From positions 1 through 58,573 of the forward strand of contig RDZG01000084.1 of assembly GCA_004293915.1 (NCBI GenBank): a stretch of DNA of 58,573 nt. Reading direction: 5' to 3'. Below are positions 1 through 58,573 of the stretch, piece after piece. Source of the stretch: Bacteroidota bacterium. Its GTDB lineage: Bacteria > Bacteroidota > Bacteroidia > Cytophagales > UBA9547. A program made the position numbers and the translations under genes. Each line of letters starts with the position of its first letter. Positions within the stretch are counted from its first letter, which is position 1. The notes beneath the pieces were generated by a model, which was given only the letters and a program-made list of their open reading frames with translations, ran no database searches and was not told where the DNA came from.

Positions 1-32
1 ATTCAAAGATTATAAAAGTATAATTCGTGTGT

Positions 33-503
33 ATGAAATTAAATAAACAAAATTATATGGTTTTTATCAAGATATGGATGTTGCATTTTCTGCTTTATTC
101 ATATACATTTTTCTATTCATACAAATCACTTTTTGAATCAGAAAATATTTTTAATAGATTAGAAGTTTCTCAAATATTGTTTGCCCCAATTATTGGTTAT
201 ACTTTTGGAATGACAGATTACTTTTTATGTTTTCCTCTAATTCTGATATTTACAATGTTTTTAATTTTGGAATCAACCAAGATTAAAATGAGAATAGCTT
301 ACATAATTTCTGTTTTTATTCCTACTGCACTATTATCGTGTTATCATATTTTAGTTGGGTCAGATGTGATTTGGCCTTCTAACAATGTTAAAAATAGTTA
401 TTGTATAATTTTATTAAAATTTGTAAGTATGTTCTTTGTTTTTTTTATTAATTGGCTTGTGTTTAGGAAGTCATATGCAAAAATTTCAGGAAATGGCAGA
501 TAA
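33..503 (+). CDS. small integral membrane protein, unknown
   Basis: A protein of 156 residues made almost entirely of hydrophobic helices: about four membrane segments (near residues 8-28, 48-78, 88-108 and 123-142) separated by short polar loops. I do not recognise the family. The ATG at 33 is preferred over the GTG two codons upstream because ATG is by far the usual start here. The last codons overlap a second small reading frame (475-600), so the two may be translated together. The gene lies at the window edge, in a region rich in hairpins and tiny ORFs, which suggests accessory DNA. Function unknown; a peptide-export or immunity role would be speculation based only on the adjacent peptide-sized ORF. 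Confidence 0.55.
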   Translation: MKLNKQNYMVFIKIWMLHFLLYSYTFFYSYKSLFESENIFNRLEVSQILFAPIIGYTFGMTDYFLCFPLILIFTMFLILESTKIKMRIAYIISVFIPTALLSCYHILVGSDVIWPSNNVKNSYCIILLKFVSMFFVFFINWLVFRKSYAKISGNGR

Positions 504-600
504 AGACCCGAAAGGCACTCATGGAGCAGGGGCATGTTTATTTTCTGATGTAACACCAGCATTTGACGATTTTAATCCCCCAGCTAGTGCAAGTGAATAA
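475..600 (+). CDS. possible 41-residue peptide gene overlapping the membrane-protein gene
   Basis: ATG at 475 opens a 41-codon frame ending TAA at 600, overlapping the end of the upstream membrane-protein gene by 29 bases in another frame. A second ATG at codon 7 gives a 35-residue form. The product is hydrophilic, rich in Asp, Pro, Gly, Ala and Ser with one Cys (near residue 21, in the sequence GAGACLFSD), and has no signal peptide. The composition looks like protein rather than random AT-rich sequence, which would give Lys/Ile/Asn/Phe. It could be a small peptide made with the membrane protein, or the truncated end of a lost gene. Family unknown; low certainty. Confidence 0.35.
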   Translation: MQKFQEMADKDPKGTHGAGACLFSDVTPAFDDFNPPASASE

Positions 601-615
601 AAAATAAAAAGCTAG

Positions 616-693
616 CGCACGTCTGTGACGTGTGTTTCAAATGAATCTATCTATCTGTAGTCTTGTGTGAAGGAAAAGAGGGCAGGAGACTAC
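616..693. repeat. two short hairpins in the 601-834 gene-free stretch
   Basis: Positions 618-623 (CACGTC) and 627-632 (GACGTG) form a perfect 6-bp stem with a TGT loop, extended to 8 pairs by a wobble and a C-G pair (616-634). A second pair, GTAGTCT at 657-663 and AGACTAC at 687-693, closes a 23-base purine-rich loop. Neither is followed by a T-run, so they are not ordinary terminators. They may be parts of a dispersed palindromic repeat or a structured RNA; copy number elsewhere in the genome cannot be judged here. I see no convincing gene between 601 and 834. Confidence 0.35.
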
Positions 694-834
694 GGATGGT
701 AAATGAAAATAAGTCTCTGACTTATAAAATTCAATGTGTTAAGCCCAATTGCTTAGCGCATTTTAGTTTAAAATTAACAATACCTAAAAAAAGTTGCCTG
801 CTAGACATCAACCTATATCATAAATATCCATCGC

Positions 835-957
835 ATGAAAAACTTTATCTTAAAAAACACAACAGCTGTGCTTGTATTGGCATATATATTAGTTTGCAAA
901 CATAATATTCATGCCCAAGGCGCATCCAACGCCTATGTGGCACACAGAACACAATAA
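835..957 (+). CDS. tiny secreted peptide or truncated secreted protein (40 aa)
   Basis: ATG at 835 opens 40 codons ending TAA at 955-957. The N-terminus is a convincing signal peptide: Lys-rich start, a hydrophobic core near residues 11-21 and a cleavage-like His-Ala-Gln at 26-28. Only about 12 residues follow. The 3' end runs into the left arm of a perfect 16-bp hairpin (936-976), and its stop codon sits in the loop. The most likely reading is a secreted-protein gene whose body was lost or interrupted at the hairpin; a true secreted micro-peptide is also possible. No family recognised. Confidence 0.3.
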   Translation: MKNFILKNTTAVLVLAYILVCKHNIHAQGASNAYVAHRTQ

Positions 958-976
958 TAATGTTCTGTGTGCCACA
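936..976. repeat. perfect 16-bp inverted repeat, 9-base loop
   Basis: Left arm 936-951 (TGTGGCACACAGAACA) is the exact reverse complement of 961-976, with the loop 952-960 holding two TAA triplets. There is no T-run after it, so it is not a classical terminator. It coincides with the end of the tiny signal-peptide ORF. It could be a mobile-element end, a dispersed palindromic repeat, or an mRNA 3' stem. Confidence 0.6.
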
Positions 977-1003
977 GACCATGGTGCAGAACCTATGATA
1001 AGG

Positions 1004-1026
1004 CTTCAGAATTATAAATTCCGAAG
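1004..1026. repeat. imperfect 10-bp hairpin
   Basis: CTTCAGAATT (1004-1013) pairs with AATTCCGAAG (1017-1026) with one mismatch and a three-base loop. It follows the stronger hairpin at 936-976 within the same gene-free stretch. No T-run follows directly. The rest of 977-1113 shows no gene that I can support. Confidence 0.3.
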
Positions 1027-1113
1027 AGCGGAGCAGATAGACAAAATATTTTTTCAACTACATTTTATTCTAATTCGTATATTCGATAAAATTATTTTTT
1101 AATACTATAATAT

Positions 1114-3432
1114 ATGTCATTCAAAAATATTTACAAATCCTGTTTGATTTTTTTGTCAATTAATTGCTTTTCGCAGTCTAACGACATTGCTGTAATTCCA
1201 TATCCAAACGAAGTATTGAAACTTGATGGTGCTTTTTCGATTACTCCATTTACAAAAATTATCATTCAACAACGCAAAAATAAAAGTGCAGATGAACTAA
1301 AATGGGTAGCACAATATCTTGATAATCATCTATTTGGCTCAGATACAAATACAAAAAAATACAATACGATACAATCAAAAATGATGCGTCCGCAACGGAT
1401 TGTATTGTCTGTAAAAAATTATTTTAAAGAAATTGGCACAGAAGGCTACAAATTGAGTGTTTTTCCAGATGTGATTATTGTGAGTGGAAACACTCCTCAA
1501 GGTGTTTTTTATGGTGTTCAAACGCTTTTGCAATTGGCAAAACCAATAAAAATTGCTGGTGTCGAATTTTATTATCAAGTAGAAGGTGTTGCCATTACAG
1601 ATTTCCCAAAATTTGGATGGCGTGGCATGCATTTAGATGTTTCGAGGCACTTTTTTGATGTCGATTTTATTAAAAAATATATTGATTTGCTGGCTTTGCA
1701 TAAAATGAATACATTTCATTGGCATTTGGTTGATGATCAAGGTTGGCGAATTGAAATAAAAAAATACCCAAAATTGACTTCGATTGGTGCTTGGCGAAAA
1801 GACGAAACACACCTGGATTGGTATGCAGATTCGAGCTATTCATCTCAAAAAAATACAAAAAAATATGGTGGATTTTATTCACAAGAAGACATTGAAGAAA
1901 TTGTAGATTATGCCAATAAACGTTTTATAAAAATTGTACCAGAAATCGAAATGCCTGGACATGTTCAATCTGCATTGGCAGCCTATCCACAATATGCATG
2001 TTCAGGAAAAAGAACACTAGTAGCTCCACGAGGAATAGCAAATTTTTCGGAGCCATTTTGCCCAACAGATTCTACTTTTCGCTTTTTAGAAGATATTTTG
2101 ACCGAAGTTTTTAAACTTTTTCCATCAGAATATATTCATATTGGTGGCGATGAAGTAAACACAACACCTTGGAAATCAAGCAAATTTGTAAAAGATTTGA
2201 TGTTACAAAAAGGTCTAACAAGTTATAATGAGATGCAAGGATATTTTATGAAACGCATCGAACGTATTTTGACAATAAATGGCAAAAAACTAATCGGTTG
2301 GGACGAGATTTTAGAAAATGGTTTGCCTAGTACATCTGCCATTATGTGCTGGCGAGACGAAAAAATTGGTGCCCAAGCCCTAAAAGAAAATCATCCTGTT
2401 GTGATGTCGCCAAATTCACATTTGTATTTTGATGCGTTAAATGAAGAAGATAATAAATATCCAAATTTATCTGTTACAAGTTTAGAAAAAGTTTATAACT
2501 ATAATCCAATTCCTGTGGGAATAAGTTTTGAAGAATCGCAACGCATCTTAGGTGTACAAGCCAATTTATGGACCGAATACATGCAAACACCAGAACGAGT
2601 AGAGCAAATGGCAATTCCTCGAATTTGTGCGTTGAGCGAAGTGGCTTGGATGAACCCACAAAAAAAAGACTTTAAGCGGTTTACAGACAATTTGACATTT
2701 TTTTTAAAACGCCTAAATAAACTAGAATATACTGTATTTATTACCAAACCAAAACTTGAAAAACCTAGCACTATTTTTATAGATAAAATGGAAATAAAAT
2801 TTAAAACACAACCAAATTCGAGCACAAAAATTCTATATACACTCAATAATGACGACCCAATCGAAAAAGGAAAAAAATATGAAAACCCAATAGAAATTGA
2901 TAAAAACACGATTTTAAAAGCAGTTTCAGTTTCTGATTTTGGAAATAGTGAAATTTTGGAAGTGAATTTTATAAAACAAGATTATAAATCCGAAACAAAA
3001 ATAGTGCTTACAAACACTGGAATAAATTACACCTATTTTGAGGGAAATTTTACTAAACTTCAACAGCTTGACACAGCAAAAAGTATGGCAAAACGAACTA
3101 TCTCTCAAATTAAAATTCCATCGTATGTTCCCAAAGATTATTGGGCAGCCATTTTTGATGGTTATATTTTTATTCCAGAAGATGATGTTTATACTTTTTA
3201 TCTTTCAGCTGATGATGGCGTAAGTTTATACATTGATAATGAGAAACTTATCGAACACGATGGCATACACGGAGCAGTCGAAAAACAAAATGCAATGGCA
3301 TTAAAAAAGGGATTTCATAAAATAAAATGTAGCTATTTTGAAAACAGCGGTGGCGAAAGTTTATCGCTTTTTTGGGAATCAAATAAAATGCAAAAACAGG
3401 CTATTTTGGCTGAATCATTTTTTAGAGAATGA
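1114..3432 (+). CDS. secreted beta-N-acetylhexosaminidase (GH20) with C-terminal PA14 domain
   Basis: Family 20 exo-hexosaminidase that removes terminal GlcNAc/GalNAc from chitin fragments or glycoproteins by substrate-assisted catalysis. Residues 1-21 form a signal peptide. A GH20 N-terminal domain (about 25-160) precedes the TIM barrel (about 165-510), recognised by HLDVSRHFF, FHWHLVDDQGW, EIEMPGH and the catalytic Asp346-Glu347 pair in HIGGDEV. After the barrel come a chitobiase-type C-terminal repeat (about 555-625) and a PA14 carbohydrate-binding domain (about 635-770, with FYLSADDGVSLYIDN). At 772 residues it matches multi-domain Bacteroidota homologues. Secreted to the periplasm or cell surface; there is no lipobox. 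It stands alone, with no polysaccharide-utilisation susC/susD pair beside it. Family assignment is firm; the exact substrate is inferred. Confidence 0.93.
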   Translation: MSFKNIYKSCLIFLSINCFSQSNDIAVIPYPNEVLKLDGAFSITPFTKIIIQQRKNKSADELKWVAQYLDNHLFGSDTNTKKYNTIQSKMMRPQRIVLSVKNYFKEIGTEGYKLSVFPDVIIVSGNTPQGVFYGVQTLLQLAKPIKIAGVEFYYQVEGVAITDFPKFGWRGMHLDVSRHFFDVDFIKKYIDLLALHKMNTFHWHLVDDQGWRIEIKKYPKLTSIGAWRKDETHLDWYADSSYSSQKNTKKYGGFYSQEDIEEIVDYANKRFIKIVPEIEMPGHVQSALAAYPQYACSGKRTLVAPRGIANFSEPFCPTDSTFRFLEDILTEVFKLFPSEYIHIGGDEVNTTPWKSSKFVKDLMLQKGLTSYNEMQGYFMKRIERILTINGKKLIGWDEILENGLPSTSAIMCWRDEKIGAQALKENHPVVMSPNSHLYFDALNEEDNKYPNLSVTSLEKVYNYNPIPVGISFEESQRILGVQANLWTEYMQTPERVEQMAIPRICALSEVAWMNPQKKDFKRFTDNLTFFLKRLNKLEYTVFITKPKLEKPSTIFIDKMEIKFKTQPNSSTKILYTLNNDDPIEKGKKYENPIEIDKNTILKAVSVSDFGNSEILEVNFIKQDYKSETKIVLTNTGINYTYFEGNFTKLQQLDTAKSMAKRTISQIKIPSYVPKDYWAAIFDGYIFIPEDDVYTFYLSADDGVSLYIDNEKLIEHDGIHGAVEKQNAMALKKGFHKIKCSYFENSGGESLSLFWESNKMQKQAILAESFFRE

Positions 3433-3543
3433 AGTAATTTTATTATTTTAGAAACACTAATATGTTGCAAAGAAATCTTTTTATCCATATATTGAATCAA
3501 TAAATAATTATTTAAAATTCAATTTTATAAAAAATGAATTGTA

Positions 3544-3551
3544 TAAATTTG
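3544..3551 (+). promoter_or_regulatory. -7 promoter element for the DUF4160 gene
   Basis: TAAATTTG matches the Bacteroidota -7 consensus TAnnTTTG. A start point a few bases downstream would leave a leader of about 10 bases before the ATG at 3568. No clear -33 TTG is seen at the right distance. Confidence 0.4.
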
Positions 3552-3567
3552 TGTGTAAATTAAACTA

Positions 3568-3840
3568 ATGCCAAAAATCATTCTGTTTAAAAACCTAATA
3601 TTTTATTTGGTAAGCTTTGATTTATCAGAAAGATTACATTTGCATGTTTTCAGTAAAAATACCACGCGTGGAGGTTCGGCAAAAATATGGATTGATACAC
3701 TTGAAGTATTTGACAGAGGATCACTATCAGAAAAAGAAATCAATACGGCAATAGATTTAATAAAAAACAATAAAACAAAAATTTCTAAATTGATTGAAGA
3801 CTTTAGAAATGGAAAAAAAATTAATCCATTAAAATTATAA
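3568..3840 (+). CDS. DUF4160 family protein
   Basis: A 90-residue protein with the DUF4160 layout: an N-terminal strand region, the central RLHLHVF segment, a strand pair (GGSAKIWIDTLEVF) and a C-terminal helical region starting SEKEINTAIDLIKNN. DUF4160 genes are typically found directly before a DUF2442 gene, as here (5-base gap), and the pair is often discussed as a toxin-antitoxin-like module, though I know of no firmly proven mechanism. The histidines and the NTTRGGSAKIW stretch are the conserved features. Small soluble protein, no signal peptide. The family call is confident; the function is open. Confidence 0.8.
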   Translation: MPKIILFKNLIFYLVSFDLSERLHLHVFSKNTTRGGSAKIWIDTLEVFDRGSLSEKEINTAIDLIKNNKTKISKLIEDFRNGKKINPLKL

Positions 3841-3845
3841 AACGT

Positions 3846-4100
3846 ATGCGTTCTGGAATTATTGGTATAAACCCTAAAATAACTAATGCGAAAATTATTG
3901 GTACAAAACTATTTGTAAAATTTTTGGATGGAAGAGAATTGTATGTTCCCAAAAAAACATTTTCGTTCTTGAAAGGTAAAATTGGCAAATTATTTATTAG
4001 TGATTCAAATACACTCATTTTTGAAAATAAAAACGAAGTAATACACGTATCAGAACTTTTAGGCAGATATGAAGATTATAGATATGATATTGGTCAATAA
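3846..4100 (+). CDS. DUF2442 family protein
   Basis: An 84-residue protein with the DUF2442 pattern: a strand-rich N-terminus (KIIGTKLFVKFLDGRELYVP) in which a short 'D-G-R-x-(L/I)-x-V-P' core is typical of the family. It starts five bases after the DUF4160 stop, so both are on one transcript. DUF2442 is thought to be the partner, possibly the antitoxin or DNA-binding half, of the DUF4160 gene. The C-terminus (VIHVSELLGRYEDY) is longer than in minimal members. No helix-turn-helix is evident. Function inferred from pairing only. Confidence 0.75.
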   Translation: MRSGIIGINPKITNAKIIGTKLFVKFLDGRELYVPKKTFSFLKGKIGKLFISDSNTLIFENKNEVIHVSELLGRYEDYRYDIGQ

Positions 4101-4163
4101 AATTATTTTGAAAATAGTTTTAAAATCAAATTAGGGTATTTTAAGTAGAATAATTCAGGTTTG

Positions 4164-5483
4164 TTAAACTATTCCATGCATCATTTTTATAATTTTTTTA
4201 GAAAATAATCCTAAAACCAAAGCGGCTAAAAGTGCCATCAAACAGGTAAACAAAAAGAAAACCGACATCGAATAGGTTTTTGAAATATTTTCTATCAAAC
4301 CTCCTAATGCTCCGCTAATATAATTTCCAATGGCTGTGGCAAAAAACCAAATACCAAACATCACGCTCATTAGCCGTTGTGGGGCAAGTTTATTAACTGT
4401 TGATAGCCCAACGGGTGAGATACACAACTCAGCAATGGTTTGTAACAAAATAGATGTGATTAAAAAAAACATACTAACATGAGCTGAAGTATCTGATTTT
4501 GAGATAGATAAACTAGCTACTACCATTACCAAAAATCCTAAACTCAAAATCACTAATGCCATTACAAACTTATGTACATTCGATATGTTTTTACCCAAAT
4601 TGGCTCTCCAAACCCAAATATTTGAAATGATAGGCGCTAAAACAATGACAAAAAGTGGGTTTAACGATTGAAACCAAGAAGCAGGAACCGTGAAATCAAA
4701 ATAGGAAATATATCTTTCGGTATAATTTAATGCAAAAATACTCATCGAAGAGCCAGCTTGTTCAAATGCCATCCAAAATACTATACAAAATACTGCCAAA
4801 ATAAGCAATACAGAAATTCTGTCTTTTTCAACAATAGTAAGTGCTTGATTTTGAGACTTCTGAGCATTTTCAACAAGTAAGAATTTCCGAGTACCAATAT
4901 CGCCAAGCATGTGTCTACCAAAATAAAATATCAATAATCCTAAAACCATAAAAACGCCAGCCGCTCCAAAACCATAGTCCCAACCAATTTTTTCGCCTAA
5001 ATAGCCACAAAGTAAAGTTCCAAAAAACGCACCTATATTTATGCCCATATAAAAAATAGTATAGGCAGAATCTTTTAAAGGACTATCATCTTTATATAAT
5101 TGTCCTACCATAGAAGAAATGTTTGGTTTAAAAAAACCATTTCCTAAAATGAGCAAACCTAATCCTAAATAAAAAAATCCGATACCATTTAATGCCAAAG
5201 AACCATGTCCGAGAGCCATTAACGCAGCCCCAATTAAAACTCCATATTGATTTCCAAGAAATTTATCGGCAAGATAGCCACCCAAAAGTGGAGTGATATA
5301 GGCAAAACCAGTATAAAAACCATATAATTGTCCCGCTTCTTCGGCAGTCCATCCAAAGCCACCATCGCTAACTTTTGTAACTAAAAAAATCGTGAGCAAT
5401 GCACGCATGCCGTAATAACTGAAACGTTCCCACATTTCGGTAAAAAAAAGCAGGTATAATGCAGGTGGATGGTTTTTGAACAT
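4164..5483 (-). CDS. proton-dependent oligopeptide transporter (POT/PTR family)
   Basis: Inner-membrane MFS symporter that takes up di- and tripeptides with protons. The first helix carries the family's ExxERFxYYG motif (residues 16-25), which takes part in proton coupling, and helix 4/5 regions such as NIGAFFGTLLCGYLGE and KPNISSMVGQLY are typical of PTR2 proteins. At 439 residues it is somewhat short for a bacterial POT protein (usually nearer 460-500), but hydrophobic segments run to the end and no break is visible. It is convergent with the DUF2442 gene and divergent from surE. Together with the M1 and M17 peptidases in this window it fits peptide scavenging. Whether it prefers di- or tripeptides cannot be told. 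Confidence 0.92.
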   Translation of the reverse strand: MFKNHPPALYLLFFTEMWERFSYYGMRALLTIFLVTKVSDGGFGWTAEEAGQLYGFYTGFAYITPLLGGYLADKFLGNQYGVLIGAALMALGHGSLALNGIGFFYLGLGLLILGNGFFKPNISSMVGQLYKDDSPLKDSAYTIFYMGINIGAFFGTLLCGYLGEKIGWDYGFGAAGVFMVLGLLIFYFGRHMLGDIGTRKFLLVENAQKSQNQALTIVEKDRISVLLILAVFCIVFWMAFEQAGSSMSIFALNYTERYISYFDFTVPASWFQSLNPLFVIVLAPIISNIWVWRANLGKNISNVHKFVMALVILSLGFLVMVVASLSISKSDTSAHVSMFFLITSILLQTIAELCISPVGLSTVNKLAPQRLMSVMFGIWFFATAIGNYISGALGGLIENISKTYSMSVFFLFTCLMALLAALVLGLFSKKIIKMMHGIV

Positions 5484-5496
5484 AGGTGAATAATTT

Positions 5497-5530
5497 TTTG
5501 CTATTCGTTTACAATATTAACCTATTTTTG
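5497..5530 (+). promoter_or_regulatory. promoter of surE
   Basis: TTTG at 5497-5500, a 22-base spacer and TATTTTTG at 5523-5530 match the Bacteroidota -33/-7 pattern (TTG, 17-23 bases, TAnnTTTG). The start point would lie near 5536, leaving a leader of about 13 bases. It lies between divergent genes. Confidence 0.5.
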
Positions 5531-5548
5531 TAAAAAAAATATTAAATT

Positions 5549-6328
5549 ATGCTTACAAAAAAGCCACTTATTTTAGTTACAAACGATGATAGTATTTATG
5601 CAAAAGGGATAAAAGAGCTAATTGAAGTTGCCAAAACAATTGGCGAAGTAGTGGTTGTTGCTCCTGATAGCCACCAATCGGGCAAAGCACATTCGATTAC
5701 GATTTTTGAACCTTTGCGTATGTATAAAAAAAATAATTTATTTGGCGATATTGAAGCTTATGAATGCTCGGGTACACCGGTTGATTGTGTTAAAATTGCT
5801 AAAAAAGTAGCATTGAAAGATAGAAAAATTGATATAGTAGTAAGTGGTATAAATCATGGAAGTAATTCTTCAATAAGTGTGATTTATTCTGGTACTATGT
5901 CGGCAGCCATTGAGGGAGCCATCGAAGGTTTGCCCTCTATCGGTTTTTCGCTTTGCGATTACGACCATGAGGCAGATTTTTCGCATATTCGAGCATATAT
6001 TAAACAAATTATAGAACAAGCACTTTCAAAAGATTTCCCAAAAGGAGTGGCACTAAATGTTAATTTTCCAGGAATAAATTCAGGGGAAATAAAAGGAATA
6101 AAAATTTGCAGGCAAGCAAATGCAAAATGGGACGAAGATTATGAAAAACGCACCGATACAAACGGAAAAGATTATTATTGGACAAGTGGCATTTTACAAA
6201 ACAACGACCTAGGCGAAGATACAGACGAATGGGCTTTGAAAAACAATTATATTTCGATTGTGCCTTGCCGATTCGATCTAACAGCACATCACGAAATCGC
6301 AAAATTGAATACCGATTGGAAGTTTTAA
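5549..6328 (+). CDS. surE: 5'/3'-nucleotidase SurE
   Basis: Metal-dependent phosphatase that removes phosphate from 5'- and 3'-nucleoside monophosphates and short polyphosphate; a stationary-phase survival protein in the cytoplasm. The metal ligands expected for the family are present: Asp13-Asp14 (TNDDS), Ser44 (in QSGKAHS) and Asn102 (in SGINHG). Family signatures YSGTMSAAIEGA and the C-terminal YISIVPCRFDLTAH are also clear. At 259 residues it is full length. The usual glycine after the Asp-Asp pair is replaced by serine, a mild oddity that does not touch a metal ligand. It has its own promoter and no operon partner. Assignment firm. Confidence 0.95.
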   Translation: MLTKKPLILVTNDDSIYAKGIKELIEVAKTIGEVVVVAPDSHQSGKAHSITIFEPLRMYKKNNLFGDIEAYECSGTPVDCVKIAKKVALKDRKIDIVVSGINHGSNSSISVIYSGTMSAAIEGAIEGLPSIGFSLCDYDHEADFSHIRAYIKQIIEQALSKDFPKGVALNVNFPGINSGEIKGIKICRQANAKWDEDYEKRTDTNGKDYYWTSGILQNNDLGEDTDEWALKNNYISIVPCRFDLTAHHEIAKLNTDWKF

Positions 6329-6374
6329 TGTTTTAAAAACTTCTGTTTTTGGATAAAAAAATCTAAAATTTGAA

Positions 6375-6403
6375 TTGTTATATCAAAATTTTTGTTAAGT
6401 TTG
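6375..6403 (+). promoter_or_regulatory. promoter of the 6425-7405 cassette
   Basis: TTG at 6375-6377, 18 bases, then TAAGTTTG at 6396-6403. Transcription would begin near 6409, which places the upstream TTG at 6392 inside the promoter and supports the ATG at 6425 as the true start of the first gene. Confidence 0.5.
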
Positions 6404-6424
6404 TATTATACACATAGTTTTAAA

Positions 6425-6640
6425 ATGAATCTTAAAAACAGAGCTGCATCTATAAATAAAAGGAGATTAAAAAATAGAGATAATTATTTTGCAAATTTAG
6501 ATGCTAAAGAAAAGGAAAGAATTCTAGATCATCCTTTTATACGTGGTGTTTTTACGGAAGAGGCCAAGGAAAAACGCAATGCAAAGTTTATTAAAAATCT
6601 AGGTATGAGAATAGGGCAAATTATTAATGGTCATTCATGA
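6425..6640 (+). CDS. small basic protein, unknown (71 aa)
   Basis: A 71-residue, strongly charged protein (RRLKNRDNYF, DAKEKERILDH, EEAKEKRNAKF) that should be mostly helical and soluble. The ATG at 6425 is chosen because the promoter covers the in-frame TTG upstream. It ends nine bases before the start of the next gene, a membrane protein, so the two form a transcription unit. I do not recognise a family. The middle carries a conserved-looking DHPFIRGVFTEEA stretch. A possible partner or regulator of the membrane protein, by context only. Confidence 0.55.
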   Translation: MNLKNRAASINKRRLKNRDNYFANLDAKEKERILDHPFIRGVFTEEAKEKRNAKFIKNLGMRIGQIINGHS

Positions 6641-6649
6641 TTTAATTCA

Positions 6650-7405
6650 ATGGAAGTTAAGGCTTACAGTAATACTTATGATAAATTAGTTGAAAATGAT
6701 GACGATATTGTAGGAATGGTAGCTTATGCTATGTATAGAGCTGAAAAAAATAAATTAATAAAAAAATCAACTAATTCCAATTTAAGTTCAGAAGAAAAAG
6801 AAAAGTTAGATATAGAAATATCTAACTTTTCTACCCAAATTGATGCAAAAAAGCTAAAAAAATATAAGGATAATGCTGAAAAGGCATTAGAAGCTTCAAA
6901 GGAAGAAGAAATTAACGAAATAACTAGTGGTATTTTTAGTGCCATTTCTGAGTCCTACAAAAAAGAAAGTCGAACAACCCTCGTTGGTCTTTTTTTAACA
7001 ATTCTTGTTTTTATCATATTATTATCTGTGTATATATATAAACATGACTCTCTCTATACAAAAGATTTAAGTTTCGTAAATGGGTATGAAATTCTATTTT
7101 ATCTTTTTGAGCGATTTTCTACAAAAGTATTTATTGTTGGTGGGCTTGTTTCACTCATCGTTTATCTTGTGAAGCTATTCACACATGCCTATTCTAATCA
7201 CCAAGATATACATAACATTTTAGCAAACAGGATATACTTGGAAAATTCAGGCTTGTTTGATAATGATTTAGAAAAATTCCAAGATTTTACATTGATAAAA
7301 ATTCAAAACGATTCCTTAAAATCTCAAAAATTACATAAAGGATTTCTCTCAATAAAGACATTAGGAAAAATTAAGTCTTTATTAATTTCAGACGAAAAGA
7401 AGTAG
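6650..7405 (+). CDS. unknown membrane protein with cytoplasmic helical N-domain and two C-terminal TM helices
   Basis: A 251-residue protein in three parts: an N-terminal domain (1-35) with the pattern YDKLVENDDDIVGMVAYAMY, a charged helical/coiled-coil region (36-100), and a membrane domain with helices near 106-126 and 155-177 followed by a cytoplasmic tail. From memory, the N-terminal pattern recurs in a broad family of hypothetical proteins in accessory DNA of many phyla, but I cannot name it. It is co-transcribed with the small basic protein before it. The architecture (soluble sensor-like part plus two helices) would suit a membrane-acting effector or a signalling protein; that is inference without direct support. 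Confidence 0.6.
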   Translation: MEVKAYSNTYDKLVENDDDIVGMVAYAMYRAEKNKLIKKSTNSNLSSEEKEKLDIEISNFSTQIDAKKLKKYKDNAEKALEASKEEEINEITSGIFSAISESYKKESRTTLVGLFLTILVFIILLSVYIYKHDSLYTKDLSFVNGYEILFYLFERFSTKVFIVGGLVSLIVYLVKLFTHAYSNHQDIHNILANRIYLENSGLFDNDLEKFQDFTLIKIQNDSLKSQKLHKGFLSIKTLGKIKSLLISDEKK

Positions 7406-7409
7406 TGGT

Positions 7410-10400
7410 TTAAAAACTTCTGTTTATCCCCAACACATACCTAAACTCCCAAGCTTGTTTTCCTGTTGGATATTGATTTACAAAAACAGGAAAATCAGCA
7501 CGGATAACCAAAGGTTTGATATTCAAATCTCCAAATTTTATGGTTAATGCTGTGCCAGGACCAGCACTCATTCTTACATTTCCTAAAGCTTGGTTATCGT
7601 TTATTTTATCAACAGAAAGTAAGCCAATATCATAAAATAAATACGTATCAAGATGTACATATTTTGATGTTTTTCCAGCTTTTATAGGGAATATTTTGTC
7701 AAAATCCATTTCAATATTTATAGATGCTCCAGAGCGACCGATATAATTATTAATCGTATTTCCTTCAAAAATTTGGGGTGCCAAATAACCAGCAAAACCT
7801 CTTATATTTAACCCTCCTGCAGGTTGAAAATGATTAATATCTGCACCATAACCTGTCCAGTTTTGTGGAATAATTCCCGAAGCACGATATAAACGGTTCG
7901 AGAATTGCTCTTCAGGTGAGGCATTTGCTAGGTATAAAGCACTTTCTTTTGGGGTATTTCCCATACCATATCGTGCAAAAATTCGAGTTCTGAATTCGAG
8001 TTTTCCAGCATTAAAATTATTAGTGGTATTAAACTGTAAATAACTGTAATTAAATTGATTGCCTATTCCAGGTGTTCGCATTTCGGCAGTCCACTCCCCT
8101 ATTCCGTTTAAAAATGGATAATTTCTTTTTATTCCAAAGTTAATAGCTGTGTTCCATTTTTCAATTTCCCAAGCAGTGGGATAAAGCAAATATGGACTTT
8201 CAGTGATTTTTGAACGATATTGAGCCAAATGATTGATAAAAAGTTTTGTTCCTCGTGGATTTCGCAAATCTTGTGCTTTAAAAAACTTTTCGAAGCCAAA
8301 TTGAGTGCGAAATAATCCCGCATTGTGTTGTGTTTCTTGAAATACATACAATTGTTTCCATAAATATGTACTCAAATTAAAGCGGTTAAGTGTGTACCAA
8401 GATATGCGGTGATTGTTTTTTTGTTGTGCTAGTGGAACATCTTGTAACAATCTGGTATTGAACCAAATGTAATAATTTTCTTCGTAAAATTTATTAAAAT
8501 ATTCGCCATGATAATTCAATCCAAGTTGTAACCCATCAAAACGATTCCACCAAATATCAGGACGGAAATAATTTCGTTTTTTAGTCCAATCTTGTGGATT
8601 TAAAACATAATTTTCAAACTGATTTTTTTCAAAAGATTCATATTTAGTGGCATTATCGAGCAGATTCATATCTGCCAACTCGTTTTTAGGGTCGATTTGT
8701 ACATTTTTAATTTTTCCAGACACAGTTACAATGGCTTCATACGTAGGTTGAAGTTTGTCCCAACCATACCATTTTGGCAAAACTGTTGCATTTGTTTTTT
8801 TCTCAAACCATGTATTTGGAATATAATAGTCAAATTTGCCTTTAGAAGTTGTAAGTGTAAAATCTATGGGCATTTGCATTCTGCCTCTACGTCTAAATTT
8901 AATTTTGTAACTAAATAATGAGTCTGATTTGTTTAGTTTTTTTACATCAACAATCTGATAATCAATAAATTTTGTTGTTTCTAACCATTGATCAAAAAAC
9001 CATGTCAAATCGGTTTGGGTATATTCTGTAATAGCATCTCTGAAATCTTCGGGATAAGGATGTTTGCCAGTCCATTTTTTTACATAATGTTGCATAGCTT
9101 TCAGAAAAAGTGAATCCCCTAACACATATTTCAAATTATAAAGCATCACACCCGTTTTGTGATAAACCAAACGGTAACTTCCGCCTTGTCTGATAGCCCC
9201 ATGAAATCCAGAAGAGTGTGTATTCAATTGCTCATCATAACCTGTGTGAACATCTTGTAAATAAGGATTATACAAACTTTCGAAACGTGTGGTGATGCTA
9301 TCCTGACGTTTTTTTATATAATTAGAAGTTGCCCCACGTTGGCGTTTTTTACCCACAATTTTATCGAGCGACCATATAGTGGCAAACTGTGTAAAACCCT
9401 CATCCAAACTTGCTCGGTAAGTTTCGTTGCTGCCCAACATACCATAAAACCACATATGCCCTACTTCGTGAGCCAACAAACCTTGATGTTGCGGGTAAGC
9501 ACCCCCATCGAGCGTTAGCATCGGATATTCCATGCCATCTTGGGCATCGGCAACAATTATTTTGGGCCAAATATATGTGCCAAAATCGTTGGAATACACA
9601 CGCATTACCTCTCTGGTGAAATTGGCAGAAGGCAACCATTTTTTGATGTTTGGTTCTTGCACTAAAGCAATAACATCAATTCCATTAAAACTTACTTTAT
9701 CTATACGATAAAGCGGGTCGGCTGTAAAAGCAAAATTATGCACATTAACCGCATAATATTTCCAGGTTTTTGTTTTTCCAACTTCTTTTGGGATGATGAC
9801 ACTTGGTTTTTCAGTTGCAGCATTTCCTAAAAATCGTTTAAAATCTAGTTTTTGTTTGAGGGAATCAGGCATAACGTTAGCTTCGTTCATCAACACACCG
9901 GTAGCTTCCACAATATACTCTTGCGGAAAAGTTAGCTCCACATCAAAACTACCAAAATTGGCATAAAATTCTTTATCCAAATGTTGATCTGTATGCCAAC
10001 CAAATTTTTTATCGTACACACAAATTATAGGATACCAATGCACCCCATCAAAATGTTTTATGCCATTTGAAACAAAGGTTTTGTTTCGCCTACGCATACT
10101 GCCTGTGTCCCAATAGGTTTTAAATGAGCAAGTTATGACAATTGAATCTTGTGATTGTAATTGTTCGTTTAAAAATACTTTTAAAATAGTATTATCTAAT
10201 TGCGTTTTGACCTCTTTGCCATTTACCTTCCAATTTTTAGTAGTTGTGCCTAATTTTTGTGCTTCTGATTTTCCAAATTTAGGTTTTAGTTTATTGTTTT
10301 TCCACAAATTATCATAATAACTATCGGGTTGAAAAGCATTTTCGTTGAGATGAAAAAACAGCTCAGTCAGTGCATTTGGCGAATTATTATAATAGGTTAA

Positions 10401-10598
10401 TGTATATTCAGTAGCTTCAACCGTGTTTTCTATATCATCAACTTGGGCTTTGATTTCGTATTTTACATCTTGTTGCCAATAGCCTTCGTAAGGTTTATTG
10501 TTTTTCCAATAATATTGATTTTGTGCAGACCTAAACGGAACAGTGTATTGCGATTGTGCAAAAATAAAGGCTGGGAGGAGAAGGAGGAAGGTTTTCAA
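7410..10598 (-). CDS. M1 family metallopeptidase with C-terminal beta-barrel-like domain
   Basis: Zinc aminopeptidase-type protein, 1062 residues. Residues 1-17 look like a signal peptide. The catalytic domain holds the exopeptidase-type motif DGMEYPM (the GAMEN position) and the zinc site HEVGH (His377, Glu378, His381) with Glu400 nineteen residues further on, as M1 requires. The last 350-400 residues are rich in alternating aromatic strands and glycine-rich turns and end in Phe, like an outer-membrane beta-barrel (GLNIRGFAGYLAPQ resembles Omp85-type barrels). The start is a TTG at 10598, six bases after the stop of the upstream ariB-like gene, with an in-frame stop just before it. It probably lies on the same transcript as the defence pair, though a link in function is unlikely. 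Peptidase call firm; barrel is an inference from composition. Confidence 0.88.
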   Translation of the reverse strand: MKTFLLLLPAFIFAQSQYTVPFRSAQNQYYWKNNKPYEGYWQQDVKYEIKAQVDDIENTVEATEYTLTYYNNSPNALTELFFHLNENAFQPDSYYDNLWKNNKLKPKFGKSEAQKLGTTTKNWKVNGKEVKTQLDNTILKVFLNEQLQSQDSIVITCSFKTYWDTGSMRRRNKTFVSNGIKHFDGVHWYPIICVYDKKFGWHTDQHLDKEFYANFGSFDVELTFPQEYIVEATGVLMNEANVMPDSLKQKLDFKRFLGNAATEKPSVIIPKEVGKTKTWKYYAVNVHNFAFTADPLYRIDKVSFNGIDVIALVQEPNIKKWLPSANFTREVMRVYSNDFGTYIWPKIIVADAQDGMEYPMLTLDGGAYPQHQGLLAHEVGHMWFYGMLGSNETYRASLDEGFTQFATIWSLDKIVGKKRQRGATSNYIKKRQDSITTRFESLYNPYLQDVHTGYDEQLNTHSSGFHGAIRQGGSYRLVYHKTGVMLYNLKYVLGDSLFLKAMQHYVKKWTGKHPYPEDFRDAITEYTQTDLTWFFDQWLETTKFIDYQIVDVKKLNKSDSLFSYKIKFRRRGRMQMPIDFTLTTSKGKFDYYIPNTWFEKKTNATVLPKWYGWDKLQPTYEAIVTVSGKIKNVQIDPKNELADMNLLDNATKYESFEKNQFENYVLNPQDWTKKRNYFRPDIWWNRFDGLQLGLNYHGEYFNKFYEENYYIWFNTRLLQDVPLAQQKNNHRISWYTLNRFNLSTYLWKQLYVFQETQHNAGLFRTQFGFEKFFKAQDLRNPRGTKLFINHLAQYRSKITESPYLLYPTAWEIEKWNTAINFGIKRNYPFLNGIGEWTAEMRTPGIGNQFNYSYLQFNTTNNFNAGKLEFRTRIFARYGMGNTPKESALYLANASPEEQFSNRLYRASGIIPQNWTGYGADINHFQPAGGLNIRGFAGYLAPQIFEGNTINNYIGRSGASINIEMDFDKIFPIKAGKTSKYVHLDTYLFYDIGLLSVDKINDNQALGNVRMSAGPGTALTIKFGDLNIKPLVIRADFPVFVNQYPTGKQAWEFRYVLGINRSF

Positions 10599-10604
10599 AA
10601 TGCT

Positions 10605-11462
10605 TTATTTAAAATGAATAAATAGTACACATGAATTAGAAACTTCCCATTCTTTTATTTTATTATATAATTGAGTTCTATTAAAATGAGAAATCGAATA
10701 GTTAATCCTAAAATTACTTGCCAAATCATCATATTTCAAATCTTTAGCATTACCCCTTTTTCTCAAAAATTCAGATAGCGTTTTTAAGAAATCATGACCA
10801 TTAGTAAGTTGAAAAATATCTGGTTTAGATTTTTTTAGATTTTCTAGTTTTTCAAATGAAAGTTCAATGGGCTGTTTTCCAACTTTTTTTAATTCACTAT
10901 TCAATCTAGTTATGTACTTTTCAAATTCTATCTCCATATTATTTATAGAAATCAAATCTTGAAAGCCAAATTCAAATGGTAGTTCTAAAAATTCAATATC
11001 ATTTAACCATTTCAATAAAGATAGTTTTTCTAGGATTTTAAATACATCATTTCTAACTTCTTGATGTTTATTTTTTGGTAAAATTGGCAAATATTCATGC
11101 AAAACGGCACTAAAAACTTCGTTTTCAGCAATCATTGACATTTCAATATCGTGCAAATCGGTTAAAAAAATATTTTGTTTTGTATAGTCAATTTTGTTTA
11201 AGTTAATAAAATCTGCATCTCTAATCCCAAATATCAAATTATGAAATGGCAATAAATCATTAACACAAAGCTCTAATTTCGGATTACCGCCAGGTACCCA
11301 TTCAACTTTACAATAATCTGAATTAAATAATTTTCTAAATAATCGCTCATCGCTACTCCCTTCAACTAGAACGTAAGCAATCTTTAAACTATGAGGATGA
11401 GTAATTGCAAGTCTAAGTTCATCAAACTTATATTGATATGTTATGTCTTTATCTTGATTCAT
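10605..11462 (-). CDS. ariB: DUF4435 TOPRIM nuclease, AriB-like (PARIS defence)
   Basis: A 285-residue DUF4435 protein. In the PARIS anti-phage system AriB is a TOPRIM nuclease held inactive by the ATPase AriA and released when a phage anti-restriction protein is sensed; it then cleaves tRNA and stops growth. TOPRIM features seen: Glu34 in VLVEGSSD, the acidic IRDADF motif, and the DUF4435 motif TDLHDIEM. The ATG at 11462 is chosen because it overlaps the stop of the upstream ATPase by one base (TAATG), the classic coupled arrangement; a longer form from 11501 would overlap 40 bases with an unlikely Cys-rich leader. Length agrees with the two-gene PARIS type. The family call is strong; that it works as PARIS is inferred from pairing. 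Confidence 0.8.
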   Translation of the reverse strand: MNQDKDITYQYKFDELRLAITHPHSLKIAYVLVEGSSDERLFRKLFNSDYCKVEWVPGGNPKLELCVNDLLPFHNLIFGIRDADFINLNKIDYTKQNIFLTDLHDIEMSMIAENEVFSAVLHEYLPILPKNKHQEVRNDVFKILEKLSLLKWLNDIEFLELPFEFGFQDLISINNMEIEFEKYITRLNSELKKVGKQPIELSFEKLENLKKSKPDIFQLTNGHDFLKTLSEFLRKRGNAKDLKYDDLASNFRINYSISHFNRTQLYNKIKEWEVSNSCVLFIHFK

Positions 11463-12691
11463 TACGATGCAATTTCGGCAAGATTTGAGGTTAAGTCCCA
11501 TCTTCCATTCACAATAGCTGGAGCATGTGTAGCTACAACAACTTGAATATTTTGCAGTTTTGCAATCGTAATTAAATCATTTAAAAACTCTTTTTGCCAA
11601 ACAATATGCAACGAAATTTCAGGCTCATCAATTAATAAAAGCACATTTGGTTTAGTATTAAAAATCAATTCGTAGAGCAAAACTACTTCGTGTTGCTCGC
11701 CAGACGAAAGCTGATTTAATTTTAGTTCTTTGCCTTTGGAAGTTTGAAAGTAAAACCCCTTTTCCTTACTTATTTTTATTGATTTATACGTGAACCTTCT
11801 TTCATTTAAAATGGTTGCAAATAAAGTAATTTTAGTTAATAAATCATCAAAAACTTTCAACTTATTCTCTAAATCGCTTAAATAAACAAGTAAAGCTTTT
11901 GCATCTTTTTTGCTATAATTTCTTATTTTTTGTTCATTTTCGTTAATTCCAAATTCATAAAGTTCTTTTTGTATTTTAATTAATACGTTTAATCTTAAAT
12001 TATAGTCATTTTCGCTTATTTCTTTTTTTTCATCAATTAATCTGTCTATATAAGAACTATCTAATTCTTGTGTTTTTTCAAATGAAAGTTGAATAGCATT
12101 AAAGATTTTTTTAGCTAGACTTTCGGCAAGTGTTTCAATGGTATTAACAATAGTTGTTTCTTGTTTGTCTGCACCTATTTGAAGTCTATTTTTAATTCTT
12201 ACTTTTTTTAAAAGCCTTTGTTCTTCAATTATTTTAACCTTAATGTTATCAAAAATAAAATCTAAATCTTGTAGTGAAATTGAATTATTTAATTTTTCAT
12301 TTAAGTTTTGTAAAGATTCATCAAAATTTTTGTATTTATATATCGAACTATGTTTTATGTATGTTACTTTTAAATCCGTTTCATTTATTTCATCAAAATC
12401 TAATTCCCCAATTGATTTATTGTTTAATAGAAATTTAATTTTAATATTTTTAAGAATTTTATCAATTTCAACACTAAATCCATCTTCCAACTTTAAAGTA
12501 ATTTTCTCAAAAACTAATTTTCTCAAAAACTCAAAATTTCTATTAAAAATATTAAAAATAATATTCAAAATCATGGTTTTACCAAAACCATTTGGACCAG
12601 TTATAATAACTACATTTTCGGAATTATCTAATGGGATTTCGTAATTAAATAAATCAAAAAGTTTTTCTATTTGTATTGATTTTATACGCAT
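11462..12691 (-). CDS. ariA: AAA/ABC-type ATPase, AriA-like (PARIS defence)
   Basis: A 409-residue SMC/ABC-like ATPase. Walker A GPNGFGKT at residues 32-39 (Lys38), an ABC signature LSSGE near 325-330, Walker B LLLIDEPEISLH near 350 and a histidine switch ATHAPAIVNGRWDL close to the C-terminus. Between the halves lies a charged coiled-coil region (about 130-290). This order, the length and the direct coupling to a DUF4435 TOPRIM gene match AriA of PARIS, which assembles into a hexamer that cages AriB. It has its own -7 box at 12711-12718. Alternatives are other OLD-like or retron-type ATPases, but those pair with different effectors. Confidence 0.8.
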   Translation of the reverse strand: MRIKSIQIEKLFDLFNYEIPLDNSENVVIITGPNGFGKTMILNIIFNIFNRNFEFLRKLVFEKITLKLEDGFSVEIDKILKNIKIKFLLNNKSIGELDFDEINETDLKVTYIKHSSIYKYKNFDESLQNLNEKLNNSISLQDLDFIFDNIKVKIIEEQRLLKKVRIKNRLQIGADKQETTIVNTIETLAESLAKKIFNAIQLSFEKTQELDSSYIDRLIDEKKEISENDYNLRLNVLIKIQKELYEFGINENEQKIRNYSKKDAKALLVYLSDLENKLKVFDDLLTKITLFATILNERRFTYKSIKISKEKGFYFQTSKGKELKLNQLSSGEQHEVVLLYELIFNTKPNVLLLIDEPEISLHIVWQKEFLNDLITIAKLQNIQVVVATHAPAIVNGRWDLTSNLAEIAS

Positions 12692-12710
12692 TTTTGACTC
12701 AAATTTTATT

Positions 12711-12718
12711 CAAAAATA
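12711..12718 (-). promoter_or_regulatory. -7 promoter element of the ariA-ariB unit
   Basis: On the minus strand this reads TATTTTTG, a match to TAnnTTTG, 19 bases before the ATG at 12691. It gives a leader of about 14 bases. A -33 element is not clear. Confidence 0.45.
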
Positions 12719-12748
12719 AACAAAATATTTATTAAATGTTTAGTTTCC

Positions 12749-13342
12749 TCAAAAAACATCATCAAAAACCTCCATTAAATCTATTTCTAAATTAGGTAAG
12801 ATTTTTAATTTTACTTTATCTTCTCTACCATATTTATTAGCTAAAACATAGCTACCGTTAGTAAGCAAATAAACTTCCAAAATGTTTTCGCCAGGATACA
12901 CAACCCAATATTCAGACACACCTGCTTCTTCGTATAATTTGTATTTTACAGTCAAATCTTTTTTTGAAGTAAACGGAGAAAGCACTTCTAAAACAAAGTC
13001 AGGAGCACCGTTACAGCCTCTGGTGTCAATCAATTCGGGATTGCAAACAATGCAAACATCGGGCTGAACAACGGTTGTAATTTCTTTATCAACCAAACTT
13101 CTTTTGAGCCGAACATCAAAAGGTGCAATAAAAACTTTACACTTGTTTTTTTTGAGTTTATAACTGATTTCAGTAAATATCGAACCGGTAATTCGTTGAT
13201 GATAGGTGTTTGGAGCAGGGCTCATTTTATAAATATAGCCTCTCAAAAGTTCGACCATTTCGTCAAAACGCCAAGTTAAATAATCGGCATAAGTATATGT
13301 TTTGGTTAAATCGAGTTGCGAAATATCAGTTATTACAGCCAT
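12749..13342 (-). CDS. Uma2-family restriction-endonuclease-fold protein
   Basis: A 197-residue Uma2 (DUF820) protein with a PD-(D/E)xK-type nuclease core: Asp95 in QPDVCIV, Asp115 and Glu119 in APDFVLEVLSP, and lysines at 133/135, followed by the YEEAGVSEYWVVYP helix-strand typical of the family. The ATG at 13342 is preferred over the in-frame start at 13363, because the longer start would lie within the predicted promoter and because the paralogue at 33344 begins at the equivalent residue (ITDISQLDL). The biological role of Uma2 proteins is not settled; they are common in Bacteroidota and Cyanobacteria in many copies. It lies directly before ariA but has its own promoter. Confidence 0.85.
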   Translation of the reverse strand: MAVITDISQLDLTKTYTYADYLTWRFDEMVELLRGYIYKMSPAPNTYHQRITGSIFTEISYKLKKNKCKVFIAPFDVRLKRSLVDKEITTVVQPDVCIVCNPELIDTRGCNGAPDFVLEVLSPFTSKKDLTVKYKLYEEAGVSEYWVVYPGENILEVYLLTNGSYVLANKYGREDKVKLKILPNLEIDLMEVFDDVF

Positions 13343-13360
13343 AATTTCGTTTGGTTTACA

Positions 13361-13368
13361 CAAAAATA
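13361..13368 (-). promoter_or_regulatory. -7 promoter element of the Uma2 gene
   Basis: Reads TATTTTTG on the minus strand and sits 18 bases before the ATG at 13342. It helps to fix the shorter start of the Uma2 gene. Confidence 0.45.
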
Positions 13369-13393
13369 TACAAAAAACACAATATTAAAATAC

Positions 13394-13765
13394 TTAAAAC
13401 GGCAAATCGTCTAAAGTACCCTCTAAGCTAACTGAATCAGGCGGTGGTGGCGGAAAACTATCATTTTGCGAACTCGAACTTGCGTTTGATCCTAATGAAG
13501 CACCAGCCAATTCTACTTTCCAAGCTTTTAAGTCGGTATACCATTTGCCGTTAAATTCACGGCTTTCTGCATCAAATTCTAGTTTTAACACATTTCCTAT
13601 TTGTAGCAAATTTTCGTTGGCTTTGTCTCCCCAAATCGAAATACACACTTTTTTAGGATATTGTCCATCGGTTTCAACAATTATGTCTTGTTTTTTCCAT
13701 TGTCCTTTTGCACTTGTGCCTGTTTGCAAAGGTAAAAGTTGAATTAATTTAGCGGTTAATTGCAT
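13394..13765 (-). CDS. DUF3127 OB-fold protein with SSB-like acidic tail
   Basis: A 123-residue DUF3127 protein, a family found mostly in Bacteroidota and related to single-stranded DNA-binding OB folds. Residues 1-85 form the strand-rich domain (KKVCISIWGD, LKLEFDAESREFNGKWYTDLKAWKVE). A flexible Ser/Asn/Pro linker (about 90-112, with PPPPP) leads to a C-terminal GTLDDLPF. This ending resembles the acidic, Pro-Phe tip (DDDIPF) through which SSB recruits partner proteins, so a role at replication or repair intermediates is plausible. It lies between a methyltransferase and Uma2 genes on the same strand. Family firm, role inferred. Confidence 0.8.
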   Translation of the reverse strand: MQLTAKLIQLLPLQTGTSAKGQWKKQDIIVETDGQYPKKVCISIWGDKANENLLQIGNVLKLEFDAESREFNGKWYTDLKAWKVELAGASLGSNASSSSQNDSFPPPPPDSVSLEGTLDDLPF

Positions 13766-13784
13766 ATTTGTTAAGATTTAATTT

Positions 13785-14522
13785 TTATATTTTCTGTCCT
13801 ACAACAATCACTGATAAGCCCAATTTATTGCATAAAATTTTATCAACAAATTTAAAAACAGGCACAAGTGCATTGTATAGTTTCATTTGATTTTTTGGAA
13901 TTGTTTTATTTTTCTGGAGTTTGCCAGATATAAACCAAGCAGGAATTCCCATCGCATTAAAATACTGATTATGAACTATCTGGAAATCGTTTTCTTTGAA
14001 AATAGTTAAAAGCGAATTTGTAGTATATCTTCTAAAATGTTCTAATTCAACATCTAAACGATTATAAAGCTGTTGATATGCAGGAACCAAAATAATGGCT
14101 TTTCCACCTGTTTTCAATAGCTTTTGTATGTTTTTCATAGCCAAACTATCATTCTCAATATGTTCAACAACATTGAGTGCAAAAATGGAATCATATTTTC
14201 CAAATTCGGATGCCATATTAATATCAAAATCCAAATCGGTAATATTTATTTGCAACACATTTTGGTTTGGAAACTTATCTCTAAGTTTTATGCAATAATT
14301 TTTTCTAATATCGCTTAAAGTTATATCAGCATTATTTTGAATAAAAAATGTTGATATATTACCTATTCCGCTTCCGATTTCTAAGATTTTACCTATGCAA
14401 AAAGGGGCTATTGTATCAAACATCCATTCGTTAAAAACTGTTGCCGATTCTATTGCACTCAAATTTTCAAGACCTTCTTGATCTATTTCTTTAAATTGAA
14501 ATTTTTGTTCTATACTACTCAT
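13785..14522 (-). CDS. class I SAM-dependent methyltransferase
   Basis: A 245-residue Rossmann methyltransferase. Motif I ILEIGSGIGN binds SAM, the acidic end of strand 2 is in ADITLSDIRK, and ALNVVEHI plus LLKTGGKAIILVPA follow in order. The C-terminal part (LYNRLDVELEHFRRYT) is the pattern seen in methyltransferases that sit next to dolichol-phosphate-mannose-synthase-like GT2 genes in cell-envelope glycolipid pathways. The ATG at 14522 is used; the TTG two codons earlier overlaps the stop of the upstream GT2 gene, from which it is two bases apart (TGATAATG), so translation is coupled. Substrate unknown. Confidence 0.85.
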   Translation of the reverse strand: MSSIEQKFQFKEIDQEGLENLSAIESATVFNEWMFDTIAPFCIGKILEIGSGIGNISTFFIQNNADITLSDIRKNYCIKLRDKFPNQNVLQINITDLDFDINMASEFGKYDSIFALNVVEHIENDSLAMKNIQKLLKTGGKAIILVPAYQQLYNRLDVELEHFRRYTTNSLLTIFKENDFQIVHNQYFNAMGIPAWFISGKLQKNKTIPKNQMKLYNALVPVFKFVDKILCNKLGLSVIVVGQKI

Positions 14523-14524
14523 TA

Positions 14525-15241
14525 TCAATTAAATAAACCATATTTTATGATACAATATATGGCTCTTACGCCATCTTTCCAACCTATTTTTTTGCCTTCT
14601 TCAAACGTTCTACCATAGTAAGAAATACCAACTTCATAAATTTTTATTTTTGGAATCTTAGAAATTTTAGCCGTAACTTCTGGCTCAAATCCAAAACGCT
14701 TTTCTTGGAGTTTGATATTTTGAATAATTGATGTTCTAAAAAGTTTATAACAGGTTTCCATATCTGTTAGATTGAGATTGGTAAGCATATTAGAAAGCGA
14801 TGTAAGTACCTTATTTCCAATCGAATGCCAAAAAAACAAAATACGATGCGGATTGCCACCCATAAAACGAGAGCCATAAACCACATCGGCATTATCTTTA
14901 AAAACGGGCATCAACATTAGATTATATTCTTCGGGATCGTACTCCAAATCAGCATCTTGAATGATTAAATATTCGCCAGTAGCCTTTAAAATTCCGGTAT
15001 GCAATGCTGCACCTTTGCCTTTGTTTACATCATGTTTTATATATTGAATATTAAAATCAGGATGCTGTTTTAGGTAATTCAAAATGGCTTCTTCGGTATT
15101 GTCTTTTGAGCAATCATTTACGATAATCACTTCTTTTTCAATACTTTGCAAAAGATTTACTGCCTTAATTTTATTCAAAATAAGATGTACAGTTGGACCT
15201 TCGTTATAAGCCGGAATAACAATAGAAAGTTTTTTTAACAT
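14525..15241 (-). CDS. GT2 glycosyltransferase, dolichol-phosphate mannose synthase-like
   Basis: A 238-residue GT-A fold enzyme without membrane helices, with the order expected for DPM1/DPG-synthase types: SIVIPAYNEG at the N-terminus, VNDCSKDNT, GKGAALHTGI, the metal-binding DADLEY, and the acceptor-site region YGSRFMGG followed by TDMETCYKLF. Such enzymes move a sugar from a nucleotide donor to polyprenyl phosphate at the inner face of the membrane. It is the first gene of a coupled pair with the methyltransferase. The exact sugar is unknown. Confidence 0.88.
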   Translation of the reverse strand: MLKKLSIVIPAYNEGPTVHLILNKIKAVNLLQSIEKEVIIVNDCSKDNTEEAILNYLKQHPDFNIQYIKHDVNKGKGAALHTGILKATGEYLIIQDADLEYDPEEYNLMLMPVFKDNADVVYGSRFMGGNPHRILFFWHSIGNKVLTSLSNMLTNLNLTDMETCYKLFRTSIIQNIKLQEKRFGFEPEVTAKISKIPKIKIYEVGISYYGRTFEEGKKIGWKDGVRAIYCIIKYGLFN

Positions 15242-15323
15242 CTATTTTAATTTGATTTTTTTTGTAAAAATAAGAAATTGTTTTTAGGGCTTATGAAAAA
15301 AAAATATTTTTTGAAACAAATAC

Positions 15324-15331
15324 CAAATTTA
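15324..15331 (-). promoter_or_regulatory. possible -7 element for the GT2 gene
   Basis: Reads TAAATTTG on the minus strand, about 83 bases before the GT2 start, in the AT-rich divergent region 15242-15493. There is no clear -33 element, so it is only a candidate. Confidence 0.25.
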
Positions 15332-15493
15332 TAGTTTGGAGATAACATTTTACATAACTGTACTAACCTTTTTTTTATATATTATACAAAATAATATTTG
15401 TTATACTAAATAAATAAATACAATTTACGGAACTTTATTTTATAAATACAAGTTATTACATTAAATAATTTCTTAATATTAAATAAATACAAA

Positions 15494-16129
15494 ATGACAC
15501 TAAGACTTGGCGACATCGCTCCTGATTTTGTGGCGGAGACCACAGAAGGGACAATAAAATTTCATGAATGGCTTGGTACGAGCTGGGGTGTATTATTCTC
15601 ACATCCAGCAGATTATACTCCTGTTTGTACAACAGAATTAGGCACTGTGGCTAAACTTCAAAAGGAATTTGAAGCCAGAAATGTAAAAGTTTTGGCACTT
15701 TCGGTTGATGGAGTAGAATCGCACAAAGGTTGGATTGGCGATATAAATGAAACTCAAAACACAAAAGTTGATTTTCCAATCATTGCTGATCCTGATTTTA
15801 AAGTTGCTAATTTGTATGATATGGTTCATCCAAATGCTTCTGATAAATTTACAGTGCGTTCGGTTTTTGTAATTGGTAGCGATAAAAAAATCAAGCTAAC
15901 GATTACTTATCCAGCATCTACGGGCAGGAATTTTGATGAATTATTGCGTGTGATTGATTCGTTGCAACTTACTGCAAACTATTCTGTGGCAACACCCGCA
16001 AATTGGAAAAATAGCGAAGATGTGGTGGTTTCACCAGCCATAAAAACTGCTGATGCAATTGTAAAATTCCCAAAAGGTGTAAGAGAAATCAAACCCTATC
16101 TGAGAATGACACCTCAACCAAATAAGTAA
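15494..16129 (+). CDS. peroxiredoxin, 1-Cys Prx6 type
   Basis: Thiol peroxidase that reduces hydrogen peroxide, peroxynitrite and organic hydroperoxides in the cytoplasm. The peroxidatic cysteine is Cys45 in HPADYTPVCTTE, and the Prx6 hallmark C-terminal arm is present (NYSVATPANW, GVREIKPYLRMTPQP). No resolving cysteine is found: Cys45 is the only one, as in the 1-Cys type. At 211 residues it is full length. It is followed at once by a strong terminator, so it is monocistronic. Assignment firm. Confidence 0.95.
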   Translation: MTLRLGDIAPDFVAETTEGTIKFHEWLGTSWGVLFSHPADYTPVCTTELGTVAKLQKEFEARNVKVLALSVDGVESHKGWIGDINETQNTKVDFPIIADPDFKVANLYDMVHPNASDKFTVRSVFVIGSDKKIKLTITYPASTGRNFDELLRVIDSLQLTANYSVATPANWKNSEDVVVSPAIKTADAIVKFPKGVREIKPYLRMTPQPNK

Positions 16130-16130
16130 T

Positions 16131-16170
16131 AAAAAAAGAGTCGCGATGATAATATTGCGACTCTTTTTTT
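16131..16170 (+). terminator. rho-independent terminator of the peroxiredoxin gene
   Basis: Perfect 14-bp stem (16131-16144 with 16157-16170) whose G/C core is AGAGTCGC/GCGACTCT, a 12-base loop and a T-run. Because the stem is flanked by A's on one side and T's on the other, it can act in both directions and may also end the tRNA transcript coming from the right. Confidence 0.9.
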
Positions 16171-16192
16171 TGTTAAATGACTAGATTTAAAG

Positions 16193-16266
16193 TAGCGGGG
16201 AGCAGGATCGAACTGCCGACCTTAGGGTTATGAATCCTACGCTCTAACCATCTGAGCTACCCCGCC
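16193..16266 (-). tRNA. tRNA-Met (anticodon CAT)
   Basis: A complete 74-base cloverleaf on the minus strand: acceptor GGCGGGG pairing with CCCCGCT, D-stem GCTC/GAGC, anticodon loop TTCATAA with CAT at the centre, and T-arm GGCAG-TTCGATC-CTGCT. CCA is not encoded. The first pair is G1-T72, not the C1xA72 mismatch of initiator tRNA, so an elongator Met tRNA is most likely; an Ile tRNA with lysidine-modified CAT cannot be fully excluded. The anticodon stem has one mismatch, A31 with C39. Confidence 0.93.
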
Positions 16267-16331
16267 ATATTTTTCGGAGTGCAAAAGTAGTGATATTTTT
16301 TAAAACCATATCACTACTTTTTGTTTTTTTA

Positions 16332-17384
16332 TTAAATTCCTAGAATTTTTTTATTTAAAGATTCGTCTGCACCTGTGCTAGCAAAATCATCAAATGCTTT
16401 TTCGGTTACTTTTATAATATGATTTGCCACAAAAGGAGCTCCTTCTGCCGCACCTTGTTCGGAATGTTTGATACAACATTCCCATTCGACAACTGCCCAG
16501 CCATCAAAATTATATTGCGAAAGTTTTGAGAAAATAGCCGAAAAATCTACTTGCCCATCCCCAAGCGAACGAAAACGACCTGGTCTATCTGCCCAACCTT
16601 GAAACCCACCATACACACCAGATTTCCCGGTTGGATTAAATTCGGCATCTTTTACATGAAACATTTTTATAAAAGTGTGATAATGGTCGATATATTGCAG
16701 ATAATCAAGTTGTTGCAAAACAAAATGAGAAGGATCGTAAAGCATATTGGCTCTTTTATGTTTGCCAGTTGCTTCCCAAAAACGTTCAAAAGTGATACCA
16801 TCATGCAAATCTTCGCCTGGGTGAATTTCATAACAAACATCTACACCACAGTTGTCAAAATGATTTAAAATAGGCAACCAACGATTTGCTAATTCCTTAA
16901 AACCAGTTTCTACCAATCCGGCTGGTCGCTGAGGCCAAGGATAAACGGTGTGCCAAAGTAATGCACCAGAAAAAGTAGCATGTGCATTTATGCCCAAATT
17001 TTTGCTTGCAGATGCAGCCCATTTCAATTGTTGAACAGCCCATTCGGCTCTTGCTTTTGAATTTCCACGAACAGATTCGGGTGCAAATCCGTCAAACATC
17101 ACATCATAAGCAGGATGAACTGCAACCAATTGTCCTTGCAAATGAGTTGATAATTCGGTAATTTCCAGTCCATAAGATTTAACTTTGCCTTTCAACTCAT
17201 CACAATAAGTTTTACTTTCGGCTGCTTTTTGCAAATCAATACATCTTGCATCCCAGGTTGGAATTTGAATACCTTTATAGCCCAAATTTGACATATATTT
17301 ACAAATCGAATCGAGCGAATTAAACGGTGGATTATCTCCCATAAATTGGGCTAAAAATATGGCAGGACCTTTTATTGTTTTCAT
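16332..17384 (-). CDS. sugar phosphate isomerase/epimerase (AP-endonuclease 2 family TIM barrel)
   Basis: A 350-residue xylose-isomerase-like TIM barrel without a signal peptide. Likely metal ligands are a glutamate in YEIHPGEDLHD, an aspartate and histidine in YDPSHF, a histidine in FHVKDAEF and a glutamate near VVEWECC, as in IolE/TIM-barrel isomerases. The N-terminal GYKGIQIPTWD is the typical first strand-loop. Such enzymes isomerise or epimerise sugars, keto-inositols or oxidised sugars; this longer 350-residue form is commonly found in Bacteroidota sugar-catabolic loci. It stands alone here, divergent from recQ, so the substrate cannot be deduced. Confidence 0.85.
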   Translation of the reverse strand: MKTIKGPAIFLAQFMGDNPPFNSLDSICKYMSNLGYKGIQIPTWDARCIDLQKAAESKTYCDELKGKVKSYGLEITELSTHLQGQLVAVHPAYDVMFDGFAPESVRGNSKARAEWAVQQLKWAASASKNLGINAHATFSGALLWHTVYPWPQRPAGLVETGFKELANRWLPILNHFDNCGVDVCYEIHPGEDLHDGITFERFWEATGKHKRANMLYDPSHFVLQQLDYLQYIDHYHTFIKMFHVKDAEFNPTGKSGVYGGFQGWADRPGRFRSLGDGQVDFSAIFSKLSQYNFDGWAVVEWECCIKHSEQGAAEGAPFVANHIIKVTEKAFDDFASTGADESLNKKILGI

Positions 17385-17403
17385 TTTATTAAGTTTTTAT
17401 GTT

Positions 17404-17452
17404 CAAAAATAGTATTTTTTGTGTGCTAAAGTAATTTAAAATTCTAATTTTG
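17404..17452. promoter_or_regulatory. divergent promoters of the isomerase and recQ genes
   Basis: Minus strand: TATTTTTG at 17411-17404, 20 bases before the isomerase ATG. Plus strand: TTTG at 17418-17421, a 23-base spacer and TAATTTTG at 17445-17452, only four bases before the recQ ATG at 17457. The recQ start point would fall at or next to its start codon, so the recQ transcript may be leaderless. Confidence 0.45.
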
Positions 17453-17456
17453 AAAT

Positions 17457-19358
17457 ATGTCTGCATTACTAGATGTTTTAAAGAAATATTGGAAATACGA
17501 TAGTTTTAGATCTGTTCAACAAGAAATAGTACAATCTGTGTTTGATAACATAGACACCTTAGCACTTTTGCCAACAGGTGGCGGAAAATCTGTTTGTTTT
17601 CAAGTTCCAGTGATGGCAAAAGAGGGAACTTGCATCGTAATTTGCCCACTCATTGCATTGATGAAAGACCAAGTGGAGCAACTACAAAAAAAGCAAATAT
17701 CGGCTATATATTTAGATGCAAGTTGTCATCAAAAAGAAACAGAAATAATATTACAAAATGCTATAAATCAGGAATATAAATTCATATACATATCTCCAGA
17801 AAAACTCAAAAACGAACAGTTTTTAAAATCTCTTTTAAAGATTCAAATTTGTTTAATTGCCATTGACGAAGCTCATTGTATTTCACAATGGGGTTATACC
17901 TTTAGACCTTCGTATTTAGAAATAAATATACTTAGAAAACACCTTCCAAAAGTGCCATTTGTTGCCCTTACAGCATCGGCTACAGAAAAAGTAAAACTTG
18001 ATATAATACAAAAACTAGAGCTTAAGAATCCAGCAGTTTTTACTAAAAGTTTTCGGAGAAATAATCTTTCATACAGTGTTAATTTGACAGAAAACAAAAT
18101 GCAACGCTGCTACGAAATTCTGAAAAAAGTAAACGGAAGTGCCATAATTTATGTGCGCAGCCGCAGCCGAACATCAATTTTTGCAGATTGGTTGAACAAA
18201 GCGGGAATTAAAGCAGAATTTTATCATGCTGGTTTGACCCAAATTGAACGTTCTAAAAAGCAAGAACTTTGGATGAAAAATCAAACTCGGGTAATCGTTG
18301 CCACAAATGCTTTTGGTATGGGAATCGACAAATCGGATGTACGTTTGGTGATTCATATCGACACTCCAGATTCGCTCGAAGCCTATTATCAAGAAGCAGG
18401 CAGAGCTGGAAGAGACGAAAAAAATGCTTTTGCTGTTTTGTTGTATCAAAATCAAGATTTAATCGAACTCGAAAATAGCTTAGAAGTAAAATTTCCTCCT
18501 ATCGAAAGCATCAAAAATTGCTACCAACAGTTGGCAAATTATTTTCAAATCGCTACCGGTTCGGAGCAAATGGTATTGAAAGATTTTGATATTGAACAAT
18601 TTTGTACAACCTATTCTTTACATCCAAAAACGACATATAATTGCATTAAACTACTTGAAAAAGAAGGACTTATACTTTTTGAAGAATCATTTTTTTCGCC
18701 TACTAAAATTCATATTCCCGACCGAACTTTACTTTATCAATTTCAAGTGGCTAATGCAAAATATGACCCAATAATAAAAACGCTTTTAAGAGCAGTTGGT
18801 GGAGGTGTGTTTACCGATTTTGTAAAAATAAACGAATCTCAATTGGCAAGCAAAATGAACACCGATGTTGCTTCATTAGCCAAAATCTTACTTTTTCTTA
18901 ACGATGCCATGATTTTGATTTACCAAGCCCAAAAAACAAAACCACAATTGGCATTTTTAACGCAACGTTATGCAGCAAAAAACTTACCATTTGATATTAA
19001 AAAATATGACTTTTTAAAAGCTACTGAAAAGCAAAAAAACGAAGCTATTATAGCGTATATTAAAAATCAAAAAAGATGCAGAAATATACAAATTTCAGAA
19101 TATTTTGATGATATTTCGGACATACGTTGCGGAATTTGTGATAATTGTATTCAATACAAAAAAACACAATTTGCATTGGAAATTGCCGAAGAAATTATGC
19201 ATCGAATTGATGATGCAGATATAAAATCAGATGATTTGCCTGCAATTTTTCCAAACTCAAAGCCAAACGAAATTGCAAATTGGCTTAGAGAGCAATTCGA
19301 TAAAGGCATTTTGTTTTTGGACGATAAAGACTATATTCGTAAGCAAATAACAAAATGA
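17457..19358 (+). CDS. recQ: RecQ-type ATP-dependent DNA helicase
   Basis: 3'-to-5' superfamily 2 DNA helicase for recombination and fork repair. Walker A LLPTGGGKS (Lys44), DEAH at 137-140 in IDEAHCISQWG, motif III TASATEKVK, and the second RecA domain with GMGIDKSDVR and QEAGRAGRD are all in place. A zinc-binding RQC region is marked by four cysteines (KRCRN ... RCGICDNC). At 633 residues it has no clear HRDC domain, as in the short Bacteroidota RecQ type. Its TGA stop overlaps the ATG of the next gene, a histidine kinase (ATGA), so the two are coupled, which is unusual for these functions. Confidence 0.93.
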   Translation: MSALLDVLKKYWKYDSFRSVQQEIVQSVFDNIDTLALLPTGGGKSVCFQVPVMAKEGTCIVICPLIALMKDQVEQLQKKQISAIYLDASCHQKETEIILQNAINQEYKFIYISPEKLKNEQFLKSLLKIQICLIAIDEAHCISQWGYTFRPSYLEINILRKHLPKVPFVALTASATEKVKLDIIQKLELKNPAVFTKSFRRNNLSYSVNLTENKMQRCYEILKKVNGSAIIYVRSRSRTSIFADWLNKAGIKAEFYHAGLTQIERSKKQELWMKNQTRVIVATNAFGMGIDKSDVRLVIHIDTPDSLEAYYQEAGRAGRDEKNAFAVLLYQNQDLIELENSLEVKFPPIESIKNCYQQLANYFQIATGSEQMVLKDFDIEQFCTTYSLHPKTTYNCIKLLEKEGLILFEESFFSPTKIHIPDRTLLYQFQVANAKYDPIIKTLLRAVGGGVFTDFVKINESQLASKMNTDVASLAKILLFLNDAMILIYQAQKTKPQLAFLTQRYAAKNLPFDIKKYDFLKATEKQKNEAIIAYIKNQKRCRNIQISEYFDDISDIRCGICDNCIQYKKTQFALEIAEEIMHRIDDADIKSDDLPAIFPNSKPNEIANWLREQFDKGILFLDDKDYIRKQITK

Positions 19359-22300
19359 AAATACACATTTCAATTTCAATCTTACTTTTTATAATTTTAA
19401 CAATTTTTGGATTTTCATTCTTTGAAAAAGATTTAAATAAAAGCAATTTTGATGTAAAAGACAGTGTTACCAAAATTCAAGAAAAAACAAATAATGAACT
19501 CCAACAGATTGATAATGAACAAAATGAGATAAAAAACAAAATTTTAATGAATGAAAATAACTTGGAATTATTTTCGGAATTAAAATCTCCAAATAGCATT
19601 TATATATATCAAGATGAAAAACTAATATTTTGGAGTGATTTTAAATATTATCCAACGCCAACTAATTTGATTCAGCCTAAAAGTATAATGTTTTCAGGCG
19701 ATGAAAATGGGAAAAGATTAATTATTTCGCAGTTATTTAAAACAAAAAAACATCGTTTTAAACTGATTTCAGTTTTAAAGCTTTCAGTACATACTATAAT
19801 TGAAAAAAACAATATTATTCAATTAAACAAAAAAATATTTGATGGATTTACACTTAATATATTAAGTAATAAAAATGCAAAGTTAAACATAAAAGATGCC
19901 AATGGAAATTTTATATTTGGTGTAAATAATATTAAATCAATCCCAAAATCGAATAATATATTTTTGATACTTTTTTTAGTTTTTTCTGTTATTGGTTTTG
20001 CGTTTATATATTTTAAATTAGAAAAAATAGAAAAACCTAATGCAACGTATTTGGCAATTACTTATGTTTTAATAAATAGCATAATTGGCTATTATTTTTT
20101 AATATTTAATACTAAAATAAACTTATGTATATGTTTTTATTCGTATGTTTTATTACTTATTCTAAATGCATGTTTAGTTATAAATATATTTATTAAAAAA
20201 ATATATTATTCAAATATAAAAATAAAAAATACTTACTATAATATATTTTTACACTATATACTTTTTATTTTCATAACCTATCTTTTTTTTAAAACAATAT
20301 CTTTTATTTATCATAATCCAGATTGTAATTTTAGTATTACAAATTTTTTGATTTTTAACAGTACAACATATTATTCGTTAGCTTTAAGTATTTGTTATTC
20401 AATTGTTTATTTTGTTATTTCTCATTTTATAATCCATAAATTAGTAGTTCAAAATGTACAAAATGAAAGTGGTTTTAATAAATTTATAATTATGATTTTA
20501 TTAATTACAACTTCACTTTTTTTAACTATTGGTACAGGTGTTGGCTGGATATATGTTGCAATATCAGCTGCGGTATATTTTTATATAATTTTCATATCAA
20601 AACTATCAATTACACTTAAAAAAATAAGATATATTACTTATTTTTATTTTTTTATATTTATATTATTTGTGTCAATAATAATAAGTTGTGCTATTTACAA
20701 AGTTGAATATGCCAAAAGAGCCACAATATCGAAAATTTTGGCTACAAAAGTAAGTAGAAGTCAGCCAAGCTTAGATGTTATGTTTATTTCAAAAGGTATT
20801 GATTCTTGTGCAAAAGACAGTTTGACATATCAAATTTTGACAGACACTATACAAAACAGGAGCGATTTAGAATCCGAATTAATTAAAAATAATTTTCTAA
20901 ATCTGAGTGAAAGATATGAAACAAAATTTTACTTTTTTAATGCCTTAGGAAACAGTATTTCTGAACAATCAAGTAAAAACTTTTTTTCAATACAAAAAAA
21001 ACTCAACAAGCCAGGTCTATACACAAAGTTTAAATATGTGTATAAATTTGATGGCGACCTACAAGGTTATTTTGCATGGCGAAGCTTAAAAGATTCTTTA
21101 TCAAACACTATTGGGTTTTTGTTAGTGGAATTTCGATTGCGAAAATTAATCCCTAATAGTATTTATCCAGAGTTGTTTATAAAAATAAGATCGCAATATG
21201 ATTACAATTATTCTTACTCTTTGTATATTAAAAATAATTTAACTTCAATTTATAATCAAAAAACAAGTAGTGTACCGTTTCAGATTATAACCGATGATAT
21301 AATTTCTTTATACGAAAAGGGCAAAATAGAAAATCAACGCTATATGAGACTTTCAAAAACCAATGATAATGAATATGTTATGATTGGAATTGATGCTTTT
21401 AGTTGGTTGTCTTTTTATTCTAATTTTTCGTTTATATTTATAGTTTTCACTTTTATACTAGCTATTTTTATTCTTTTCAACACCTTGTATTTTAAATACA
21501 AACAAGTTTCAAATACGCTTTCGACAAAAATTCAATTATTTATACATTTGTCGTTTTTTGTTCCATTACTAAGCGTAAGTATATCACTATTTTTTATTAT
21601 AAATTTTTTATACCAAAACGACATTTCTGATAGCTATCAACAAAAAACAATAGCTATGAAAGAGCAACTTTATACAACATTAGAAAAAAACGAATTTGAA
21701 AATTTACAACAAAAACTTAGTGAGCTTTCGACTTTTGCTAAAGCGGATTTGAATATATATCAACCAACTGGCGAACTTTTGGCAACAACACAACCTTCGG
21801 TTTTTGAAAAAGGTTTTATTGGAAATATTATAAATCCTGAGGCACTTAAAAATATTCAGACTAACGCAGAATTGAGCTATATACTAGACGAAAACATTGG
21901 TGATTTTCATTTCAAAACTGTGTATCAAGCCATAAATTCTTATAAAACTGGACAGATTTTAGCCATTCTTGCTGTACCATTTTTCGAATCTAATGATAAA
22001 TATAATGATAAAATAACATTTGTACTAACATCTATTTTAAATATCTTTTCATTGATTTTTATTCTATTCATGGCAATTACATTTTTTATTTCAAGATACT
22101 TAACCATTCCATTAAAAATGCTTACAAACAGTCTTAAAAATGTAAGTCTAGAGCTTCAAAACAATCCATTAGAATATGGAGGAGATGATGAAATTGGGCT
22201 TTTAGTAAAAGAATACAACAATATGCTCATAAAACTAACTGAGAGTAAGAAAATTCTTGCATCGAACGAAAAAGAATCGGCATGGAGAGAAATGGCTAAA

Positions 22301-22921
22301 CAAGTGGCTCACGAAATCAAAAACCCGCTAACTCCAATAAAACTTACACTACAAAATATTCAACGATTGCTTAAACAAGATAGAAATGATAAAATAGAAA
22401 TTGTTGAAAAATCAACGATATCGATTCTCGAACAAGTTGATACACTCACTGAAATTGCAAATTCATTTTCAGCATTTACACAAATGCCTACGCTGAAAAG
22501 AGATGTATTTAATTTGGATGATATGATACAAAATATTACTCAACTCTATGCTTTTGAAAATGATTTATTAATTGTTTTTAATAAATCTGAAAAGACAGAC
22601 TATAAAATTGTATCAGACGAAAAATTATTAAACAGAATACTTTTAAATTTGATATTAAATGCCATAGAATCAAAAGATTATAGTAGAAACCTAAAAATCG
22701 AAATATCATTATCATGTCAAAATGAAACAACTATTTTAGTAGCCATAAAAGACAATGGCATTGGAATAGAAAAAGCAAATTATGAAAAAGTTTTTCAACC
22801 TAATTTTAGTACAAAAAACACTGGTTCGGGTATAGGATTAGCCATTTGTAAACGTGGAATTGAACAAATTGGTGGCAATATTAAATTCCAATCTGAAATA
22901 GGAATAGGTACCAAAAAATAA
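19355..22921 (+). CDS. very large NtrY-like sensor histidine kinase
   Basis: A 1188-residue membrane sensor kinase. A first helix (about 4-24) and a short outer segment are followed by a multi-helix block (about 203-450), a large outer domain (about 455-690), more helices (about 693-765), a second outer sensor segment, a last helix (about 895-920), HAMP (about 920-975), HisKA with phospho-acceptor His986 in AHEIKNPLTP, and an ATPase domain with NLILNAIES, KDNGIGI and GSGIGLAI. The protein ends in GIGTKK and lacks the final strand normally found after GTT; the stop follows an A-run, so a small indel may have trimmed it. No response regulator lies beside it. Codon use is extremely AT-rich in the membrane part. 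It overlaps recQ by four bases. Confidence 0.9.
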   Translation: MKIHISISILLFIILTIFGFSFFEKDLNKSNFDVKDSVTKIQEKTNNELQQIDNEQNEIKNKILMNENNLELFSELKSPNSIYIYQDEKLIFWSDFKYYPTPTNLIQPKSIMFSGDENGKRLIISQLFKTKKHRFKLISVLKLSVHTIIEKNNIIQLNKKIFDGFTLNILSNKNAKLNIKDANGNFIFGVNNIKSIPKSNNIFLILFLVFSVIGFAFIYFKLEKIEKPNATYLAITYVLINSIIGYYFLIFNTKINLCICFYSYVLLLILNACLVINIFIKKIYYSNIKIKNTYYNIFLHYILFIFITYLFFKTISFIYHNPDCNFSITNFLIFNSTTYYSLALSICYSIVYFVISHFIIHKLVVQNVQNESGFNKFIIMILLITTSLFLTIGTGVGWIYVAISAAVYFYIIFISKLSITLKKIRYITYFYFFIFILFVSIIISCAIYKVEYAKRATISKILATKVSRSQPSLDVMFISKGIDSCAKDSLTYQILTDTIQNRSDLESELIKNNFLNLSERYETKFYFFNALGNSISEQSSKNFFSIQKKLNKPGLYTKFKYVYKFDGDLQGYFAWRSLKDSLSNTIGFLLVEFRLRKLIPNSIYPELFIKIRSQYDYNYSYSLYIKNNLTSIYNQKTSSVPFQIITDDIISLYEKGKIENQRYMRLSKTNDNEYVMIGIDAFSWLSFYSNFSFIFIVFTFILAIFILFNTLYFKYKQVSNTLSTKIQLFIHLSFFVPLLSVSISLFFIINFLYQNDISDSYQQKTIAMKEQLYTTLEKNEFENLQQKLSELSTFAKADLNIYQPTGELLATTQPSVFEKGFIGNIINPEALKNIQTNAELSYILDENIGDFHFKTVYQAINSYKTGQILAILAVPFFESNDKYNDKITFVLTSILNIFSLIFILFMAITFFISRYLTIPLKMLTNSLKNVSLELQNNPLEYGGDDEIGLLVKEYNNMLIKLTESKKILASNEKESAWREMAKQVAHEIKNPLTPIKLTLQNIQRLLKQDRNDKIEIVEKSTISILEQVDTLTEIANSFSAFTQMPTLKRDVFNLDDMIQNITQLYAFENDLLIVFNKSEKTDYKIVSDEKLLNRILLNLILNAIESKDYSRNLKIEISLSCQNETTILVAIKDNGIGIEKANYEKVFQPNFSTKNTGSGIGLAICKRGIEQIGGNIKFQSEIGIGTKK

Positions 22922-23026
22922 TTAATATAATTATTTTACATTTTTATATTGTTAAATTAATATTTATTATGACTTTTGTTATATATTTCTAATTACATTC
23001 AAAACTATATATCTTACTAACTTTAA

Positions 23027-25060
23027 ATGAAAAAGACATTATTTATTATATCCTTATTAAGTACATCTACATACTTATTTTCACAAGAAAACATTATTTG
23101 GGCTACTAAATTAGTTGATGCAAATCCAAAATTTGCGTATTTGAACACAGAAGCAGAATTTGTGATTGGACTCCCGACATATATGCCACAAATGAAATTA
23201 GAAAAAAATCACGATGCCTACACCGAAGGTTTCAAACTCGACCCCGATTTGAAAGTCAAAAAAAACTCGATTACAGTGGGTTTTAAACGAATTGTTACTG
23301 CAAAACAAATTGTAATTGGTGGCATTTTCAACCAAGGTGTTATCCAGTCAATAAACATTGTAGGCGATGATAATTTGGAAAAAAACGTTTATAAATTTGA
23401 CTCAAAAACTCCTATTCAAGAAGAGAAAAACTCAAATTTTAAAGTGGTTTTTCCTCAATCTAAAGTTATTTCTGTTCAGGTTGTAATAAATCATAGTAAA
23501 ATTAAAGACTGGAATTTGATTAAAGGTATTGGTCTTTCACCTGATGAAAAGCCATTATCTTTAGAGCCTAATTTATTGGTGGGAGCAACTGAAATTACTG
23601 AAAAAATACAAGTTGGTGAAAATATTAGTAGTAAAGATTGTTTTGAATTTAATCCAAAACTAACACCAGATGGCAAAAAATTATACTTTGTAAAAGAATG
23701 TAAAGACCATACCGACCAAGATATTTGGTATTCGGAAATGGATGAAAATAAACAATGGGGACAAGCACAAAAAGCCGCAGAACCACTAAACAATAAAGGT
23801 CATAATTTTGTAGCTTCAATAAGTTTGGACGGCAGATTTATGATTTTGGGAAACACCTACAATGCAGATGGCACAAGTGCAGGCGATGGCGTTTCTATTG
23901 TTCATAAAAAAGAAGATGGCTCTTGGGATCAACCACAAAGTATAAAAATACCAGATTTAAAAAACATAAACGACCATGCAAATTTTTTTATGAGTGCGGA
24001 TGAAAAAGTAATAATCATGGCTTTGGAAGACAATTTAAGTGCTGGCGGGTTGGATTTATATGCTTCATTTTATGATACTTATTTAAAAATCTGGTCGCCA
24101 CCAATGAATTTGGGTACAACCATAAATACCGTAACAGCAGAAGACTATCCTTATCTTTCGCCTGATGGCAAAACACTATATTTTTCTTCAAAAGGCTATA
24201 TAGGCTTTGGTGGACATGATATTTATGTATCAAAAAGATTGGATGACACATGGAAAAACTGGTCGAAACCACAAAATCTTGGAGGAATGGTAAACTCAAA
24301 AGCCGATGATAAAGGTTTTGCCATTACATCATCTGGCGACCACGCTTATTACAATACCGTAAATTTTGGTAGCGATTTGCATCACATGGATATTTTCAAA
24401 ATAAACTTACCAAAATCGTTAGCCCAACAACCACAAATTTTGGTTTCTGGAATGATTAAAGATACTGCTGGATCTATTTTGCAAGGAACAATAAAAGTAA
24501 TTAACAGTAAAGACGAAGTAATAAAAGAAGCTCGTACAAATCCAAAAACTGGACAATATATGATGTCAGTAATTCATGGTGAAAAATTTGAAATCACTGC
24601 CGAAGTTCCAAAATATTTTATCAATAAATCAATCTTAAATTTGAATGAAGAGCTAAAAAACTTGGAAATGACAAAAGATTTTAAATTAATTGCATATCTA
24701 GATTCTGGCTATACAACTGTTTTGCAAAACAGTATTTTTGAAACCAATTTGCTCAAATTAAAAGATTCTGAAAAACAAAAGCTTGATGTTATCATTGAAA
24801 ATTTAATTCAACAACCCAATACACAATTTGAAATTGGCGGACATACCGACAATGTTGGAAAACCTGACAAAAAAAACATGATGGCTTTGGCAAAAACAAA
24901 AGTTGTGTTCGATTATTTTGTCTCGAAAGGAATTAGAGATAGCCGCATAAAACTAAAATCGTATGCCAACACTAAACCAGTGGCTGAAAACAAAACTCCT
25001 CAAGGCAGAGCAAAAAACAACAGAATTACAATTACCTATTTAACACGAATTTTAGAGTAA
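23027..25060 (+). CDS. OmpA-family protein with PD40 propeller repeats
   Basis: A 677-residue secreted/outer-membrane-associated protein. Signal peptide 1-19; a strand-rich N-domain (about 20-185); PD40/WD40-like propeller repeats (about 200-475, repeated SPDGKTLYFSS-type motifs); a carboxypeptidase-regulatory-like domain (about 480-555); and an OmpA C-terminal peptidoglycan-binding domain (about 565-677) with GGHTDNVG and GRAKNNRI. The conserved Asp and Arg that hold diaminopimelate are present. The order resembles PorE of the type IX secretion system, but there is no TPR region, so it is at most a PorE relative. A strong terminator follows. Confidence 0.88.
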   Translation: MKKTLFIISLLSTSTYLFSQENIIWATKLVDANPKFAYLNTEAEFVIGLPTYMPQMKLEKNHDAYTEGFKLDPDLKVKKNSITVGFKRIVTAKQIVIGGIFNQGVIQSINIVGDDNLEKNVYKFDSKTPIQEEKNSNFKVVFPQSKVISVQVVINHSKIKDWNLIKGIGLSPDEKPLSLEPNLLVGATEITEKIQVGENISSKDCFEFNPKLTPDGKKLYFVKECKDHTDQDIWYSEMDENKQWGQAQKAAEPLNNKGHNFVASISLDGRFMILGNTYNADGTSAGDGVSIVHKKEDGSWDQPQSIKIPDLKNINDHANFFMSADEKVIIMALEDNLSAGGLDLYASFYDTYLKIWSPPMNLGTTINTVTAEDYPYLSPDGKTLYFSSKGYIGFGGHDIYVSKRLDDTWKNWSKPQNLGGMVNSKADDKGFAITSSGDHAYYNTVNFGSDLHHMDIFKINLPKSLAQQPQILVSGMIKDTAGSILQGTIKVINSKDEVIKEARTNPKTGQYMMSVIHGEKFEITAEVPKYFINKSILNLNEELKNLEMTKDFKLIAYLDSGYTTVLQNSIFETNLLKLKDSEKQKLDVIIENLIQQPNTQFEIGGHTDNVGKPDKKNMMALAKTKVVFDYFVSKGIRDSRIKLKSYANTKPVAENKTPQGRAKNNRITITYLTRILE

Positions 25061-25079
25061 GTCAATATAGTGAATAATG

Positions 25080-25126
25080 AAAAGCCTTCCCTACTAAGCT
25101 TTAATGTATAGTAAGAAGGCTTTTTT
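25080..25126 (+). terminator. rho-independent terminator of the OmpA/PD40 gene
   Basis: AAAAGCCTTC (25080-25089) pairs perfectly with GAAGGCTTTT (25115-25124), with extra pairing TACTA/TAGTA further in, and is followed by a T-run. It lies 20 bases after the stop codon. A weaker 8-bp hairpin (25205-25227) follows in the gap before the murE fragment. Confidence 0.85.
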
Positions 25127-25283
25127 ATTTTCCAAATAGTCATTATAACCAAAGCAATCTCTTCTATTCACTTTAAAAATGCACAAGGCAACGCACAACT
25201 AATTCACAAAAACAACTTCGGTTTTTGTAATCAGCTAAAAAAAAATGTAATTGCAACTCTAAATCTATTTGAGCCAATTAGGT

Positions 25284-26695
25284 ATGAAAAAACTTTCTGA
25301 AATATTAGCAAGTGTAAAAATCGAACAAAAAATAAACAGCGAAGATATTGAGATTAAAGATATTCAATTTGATTCTAGAAAAGTTACACATGGTAGTGTA
25401 TTTGTTGCGACAAGAGGAACACAAGTAGATGGACATGATTTTATAGATAAATCCATCGAAAACGGAGCAAAAGTAATTGTGTGCGAAGAGGTTTTGAAAG
25501 ATTATAATGCTATTGTAATTATTGTAAAAAATACAGCCATTGCTCTCGGGCAAATGGCAGCAAATTTTTATGATAATCCATCGCAAAAACTCAAAGTTGT
25601 TGCAGTAACTGGCACCAATGGAAAAACCACAAATGTTACTTTACTTTATAATCTTTTTAAAAGATTGGGCTATAAAGTTGGCGTACTTTCAACAGTTCAA
25701 AACTATGTGGATGATAAAATAATTGCCGCCACACATACCACCCCAGATGCTGTGCAGATGAATAATTTGATGGCACAAATGGTAGATGCAGGCTGTGCGT
25801 ATTGTTTTATGGAAGCAAGTAGCCACGCCATACATCAGGAGCGAATGGCAGGTTTGAGCCTTGCAGGAGCGGTTTTTACAAACATCACACATGATCATTT
25901 AGATTATCACATCACGTTTGACAATTATATAAGTGCTAAGAAAAAACTCTTTGATGATTTGCCACAATCTGCTTTTGCATTGGCAAATATGGACGACAAA
26001 CGCGGTACTGTAATGCTCCAAAACACCAAAGCAACTAAACATTTTTTTTCGATCAAAAACATTGCCGAATTCAAAGCTCGCTTACTTTCTAATGGGTTGC
26101 AAGGTTTGGAAATGGACATCGAAAATCAGTCGGTTTGGTTTCGATTGATTGTAATGCCTATAATTTATTGGGAGTTTATGCCACAGCTGTGCTTTTGGGA
26201 CAAAACAAACAAAAAGTTTTGACTGCACTTTCGGCTACTTCAGGAGCAAAAGGCAGATTTGAGCAAGTGATTTCAAAATCGGGAATTATTGGCATTGTAG
26301 ATTATGCCCACACGCCAGATGCCCTCGAAAATGTGTTGAAAACCATTGAAAGTTTGCGAACACGAAACGAAACCGTGTTTGCTATTGTAGGTTGCGGTGG
26401 CAATCGAGACAATGCTAAACGACCAATTATGGCAAATATGGCTTGCAAATATGCTGATAAAGCAATTTTAACATCTGACAACCCCAGAAACGAAGACCCA
26501 GAAGATATTTTAAATCAAATGGAAGCAGGTATCGAAGGGCAATATTTCAAAAAATTTGTACGCATCACAGACAGGCACAAAGCCATTCAACACGCTGTAA
26601 ATCAAGCCAAACCAAACGATATTATACTTTTAGCTGGCAAGGGACACGAAAATTATCAAGAAATAAAAAAACTTGAAAAGTGTTTTGGAGTGTAA
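25284..26695 (+). pseudogene. murE: broken murE (UDP-MurNAc-tripeptide synthetase, DAP type)
   Basis: MurE adds meso-diaminopimelate to UDP-MurNAc-L-Ala-D-Glu in peptidoglycan synthesis. The first frame (25284 to about 26150) holds the substrate-binding N-domain and the ATP loop GTNGKT (codons 110-115), THTTPDA and the FTNITHDHLDYH region. The second frame (about 26153-26695) continues with NAYNLLGVYA, the YAHTPDAL region and the DAP-specific DNPR motif, ending at AGKGHENYQEIK. Between LI and NAY only two bases remain where homologues have about nine (normally Gly-x-Phe), so about seven bases are missing and the frame changes. The C-terminus also stops early, lacking the usual final FDDxE helix. 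Either a decayed second copy or an assembly error; murE is essential, so an intact copy should exist elsewhere. Confidence 0.8.
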
Positions 26696-26697
26696 AT

Positions 26698-27256
26698 TTA
26701 TTTTATCATTCGCAAACCAACAAAAAACAAAATTTGAGTAAGTAAAAAATAAGCTGTAATGCTATTTGATTTTTCGTTCACTATTTTTTGGTATAATAAG
26801 CTCAATATCAAACTGATACCAAACCAAGTATAATAATTAAAATCGGGAATTACACCATTTTTCCAACTCCAAAGACCGTATCGAACGGCAAAAGGTTCAA
26901 TCATATAATCAAAGCCTGTCATCAAAAAAGCAGCTGCTGGAATGCTCACAAATGTGGTATGCGGAAACAAATTCATACTCACTTGGTTGCACGCATACGA
27001 AACCGAAACCCAAAGCACACCAATCACAAACGGCACACCCCAATAGCCTATTCCCAACAATGGCAAATGCCAAAATAAAAAAAGCCAAAAACTGCCAAGT
27101 AAAAATTGATTTTTCCCAAAACAAAACCACCGAAATGATGCACAAATGCAAGGGAGTAATTCGCACAAATAAGGATTGGTATTGTGGCAATAAAAAACCT
27201 ACAAAACCCACAATATGCAAAATAAATAACACGCTAATGCGAATAGTCGAACTCAT
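26698..27256 (-). pseudogene. broken carotenoid biosynthesis gene (CruF/DUF422-like)
   Basis: Membrane protein of carotenoid synthesis (CruF-type, C-1',2' hydratase family). The N-terminal part is read in one frame from 27256 (HIVGFVGFL, then LFVRITPLHL and several helices) to about 27060; the C-terminal part follows in another frame (GYWGVPFVIGVLWVSVSYACN, then MTGFDYMIEPFAV, the family's conserved helix) down to 26698. Joined, they give about 185 residues, shorter than family members, and the segment between (typically E-x-x-G-V-x-T-G ... YxYG) is missing, so an internal deletion with a frame change is likely. The start overlaps the stop of the upstream glycosyltransferase by four bases (ATGA). 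Confidence 0.7.
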
Positions 27257-28344
27257 ATTTCTCTATTTTTCCAATTTATTTTTCCAAAACTATGCACATA
27301 AACAGACTTAAATCCGATATAAATATAGGTTGTGATTTGTAAAAAATGCAAATACATATTTTCAAAAACCGATTGATTAGCCAGTTTTGAAATCATAATC
27401 CTAATTCCAAGAACAAGGCACAAACTACTGATTATCAATATGATATTTTGCGTTAATAAAATAAATATAAATCCAAAATAAATTAAAAATAGATACAAAC
27501 TAAAACCTAAAATATTTTTACCAAATCCTAAAAATAAGTTTTTACTAAAGCCATTAATTCCATCGCCATAAGATTTATACATCCTACATTTTATTTGTCC
27601 ATCAGAAAGTAACGTTTCGCAAGTTTGCCTCATTGTTTTGGCAAGTCTAAAAATGCTAACATCATCCAAAATCGAATTTTTTACTTTTTCGTGAAAATTA
27701 TTTGCTTTATAAACATCAGATTTAAAAAGCATAAACTGTCCATTAGCTGCCGAAAGAGAAGGAAATTTTGAGTTTCTTACCAGTTTGAGCGGCAATAAAG
27801 TGAGCAACAAATAGTGCATTAGTGGCACAACAAGTTTTTCTCCAAACATTTGCATGGTTTGGTCTGGAAACAAACTCAGCATATCTGCACCCGATTTCTG
27901 CATTTGCAAAACAGCATTTTTGATTCCATTTTCCGAAATTTCGACATCTGCATCAAGAAATAAAAAATATTTTCCAGCAGCTTGTTTGGCAAGTTGATGA
28001 CAAGCCCAATTTTTGCCCAACCAATTTGCTGGTAAATTTTGTCCATCAAATACTTTTATTTTTTTGTTCAAAAATGCATATTGAATGGCTATAAATTTGG
28101 TATTGTCAGTAGAATTATCATCTAAAACAATGATTTCTTTGATATTGATTAGCTTAAATTGCATTAATAAATTGCCAATATTTATGGCTTCGTTTCGTGC
28201 TGGAATCAAAACCGAAACATCAGCCAAACTAATATCTTCTTGAAAATGAGGCAAATAAGGTTTTGAAACAAAGTTATATAAGGTAACAAAAAATCGAATT
28301 ATCAAAAAAGTAAACACGCAATAGGCAATAGAAATTATAATCAC
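27253..28344 (-). CDS. GT2 glycosyltransferase of the carotenoid cluster (CrtQ/CruC-like)
   Basis: A 363-residue membrane-bound GT-A glycosyltransferase: an N-terminal helix (3-22), the catalytic domain with VLIPARNEA, VLDDNSTDNT, the NWLGKNWACHQLA stretch and the metal-binding DADVE, then a Q/R-type acceptor region (LDDVSIFRLAKTM) and three or more C-terminal helices. NWLGKxWAC is characteristic of 4,4'-diaponeurosporenoate (CrtQ)-type carotenoid glycosyltransferases. It overlaps the acyltransferase before it and the cruF-like gene after it by four bases each, so the three are one coupled operon for glycosyl/acyl carotenoid formation. No crtB or crtI lies in the window. Confidence 0.85.
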   Translation of the reverse strand: MIIISIAYCVFTFLIIRFFVTLYNFVSKPYLPHFQEDISLADVSVLIPARNEAINIGNLLMQFKLINIKEIIVLDDNSTDNTKFIAIQYAFLNKKIKVFDGQNLPANWLGKNWACHQLAKQAAGKYFLFLDADVEISENGIKNAVLQMQKSGADMLSLFPDQTMQMFGEKLVVPLMHYLLLTLLPLKLVRNSKFPSLSAANGQFMLFKSDVYKANNFHEKVKNSILDDVSIFRLAKTMRQTCETLLSDGQIKCRMYKSYGDGINGFSKNLFLGFGKNILGFSLYLFLIYFGFIFILLTQNIILIISSLCLVLGIRIMISKLANQSVFENMYLHFLQITTYIYIGFKSVYVHSFGKINWKNREI

Positions 28345-28967
28345 GGTTTGAAGTTTAAAATCTGTTTAGCTTTGCTATTGGCATAAAATTCTCGGTACGT
28401 GTTTTCGATTTGAGCAGTTGATAAATGCGATGGATTTTTTATTTTTTCCAAATATACATTCAAATATGGTTTTTCGGTAGAAGAATAATCCCAAAAAGCT
28501 GCATACATCAATAAGGAAGCTTGTTGATTGTTTTTAAGAATATGTGCCAAGCCTTTATGAAACACAAATGTTTCGTTGTAAATCGAATTCAACACGCCTT
28601 GCGGATAAAAAACGACCATATTTTCGGTATTTTGCAAAAGTTGGGAAGCAAAATCTAGACTTGTAAAAACACTTCTATTGCCTGGGTCAATAGAAAAAGC
28701 TCCAATTTTTTGAAAAAACCAAAAGCGTTTGAGTTGCGTTTCGAGCATCATAATATGAAACTTTTTGTGTAGCAAATCATTATTTAGTTTCCAGCAAATA
28801 AAGCCATCCCACCAAGTAGTGTGGTTGCCAATTATTAATTGTGATTCGGTGCAATAAAAGGTGTCGGGATAAATAAAATTGACAGCTTGAAACCGAGATT
28901 TGAATTTGAAATGTAAAAACAAATCGAGCAAAAGCATAAAAATTTTGTTTCGTTTTGGAGCAATCAT
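28341..28967 (-). CDS. lysophospholipid-acyltransferase-like protein (carotenoid acyltransferase?)
   Basis: A 208-residue PlsC-superfamily acyltransferase with the catalytic NHTTWWDG (the HxxxxD motif) near residue 48-55, GAFSIDPGNR as the second block and FYPQGVL as the third (normally F-P-E-G, here Gln instead of Glu). Membrane-associated, with a hydrophobic N-terminus. It heads the coupled operon with the carotenoid glycosyltransferase, so it probably acylates a glycosylated carotenoid. The start of the gene is nine bases after the stop of the MacB-type permease gene, which may be transcribed with it. Confidence 0.82.
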   Translation of the reverse strand: MIAPKRNKIFMLLLDLFLHFKFKSRFQAVNFIYPDTFYCTESQLIIGNHTTWWDGFICWKLNNDLLHKKFHIMMLETQLKRFWFFQKIGAFSIDPGNRSVFTSLDFASQLLQNTENMVVFYPQGVLNSIYNETFVFHKGLAHILKNNQQASLLMYAAFWDYSSTEKPYLNVYLEKIKNPSHLSTAQIENTYREFYANSKAKQILNFKP

Positions 28968-28976
28968 AAAGTTTTA

Positions 28977-30230
28977 TTATTCGTCTCTTAAAGCTTCGAT
29001 GGGTTGAATTTTGGCTGCTCTGATGGCGGGAATTAATCCTGCAAACGCACCAGTAACCACTAAAAGAATGAGCGAAGCTATGGCAACATTAAAATTCACT
29101 TCAGGGTTTACAAAAAAATCAGATGGCTCAGGCATTTTTTTTAAGGCGTAATTTAATCCTTCTATTAAACCCACACCCAAAAGCAAACCCACATATCCCG
29201 CAACGGTTGTAATCACAATTGATTCTTGAATAATCAAACTTACTATGGCATAAGGCGTTGCTCCTAAGGCTTTTCGCACACCAATTTCTCGAGTTCGCTC
29301 TTTTACAACAATGAGCATAATATTACTAATTCCTACTATTCCTGCAATGATTGTGCCTATTCCAACAAGCCATACAAACAGATTAATACCATTAAATAAC
29401 CCTTTAAATTTGTTCGATTCGGTTTCCATACTCCAACTCCAAACGGCTTTATCGTCTGCCTCATCGAAGCTGTATTTTTTAGACATGTATTTTCTAGTTT
29501 TCTTGATTACTTCTTCCGAATTTGCATTTTCTCGCACCACACAACCCCAAAAATAAACTTTATTTTTCATGTTAAACGTTATTTGCATGGTTGTAAACGG
29601 CATCCAAAGCGTTTGCATTTCTTCTTTTGCCCTCCAACCCGAAGTTACAGGTTGAGAAATTCCTACAATTCTAAAAAATGTACCTCTCACTTTAATATAT
29701 TTCCCAATCACATTTGATTCGTTTTTGAAAAAAAAGTCTGATGCACTTTTACCAATAACAACAACTTTGCGTTGCATATCCAAATCGGTTTGGTTAATGA
29801 ATCTGCCCTGAACAATACTCATTTCTTCTACTTTTCGCCATTCTGGAAAAACACCTTGAACATTATAATTGGCACTTTTTTCTTTATATACAATATTGTT
29901 TTCTTCCCAAAGTTGTTGTTTTGGAGAAATGTATTCAATATCAGGAATAGCTTTTTTAAGTACATATAAATCTTCGATATTGGGTTCTATACTTCTGCCA
30001 ATTTTTAGCCCATTATAAAGCACACTGGTTTTGTTGGCTCCCATATAAAACGATTTAGTAGAATAGCCTTTGAACATGCCTTGCACACCGTTTTCGAGTC
30101 CTTTGCCAGCACCAAGTAGCATAATAAGCATAAAAATACCCCAAAAAACACCAAAAGCAGTGAGGGCAGTACGCAATTTGTGTTTGCTTACGCTATGATA
30201 AATCTCCTGCCATTTGTCTAAATCGAACAT
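28977..30230 (-). CDS. MacB-type ABC transporter permease
   Basis: A 417-residue FtsX/MacB permease: an N-terminal helix (about 19-42) preceded by the amphipathic FDLDKWQEI start, a MacB periplasmic core domain (about 50-270), and three C-terminal helices (about 290-315, 340-365, 385-405). The coupling helix ERTREIGVRKALGA and the terminal AAKIQPIEALRDE are family signatures. Such permeases pair with an ATPase and drive efflux through tripartite systems by mechanotransmission. No ATPase or membrane-fusion gene lies beside it in this window. A -7 box sits four bases before the ATG. Confidence 0.9.
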   Translation of the reverse strand: MFDLDKWQEIYHSVSKHKLRTALTAFGVFWGIFMLIMLLGAGKGLENGVQGMFKGYSTKSFYMGANKTSVLYNGLKIGRSIEPNIEDLYVLKKAIPDIEYISPKQQLWEENNIVYKEKSANYNVQGVFPEWRKVEEMSIVQGRFINQTDLDMQRKVVVIGKSASDFFFKNESNVIGKYIKVRGTFFRIVGISQPVTSGWRAKEEMQTLWMPFTTMQITFNMKNKVYFWGCVVRENANSEEVIKKTRKYMSKKYSFDEADDKAVWSWSMETESNKFKGLFNGINLFVWLVGIGTIIAGIVGISNIMLIVVKERTREIGVRKALGATPYAIVSLIIQESIVITTVAGYVGLLLGVGLIEGLNYALKKMPEPSDFFVNPEVNFNVAIASLILLVVTGAFAGLIPAIRAAKIQPIEALRDE

Positions 30231-30234
30231 CTCA

Positions 30235-30242
30235 CAAATCTA
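30235..30242 (-). promoter_or_regulatory. -7 element of the permease gene, possibly leaderless
   Basis: Reads TAGATTTG on the minus strand, a match to TAnnTTTG, only four bases before the ATG at 30230. The transcript would begin at or very near the start codon. No -33 TTG is seen at the right distance. Confidence 0.35.
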
Positions 30243-30497
30243 CACCGAATATTAATTTTGTGAAATAATATTTTAGAGAAATGATTGTAAAGGGTTTTAT
30301 TTTTGTCTAAAGATTTTCTTTTCTACCAATTCATTATTTAAAAATATTTTTTCTAAGTCTTTTTTTGAGGGACAAGTTTCCAGCATAGTAAAAGTTGAAG
30401 CACAAATAATAACTCATATTTTTATAGGGAAAAAACTAATAAATTACAGTTTCACTTTCCAAATGTATAAATACAATACTAATAACTTTTTATAAGG

Positions 30498-30572
30498 ATT
30501 AAAAATCTTATCTTAATTGTCGTTTTACTACAATTGGTAGCTTGCCAAAAAGAAGGAATTAAATTTGGATAA
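30498..30572 (+). pseudogene. remnant of a lipoprotein gene N-terminus (gene-free stretch 30243-30646)
   Basis: A 24-codon open frame without a start codon reads as a lipoprotein signal: a Lys/Asn start, the hydrophobic core LILIVVLLQL and a lipobox LVAC followed by QKEG, then a stop. An upstream in-frame stop and the absence of ATG, GTG or TTG show that it is not a working gene. It is best explained as the decayed 5' end of a lost lipoprotein gene. The rest of the stretch 30243-30646 is AT-rich and I see no gene, RNA or repeat in it. Confidence 0.3.
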
Positions 30573-30646
30573 GGTTTAACAGATTATATTTAGTATGTAG
30601 CCCTAACTCAAATCGATAACTTCCGAAATTCTAATACATAATTTTT

Positions 30647-30654
30647 TATTTTTG
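30647..30654 (+). promoter_or_regulatory. -7 promoter element of mutS
   Basis: TATTTTTG matches TAnnTTTG and lies 31 bases before the ATG at 30686, which gives a leader of about 25 bases. There is no clear -33 partner. Confidence 0.45.
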
Positions 30655-30685
30655 CAACATCTCCAAAACTTTTTAATCTTTGCGT

Positions 30686-33301
30686 ATGGCAAAACAAACC
30701 GTTGGCAAAACCCGTGAAGAAACTCCTTTGATGAAGCAATATTTTGCCATTAAAGAAAAATATCCTGCTGCTGTCATACTTTTTCGCGTTGGCGATTTTT
30801 ACGAAACCTTTGGTGATGATGCCATAAAAGCCAGTAAGATTTTAGGAATCACGCTCACAAAACGTGGAAATGGCTCAGCAAGCGAAATTGAATTGGCTGG
30901 TTTTCCACATCATTCGCTCGAAACATATCTTACAAAACTCGTGCGTGCTGGGCAACGTGTGGCTGTTTGCGACCAACTCGAAGATCCCAAATTTGTTAAA
31001 GGAATTGTGAAACGTGGTGTTACTGAGTTGGTTACGCCTGGCGTAGTTTTCAACGATAATGTGTTGCAAACCCAAAGCAATAATTTTTTGGCATCGGTTT
31101 ATTTTACCGAAACTAACTGTGGCGTTTCGTTTTTAGACATTTCTACTGGCGATTTTTTTTGTGCTCAAGGCTATTTAAGTTATATAGACAAATTGTTACA
31201 GAGTTTAAATCCTGCCGAAATTATTTATTCTAAAGCACAAAAAAACACCTATTCTACTCATTTTCAAGATAAATTTAATACATTTCAGATTGACGAATGG
31301 GTTTACAGGCATGAATACGCACAAGAAATATTAACCAAACATTTTCAAACACAAAATCTCAAAGGCTTTGGTATTGAGGAACTTACAGAAGGTATAATTG
31401 CTTCAGGAGCTATTTTATTTTACTTAAAATCTACAGAGCATAACGAGATTTCGCACATTTCTTCGATTGCAAGATTAGAAGAAGAAAAATATGTTTGGTT
31501 GGATAAATTTACCATTCGTAACCTCGAACTGATTTATCCGCAATACGAAGGTGGCGTGCCTTTAATTGAAATCATTGACAAAACCGCTACGCCAATGGGT
31601 GCTCGTTTGCTTCGGAGATGGCTTTTGATGCCGCTCAAAGAGGTTTCTGTAATCCAAAAAAGGCATGAAAGTGTGGAAAAGTTTATAAAAGATGCCGATT
31701 TGTCTGAACTATTGCTTTTGCATTTAAAACAAGTTGGCGATTTAGAGCGATTAATTTCAAAAGTGGCTGCCCGAAGAGTAAATCCAAGAGAATTGGTGCA
31801 ACTCAAAAAAGCATTAATTCAAATTTTGCCAATCAAAAATGCGCTAGCAGATAGCAAACATACCGAACTCAAAAAGTTTGGCGATTTGATAAATCCATGT
31901 AAGTTTTTGGTCGATAAAATCGAAAAAGAACTCAAAGATGAAGTTCCAATTGTAAGTAATCAAGGAAATTTAATCAAAGATGGCGTTGATCACGATTTAG
32001 ACCAACTTCGGATTATAGCCTATTCAGGCAAAGATTATTTGTTACAAATTACCCAAAGAGAAATCGAACGAACAGGGATTAATTCGTTAAAAATTCAATA
32101 TAATAAAGTTTTTGGCTACTTTTTGGAAGTTACAAACGCCAACAAAGACAAAGTACCCAGCGATTGGATTCGCAAACAAACTATGGTTGGTGGCGAAAGA
32201 TATATTACAGAAGAGCTGAAAATTTACGAAGAAAAAATACTTACTGCAGAAGAAAAAATGGTTAGTATTGAGCAACGTATTTTTTTAGATTTAATTGTAA
32301 CGGCTGCTGGTTATGTGCCTCTGATTCAGCAAGATGCAAAAGTTTTGGCAGAAATAGATTGTTTGCTTTCTTTTGCCACAACGGCTCAAAAAAATAAATA
32401 TACAAGACCCAAAATGAACGAAAGTTTTGTGCTTGATATTAAAAATGGCAGACATCCTGTAATCGAACAGCAACTTCCTGTTGGCGAAGAATATGTTCCA
32501 AATGATGTTTTTTTGGACGATGCCAACCAGCAAATTATTATTATTACTGGTCCAAATATGGCTGGAAAATCAGCACTTTTGCGGCAAACTGCTTTGATTG
32601 TGATTTTGGCTCAAATTGGTAGTTTTGTACCTGCCGAAGCAGCAAATTTGGGTCTGATAGACAAAGTATTTACCCGAGTTGGAGCATCGGATAATCTTTC
32701 GAGAGGCGAATCTACATTTATGGTCGAAATGACCGAAACTGCAAGTATTCTCAATAATTTGAGCGAACGCAGCCTGGTTTTGATGGACGAAATTGGCAGA
32801 GGCACAAGCACTTATGATGGGATTTCTATTGCATGGGCAATTGTTGAGCATTTGCATAATCATCCAAAATGTAAACCCAAAACGCTTTTTGCAACACATT
32901 ATCATGAGTTAAACGAATTGGCAATTGATATGCCTCGTGTCAAAAATTTTAATGTTTCGGTAAAAGAATTGGGCAACAAAATTATTTTTATGCGCAAGCT
33001 CAAAGAAGGTGGCTCCGAACATAGTTTTGGAATTCATGTTGCTCAAATTGCAGGGATGCCAAACCAAGTGGTTTTTAGAGCAAACGAAATTATGCACCAA
33101 TTAGAAAAAGACAAATCTAAAGAAACACAGAAACAAAAAATCAAGGAAATTGCAAAGGTAAATTACCAAATGAGTTTGTTTGAAGCCAATGATCCTAAAT
33201 ATGTTAGGATAAAAGAACTTTTAGAAAAACTAGATATAAATTCGCTTACACCAATTGATGCTTTAATGAAAATCAATGAAATGAAAGGCGTTTTGAAATA
33301 G
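30686..33301 (+). CDS. mutS: DNA mismatch repair protein MutS
   Basis: Mismatch sensor of post-replicative repair, 871 residues from the ATG at 30686 (the TTG two codons earlier is less likely). The mismatch-binding domain has the FRVGDFYETF motif (Phe-x-Glu wedge) near residue 37-46. Connector and lever domains follow, then the ABC ATPase with Walker A GPNMAGKS, the NLSRGESTFMVEM signature, Walker B LVLMDEIGRGTSTYDG and FATHYHEL. The full domain set and length match MutS1. The C-terminus (TPIDALMKINEMK) is the usual dimerisation helix end. It has its own promoter and is followed by a Uma2 gene with a separate promoter. Confidence 0.97.
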   Translation: MAKQTVGKTREETPLMKQYFAIKEKYPAAVILFRVGDFYETFGDDAIKASKILGITLTKRGNGSASEIELAGFPHHSLETYLTKLVRAGQRVAVCDQLEDPKFVKGIVKRGVTELVTPGVVFNDNVLQTQSNNFLASVYFTETNCGVSFLDISTGDFFCAQGYLSYIDKLLQSLNPAEIIYSKAQKNTYSTHFQDKFNTFQIDEWVYRHEYAQEILTKHFQTQNLKGFGIEELTEGIIASGAILFYLKSTEHNEISHISSIARLEEEKYVWLDKFTIRNLELIYPQYEGGVPLIEIIDKTATPMGARLLRRWLLMPLKEVSVIQKRHESVEKFIKDADLSELLLLHLKQVGDLERLISKVAARRVNPRELVQLKKALIQILPIKNALADSKHTELKKFGDLINPCKFLVDKIEKELKDEVPIVSNQGNLIKDGVDHDLDQLRIIAYSGKDYLLQITQREIERTGINSLKIQYNKVFGYFLEVTNANKDKVPSDWIRKQTMVGGERYITEELKIYEEKILTAEEKMVSIEQRIFLDLIVTAAGYVPLIQQDAKVLAEIDCLLSFATTAQKNKYTRPKMNESFVLDIKNGRHPVIEQQLPVGEEYVPNDVFLDDANQQIIIITGPNMAGKSALLRQTALIVILAQIGSFVPAEAANLGLIDKVFTRVGASDNLSRGESTFMVEMTETASILNNLSERSLVLMDEIGRGTSTYDGISIAWAIVEHLHNHPKCKPKTLFATHYHELNELAIDMPRVKNFNVSVKELGNKIIFMRKLKEGGSEHSFGIHVAQIAGMPNQVVFRANEIMHQLEKDKSKETQKQKIKEIAKVNYQMSLFEANDPKYVRIKELLEKLDINSLTPIDALMKINEMKGVLK

Positions 33302-33313
33302 CAATATTTTCTG

Positions 33314-33321
33314 TATTTTTG
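33314..33321 (+). promoter_or_regulatory. -7 promoter element of the second Uma2 gene
   Basis: TATTTTTG, 22 bases before the ATG at 33344, just after the mutS stop. It shows that this Uma2 gene can be transcribed on its own. Confidence 0.45.
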
Positions 33322-33343
33322 TGTAAAAATAGTTATAAATATT

Positions 33344-33946
33344 ATGACAACTATAACCGACATTTCGCAATTAGATTTATCAAAATCATATACCATTGCA
33401 GATTATTTAAGCTGGCAAATGGCTGAAATGGTGGAGTTGATAAAAGGCAAAATATTTAAAATGTCGCCTGCTCCACGAGCTGGGCATCAGTTTGTGTCTT
33501 CAAATGTATTTGGAAACCTTTTTACACTATTACGAAAAAGAAATTCCAAATGTGGAATATTTACTGCTCCATTTGATGTTTATTTACAAGGATTGGATCC
33601 TAAAAAAACAACAGTTGTTCAGCCTGATATTTGTATTATTTGCGATATGAATAAAATAGAAGATCGTGGATGCGTAGGTGCACCCGATTTGATTATCGAA
33701 ATTTTGAGTCCAAGTACACTTCGCAAAGACATTGATATTAAATTTCATTTATATGAAGAAAATGGTGTTCGAGAATATTGGATTGTAAACCCAAAAGAAA
33801 AACAAGTTCTCACACATTTTTTAGATTTTAGTACCAATTTGTATGTAGAAACAGGGAATTATACCGAAGAAATAGAAATTCCTATTGGAATTTGGGAAGG
33901 CAGTTCTATTTTATGGAGCGATATTTTCAAAAATATGCCTGTTTAA
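33344..33946 (+). CDS. Uma2-family restriction-endonuclease-fold protein (second copy)
   Basis: A 200-residue Uma2 (DUF820) protein clearly related to the one at 12749-13342: both begin with ITDISQLDL, share ADYL.W....MVEL..G.I.KMSPAP and the core QPDxCI ... GCxGAPDxxxEx-LSP. PD-(D/E)xK residues are Asp in QPDICII, Asp and Glu in APDLIIEILSP and the lysine in IKFHLYEENG. The role of Uma2 proteins is not settled. It lies between mutS and ppx but has its own promoter. Confidence 0.85.
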   Translation: MTTITDISQLDLSKSYTIADYLSWQMAEMVELIKGKIFKMSPAPRAGHQFVSSNVFGNLFTLLRKRNSKCGIFTAPFDVYLQGLDPKKTTVVQPDICIICDMNKIEDRGCVGAPDLIIEILSPSTLRKDIDIKFHLYEENGVREYWIVNPKEKQVLTHFLDFSTNLYVETGNYTEEIEIPIGIWEGSSILWSDIFKNMPV

Positions 33947-34007
33947 AATTAGTTTTTCATTTTTATGGATAAAATATATTTTTTCATCGCTTTTATAAAG
34001 TTTGATT

Positions 34008-34015
34008 TACCTTTG
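34008..34015 (+). promoter_or_regulatory. -7 promoter element of the Ppx/GppA gene
   Basis: TACCTTTG matches TAnnTTTG, 26 bases before the ATG at 34042, which gives a leader of about 20 bases. Confidence 0.4.
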
Positions 34016-34041
34016 CATGGAATAATATAAATATTTTTCAA

Positions 34042-34992
34042 ATGAAAGATGGTCGATATGCCGTTTTAGATTTGGGAACGAATACTTTTAACTTACTAAT
34101 TACCGAAGTAAAGTCTGCAAAGCCAAAAATATTGGTACATGAGCGTACGCCTGTAAAAATTGGTGCGGGTGGAATTCAAGATAAAATAATAATAGAGGAA
34201 GCCTGTGTGAGAGCCGAAAATGCTGTGATTCAATATCTTGAAATTATAAAACAATATAAAACTCCTCTAAAAAATATTACTGCAATTGCTACAAGTGCTT
34301 TCAGAAATGCAAAAAACGGAAAAGAACTTGCACAACGCATTTTTGATAAAACACACATAAAAATACATATTATACAAGGCGATAAAGAAGCCGAATTGAT
34401 ATATTATGGTGTAAAAGCTGCACTAAATATCGGACCCGAACCTGTGCTTTTGATGGATATTGGTGGCGGAAGTGTGGAGTTTATTATTTGCAACGATGCC
34501 GAAATTTTGTGGAAAAAAAGCTTTGAAATTGGTGCCCAACGATTGTTCGATATGTTTCATTCAACCGATCCAATTCAGCAATCGGCTGTCGAAGAATTAA
34601 ATTATTATTTAGACCAATCGCTCATAGAATTAAAAAATGCAGTTGCGATTTATCATCCAAAAATTTTAGTAGGTTCGTCTGGTACTTTTGATACATTATG
34701 CGAAATTTTTATTGAAGAACACAACATCAAACACGATTTGTATGAAGGTACAGAATACGATTTACCTATTCATTATTTTGGAGAAATTTTTTATAAACTA
34801 ATCATCAAAAATGTTAAACAACGCAAAGCCATAAAAGGCATGTCGCCAATGCGAGCCGATATGGTGGTGGTAGCTACTTGCCTGATAGACTACGTGTTAC
34901 GCAATTATTTTATTCAGCGTTTGCGGGTTTCATTTTATTCGCTCAAAGAAGGAGTGATGTATCTGATGGCACACGATGAGCAAATTTTTTAA
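34042..34992 (+). CDS. Ppx/GppA-type exopolyphosphatase
   Basis: A 316-residue phosphatase of the ASKHA (actin/Hsp70) fold that hydrolyses inorganic polyphosphate or pppGpp. The N-terminal phosphate loop VLDLGTNTFNLL, the AIATSAFRNAKNG segment and the second loop LLMDIGGGSVEFI are clear, as is GSSGTFDTL later. It is the short form without the C-terminal HD-like domain, as is usual in Bacteroidota. It is convergent with def. Polyphosphate versus pppGpp preference cannot be told from sequence. Confidence 0.92.
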   Translation: MKDGRYAVLDLGTNTFNLLITEVKSAKPKILVHERTPVKIGAGGIQDKIIIEEACVRAENAVIQYLEIIKQYKTPLKNITAIATSAFRNAKNGKELAQRIFDKTHIKIHIIQGDKEAELIYYGVKAALNIGPEPVLLMDIGGGSVEFIICNDAEILWKKSFEIGAQRLFDMFHSTDPIQQSAVEELNYYLDQSLIELKNAVAIYHPKILVGSSGTFDTLCEIFIEEHNIKHDLYEGTEYDLPIHYFGEIFYKLIIKNVKQRKAIKGMSPMRADMVVVATCLIDYVLRNYFIQRLRVSFYSLKEGVMYLMAHDEQIF

Positions 34993-35005
34993 ACCTATTT
35001 TAATG

Positions 35006-35563
35006 TTATTTCTTACCCAACGGAAATTTCATTCGATATTCAGCATCGGTTTTTCCTTTGCTTATATTTTGAAGTTTGCCTCTAATTAATTGTTTTTTGA
35101 GTGCCGAAAGATGATCCACAAAAAGTACACCTTCGATGTGGTCGTATTCGTGTTGAATAATACGGGCTTGAATACCATCAAATTCTTCGGTATGTGATTT
35201 GAAATTTTCGTCCAAATATTTTATTTTTATTTTTGGTAATCGCATCACATCTTCACGCACACCAGGAATACTCAAACAGCCTTCGTTGTAGCTCCACTCT
35301 TCGCCATCTTCTTCCAAAATTTCGGCATTGATGAATACTTTTTTAAATCCAGAATCTTTTAATGTGTCAATTTGTGTGCCGTCAGCAATAAAAAGTCTGA
35401 TATTTTTGCCGATTTGCGGAGCAGCCAAGCCCACACCACTTGCTGCATACATGGTTTCGAACATGTCAGCAATAAGTTTTTGAATATCAGGATAGGTTTT
35501 TTCTATGTCCACAGACACTTTTTTTAATACCGCATCACCGTAGGCTACAATAGGAAGAATCAT
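35006..35563 (-). CDS. def: peptide deformylase
   Basis: Removes the formyl group from the N-terminal methionine of new proteins. All three family motifs are present: GVGLAAPQIG (residues 43-52), EGCLSIPG with the metal ligand Cys96, and QHEYDH with His138, Glu139 and His142. At 185 residues it is full length. No fmt gene is next to it; it is convergent with the Ppx gene, 13 bases away, without a visible terminator. Assignment firm. Confidence 0.97.
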   Translation of the reverse strand: MILPIVAYGDAVLKKVSVDIEKTYPDIQKLIADMFETMYAASGVGLAAPQIGKNIRLFIADGTQIDTLKDSGFKKVFINAEILEEDGEEWSYNEGCLSIPGVREDVMRLPKIKIKYLDENFKSHTEEFDGIQARIIQHEYDHIEGVLFVDHLSALKKQLIRGKLQNISKGKTDAEYRMKFPLGKK

Positions 35564-35602
35564 TTGTTAAAATTATTTTGAATGCAAAAATCGAATATTG
35601 AA

Positions 35603-36733
35603 TTATAAATTGCTAAAAATTTGTAATAGTTTTTCTTTTTCGGTGTTCCAGTTGAGTTCGTGTTTGGCTTTTTGGCAATTATTTTTCCAAATTTCTAATT
35701 GATTTTTATCTTTTAAAATTTCGTTTACGTGTTTGGCAATTTCTATTGGCTCGTGCGTTTTCACACATTTTCCAATTTGATATTTATTTATAATCAATTC
35801 AATTTCAATTAGTTGCGAAGCAAAAACCGGGATTTCGGCATGGATATAATCTACTACTTTGTTTGGCGAAGCATATTTATAATTAATGTTTGTGTCTTTT
35901 TCGAGCGAAATACCCATAGTGGCAAGTTTTGTAAAAGCAGGTAAAATATAAAATGGAATTTGCCCTAAAAAAAGCACTTTATTGCTTAGTTTTTGCTTTT
36001 CGACCTGGATTAATAACTCATTTTCAATATCTCCACTACCAATAACAACAAAAATTGCGTCAGAAATATACGCCATTGCCGCAATCATTTCTTCCAGTCC
36101 TCTGTCTTTATTTACTGCTCCTTGATAAAGTATGATTTGCGTTTTACTATTTTTGAGTTGCTCATATTTTGCCAAATATGGAGTTGGAATTTCTGTTTTT
36201 GAATGCTCAACAACCAATGGCAAGTTCCGAATAACTTGAATATTTACGGCATATTCTTTTTTGTATAAGTTTGAGATTGAATCGTTTACAGTATAAATAT
36301 GCGTAAGTTTTGGGAAAATATAATCTTCTATATTTTCCCAAATTCTTTTTATTTTTGGTCGATGGAGCAATTCTGGAACACCAGTAAAATATTCGTGTGT
36401 GTCGTAAACCAACGATTTGTTTCTCAGTTTTGAAACCAAAAAATTGGGCAAAAGTGTATCTAAATCGTTGCTCAAAAAAACATCAGATTTTGAAAATAGT
36501 AAATAATAAAACAACCTAAAATTATAGTTGGCATAAAACAAAAAACCAGTTTCGAACCAAAGGTTAAATCGCTTGGTTTTGTATGTGCGAGGCAAAAGTG
36601 CCGAACTCGATTTTTTACACCTGCCAACCAAAACTACTTCATAATCAGCTTCTTGTAGGGTGAGTGCAACTTTATGCACACGCTGATCGGTTACTAAATC
36701 GGAGGTTACAGAAATGATTATTTTGGGCTTCAT
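35603..36733 (-). CDS. GT4-like glycosyltransferase
   Basis: A 376-residue GT-B enzyme. The N-domain has IISVTSDLVTDQRVHKVA and YEVVLVGR, the C-domain has IILYQGAVNKDRGLEEMI, IFVVIGSGDIE and the donor-binding region TNINYKYASPNKVVDYIHAEIPV, in which the usual second glutamate is shifted or weak. The ATG at 36733 is preferred to the TTG at 36754. Such enzymes build surface polysaccharides or glycolipids at the inner membrane. It is flanked by def and a Fic gene on the same strand (10-base gap), neither of which hints at the sugar. Confidence 0.85.
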   Translation of the reverse strand: MKPKIIISVTSDLVTDQRVHKVALTLQEADYEVVLVGRCKKSSSALLPRTYKTKRFNLWFETGFLFYANYNFRLFYYLLFSKSDVFLSNDLDTLLPNFLVSKLRNKSLVYDTHEYFTGVPELLHRPKIKRIWENIEDYIFPKLTHIYTVNDSISNLYKKEYAVNIQVIRNLPLVVEHSKTEIPTPYLAKYEQLKNSKTQIILYQGAVNKDRGLEEMIAAMAYISDAIFVVIGSGDIENELLIQVEKQKLSNKVLFLGQIPFYILPAFTKLATMGISLEKDTNINYKYASPNKVVDYIHAEIPVFASQLIEIELIINKYQIGKCVKTHEPIEIAKHVNEILKDKNQLEIWKNNCQKAKHELNWNTEKEKLLQIFSNL

Positions 36734-36764
36734 CTTATTTTTTATTGCTTTCAATATATAAAAA

Positions 36765-37901
36765 TTATTCTGCTAACAAACGTACAAAGTCAATATTTAC
36801 AAAATAATCATTTCCGCTAATACGTTTTTTTTGCAACATACTATATGGTTTTTCGCACAATCTTTCAAGATATTTTCTGGCAGTATTTTCGGCATAAATT
36901 TTTTGATTTGTAAAATGTTTTACTTTGCAATAGGGCTGCACAAATATCATGTTTACCAAACTTTCGGGTCTTGAAAATTCATTACTTTTTATAATTATAT
37001 CAGTTATGTTGCTTTTGAGTTCCACAATTTCATTTAATTTTTGATACGCATTTTTGGCAGATATTTCAATAGCTTTTAACATATATAAGAGCCATTTTTT
37101 CCAATCGCCACGTTGCGAAACACCTGATAAGTTGCTGTAATACAAATCTTTAGTTTCTAAAATATACTTACTTAAATACAAAACAGGGAAATCTAAAAGC
37201 TCTTTGTGTGTCAAAATATGAATATTAAAAATCCGACCAACCCTTCCGTTTCCATCTCTAAATGGATGAATAGCCTCAAATTGATAATGTGCTATTGCCA
37301 TTTTTAGCAAAGGATCGATTTTATATATGGCATCATCGTTTACAAAATCCAATAAATTGAGCAATAAATTTTCTATCAATTCGGCACCAATTGGCGGTGT
37401 GTAAACGATTTTTCCAGCATTTGGTCCAGTTCCGCCTTGTTTTATATATACTTTTGCTTGTGAAGGTCGAAATCCGTCTGTTGTTTTTTTTACAGTTTGA
37501 AACATTTTCAAAAAATAGGTTAAATCAAATTTTTCGATTGTTTTAATATGTTCAAAACCTTCCCAAATAGCTTCACGATAATGTAAAACTTCTTTTGTGC
37601 TGCCTACTTCTGTTTCTTGTTGGATTTCACCAAAAGCTTTATACAGTTCATCTTCCGTTGTGAAAATATTTTCGATTTCGGTTGATGATTTAGCCTCTTG
37701 CAATACTATTGAATTAACCAAAACGCTTGGGTCTGGAATAGCAATGCATCTGCCTTGTAGTTTTCCAAGTGCTGATTTAGAAGCCACTAAGGCATCGAGA
37801 ATATCAAAATCTCTTAGAATTTCAATATCAATTGGCAAAAATGACAAATCGTTCCACGCAACAGTTCTGTCTGGATTGATGCGATACAATGCATTTTTCA
37901 T
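36765..37901 (-). CDS. Fic family AMP-transferase with N-terminal inhibitory motif
   Basis: A 378-residue Fic/DOC protein that should transfer AMP (or another nucleotide moiety) to a protein target. The active loop HPFRDGNGRVGR starts with the catalytic His212 and is canonical. The self-inhibitory (S/T)xxxE(G/N) motif is present at Ser73-Glu77-Asn78, which makes it a class II enzyme that controls itself. A Fic_N domain (about 10-90) comes first and a winged-helix-like C-terminus (about 315-375) last. The latter could bind DNA. The upstream gap holds inverted repeats (38015-38098). Targets unknown. Confidence 0.92.
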   Translation of the reverse strand: MKNALYRINPDRTVAWNDLSFLPIDIEILRDFDILDALVASKSALGKLQGRCIAIPDPSVLVNSIVLQEAKSSTEIENIFTTEDELYKAFGEIQQETEVGSTKEVLHYREAIWEGFEHIKTIEKFDLTYFLKMFQTVKKTTDGFRPSQAKVYIKQGGTGPNAGKIVYTPPIGAELIENLLLNLLDFVNDDAIYKIDPLLKMAIAHYQFEAIHPFRDGNGRVGRIFNIHILTHKELLDFPVLYLSKYILETKDLYYSNLSGVSQRGDWKKWLLYMLKAIEISAKNAYQKLNEIVELKSNITDIIIKSNEFSRPESLVNMIFVQPYCKVKHFTNQKIYAENTARKYLERLCEKPYSMLQKKRISGNDYFVNIDFVRLLAE

Positions 37902-37996
37902 ATTTTATTCACTATAATTAAGTGTAATGCGCATAATAAACCCAATTTTAAACATCAAATATTGCTATATTTTAATGTTTGCTATGATTTCGAACT

Positions 37997-38098
37997 CAAA
38001 GATAAGGGATAATAGTATACTATACATTAAAAAATACTAATTTTTAATGTATATAAAAATTTTGGCATTAAAATTAATGTAATCAAAAATGTATACAT
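37997..38098. promoter_or_regulatory. Fic upstream region with TTAATGTA inverted repeats
   Basis: TATACATTAAAAA (38021-38033) and its exact reverse complement (38041-38053) form a 13-bp dyad with a seven-base centre. TTAATGTA recurs at 38044-38051 and 38074-38081, and its complement at 38023-38030; a palindrome ATGTATACAT lies at 38089-38098. A minus-strand -7 box (TATCTTTG) is at 38004-37997, about 95 bases before the Fic start. The cluster looks like an operator for the Fic gene, perhaps bound by its own winged-helix end; the dyad might instead end the MmcQ transcript. Confidence 0.4.
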
Positions 38099-38134
38099 CA
38101 AAATAAGCATAAATTTAATGAAGAATTGCCTAAA

Positions 38135-38488
38135 CTAAAGGTTTTCTAATTCCATTTTTTCTTTTTTGGTCATTCCTTTTACCACTTCATTGTACGAATG
38201 ATCAATAAGTTCCTTTAAAAGTTTAGCGTTCGAGCCATTGAAATTCACTGAGTTCCAATATTTTTTATTCATGTGATAGCCAGGTTGCACCCAATCGTAT
38301 TTTTCACGCAGTTCGATAGCTTTTTCTGGGTTGCATTTCACATTAAACGACAAAATTTCGTCATTGATAGACGTTAATACAAAAAGTTTGGAAATAACTT
38401 TAAAAACCAAAGTTGGCTCGCCAAAAGGAAAACCTTCTGTAACTCCTTTTTTGGCTAAACAATAATCTCTTAAATTTTCTAAATCCAT
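38135..38488 (-). CDS. MmcQ/YjbR family protein
   Basis: A 117-residue MmcQ/YjbR protein, a small cytoplasmic fold similar to the DNA-binding CyaY-like/YjbR group. Typical pieces are LRDYCLAKKGVTEGFPFG, a strand pair KLFVLTSI, NVKCNPEKAIELREKYDWVQPGYHMNKKYWNSV and the C-terminal helix LIDHSYNEVVKGMTKKEK. The ATG at 38488 is chosen over an in-frame TTG at 38509 because the family begins there (MDLENLRDYC). DNA binding is known for some relatives but the role is unclear. Confidence 0.9.
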   Translation of the reverse strand: MDLENLRDYCLAKKGVTEGFPFGEPTLVFKVISKLFVLTSINDEILSFNVKCNPEKAIELREKYDWVQPGYHMNKKYWNSVNFNGSNAKLLKELIDHSYNEVVKGMTKKEKMELENL

Positions 38489-38680
38489 GACTATATTTGG
38501 TTGATGCAAATTCGTTTATAAAGATAAAGAAAAAATATTTTTTGGAAACGTGATATTTTTCAGAACACCAAAAGTAAGTGCATCAGTGCTGACTTTTTTT
38601 GTTGATAACATTTTTTACGCCATCGTGTTTATTTTTCAAGTTTTTTTATTCTATTGCATCTGCGATTAATCGAAAACAAC

Positions 38681-39958
38681 ATGACAGAAAAAAAACAATC
38701 ATACAACGAAAACCGAACAACCGATTTGCTCGAGCCAATGGTTTTGTTTATCGACATGAATAGCTTTTTTGCCAGTTGCGAACAGCAAGTAAATTATCAC
38801 CTTAGAGGCAGACCGGTTGGCGTTTGTGTTTATACAGGCTATAATGGGTGCATTATTTCTCCATCTATCGAAGCCAAAAAAAGAGGCATCAAAACAGGTA
38901 TGCGTTTGCCCGAAGCCATGCAACTTTGTCCAGAATTTGTGCCAATCGAAGCCCATTCGAAGCGATATAAAGATTTTCATATAAAAATCATGAATGTTTT
39001 AAGAAAATATGCAGATAATGTGGTGCCAAAAAGCATTGACGAAGCGGTTATTAATTTGCATGGGTACAAATTAATTTATAAAGATTTGGTTGATTTGGCA
39101 AAAAAAATCAAACTCGACATCAAAACCGAAGTAGGCGATTGGCTCAAATGCTCGATAGGAATTGCACCAAATGCATTTTTAGCAAAACTAGCTTCTGATA
39201 TTCAAAAACCAGATGGACTTACTGTAATTTCACCCGAAAATATTGATGCTGTTTTAGAAAAACTAAAACTCCAAGATTTGCCTGGCATTGCAGCCGGAAT
39301 GGAAGCCAGATTGAACAAAGGAGGCATTTTTACACCCTTGCAACTTAGGCATACAAAACCAGATACGCTCGAACGAATTTGCAAAAGTGTGGTGGGTATT
39401 CATTGGCATTATCGCCTCAATTTCAAGGAGATAGACCTTGCTTCTACTGACACAAAAGGTATTTCTGCCATGCGAAATGTATCAAGCGATCAGCGAAAAA
39501 ACACGGATACATTGGTAGATATTTTGATGTCGATGTGTATTAAAGTGGAAGAACGAATGGTAAAAAAAGAACTTTTTTGCAAGAAAATTTATGTAACTAT
39601 AAAATATACTACAGGCTATCGTTGGGACGATGATTTTAAACTTGGCGTACCAATTCAAGATGGGATGGAAATATTTAAAATCATAAAAACAAGAATGGCA
39701 AAATTTATTGCTGACAACCAATGCGAACCAATTATAAATACTAATGTCCGCTCAATTGGCGTAGCCATTTCTGATTTAATAGATGCTAGTTTGGTTCAAT
39801 ACACATTATTTGAAAACAATCAAAAACAAGATAAATTGCGTAAAACAATTTATGAAATCAAATCGAAATTTGGAAACGATAAACTTGTAAAAAGTGCTCA
39901 GCTCTCCGAATCTGCAACTGCTAGAGATGTAATTGCATTTAATCATGTGGACACATAG
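38681..39958 (+). CDS. Y-family DNA polymerase (DinB/UmuC-like)
   Basis: Translesion DNA polymerase of 425 residues from the ATG at 38681 (an in-frame TTG at 38654 is less likely). Metal-binding carboxylates are Asp25 in FIDMNSFFASCEQ, and Asp120-Glu121 in SIDEA. The palm, fingers and thumb (SIGIAPNAFLAKLASDIQKPDG, then a helix-hairpin-helix LPGIAAGM) are followed by the little-finger domain (about 265-375). The sequence SIGIAPN.FLAK and the wide spacing resemble the UmuC/ImuB-like DinB branch seen in Bacteroidota. No umuD or imuA gene is nearby. No clear LexA box was found upstream. Confidence 0.9.
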   Translation: MTEKKQSYNENRTTDLLEPMVLFIDMNSFFASCEQQVNYHLRGRPVGVCVYTGYNGCIISPSIEAKKRGIKTGMRLPEAMQLCPEFVPIEAHSKRYKDFHIKIMNVLRKYADNVVPKSIDEAVINLHGYKLIYKDLVDLAKKIKLDIKTEVGDWLKCSIGIAPNAFLAKLASDIQKPDGLTVISPENIDAVLEKLKLQDLPGIAAGMEARLNKGGIFTPLQLRHTKPDTLERICKSVVGIHWHYRLNFKEIDLASTDTKGISAMRNVSSDQRKNTDTLVDILMSMCIKVEERMVKKELFCKKIYVTIKYTTGYRWDDDFKLGVPIQDGMEIFKIIKTRMAKFIADNQCEPIINTNVRSIGVAISDLIDASLVQYTLFENNQKQDKLRKTIYEIKSKFGNDKLVKSAQLSESATARDVIAFNHVDT

Positions 39959-40054
39959 GATAAATTTAATGTTTGGTTTATTGAAACTAATTTTAGTTGC
40001 ATAAACACTTTAAATATTAAATACAAAAACACTAAATTCGTAAAAAAATCTATT

Positions 40055-41485
40055 ATGATTACGCTCAAACAAATTGATGAAATACCAGAAAATACAAGTT
40101 TGTGTATTTTGTATAACGAACTCAAAGATTTAAAAGATATTTTGGTTTCGGATGCAGAAATTGAGTATGCAAAAAAAAGAATTGCCGACAAAAAAGAGAT
40201 AGTAGTTTTAAATCAATATAATCGTTTTGTGATTTTGGTTCAAAAGCCAAAAGAAGATGATGTGCCAAAAAAAGCTGAAAAAATACGCAGATTAGGGCAT
40301 GAGGTTTTTAAAATAACAGAAGAAAATCACATCCAAGACCTTGTTATTGAAAACAATACACCATCAACTGCCAATATTTTAGATTTGATAGAAGGTTTGG
40401 TTTTGAGTTCGTATCAGTTTAATAAATACAAAACCAAAAAAGAAAAAATCAAACTAAAGCATTTGCATGTTTTTGATTTTTCATTGGACAAATCACAATT
40501 AAAAGAACTTCAAATTATTGCCGAATCGGTTTTTATTTGTAGAGATTTAGTAAACGAGCCTGTAATCACACTTACGGCAGAAGAATTGGGCAAAGAAATC
40601 GAAAAAATGGGTAAAGATGCTGGTTTTGATGTTGATGTGTTTTCGAAATCAAAAATCAAAAACCTTAAAATGGGTGGACTTTTAGCCATAAACGAAGGCA
40701 GCCCAAATCCACCTGTTTTTATACATTTGAAATACAAACCAAAAGATGCAAAAAATAAAAAACCTTACGTATTAGTAGGCAAAGGTGTGGTTTACGATAC
40801 AGGTGGATATAGCCTAAAACCAGCCGATTCACTCGATTGGATGAAATGCGACATGGCTGGCTCTGCGGCTGTGGCGGCTGCTTTTTATGCCATTGCAAAA
40901 AATAAATTGCCTATATATTTAGAAGGTTTTATACCAGCTACCGAAAACCGTTTGGATGGAAATGCCATTGTGCCTGGCGATGTAATCACCATGTATAACG
41001 AAAAAACGGTAGAAATTTTAAATACAGATGCCGAAGGAAGGCTGATTTTGGCAGATGCTTTGGCTTATGCCGCACAAGTCGAACCCGAATTGTGTATCGA
41101 TTTGGCTACACTCACAGGCTCTGCTATGCGTGCCATTGGCAAAGAAGGAGCAGTGCTTTTGGGAACAGCCGATGAAAAAACAAAATCCGAATTAATCTCG
41201 TGTGGCTATCATGTACACGAACGCTTGGTCGAATTTCCACTTTGGGACGAATACGATGAGCAAACAAAATCAGATATTGCCGATTTTAAAAATCTTGGTG
41301 GACCCGAAGCTGGAGCCATAACAGCAGCAAAATTTATGCAACATTTTACCTCTTATCCTTGGATTCATTTAGATATTGCTGGCACAGCTTTTTATAAAAC
41401 TCCAGACAATTATAGAGGAAAAAATGGCACAGGTTTTGGTGTTCGGTTGCTGTATAAGTTTTTGAAAAACAAATCGTTAGCCTAA
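40055..41485 (+). CDS. leucyl aminopeptidase family protein (M17)
   Basis: A 476-residue dinuclear-metal aminopeptidase that removes N-terminal residues from peptides in the cytoplasm. The M17 signature NTDAEGRLILADAL is exact, and the metal/substrate motif VGKGVVYDTGGYSLKP precedes it, with the catalytic lysine in SLKP. The N-terminal regulatory macro-like domain (about 1-165) is shorter and more variable, as in Bacteroidota members. A small HExxH protein gene starts three bases after its stop, so they share a transcript. Together with the POT transporter it fits growth on peptides. Confidence 0.93.
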   Translation: MITLKQIDEIPENTSLCILYNELKDLKDILVSDAEIEYAKKRIADKKEIVVLNQYNRFVILVQKPKEDDVPKKAEKIRRLGHEVFKITEENHIQDLVIENNTPSTANILDLIEGLVLSSYQFNKYKTKKEKIKLKHLHVFDFSLDKSQLKELQIIAESVFICRDLVNEPVITLTAEELGKEIEKMGKDAGFDVDVFSKSKIKNLKMGGLLAINEGSPNPPVFIHLKYKPKDAKNKKPYVLVGKGVVYDTGGYSLKPADSLDWMKCDMAGSAAVAAAFYAIAKNKLPIYLEGFIPATENRLDGNAIVPGDVITMYNEKTVEILNTDAEGRLILADALAYAAQVEPELCIDLATLTGSAMRAIGKEGAVLLGTADEKTKSELISCGYHVHERLVEFPLWDEYDEQTKSDIADFKNLGGPEAGAITAAKFMQHFTSYPWIHLDIAGTAFYKTPDNYRGKNGTGFGVRLLYKFLKNKSLA

Positions 41486-41488
41486 AAA

Positions 41489-41890
41489 ATGCAAAATGCA
41501 GTATATAAAATCAAAGACGAAAAACTTCAACAATCTTTACTCGATTTAGGTGTAAAAATCAAGGAAACAAACAATAATATGGGTTTGTGTTTAGCTCCAT
41601 TTTATATCCGAATTTCAAAAGTTGATCATTCGATGTTTAATCAATTTTGGATTATGCACGAAGTTGGACATTGGCTACAATACAAAAAATATGGCTTTAT
41701 CGTTTTTTATCTTTTTTTCGGATTGCCGAGTGTTTTAAGTCAATATTTAGAACTCATAGACCCATTTAAAAAATACAAACACCGCTATTGTTTTGCCGAA
41801 AAAAGTGCCAACCAATTTGCCTATAATTATTTTAAAAACGTTATTGGAAACGAAAAAATAGCTTTATTTAGGTTATATTATCCTTTTTGA
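41489..41890 (+). CDS. small HExxH metalloprotease-like protein, unknown family
   Basis: A 133-residue protein with a zinc-type motif HEVGH (in IMHEVGHWLQY) and a possible third ligand glutamate in FAEKSANQFAYNYF, about 50 residues later, the layout of a minimal gluzincin. The segment between is hydrophobic (YGFIVFYLFFGLPSVLS) and might touch a membrane. From memory, Bacteroidota encode many short proteins with this HExxHxxQ...G...PS pattern and no known function. It follows the M17 aminopeptidase gene by three bases. Protease activity is an inference from the motif. Confidence 0.65.
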   Translation: MQNAVYKIKDEKLQQSLLDLGVKIKETNNNMGLCLAPFYIRISKVDHSMFNQFWIMHEVGHWLQYKKYGFIVFYLFFGLPSVLSQYLELIDPFKKYKHRYCFAEKSANQFAYNYFKNVIGNEKIALFRLYYPF

Positions 41891-41925
41891 AAAACAAATA
41901 AAACATTATTTTGCTATCTACAACT

Positions 41926-42011
41926 GCAAATCTGCGGTTTATATCTGTACAAATCTGCGGCTTTTATCAGCGGGAAAACTTTTGAATAAAATCAGCGGGA
42001 AAAACTTTCAG
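41926..42011. repeat. intergenic AATCTGCGG / ATCAGCGGG repeats
   Basis: CAAATCTGCGG occurs at 41927-41937 and 41950-41960; ATCAGCGGGAAAA occurs at 41966 and 41991, so four related units follow each other in 85 bases. From memory, similar AATCTGCG/ATCAGCGGG strings are scattered in intergenic DNA of many Bacteroidota. They seem to be a dispersed repeat family, with no coding potential here. Confidence 0.5.
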
Positions 42012-42071
42012 AAAACAAAGAAAATTCAAGATTTAACACTTAATTTGTTTCATATTTCTCCTTAAAACCAT

Positions 42072-43055
42072 TTGAAACTCGAACTATACAAGAAAATAAA
42101 TTGGCTTTTCACACAGTTTTCAATCGATTTTTATACTTTTATAACACAACAAAAACGAGTATTACCATTTTATCATAGCATTACAAATCATCCCAAACCC
42201 CATCTAAAACATTTGGGGTTTTATCGTACTAAAAATGCTTTCAAAGATGATATTGCTTTCTTTAATAAACATTTTAATAGCGTAAATGTTGAGCAATTAC
42301 AATCCGCAAATAATCTCAAAAACGAATTTCATATAAGTTTTGATGATGGACTTTCAGAGATTTTTTCAGAAGCAATGCCAACATTAATCAAAAACAATAC
42401 ACATGCAACTGTTTTTATTAACTCAGATTTTATAGATAATAAAAACATGTTTATAAGACACAAAATCAGTCTTTTAATAGATGTAATATCAAACTATACT
42501 ACCGATTTATTAAAACTAGAAACCTATTTTTCTTGCGAAAAGCATTTGGTTTCAAAACACTTAAATCAACTAAAAAACGAAAAACAAGTAAATGAAATCG
42601 CTAAGTTGCTAACAGTAGATTTTGATTTATATTTACTCGAAAATAAACCATATTTAACCACAAACCAGCTTTTAGAATTAAAAAAAATGGGATTTACCAT
42701 TGGTAATCATTCTAAAAATCATCCAAATTTCAACACCATTTCATTCGACCAACAGCAAATACAATTAAATACAACTCACGAATTTCTAAAATCAAATCAA
42801 TTAATGGATTCACATTATTTTTCGTTTCCTTATGGGGATGAAAATATTGAAAATAAATTCTTCAACTATATGTACAACCAAAAAAATGTAGTTCAATCGT
42901 TCGGAGTTTCAGGATTAAAAAAAGATGAACATCCCCAGCATTTGCATCGTATTCCAATGGAATATAATAATTTATCGGCAGAACAAATTCTGAAATTTGA
43001 ATACTTTTATTTCATAATCAAATCTTTGATAAACAAAAACAAAGTAAAAAGATGA
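42072..43055 (+). CDS. polysaccharide deacetylase family protein (NodB/CE4)
   Basis: A 327-residue CE4-type protein. The catalytic/metal Asp-Asp pair lies in HISFDDGLSEIF, followed by HATVFINSDFI, and the metal-binding H-x3-H of motif 2 in GNHSKNHPNFNTIS. SFPYGDEN is motif 3. Such enzymes remove acetyl groups from N-acetyl sugars of surface polymers. It has no clear signal peptide. The start is a TTG at 42072: no in-frame ATG is available before the conserved core, and a stop lies nine bases upstream. It overlaps the following methyltransferase by four bases (ATGA), forming a pair for a surface glycan. Confidence 0.85.
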   Translation: MKLELYKKINWLFTQFSIDFYTFITQQKRVLPFYHSITNHPKPHLKHLGFYRTKNAFKDDIAFFNKHFNSVNVEQLQSANNLKNEFHISFDDGLSEIFSEAMPTLIKNNTHATVFINSDFIDNKNMFIRHKISLLIDVISNYTTDLLKLETYFSCEKHLVSKHLNQLKNEKQVNEIAKLLTVDFDLYLLENKPYLTTNQLLELKKMGFTIGNHSKNHPNFNTISFDQQQIQLNTTHEFLKSNQLMDSHYFSFPYGDENIENKFFNYMYNQKNVVQSFGVSGLKKDEHPQHLHRIPMEYNNLSAEQILKFEYFYFIIKSLINKNKVKR

Positions 43056-43816
43056 TTAAAACGTATTATAAAAAACTTATTTCAGAGAAAATCAGAAATC
43101 GAATTCATGATTTGATAAGAAAAATTAAAGGACTTTTCTTACGAGGAAATCAATTTTATTGTAATTGTTGCTCACATTCTTTTCGCAAGTTTTTGCCAAA
43201 AGGCAACGGAATAGAACTTAGAAATAATGCCATTTGTCCGCATTGTGGTTCGCTCGAACGCACACGATTATTGTATTTTTATCTTTGCAACGAAACAAAA
43301 ATATTTAATTCTCAGCCTTTTGTATTACATATTGCTCCAGAGCAAACCCTAAAAAATAAGTTTAAAACTAATCCTAATTATTATGATGTAGATATAAATC
43401 CGCAATTGGCAACTTATCAAGTGGATATTACAAAAACTTCTTTTGGCGACAATACATTCGATTTTATAATTTGTTCACATGTTTTAGGACATATAAAAAA
43501 TGAAAAACAAGCTATAAACGAACTTTACAGAATACTTAAAAAAGATGGAAAACTTTTTACTTTAACTTTAATAAATGTGCAATCAGAACACACATTTGAA
43601 GATCAAAATATAGAAACTGAAACTAAAAAAACACAAAGCTATGGCGAAAAAGATTTAGAACGTTTACATGGAAGGGATTTCATAAAAAGATTAGCATCTC
43701 CACAGGTTGATGTACAACAAATTGATTACCGTTTGCACTTTTCAGCTGATGATAATTTAAAATATTCGCTAGGAAATGGAAATCGTGAAATTATTTATGT
43801 TTCGACAAAAATTTAG
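43052..43816 (+). CDS. methyltransferase with N-terminal zinc ribbon
   Basis: A 254-residue protein. Residues about 30-75 contain four spaced cysteine pairs or singles (FYCNCCSHSF, ICPHCGSLERTRL), a zinc-ribbon pattern. A class I SAM methyltransferase domain follows (about 85-230): LHIAPE at motif I, a DVDINP acidic strand end, DFIICSHVLGHI and RILKKDGKLF. Proteins of this type occur in polysaccharide or capsule gene clusters. It is coupled to the deacetylase gene. The gene ends 84 bases before the 3' end of a convergent gene; the gap shows no clear terminator. Confidence 0.82.
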   Translation: MIKTYYKKLISEKIRNRIHDLIRKIKGLFLRGNQFYCNCCSHSFRKFLPKGNGIELRNNAICPHCGSLERTRLLYFYLCNETKIFNSQPFVLHIAPEQTLKNKFKTNPNYYDVDINPQLATYQVDITKTSFGDNTFDFIICSHVLGHIKNEKQAINELYRILKKDGKLFTLTLINVQSEHTFEDQNIETETKKTQSYGEKDLERLHGRDFIKRLASPQVDVQQIDYRLHFSADDNLKYSLGNGNREIIYVSTKI

Positions 43817-43900
43817 ATGCTTTCGTATTTTACAAATCAAAAAATATTCTTGAAATTTTATATACGAAAATTTGATATTGATAAAAAAGTTATACCCAAA

Positions 43901-45877
43901 TTACCGAATCATCGAAAAAGTACCAGATTGGCTCAGGCTTTTGCCATAAAAATCATTTACTGTAATCGAAAACGAATACAAACCTGGCGAAGCTGTGCCT
44001 CCATCCCAACCTTTTGTGGCATCGGTGGTGTGATACACTCGCTCTCCCCAACGATTGAAAATGCTCATATCAAAATCTTTCCAAAACAATCCTTTTGGAA
44101 AAAAAATACTATTTGCTCCATTTGGATTAAATGCCGTTGGTACCCAAAGTCGCACAAATTGAATGATATCTTTTACATCAGAATATACAATTATGCCATT
44201 AGGCAAAGTGGCTCTGATGCGATACAAAACTTTTTGATTTAACTCATCTATGGTCGAATGTACGTATTGCAAACCCGTAGGCGAAGCAGATCCGAGTGGC
44301 GTATTGCTTTCCGAAAACCACTCAATCTCTTGCGAAACAATGCTTTCGTTGTTTCCATTTACATAATTGGTCCAAAAAAGTTGGTTCTCAATCGAAGTTG
44401 GACCGCTGCCAACTGTGCCTCCCGAAATTTTAATCGGACAGGTTTTTACAGGTGGATTTTCAGGCGAACAACTCAATCTTGGTTTAATAGTAAAACAAGT
44501 ATACGATTTATTAATTCCCGAAAGCCCCAACAAGGTAGTTTCTTTTAGCTGAGTCGAAAAGCCAGCATTATCTGAGCCAGTTATAATATATGAAACTCCA
44601 GAAGCCGTGCTTGGCTCCCACAAAAGCGAAATTGTGCCATTGTTTTCAAATGTGCTATTAAACCCTCTAACCCCCGAAATGGTTACTGGCTTTTGAGCCA
44701 CCACACACGAACTAGCCGAAATGGATGTTTTTGATGGGGTTCTTGCAACAACATTATAACAATATCTTTGTCCGCATTGCACATCAGTATCTTTGTATGG
44801 TAATAAATTTAAAACATCAACTGTAGCATTTTTAGATTGTGCAAAAATTTGATTTCCATCACGGTTCAATACGTAATCGACATTTCCACCTGTGCGAACA
44901 TACTCGTTCCAAGTGGCGGTGTTTGCTGTTACATCAGCTGTGGAAGTAATAAAAGTGCTTGAAATATCATCGGCATTAGATTTATTTCCACAATCATCAA
45001 AGGCATAAGTTTGAATAATATTTGGCGATGAAAGTGCATTTGACCCCGAAAAAGTATACGAATTAGTGCCAGAGGTAGAACTAATAGTTAATACTTCTGA
45101 AAAATTTCCACCAAAAGGTTTTACTTCTACTTTGTATTTTAGTTGATTACTGGTGTTAATTTGTACTACCATATTTCCCGAATTTAAAACTTCAACTTCT
45201 GAAACGGCAGGTTGAGTAAAAGGTGGATAAACCTGAATTTGCTTTGAAGCTGTATTTTGGCACAATTGCGTACCTGTATTGGTATATATGCCTCTGATTG
45301 AGATATTTTTTATTCCTGCCGACCCAAAAGTATGAGAAGAAATACCACCAGATACAGTGGTATTTGCACTTGCATCTCCCCAATTGATGTCATATAAATC
45401 ATATACTTTATCAATCAATACATTTGCTGTAAGTGCCGTACAACCCGAAAGTGTAAAAGCTGGTGGCGGTGTGCTAAATACATCAATATTAACATAAGAA
45501 TCTTTGAGTGACCGTGCATTATTATTGCAAGAAGCATTTACAGTTAATGTAAACATGCCTGCAGAAACGTAAGTTTTAGTAGCTACATTTGTTGGTGTCG
45601 TAGTCCCATCTCCCCATTGAAAATTAAAACCAGTACATGAAGCTGTAATAAACTGTGGAGTTTCTGTAAACCCAGCTATTGTTTGCCCAAATCCCGAAAC
45701 ACTTATGGCTACATTAGGATTCAAACAACCTCTTAATCTTGGAATGTTTGTAATACCTGCCGAAGTTGTAGTTTCTCCAGTGCTCGTGTTTATAACCGTA
45801 GCAAAAGGTTTGTATGCTTGTGCCTGTATTCCAACTACATATCCAAAAAATAATATAAAAAAGCTAAGTTTACGCAT
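43901..45877 (-). CDS. secreted PKD-rich protein with gliding-motility/T9SS C-terminal sorting domain
   Basis: A 658-residue exported protein. Signal peptide 1-19; PKD-like folds ([26 protein letters not shown]) in the first 220 residues; fibronectin-like segments in the middle; and a C-terminal CHU_C/type B sorting domain: [37 protein letters not shown] and the final GTFSMIR. The domain directs export by the type IX secretion system, probably in partnership with a PorP/SprF-like protein, to the cell surface. The start overlaps the end of hisS by eight bases. It may serve as an adhesin; ligand unknown. Confidence 0.92.
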
Positions 45878-47240
45878 GTATTTCGCTTAACATATTTTCA
45901 AAATCAACTGTTTTTTGTTCGCCAGAATCCATATTTTTTAAGGTAATGGTTTGGTTGGCTAGTTCAGTTTCGCCTAATACCATTACAAACGAAATTTTTT
46001 TGGCATTCGCATATTCAAGCTGCTTTTTTATTTTGGCAACTTGCGGATACATTTCGGCAATAATGCCAAGATTACGTATTTTTTTTAGCAATTGCATGGC
46101 ATAAGCCATCGTTTTTTCATCAAAATAACATAACAATACTTTTGGCGAATAGCCCGAAGTGGCAGGAAAAAGATTTAGTTCTTCCATCACATCATAAATA
46201 CGATCGACACCAAACGAAATACCTACACCCGAAACACCATCGAGTCCGAAAAGCCCAGTCAGATTATCGTATCTGCCACCACCCGAAATGCTTCCCATTT
46301 GCACATCAAGTGCTTTTACTTCAAAAATAGCACCTGTATAATAACTCAATCCTCTGGCAAGCGAAATATCAAGCTTTACAGATTTTATATCCGCTCCAAA
46401 ATTGGCAATGTATTCAAATGTTGTTTTTATTTCGGATAATCCTTTTAGTCCTGTTTCTGAACTTGCCAATACTGCCTCTAACTCACTGATTATTTCTTGA
46501 TTACTGCCTTTTATGTGAATAATTGGCATTAGTTTTTCAATCGCAACTTCCGAAATTTCTCTTTCAATAAGTTCTTTTTTTACACCTTCAACCCCAATTT
46601 TATCTAATTTGTCAATGGCAGTGCAAATATCAGCCTCTTTGCCAGCGGCACCAATTACTTCTGAAATACCTGTTAATATTTTTCGATTATTAAGTTTGAT
46701 TTCACAATTTTTGATACCTAAATTTTGCATCACTTCGTCAATCATCAATACAATTTCGGCTTCACAAACCAACGAATCTGTGCCAACCACATCGGCATCA
46801 CATTGATAAAACTCTCTATATCTGCCTTTTTGCGGTCTGTCTGCTCGCCAAACTGGCTGAATTTGATAACGTTTGAATGGAAAAACAATATCGTTGCGAT
46901 TCATGACTACAAAACGAGCAAAAGGAACGGTAAGGTCGTATCGCAATGCTTTTTCAGAAATCAATGGCAATAGTTTCTGTATGCTAATAGTCTGAAAATC
47001 AACACTTTTTGTTTTAGGTTCGAGCAAATAATCGCCAGAATTTAAAATTTTAAATATCAGTTGATCCCCTTCATCGCCATATTTTCCCGTCAAAACCGAT
47101 AGATTTTCCATCGTTGGCGTTTCAATAGGAGCAAAAGCATATTTTTTAAATACATTTTTTATAGTCGAAAAAATATATTCACGTTTTTCAACTTGATTAG
47201 AGTTAAAATCTCTTGTGCCTCTCGGAATGCTTGGTTTCAC
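45870..47240 (-). CDS. hisS: histidyl-tRNA synthetase
   Basis: Class II aminoacyl-tRNA synthetase that charges tRNA-His, cytoplasmic. Motif 2 is in [15 protein letters not shown]; histidine-binding and motif 3 are in [11 protein letters not shown] and [10 protein letters not shown]; the anticodon-binding domain occupies the last 90 residues ([15 protein letters not shown] ...). A GTG at 47240, which gives [11 protein letters not shown] as the N-terminus, fits the family start better than the TTG ten codons upstream; this gives 456 residues. The stop overlaps the start of the secreted PKD/sorting-domain gene by eight bases, so they are likely on one transcript. Confidence 0.94.
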
Positions 47241-47303
47241 TATATTTTGGTTTTGAACACAAATTAACAAAATACATTCTACACTTCGAAAATTTTAATA
47301 CAA

Positions 47304-51224
<3,921 letters not shown>

Positions 51225-51333
51225 TTATTGTAAAATTCAATGTGCGAATATATTGCCAAAACATCTTTGTTGTTGTACAAAAATGATAATAATTTGTATT
51301 TCAAATAGAAATCTTGTTAAAATTGAGTAAAAT

Positions 51334-51786
51334 ATGGAAAATATAAAAATCAGAGAAGGCAAAAAAGAAGATAGTCCTCAAGTTTTTGAACTGATAAAAG
51401 AACTTTCTGTTTTTGAAAAACTCGAACACGAAGTTGAAAACACCATCGAAGGTTTGATTGAAGATGGCTTTGGAACCAATCCACTTTATGGGTTTATCGT
51501 AGCCGAAAATAACCTAAAAATAATTGGACTTTCTTTGTACTATTTTAGGTATTCGACATGGAAACGCAAACGATTATATTTGGAAGATATTATTGTAAAT
51601 GAGGCATTTAGAGGACAAGGTATTGGTAAAAAACTTTTTGAATTTACCATCCAAAAAGCCAAAGACTTGGGATGCTCTGGATTGCAACTTCAGGTTTTAG
51701 ACTGGAATCAACCTGCCATAGATTTTTATAAAAGCTATAACTTAAAACTAGACCCAAGTTGGGTTAATGCAAGTTTGGATTTTTGA
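51334..51786 (+). CDS. GNAT N-acetyltransferase (diamine/SSAT-like)
   Basis: A 150-residue Gcn5-related acetyltransferase. The acetyl-CoA loop is RGQGIGKKL, preceded by LEDIIVNEAF and followed by LQLQVLDWNQPAIDFYKSY, an order and spacing resembling spermidine/spermine or thialysine acetyltransferases (SAT1-like). The last 13 codons and 27 bases beyond the stop occur again, 4900 bases to the right, next to rfbC, so the 3' end of the gene has been duplicated. The gene itself is intact. Substrate is probably a polyamine or an amino acid, by similarity only. Confidence 0.9.
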   Translation: MENIKIREGKKEDSPQVFELIKELSVFEKLEHEVENTIEGLIEDGFGTNPLYGFIVAENNLKIIGLSLYYFRYSTWKRKRLYLEDIIVNEAFRGQGIGKKLFEFTIQKAKDLGCSGLQLQVLDWNQPAIDFYKSYNLKLDPSWVNASLDF

Positions 51787-51813
51787 TATTTTAAATCATA
51801 TTTGCACAAAAAA
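51744..51813. repeat. left copy of the 70-bp GNAT 3'-end duplication
   Basis: Begins AAAACTAGAC and covers the last 13 GNAT codons, the stop and 27 bases beyond. Aligned without gaps to 56644-56713 it shows 64 identical bases out of 70 by my count. The region after the stop contains TTTG (51774) 19 bases before CATATTTG (51797), the same promoter-like pair that precedes rfbC in the right copy, but no plus-strand gene follows here. A palindromic TTGGT...ACCAA unit (51845-51865) follows. Confidence 0.85.
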
Positions 51814-51900
51814 TTCAGCAACAAAAATTTGAATAAATAAATTATTGGTTGGTAAAGGACACCAAAAAAGACTTAAATTTTCAATTCAAGTGACATCTTC

Positions 51901-52539
51901 TTAATTTTTCTTTACTATTTTAATATAGTTTTCAGTATGAAATGTTTCTAAACTTTTAATTAGTTGTAATAGGACATCTCTTTCTTGAATACTTAAATCT
52001 ACCAAAACATCTTGAATAGTTGAAAATTTTTGATATACATTAAATAGTAACGATCTCCCTGAGGTTGTAATTGATATTATTTTTTCTCGTTTATCAGCCA
52101 AATTTACTTTCTCTTCAATAAAACCTTGTTTCACAAGTCGATTAATCATATCTATTCCGGTAGTTACTTCAATAATATTGTCAATAATAATATCTTTTTT
52201 AGTACACGTTTGTTTAATATCCAAATGTGCTAAAAGTGCAAATTCATCACTATTAGTAATTCCTACTTCCTTAAAAACAGGTTTTGTGTAAAATTTCATA
52301 AACTTATAAAGGCGGGTAAGTAAATAAGAGGCTTCCCCACTTTTATAACCAAGATTATTTTCATCACTATTTTTTTTAATATAATTGTCAATATTGACAT
52401 TTATTTCTTGTACTTGACGCTCGGCATTACGGTCTTTAAGCAACCATACTGCAAAATGCTCTAAAGAATTATGGTTTGTTTCTATTAAAAAATCTTCCCA
52501 TTTAGCTATTAATGGTTGATATGAAATGTCTTTTTTCAA
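51901..52539 (-). CDS. MarR family transcriptional regulator
   Basis: A 212-residue winged-helix regulator, longer than the usual 140-170 residues because of an N-terminal helical extension (about 1-80). The DNA-binding part (about 95-165) shows LLAHLDIKQTCTKKDIIIDNIIEVTTGIDMINRLVKQGF (recognition helix) and the wing VNLADKREKIISIT. It is divergent from the TonB receptor gene with a 186-bp gap. A large perfect inverted repeat in this gap surrounds the receptor's -7 box. MarR proteins bind such dyads as dimers and let go on binding a ligand. It most likely represses the receptor gene; the ligand is unknown. Confidence 0.88.
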   Translation of the reverse strand: MKKDISYQPLIAKWEDFLIETNHNSLEHFAVWLLKDRNAERQVQEINVNIDNYIKKNSDENNLGYKSGEASYLLTRLYKFMKFYTKPVFKEVGITNSDEFALLAHLDIKQTCTKKDIIIDNIIEVTTGIDMINRLVKQGFIEEKVNLADKREKIISITTSGRSLLFNVYQKFSTIQDVLVDLSIQERDVLLQLIKSLETFHTENYIKIVKKN

Positions 52540-52655
52540 TTAAAATTTGATTTATTAATAATACGTTATGTTGTAATTTTTTTTAATTAAAGTAGTTTTA
52601 AAACCAAATATCAAACAAATATCATTTTTTTTTAGATATTTTTAAATAAATTTTT

Positions 52656-52703
52656 TAATTAAAATGTTTTCGTTTTATATTTGCATCGAAAACATTTTAA
52701 TTA
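52656..52703. promoter_or_regulatory. 17-bp inverted-repeat operator around the TonB receptor -7 box
   Basis: The arm 52656-52672 (TAATTAAAATGTTTTCG) is the exact reverse complement of 52687-52703. The 14-base centre holds the -7 element TATATTTG at 52676-52683. A protein dimer on these arms would cover the -7 box and the start point (near 52689), and so block transcription. The divergent MarR gene is the obvious candidate for the repressor. Confidence 0.8.
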
Positions 52704-52725
52704 CTAAAAAAAATAATCACTATTT

Positions 52726-55176
52726 ATGAAATCAATTTTACAAAATCGCAAATTTCTTTATATTATTTTTAGTTTTATTATACATTTCTCTTTCGCTCAA
52801 TCAACGGGAATTGTTAGAGGTAAAATAATTGACAAACTTACCAAAGAGCCAATCATTGGTGCACTAATACAATTGGATAGTGCAAAACTAGTAAGCCAAA
52901 CCGATGAAAATGGTGATTTTAAAATTGAAAAAATCCCTGTTGGAAGTTATAATATTAAAATATCTTATATAGGGTATCTATCTCAAACAAAATTTAATAT
53001 AAATATTACTTCAGGAAATGCACAAATACTTGGCTTTGAGCTTGTTGAAGATAGTAAACAATTGGAGGAAGTGGAGGTAACCATCAATAGAAATCGGTTA
53101 GCTTCAATGGCAGATATTATTACTCCATTATCTACGCAAAGTCTTACTACAGAGGAGATTAAAGCAAATCCTGGTGGCAATTTTGATATTTCGAGAGTGG
53201 TTCAAGCCTTACCTGGCGTAGCTGGTTCGCCAACGGGTTTTAGAAACGATATTATTATTAGAGGCGGTGCACCTAATGAAAATGTATTTTATTTAGATGG
53301 CGTAGAAATCCCTGTTATAAATCATTTTCAAACGCAAGGAAGCTCGGGTGGTCCACAAGGACTATTAAATGTGTCATTTATCGAGGATGTAAAACTGAGT
53401 TCATCAGCTTTCAATGCAAAATACGATAATGCACTTGCCTCCACATTTGAATTTAAGCAACGAGAAGGCAATCCAGAGCGATTATCTGGTAACTTGAGAT
53501 TAAGTGCAACCGAACTTGCAGCAACTTTTGAGGGTCCGTTAAGTAAGAAAACAAATTTTATTGTTTCCGCTCGTAGGTCATATTTGCAACTACTTTTTGA
53601 AGCCATTGATTTGCCAATAAGACCAAATTATTGGGATTTTCAATACAAAGTTTCACACCGATTTGATAATAAAACTACTTTAAAATTTATTGGTGTTGGT
53701 GCAATTGATGAGTTTGCATTTGGTAAAACCAGAAAATCTTCACCAGAAAACGAGTATATTTTGCGATCAAATCCGTTTATAAACCAATGGAATTATACTG
53801 TGGGAGCTGTTTTGACACGTTCACTCAACAACGGAAATTTGAATGTTGCCCTAAGCAGAAATATGTTTAATAATGATTTAGATCAATTTGAAGACAGGCA
53901 AACTGGAGATGAAAGTAAACGTACTTTAAAATTAAGGTCTCAAGAAATTGAAAACAAACTTAGAATTGATGTTACAAAATTAAAAAACGGTTGGAAATAT
54001 TCTTATGGAATAGTAGCTCAATATGTGAAATTTAATAATAATATTTCAAATAAACTGCGTAAGGAAATCAAAGATTCTAATGGCAATATTATACAACCCG
54101 AACTTACAATTAACTCAAATACAACCATTGATTTTGTCAAATATGGTGCCTTTGGGCAACTTTCAAAAGGTTTTTTTGCCAATCGACTTACCGCTTCTTT
54201 AGGAATCCGAACGGATATGAATACATTTACAACCGAAGGAAATAACCCATTAAATAATCTTTCGCCTAGGCTATCAATGGCTTATTCGGTTTCTGATAAA
54301 TGGAAAATTAGTGGCTCGGTAGGTTCTTATTCCAAAATTCCAATTTATACTTTATTAGGCTATAAAGCTGCCAATGGTGAATTTGTGAATAAAAACATGA
54401 AATATATTCAATCGATTCATTATGTTGCTGGTGTGGAGTTTTTACCGAAAGAAGATTTGCGATTTACATTAGAAAGTTTCTACAAAGATTATAGCAATTA
54501 TCCTATTTCTAAAAGAACGGGCATTTCGCTAGCTAACCAAGGTACCGAATTTGGAGCTATTGGTAATGAAGAAGTTACTTCGAATGGAAAAGGGCAAGCG
54601 TATGGTTTTGAATTTTATATTCAGAAAAAACTTACTAAAAATATTTTTGCCATTTTCTCCTATACTTTTGTAAGAAGTTTATTTTCTGGTTCTAACGGAG
54701 TTTTAATTGCCTCATCTTGGGATAATAGACACTTGATTTCTGGAATAATTGGCAGAAAATTCAAAAAAGGATGGGAAATTGGACTTAAATATAGATTTGC
54801 AGCAGGGGCTCCATATACGCCTTTCGATGATGTAACTTCTCAAAGAAATTATCAAACCATTGGTGTTGGCACTTTAGATGTATCTCAACTTAATTCATTA
54901 AGGCTTGCAAATTTTAATCAATTTGATTTTAGAGGCTCTAAAACTTGGAATTTTAATAAATGGAGTTTTCAATTATATATGGATATTCAAAATGCTTTTA
55001 GGTTTAATACGCCAAGTTTTCCTCAATACACTTTCAAAAGAACAGAAGATAATAGTGCATTTGCAACTAGCGATGGAAACGTAATTGCTCAAGATGGATC
55101 AAATGCAATTCCTGTAATTTTACAAAACAACGATCCAGTATTTTTACCATCTTTTGGGTTTATAGCAGAATTTTAG
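52726..55176 (+). CDS. TonB-dependent outer-membrane receptor
   Basis: An 816-residue receptor for energised uptake across the outer membrane. Signal peptide 1-24 (ends SFAQ); a carboxypeptidase-regulatory-like domain (about 27-115) with GIVRGKIIDKLTKEPIIGA and DENGDFKIEKIPVGSY; a plug domain (about 125-250) with VVQALPGVAGSP, IIIRGGAPNENVFYLDGVEIP; then a 22-strand-type barrel ending in a terminal Phe (FIAEF). No SusD partner follows, so it is not a classical glycan pair; a siderophore, metal complex, vitamin or small-molecule ligand is possible. Expression is probably governed by the MarR operator in the promoter. Confidence 0.93.
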   Translation: MKSILQNRKFLYIIFSFIIHFSFAQSTGIVRGKIIDKLTKEPIIGALIQLDSAKLVSQTDENGDFKIEKIPVGSYNIKISYIGYLSQTKFNINITSGNAQILGFELVEDSKQLEEVEVTINRNRLASMADIITPLSTQSLTTEEIKANPGGNFDISRVVQALPGVAGSPTGFRNDIIIRGGAPNENVFYLDGVEIPVINHFQTQGSSGGPQGLLNVSFIEDVKLSSSAFNAKYDNALASTFEFKQREGNPERLSGNLRLSATELAATFEGPLSKKTNFIVSARRSYLQLLFEAIDLPIRPNYWDFQYKVSHRFDNKTTLKFIGVGAIDEFAFGKTRKSSPENEYILRSNPFINQWNYTVGAVLTRSLNNGNLNVALSRNMFNNDLDQFEDRQTGDESKRTLKLRSQEIENKLRIDVTKLKNGWKYSYGIVAQYVKFNNNISNKLRKEIKDSNGNIIQPELTINSNTTIDFVKYGAFGQLSKGFFANRLTASLGIRTDMNTFTTEGNNPLNNLSPRLSMAYSVSDKWKISGSVGSYSKIPIYTLLGYKAANGEFVNKNMKYIQSIHYVAGVEFLPKEDLRFTLESFYKDYSNYPISKRTGISLANQGTEFGAIGNEEVTSNGKGQAYGFEFYIQKKLTKNIFAIFSYTFVRSLFSGSNGVLIASSWDNRHLISGIIGRKFKKGWEIGLKYRFAAGAPYTPFDDVTSQRNYQTIGVGTLDVSQLNSLRLANFNQFDFRGSKTWNFNKWSFQLYMDIQNAFRFNTPSFPQYTFKRTEDNSAFATSDGNVIAQDGSNAIPVILQNNDPVFLPSFGFIAEF

Positions 55177-55263
55177 TTTATAGAAAAGCCCATATAGCTA
55201 CATTTTAAAGGTAAATTACAAAATATTTCCGCATTTGTTGGACTTTCTCCTTTGCTTATGTTG

Positions 55264-55437
55264 TTCACCAACAAAACTTTTAAAAGCTTACGAAAATCCA
55301 ATGAAAGCGGGAATTTGCAATACAATTATATTAATCTGCAAAATAGTATGAGTTTAATCAATCTGAATGGACATTTTTGTCTAGTTTATTTGAATACTAT
55401 TTGATTTATTGTTGAAAAGAACTCCAATAAAGGCGGA
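55264..55437. repeat. copy A of a ~175-bp direct repeat (gene-free stretch 55177-55533)
   Basis: The segment starting TTCACCAACAAAACTTTTAA and ending CCAATAAAGGCGGA recurs at 56466-56644 with about nine of ten bases identical and a few small indels. No coding frame is preserved. Both ends carry short GTTGGT/ACCAAC-type palindromes, which gives it the look of a small non-autonomous (MITE-like) element. It lies between the TonB receptor and the unknown membrane-anchored gene. Confidence 0.8.
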
Positions 55438-55455
55438 ATACTTTTAAAGTTGATG

Positions 55456-55516
55456 CTTGTTGGTCAAAAAGAAGACCAACAAGGGCAGGAAAGCCACATT
55501 ATTTGTGGCTTTTTGT
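55456..55516 (+). terminator. palindrome plus rho-independent terminator
   Basis: CTTGTTGGTC (55456-55465) and GACCAACAAG (55474-55483) form a perfect 10-bp hairpin of the same family as the repeat ends nearby. Immediately after, AAAGCCACA (55490-55498) and TGTGGCTTT (55504-55512) form a 9-bp stem followed by T's, a plus-strand terminator. It could end the TonB receptor transcript about 310 bases after its stop. Confidence 0.65.
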
Positions 55517-55533
55517 CTACAAGGCTGCCTAAT

Positions 55534-56082
55534 CTATTTATTATTGGGTTTATGCAAATCAATATCAGCAACTCTCATACCTAATTCTATTAATATGGCA
55601 TCTCGCCACTCCAATGATAATACATATAATAATGTATAAACGTCTCTTCCTGTAAGAAATGCTGCATTTTCGAGTTCGTATTTTAAAATTCCTTCTTTTC
55701 CGTATCCAGTTATTATCTCTATTAATAGTTGTTGTGCTTGGTAGGAATTCTCAGGATTTCTTTCTTTCAATTTTACTAAAATCTCAGCTCTGTAGTTAGC
55801 CATTAATTCAGCAATATGGCTTTCTTTTAATATTTTTAAGCCTACATCGTTTAGGTATATGGGAGATTTTTGTACTGAAAATTGCATTCCCCACACGGTA
55901 TCTACTCTATCTGTCAATACAGGTAAAACGGCTATTTTTTCATTAATACTTCCAATGTTATCAACTAACATATCTACCTTTGATTCTATACTAGTTGCTT
56001 TTCTAACAATTAATACGATACCAGTTATTACAGTTCCTATAACCGCTAAAAATCCTAAAAATTCTTCTATTGAGATATACAT
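55534..56082 (-). CDS. unknown membrane-anchored protein flanked by direct repeats
   Basis: A 182-residue protein: a single N-terminal membrane helix (about 8-26), a coiled-coil-like linker (about 30-65) and a mostly helical soluble domain (about 70-175) with the recurring stretch VWGMQFSVQKSPIYLNDVGLKILKES. I do not know a named family; I recall similar hypothetical proteins in accessory DNA. It is transcribed against its neighbours and lies between the two ~175-bp direct repeats, as cargo would. A possible -7 box for it (TATTTTTG on the minus strand) is at 56279-56272, rather far upstream. Confidence 0.6.
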   Translation of the reverse strand: MYISIEEFLGFLAVIGTVITGIVLIVRKATSIESKVDMLVDNIGSINEKIAVLPVLTDRVDTVWGMQFSVQKSPIYLNDVGLKILKESHIAELMANYRAEILVKLKERNPENSYQAQQLLIEIITGYGKEGILKYELENAAFLTGRDVYTLLYVLSLEWRDAILIELGMRVADIDLHKPNNK

Positions 56083-56452
56083 TTTACTCTTAAAATATAT
56101 CTGTTAAACATCCATTTACAAAATTGGTTGCACAAATAAAACTAAAATATTGAACATTGAGCAATATTCTTCTATATAATCAATAAATATGTTGGTTAAT
56201 TCTACTTTAACATATTGATTCCATGGATAACTCTTCAATAAAAAGCAGTTAATTTATAACATCGAAAACGACAAAAATATAGTTAAAAAAAGAACCCTTA
56301 ACCTTAAATATAGACCTTTATGCTAAATGCACCCCTGATGCCGTTAAACATCGGCTTTACAAATATAATAATCTAACGAGAATAAAAATTTACAAATCTC
56401 ATTTAAAGAACTTTGCAATTCACGCTTAACGCTATATTCTATACTATCTGAC

Positions 56453-56644
56453 TTTGTTGGTGTTCTTCACCAACAAAACTTTTAAAAGCTTACGAAAATC
56501 CAATAAAAGCAGGAATTTGCAATACAATTATATTAATCTGAAAATAGTATGAGTTGAATCTATCTGAATGGACATTTTTGTCTAGTTTTTATTTGAATAA
56601 TATTTGATTGAATTGTTGGTAAAAAGAACTCCAATAAAGGCGGA
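56453..56644. repeat. copy B of the ~175-bp direct repeat (gene-free stretch 56083-56725)
   Basis: Starts with a perfect 10-bp hairpin, TTTGTTGGTG (56453-56462) and CACCAACAAA (56468-56477), and continues with the repeat unit up to GGCGGA at 56644, where the GNAT 3'-end duplication begins at once. Copy A's hairpin has decayed to GTTG/CAAC. The stretch 56083-56452 is AT-rich and shows no gene; it probably holds the promoter of the unknown membrane-anchored gene. Confidence 0.8.
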
Positions 56645-56713
56645 AAACTAGACTCAAATTGTGTAAATGCAATTTTGGATTTTTGATATTTTAACTCATA
56701 TTTGCACAAAAAA
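56644..56713 (+). repeat. right copy of the 70-bp GNAT 3'-end duplication, with the rfbC promoter
   Basis: Translated in the GNAT frame it still reads KLDSNCVNAILDF-stop, against KLDPSWVNASLDF-stop in the intact gene, so it is a remnant of the gene's end. It carries TTTG at 56674-56677, a 19-base spacer and CATATTTG at 56697-56704 (one base off TAnnTTTG), the likely promoter of rfbC, with a start near 56710. The order GNAT-rfbC was therefore probably the ancestral one. Confidence 0.8.
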
Positions 56714-56725
56714 CGAGCAAAAAAA

Positions 56726-57265
56726 ATGGAATTTAAGTTTTGTGATATTGATGGTTTAGTAGAGATTCAACCTCGTGTTTTTAAAGACGAACGTGGTTAT
56801 TTTTTTGAATCTTACAGCGAATCGGTTTTTGCTCAACAAGGTTTAACTATGCAATTTGTGCAAGACAATCAATCTTTTTCTACAAAAGGAGTTTTAAGAG
56901 GTTTACATCTTCAAAAAGAGCCATTTGCACAAGGCAAATTAGTAAGAGTTATTTCTGGGAAAGTACTCGATGTGGTAGTTGATATTCGCAAAAACTCTAA
57001 AACTTTAGGAAAAAGTTATTCTGTATTATTAGATTCCGAAAAGCAAAATATGTTTTATGTTCCTCCGGGTTTTGCTCATGGTTTTGTGTGTTTTGAGGAT
57101 TCAATTTTTTCGTATAAATGCACAAAAGGCTATAATAAAGCCTCAGAATCAGGAATTTTATGGAACGACCCAGCACTTAAAATTGATTGGCAAGTTGAAA
57201 AACCTTTAGTAAATACCAAAGACCAAGAGCTACCAACTTTTGAAGAATTGATGAAAACTTTGTAG
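56726..57265 (+). CDS. rfbC: dTDP-4-dehydrorhamnose 3,5-epimerase
   Basis: Third enzyme of dTDP-L-rhamnose synthesis, a cupin-fold epimerase in the cytoplasm. The family core is clear: DERGYFFESY, VQDNQSFSTKGVLRGLHLQ with the catalytic histidine, GKLVRVISGKVLDVVVDIR, and FYVPPGFAHGFVCFEDS. The ATG at 56726 gives 179 residues, the usual length; an in-frame TTG at 56702 lies in the promoter. No other rml genes (A, B, D) are beside it. The gene is followed by ftsW after 52 bases. Rhamnose of the surface polysaccharide would be the end use. Confidence 0.95.
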   Translation: MEFKFCDIDGLVEIQPRVFKDERGYFFESYSESVFAQQGLTMQFVQDNQSFSTKGVLRGLHLQKEPFAQGKLVRVISGKVLDVVVDIRKNSKTLGKSYSVLLDSEKQNMFYVPPGFAHGFVCFEDSIFSYKCTKGYNKASESGILWNDPALKIDWQVEKPLVNTKDQELPTFEELMKTL

Positions 57266-57317
57266 TTGTTTATAAATTGCCAAAATAAGGTATTAATTAT
57301 GCTCATTATTTATCCCA

Positions 57318-58475
57318 ATGGCAGAAGTTTTACAGCAAAAATCTTGGATTCAACGCAATTTGCAAGGCGACCCTGTGATTTGGGGAGTTGCCATCGGTTT
57401 GGCTTTGATTAGCATTGTAGCTACCTATTCTGCTGCTGGGGCTCATGCATTTCGTAAATTTGGTGGAAACACCGAATTGCCTTTAATCAAACAAATGATT
57501 TTTATTTTTTTAAGTTTTGTGATGATGTGGTTTGCACATAAAATCGACTATCGCTATTACGGCAAAATCGCATTGATTTGTTTGGTCATTTCGATTCCAC
57601 TTTTGTTGATGACAAAATTTTTTGGTACAAATGTAAATTCTGCTTCTCGGTGGTTAAAAATTCCTATTGTAGGCATCACATTTCAGCCTTCTGATTTAGC
57701 AAAATTTGCCCTAATTGCTTATCTTTCAAGTATTTTAGCAAAGAAACAGCAAACAATAACCGAAATTAAAACTTTAGACGAAATCAAAGAAACTTTTGTA
57801 CCCATGCTGGGTTGGACAGGTATAATTTGTGGATTGATTCTTTGGTCGAATGCCTCAAATGGCATAGTTTTATTTGCAACCTGTATGCTTTTGATGGTTA
57901 TCGGCAGAGTACCTTTTAAGTATTTGATGATGCTTTGTTTGATAGGTATGTTGGCAGGTGGTGTGGCATTGTTTAATGGGCAGCGTGCAAAAACTTTTAT
58001 GAAACGTATCGAACGATTTACTTCTAAAAAACAAAGCGATATTCCTTACCAGCTCGAACATTCTTATATTGCAATTGCCACAGGAGGTGTTTTGGGCAAA
58101 GGACCAGGCAATAGTACAGAGCGAAATTTTCTTCCCGAAGCTTTTTCGGATTTTATCTACGCTGTTATTATTGAAGAATATGGCTTAGTAGGTGGCGTAA
58201 TTGTTTTGTTTTTATTTTTAGTTTTACTCTATCGAGGCATGGTTACTGTAGCCCGCAGCGAGCGGGCTTTTGGTGGTTTGCTCTCTGCTGGGCTCAGTTT
58301 TGCACTTTTTATGCAAGCTTTTGTCAATATGGGAGTTGCAGTAGGACTTGGACCGGTAACTGGTTTGCCACTTCCATTGGTTAGTATGGGAGGAACAAGT
58401 TTATTGTTTACGGGAATTTCTTTAGGAATAATTTTGAGTGTAAGCCGTGGCGAAGTGGTTGAAGATAATTCTTGA
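57318..58475 (+). CDS. ftsW: SEDS-family septal peptidoglycan glycosyltransferase FtsW
   Basis: A 385-residue inner-membrane protein of the SEDS family, with about ten helices, which polymerises lipid II at the division septum together with its class B PBP. Conserved signatures are SASRWLKIP, FQPSDLAKFALI, LEHSYIAIATGGVLGKGPG and GLPLPLVSMGGTSLL. The FtsW rather than RodA assignment rests on similarity to Bacteroidota division-cluster proteins. In the usual division cluster murD precedes ftsW and murG follows; here rfbC precedes it, and 98 bases beyond the stop no murG start is seen, so the cluster is rearranged or lies elsewhere. Confidence 0.9.
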   Translation: MAEVLQQKSWIQRNLQGDPVIWGVAIGLALISIVATYSAAGAHAFRKFGGNTELPLIKQMIFIFLSFVMMWFAHKIDYRYYGKIALICLVISIPLLLMTKFFGTNVNSASRWLKIPIVGITFQPSDLAKFALIAYLSSILAKKQQTITEIKTLDEIKETFVPMLGWTGIICGLILWSNASNGIVLFATCMLLMVIGRVPFKYLMMLCLIGMLAGGVALFNGQRAKTFMKRIERFTSKKQSDIPYQLEHSYIAIATGGVLGKGPGNSTERNFLPEAFSDFIYAVIIEEYGLVGGVIVLFLFLVLLYRGMVTVARSERAFGGLLSAGLSFALFMQAFVNMGVAVGLGPVTGLPLPLVSMGGTSLLFTGISLGIILSVSRGEVVEDNS

Positions 58476-58482
58476 TTTTATA

Positions 58483-58573
58483 TTAAACCGAAAAATTAAG
58501 ATTACATAAGTCAACTATAAATTCATTGGGTTTTTGGTATTGAGAAAACATTTTCCAAAACTGTTTCATTCTA
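58483..58573 (-). CDS. possible 3' end of a minus-strand gene at the window edge
   Basis: On the minus strand an open frame runs from the window end to a TAA at 58485-58483. Its last codons read NEFIVDLCNLNFSV, and an ATG lies seven bases from the edge. This could be the end of a larger gene convergent with ftsW, or chance. Nothing in it identifies a family. Confidence 0.25.
   Translation of the reverse strand, partial: RMKQFWKMFSQYQKPNEFIVDLCNLNFSV

Follow-up and report, generated by a model that had tools for sequence, protein, structure and literature searches.

A copied acetyltransferase gene end ahead of rfbC as a possible rearrangement scar at RAYT/REP repeats in a Bacteroidota genome

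We analysed a 58.6-kb stretch of DNA (the window) from a draft Bacteroidota genome of 3.85 Mb in 156 contigs. The section of interest, 51.3-57.3 kb, contains ORFs for a GNAT acetyltransferase, a MarR-type regulator, a TonB-dependent receptor, an orphan protein and RfbC, together with two pairs of repeats and a set of REP-like hairpins (Table 1). No recombinase was found among the ORFs of this section, as a preliminary description of the locus had already observed; the encoded site-specific recombinase that defines an integrative element was not seen here. A search of 51300-57300 against Rfam returned no family at gathering score.

Table 1. Genes, repeats and hairpins in the 51.3-57.3 kb section of the window
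Feature	Position	Strand	Remarks
GNAT acetyltransferase gene, intact	51334..51786	+	Pfam PF00583 E=4.6e-19; G001 orthologue 65% identical
Left 70-bp copy	51744..51813	+	TTTG 51774-51777, N19, CATATTTG 51797-51804
REP-like hairpin, degenerate, some 30 bases past left copy	51845..51870	+	outside-hairpin profile E=0.005
MarR-type regulator, 212 aa, TTG start	51901..52539	-	PF13463 wHTH weak, below cut-off
TonB-dependent receptor, CarboxypepD_reg and Plug domains	52726..55176	+	PF13715 E=2.6e-18, PF07715 E=1.5e-8
R1, internally deleted RAYT element (by sequence)	55228..55442	+	5' REP hairpin (altered loop), transposase-gene 3' end, 3' REP hairpin
Half of second REP-type unit, hairpin TTGTTGGTC...GACCAACAA	55446..55492	+	fold -17.3 kcal/mol
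Orphan 182-aa protein	55534..56082	-	N-terminal hydrophobic stretch (by eye)
R2, sister of R1	56447..56643	+	91.0% identical to R1, 199 columns
Right 70-bp copy	56644..56713	+	decayed GNAT codons; TTTG 56674-56677, N19, CATATTTG 56697-56704
rfbC / rmlC, dTDP-4-dehydrorhamnose 3,5-epimerase	56726..57265	+	PF00908 E=1.7e-67; TIGR01221 above cut-off

The two 70-bp copies form a direct repeat with a spacing of 4900 bp and agree at 64 of 70 bases (91.4%), and both a repeat search and a base count confirmed these figures of the preliminary description. The six mismatches lie at 51754, 51758, 51762, 51765, 51773 and 51795 (left-copy coordinates). The runner-up ungapped 70-mer in the window matched at 36 of 70 bases on the plus strand and at 38 of 70 on the minus strand, against a plus-strand background with a mean of 20.4 and an sd of 4.0, showing that the repeat is not due to chance. 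The preliminary description had also allowed for a repeat dispersed over many unrelated places. We looked for this with a 161-base query containing the 70 bp and found two places in the genome itself and no third copy (among the best 40 of 162 candidates). The 70-bp core was likewise not found at any other place in nine further family genomes; across all ten, beyond the pair, only three pieces of 31-37 bases were detected, in two congeners, with E values of 7e-4 to 9e-4. The segment is no chance match and, within the reach of these searches, no dispersed repeat.

The repeated segment comprises one leading base, 13 GNAT codons, the stop codon and 27 bases beyond it, so that its first 43 bases are GNAT end and the remainder is intergenic. 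Translation gave KLDPSWVNASLDF for the left copy and KLDSNCVNAILDF for the right copy, each ending in a stop. Five of the six mismatches fall within GNAT codons, and four of these change an amino acid. The C-terminus reads SWVNASLDF in the left copy, NCVNAILDF in the right copy and SWYNASLNF in the orthologue of the congener G001; the left copy has stayed close to the congener and the right one has drifted. By this comparison the left copy is the working GNAT end, which the C-terminus of the protein requires, and the right copy seems to have been freed from GNAT coding constraint.

Both copies retain a promoter-like sequence, TTTG-N19-CATATTTG, at 51774-51804 and 56674-56704. Promoters of Bacteroidota carry a -33 box, TTTG, at a characteristic spacing, and the TTTG found here sits within the GNAT codons. 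CATATTTG has one mismatch among the six fixed bases of TAnnTTTG, the -7 box of Bacteroidota promoters in the excerpted text of PMC9723704. On the right, the promoter-like sequence is followed by the rfbC start at 56726; downstream of the left copy, no plus-strand ORF of at least 60 aa starts before 52726. The right copy is, judged by its bases, the presumed promoter of rfbC, and the earlier claim that it carries this promoter stands in the form of a promoter-like sequence ahead of the gene. A scan for sigma-70 promoters and terminators returned sites about as frequently as in shuffled sequence. Past the 70 bp, homology toward the rfbC start was weak: its anchored score of 8 was equalled by 7 of 109 start contexts and by 4.35% of 2000 shuffles, and a less strict comparison with random 30-mers yielded 1.8%. 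Such an extension is suggestive at most. Compared by eye, the immediate 3' flank of the G001 GNAT gene was unlike the promoter-bearing segment of the copies.

A second and larger repeat pair, absent from the preliminary description, was found within the same section. R1 and R2 (55250-55442 and 56452-56649 by repeat-match bounds) are 91.0% identical over 199 columns, a divergence of about 9%, with R1 lying 1.2 kb left of R2. The R sequence is dispersed in its own genome. Among the best 40 of 118 candidates, five places outside the window were matched at E<1e-30 (contigs C27, C97, C121, C74 and C96, with E values of 1.6e-55 to 2.5e-32), three of them at contig ends, along with hairpin fragments. 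When the copies were read and the longer ones translated, the 3' end of a transposase gene was found between hairpins, and the HUH motif SNHIHVIWQ was present in the copy on C153. The congener G002 has the intact parent element, an open 171-aa RAYT frame between REP hairpins. Its protein, run as a query without the first codon, scored 79.1 bits (E=2.9e-22) with the REP-associated tyrosine transposase model NF047646, just short of the 80-bit cut-off, and matched Pfam Y1_Tnp weakly (E=0.046). A herpesvirus antigen model also matched this protein weakly, below cut-off, which was taken as chance.

Alignment to the G002 element showed that R1 and R2 both derive from the RAYT gene, and each has REP-type hairpins at both ends according to a profile of hairpins from outside the window. 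About 120 bp of the transposase gene are retained, which makes R1 and R2 look like deletion derivatives of an insertion sequence. From this alignment we classify them as internally deleted, defective RAYT derivatives; a similar internally deleted form is present on C27. R1 and R2 have an 11-nt deletion in common that is missing from all five other copies spanning the site (four in the same genome, one in G002), suggesting that one of the two was probably made from its sister. R2 adjoins the right 70-bp copy without a gap. Its 3' end reads AAAGGCGG, followed by AA in common with the copy; the usual 3' end of the element is AAAGGCGGAA, whose final two bases double as the opening two of the right copy. 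Since these end bases are shared and the similarity between R1 and R2 extends to 56649, six bases inside the right copy, the joint can be placed only to within about 6 bases (56644-56649). The half unit to the right of R1 recurs on C27 and C100.

The outside-hairpin profile was built from 12 hairpins cut by coordinates. It gave six matches at E<=0.005 in the window, the next match having an E value of 1.1. All six fall between the 70-bp copies, one of them ending three bases into the right copy, and the window outside the block held no REP-like hairpin at E<1. The matches within R1 and R2 are at 55227-55281, 55401-55437, 56447-56483 and 56608-56646. A first profile, which included two hairpins of the window, found the same six places, two of them by construction because it contained the 3' hairpin of each R element. 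The exact hairpin pattern is rare in the genome, with 15 sites versus 2 for a reversed control pattern. The hairpin beside the left copy is degenerate: its E value was 0.005 with the outside profile and 0.017 with the first one, it matched the R hairpin at 22 of 26 bases (E=0.031) and its fold is weak (-4.1 kcal/mol). This degeneracy speaks against reading the locus as a rearrangement scar, a reading that is taken up below.

We compared the genes between the copies with those of 38 relatives (G001-G038). The TonB receptor has near-full-length relatives (36-67% identity) in 16 of them, and more distant ones exist; the closest, at 67% identity, belongs to G006, of the same family. In six relatives (G006, G012, G019, G023, G029, G031) a MarR-type gene stands divergently beside the receptor. 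The surroundings of this module differed in all four cases inspected (G006, G012, G029 and G031; stretches of 10-16 kb), and these flanks gave no match to other ORFs of the window (43 ORFs of at least 100 aa tested); G012 and G031, from one genus, had module neighbours in common. In the congeners G001 and G002 the marR-TonB pair was not found and there was no marR match (for the receptor search in G001, among the best 25 of 35 candidates); receptor matches were partial or distant (37% over 22-335 in G001; 33% over 11-340 and 26% over 9-756 in G002). The MarR protein matched MarR-family models of NCBIfam, all below cut-off. A Hymenobacter plasmid carries a 52% identical relative of the receptor, without an annotated marR as its direct neighbour. 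The orphan protein had no match in Pfam, NCBIfam, PHROGs or PADLOC at E<=0.001, none in the 38 relatives and none on plasmids, and no confirmed relative among viral contigs; a Megaira phage gave a single weak partial match (30%, E=2e-4).

Judged by its sequence, the stretch between the copies has the look of a distinct block, made up of a divergent marR-TonB module and all six REP-like hairpins. The preliminary description had called it an islet, and this was supported by the module's other surroundings in relatives, the failure to find it in the two congeners and the hairpins. The module could also be an inherited one lost in the congeners, because its closest relative comes from the same family.

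The same description had proposed an ancestral GNAT-rfbC pair split by the incoming block. Both genes were found in 25 of the 38 relatives and were adjacent in none: in 8 they share a contig at a distance of about 27 kb or more, and in 17 they sit on separate draft contigs, where contig ends limit what can be seen. In G001, for instance, the contig stops about 350 bases from the GNAT gene. In the two congeners compared, rfbC adjoins another gene, which we take to be yqeY-like, and neither has kept the neighbourhood of the window. We looked for GNAT directly before rfbC without the block and found no such empty site: there was no GNAT at E<=1e-6 at 56 rfbC loci from assembled contigs (flanks of up to 10 kb, many not from close relatives) or at 19 rfbC loci of relatives, and no rfbC at E<=1e-5 around GNAT in 36 relatives (flanks of about 1.5 kb, shorter where a contig ended). 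Together with the weak homology toward rfbC, these results leave the ancestral pair unsupported.

At the right border three parts meet: the RAYT-derived element, the duplicated end of GNAT, and rfbC. We put at about even the chances that the 70-bp repeat is a rearrangement scar at RAYT/REP repeats, and not an att site, with its right copy retained to serve as the promoter of rfbC. On this view RAYT-derived repeats would have recombined, or replication would have switched template at them; the marR-TonB-orf182 block would thereby have come to stand between GNAT and rfbC, with a second GNAT end left ahead of rfbC. The right copy would then have lost its coding constraint and survived because it is the promoter of rfbC. 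Both local duplications are about equally diverged (91.0% identity for R1/R2, 91.4% for the 70-bp copies), which is compatible with one event, equal divergence of short repeats being a weak means of dating. No donor locus and no empty site turned up, which makes the sequence of events one that we infer. Segmental duplication, which the preliminary description had listed last among its alternatives, is the best fit and the one favoured here. A later insertion of R2 into a longer GNAT copy was also considered and was rejected, as the left flank of R2 has no GNAT homology (42% of 300 random places scored equally).

A possible, though in our view unlikely, alternative is that rfbC never stood beside GNAT in the past and moved here in this lineage, taking its promoter from a copied GNAT end joined to R2. 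The other neighbour of rfbC in G001 and G002 and the lack of adjacency in the 25 relatives agree with this, as does the repeat, which stops just past the promoter with weak extension toward rfbC (4.35% of shuffles, 7 of 109 start contexts). However, the copied fragment would have to contain a ready-made promoter by chance, the left copy having no gene shortly downstream; the 3' flank of the G001 GNAT gene is dissimilar by eye, and the looser extension test, at 1.8%, favours homology. We hold as improbable a tandem duplication of a segment running from the GNAT end to the rfbC start, the middle of which was then deleted and filled. It would account for the direct-repeat geometry and would find a parallel in R1/R2 as a second local duplication, but it requires extra deletions of which no trace was seen, and there is no GNAT homology left of R2. 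Somewhat more improbable still is that single-strand transposition of R2 ran past its 3' end and carried the GNAT end with its promoter to rfbC, a case of a RAYT element capturing and delivering promoters; if true, RAYT-derived elements would carry flanking DNA along.

The preliminary description had compared the repeat to attL/attR, and an integrative element, minimal or decayed, sitting at the 3' end of GNAT would explain why a gene end is duplicated and the left-hand gene is whole. We consider this very unlikely, for no recombinase was found in the 4.8 kb between the copies, searches of ten family genomes located the 70-bp borders nowhere else, and on its inner side the right copy is bounded by the terminus of a RAYT-derived element. 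On the whole, the promoter-like right copy and the distinct block of that description were upheld, while its attL/attR sites and ancestral GNAT-rfbC pair were not. Least credible of all is an assembly artefact at the repeated R sequences, which the three of five strong R copies at contig ends of this draft (among the best 40 of 118 candidates) might suggest: the 70-bp copies differ at six positions and R1/R2 by about 9%, so that they are distinct sequences, and all lie inside one contig.

In integrative elements at gene 3' ends, attL and attR leave the gene end present at both borders. The locus resembles them in this respect, but no recombinase and no other insertion was found and the border is set by the end of a RAYT element; finding a direct repeat where a gene ends does not in itself establish an att site. 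Duplications joined at REP sequences have reportedly been described. The rearrangement scar favoured here is an event of an ordinary, already known kind, and the example itself is new. It would mean that RAYT/REP remnants in Bacteroidota can mark the edges of rearranged blocks and that a copied gene end can persist as the promoter of a different gene.

RAYT elements of subclass 2.6 of the HUH superfamily come mostly from Bacteroidetes, according to the excerpted text of PMC6006769. The copies studied here have NHIH, WQ and YIHENP where the table in that source gives NH[LIV]H, WQ and YIH[QN]NP, the last motif differing by an E instead of Q/N. In both, hairpins flank the gene, recur in the genome and do not have the canonical GT[AG]G foot; our genome differs from what the excerpt covers in its dispersed copies with internal deletions, in which the transposase 3' end is retained. 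CGTC-tagged REPs are assigned to Bacteroidetes among other phyla (PMC3733652, in excerpt). They are alike in being short palindromic repeats of the same phylum, but the hairpin foot here is GCCTTTG, not CGTC. REPINs, in the part of PMC3116915 that defines them, are REP doublets that act as miniature non-autonomous mobile DNA. R1 and R2 are likewise short non-autonomous units enclosed by two inverted REP hairpins, and differ from REPINs in keeping roughly 120 bp of the transposase gene.

The marR gene and the TonB receptor gene form a divergent pair, which we found in six relatives belonging to several families of the order. For the 182-aa product of the orphan gene, the single match was weak and fell on a hypothetical protein from a Megaira phage. 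Between this gene and R1, an internally deleted element of a REP-associated tyrosine transposase (RAYT), inspection by eye revealed a terminator-like hairpin (GCCACA-TTATT-TGTGGC, then T), which was absent from the terminator scan output. A second REPIN-like unit of ~110 bp has two differing hairpins, TTGGTGTTCTTCACCAA and TTGGTCAAAAAGAAGACCAA; the window copy is apparently half of a unit. Elsewhere in the window, two proteins, presumably Uma2-type, resemble a three-gene run of similar genes in the congener G001.

Coordinates of the features (window unless stated; G000, own draft genome, with contigs C; L, extracted loci)
Feature	Position	Locus
marR	51901-52539	
TonB receptor	52726-55176	
Orphan gene	55534-56082	
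Terminator-like hairpin	55491-55513	
Second REPIN-like unit	55446-55492	
Second REPIN-like unit	6022-6130	L043
Second REPIN-like unit	5430-5549	L052
Uma2-type (presumed)	12749-13342	
Uma2-type (presumed)	33344-33946	
Uma2-type (presumed) run, G001	1710-3522	L151
RAYT copy	G000 C129:50160-50601	L049
RAYT copy	G000 C153:1-500	L048
RAYT copy	G000 C97 end	L044
RAYT copy	G000 C74 end	L046
RAYT copy	G000 C121 end	L045

Y1_Tnp gave three further matches above the cut-off in G000, on C2, C84 and C23. A repeat search and reading of the copies showed that RAYT copies are interrupted by contig ends in this draft, and the element may therefore be multi-copy. RAYTs are described as single-copy in PMC3116915.
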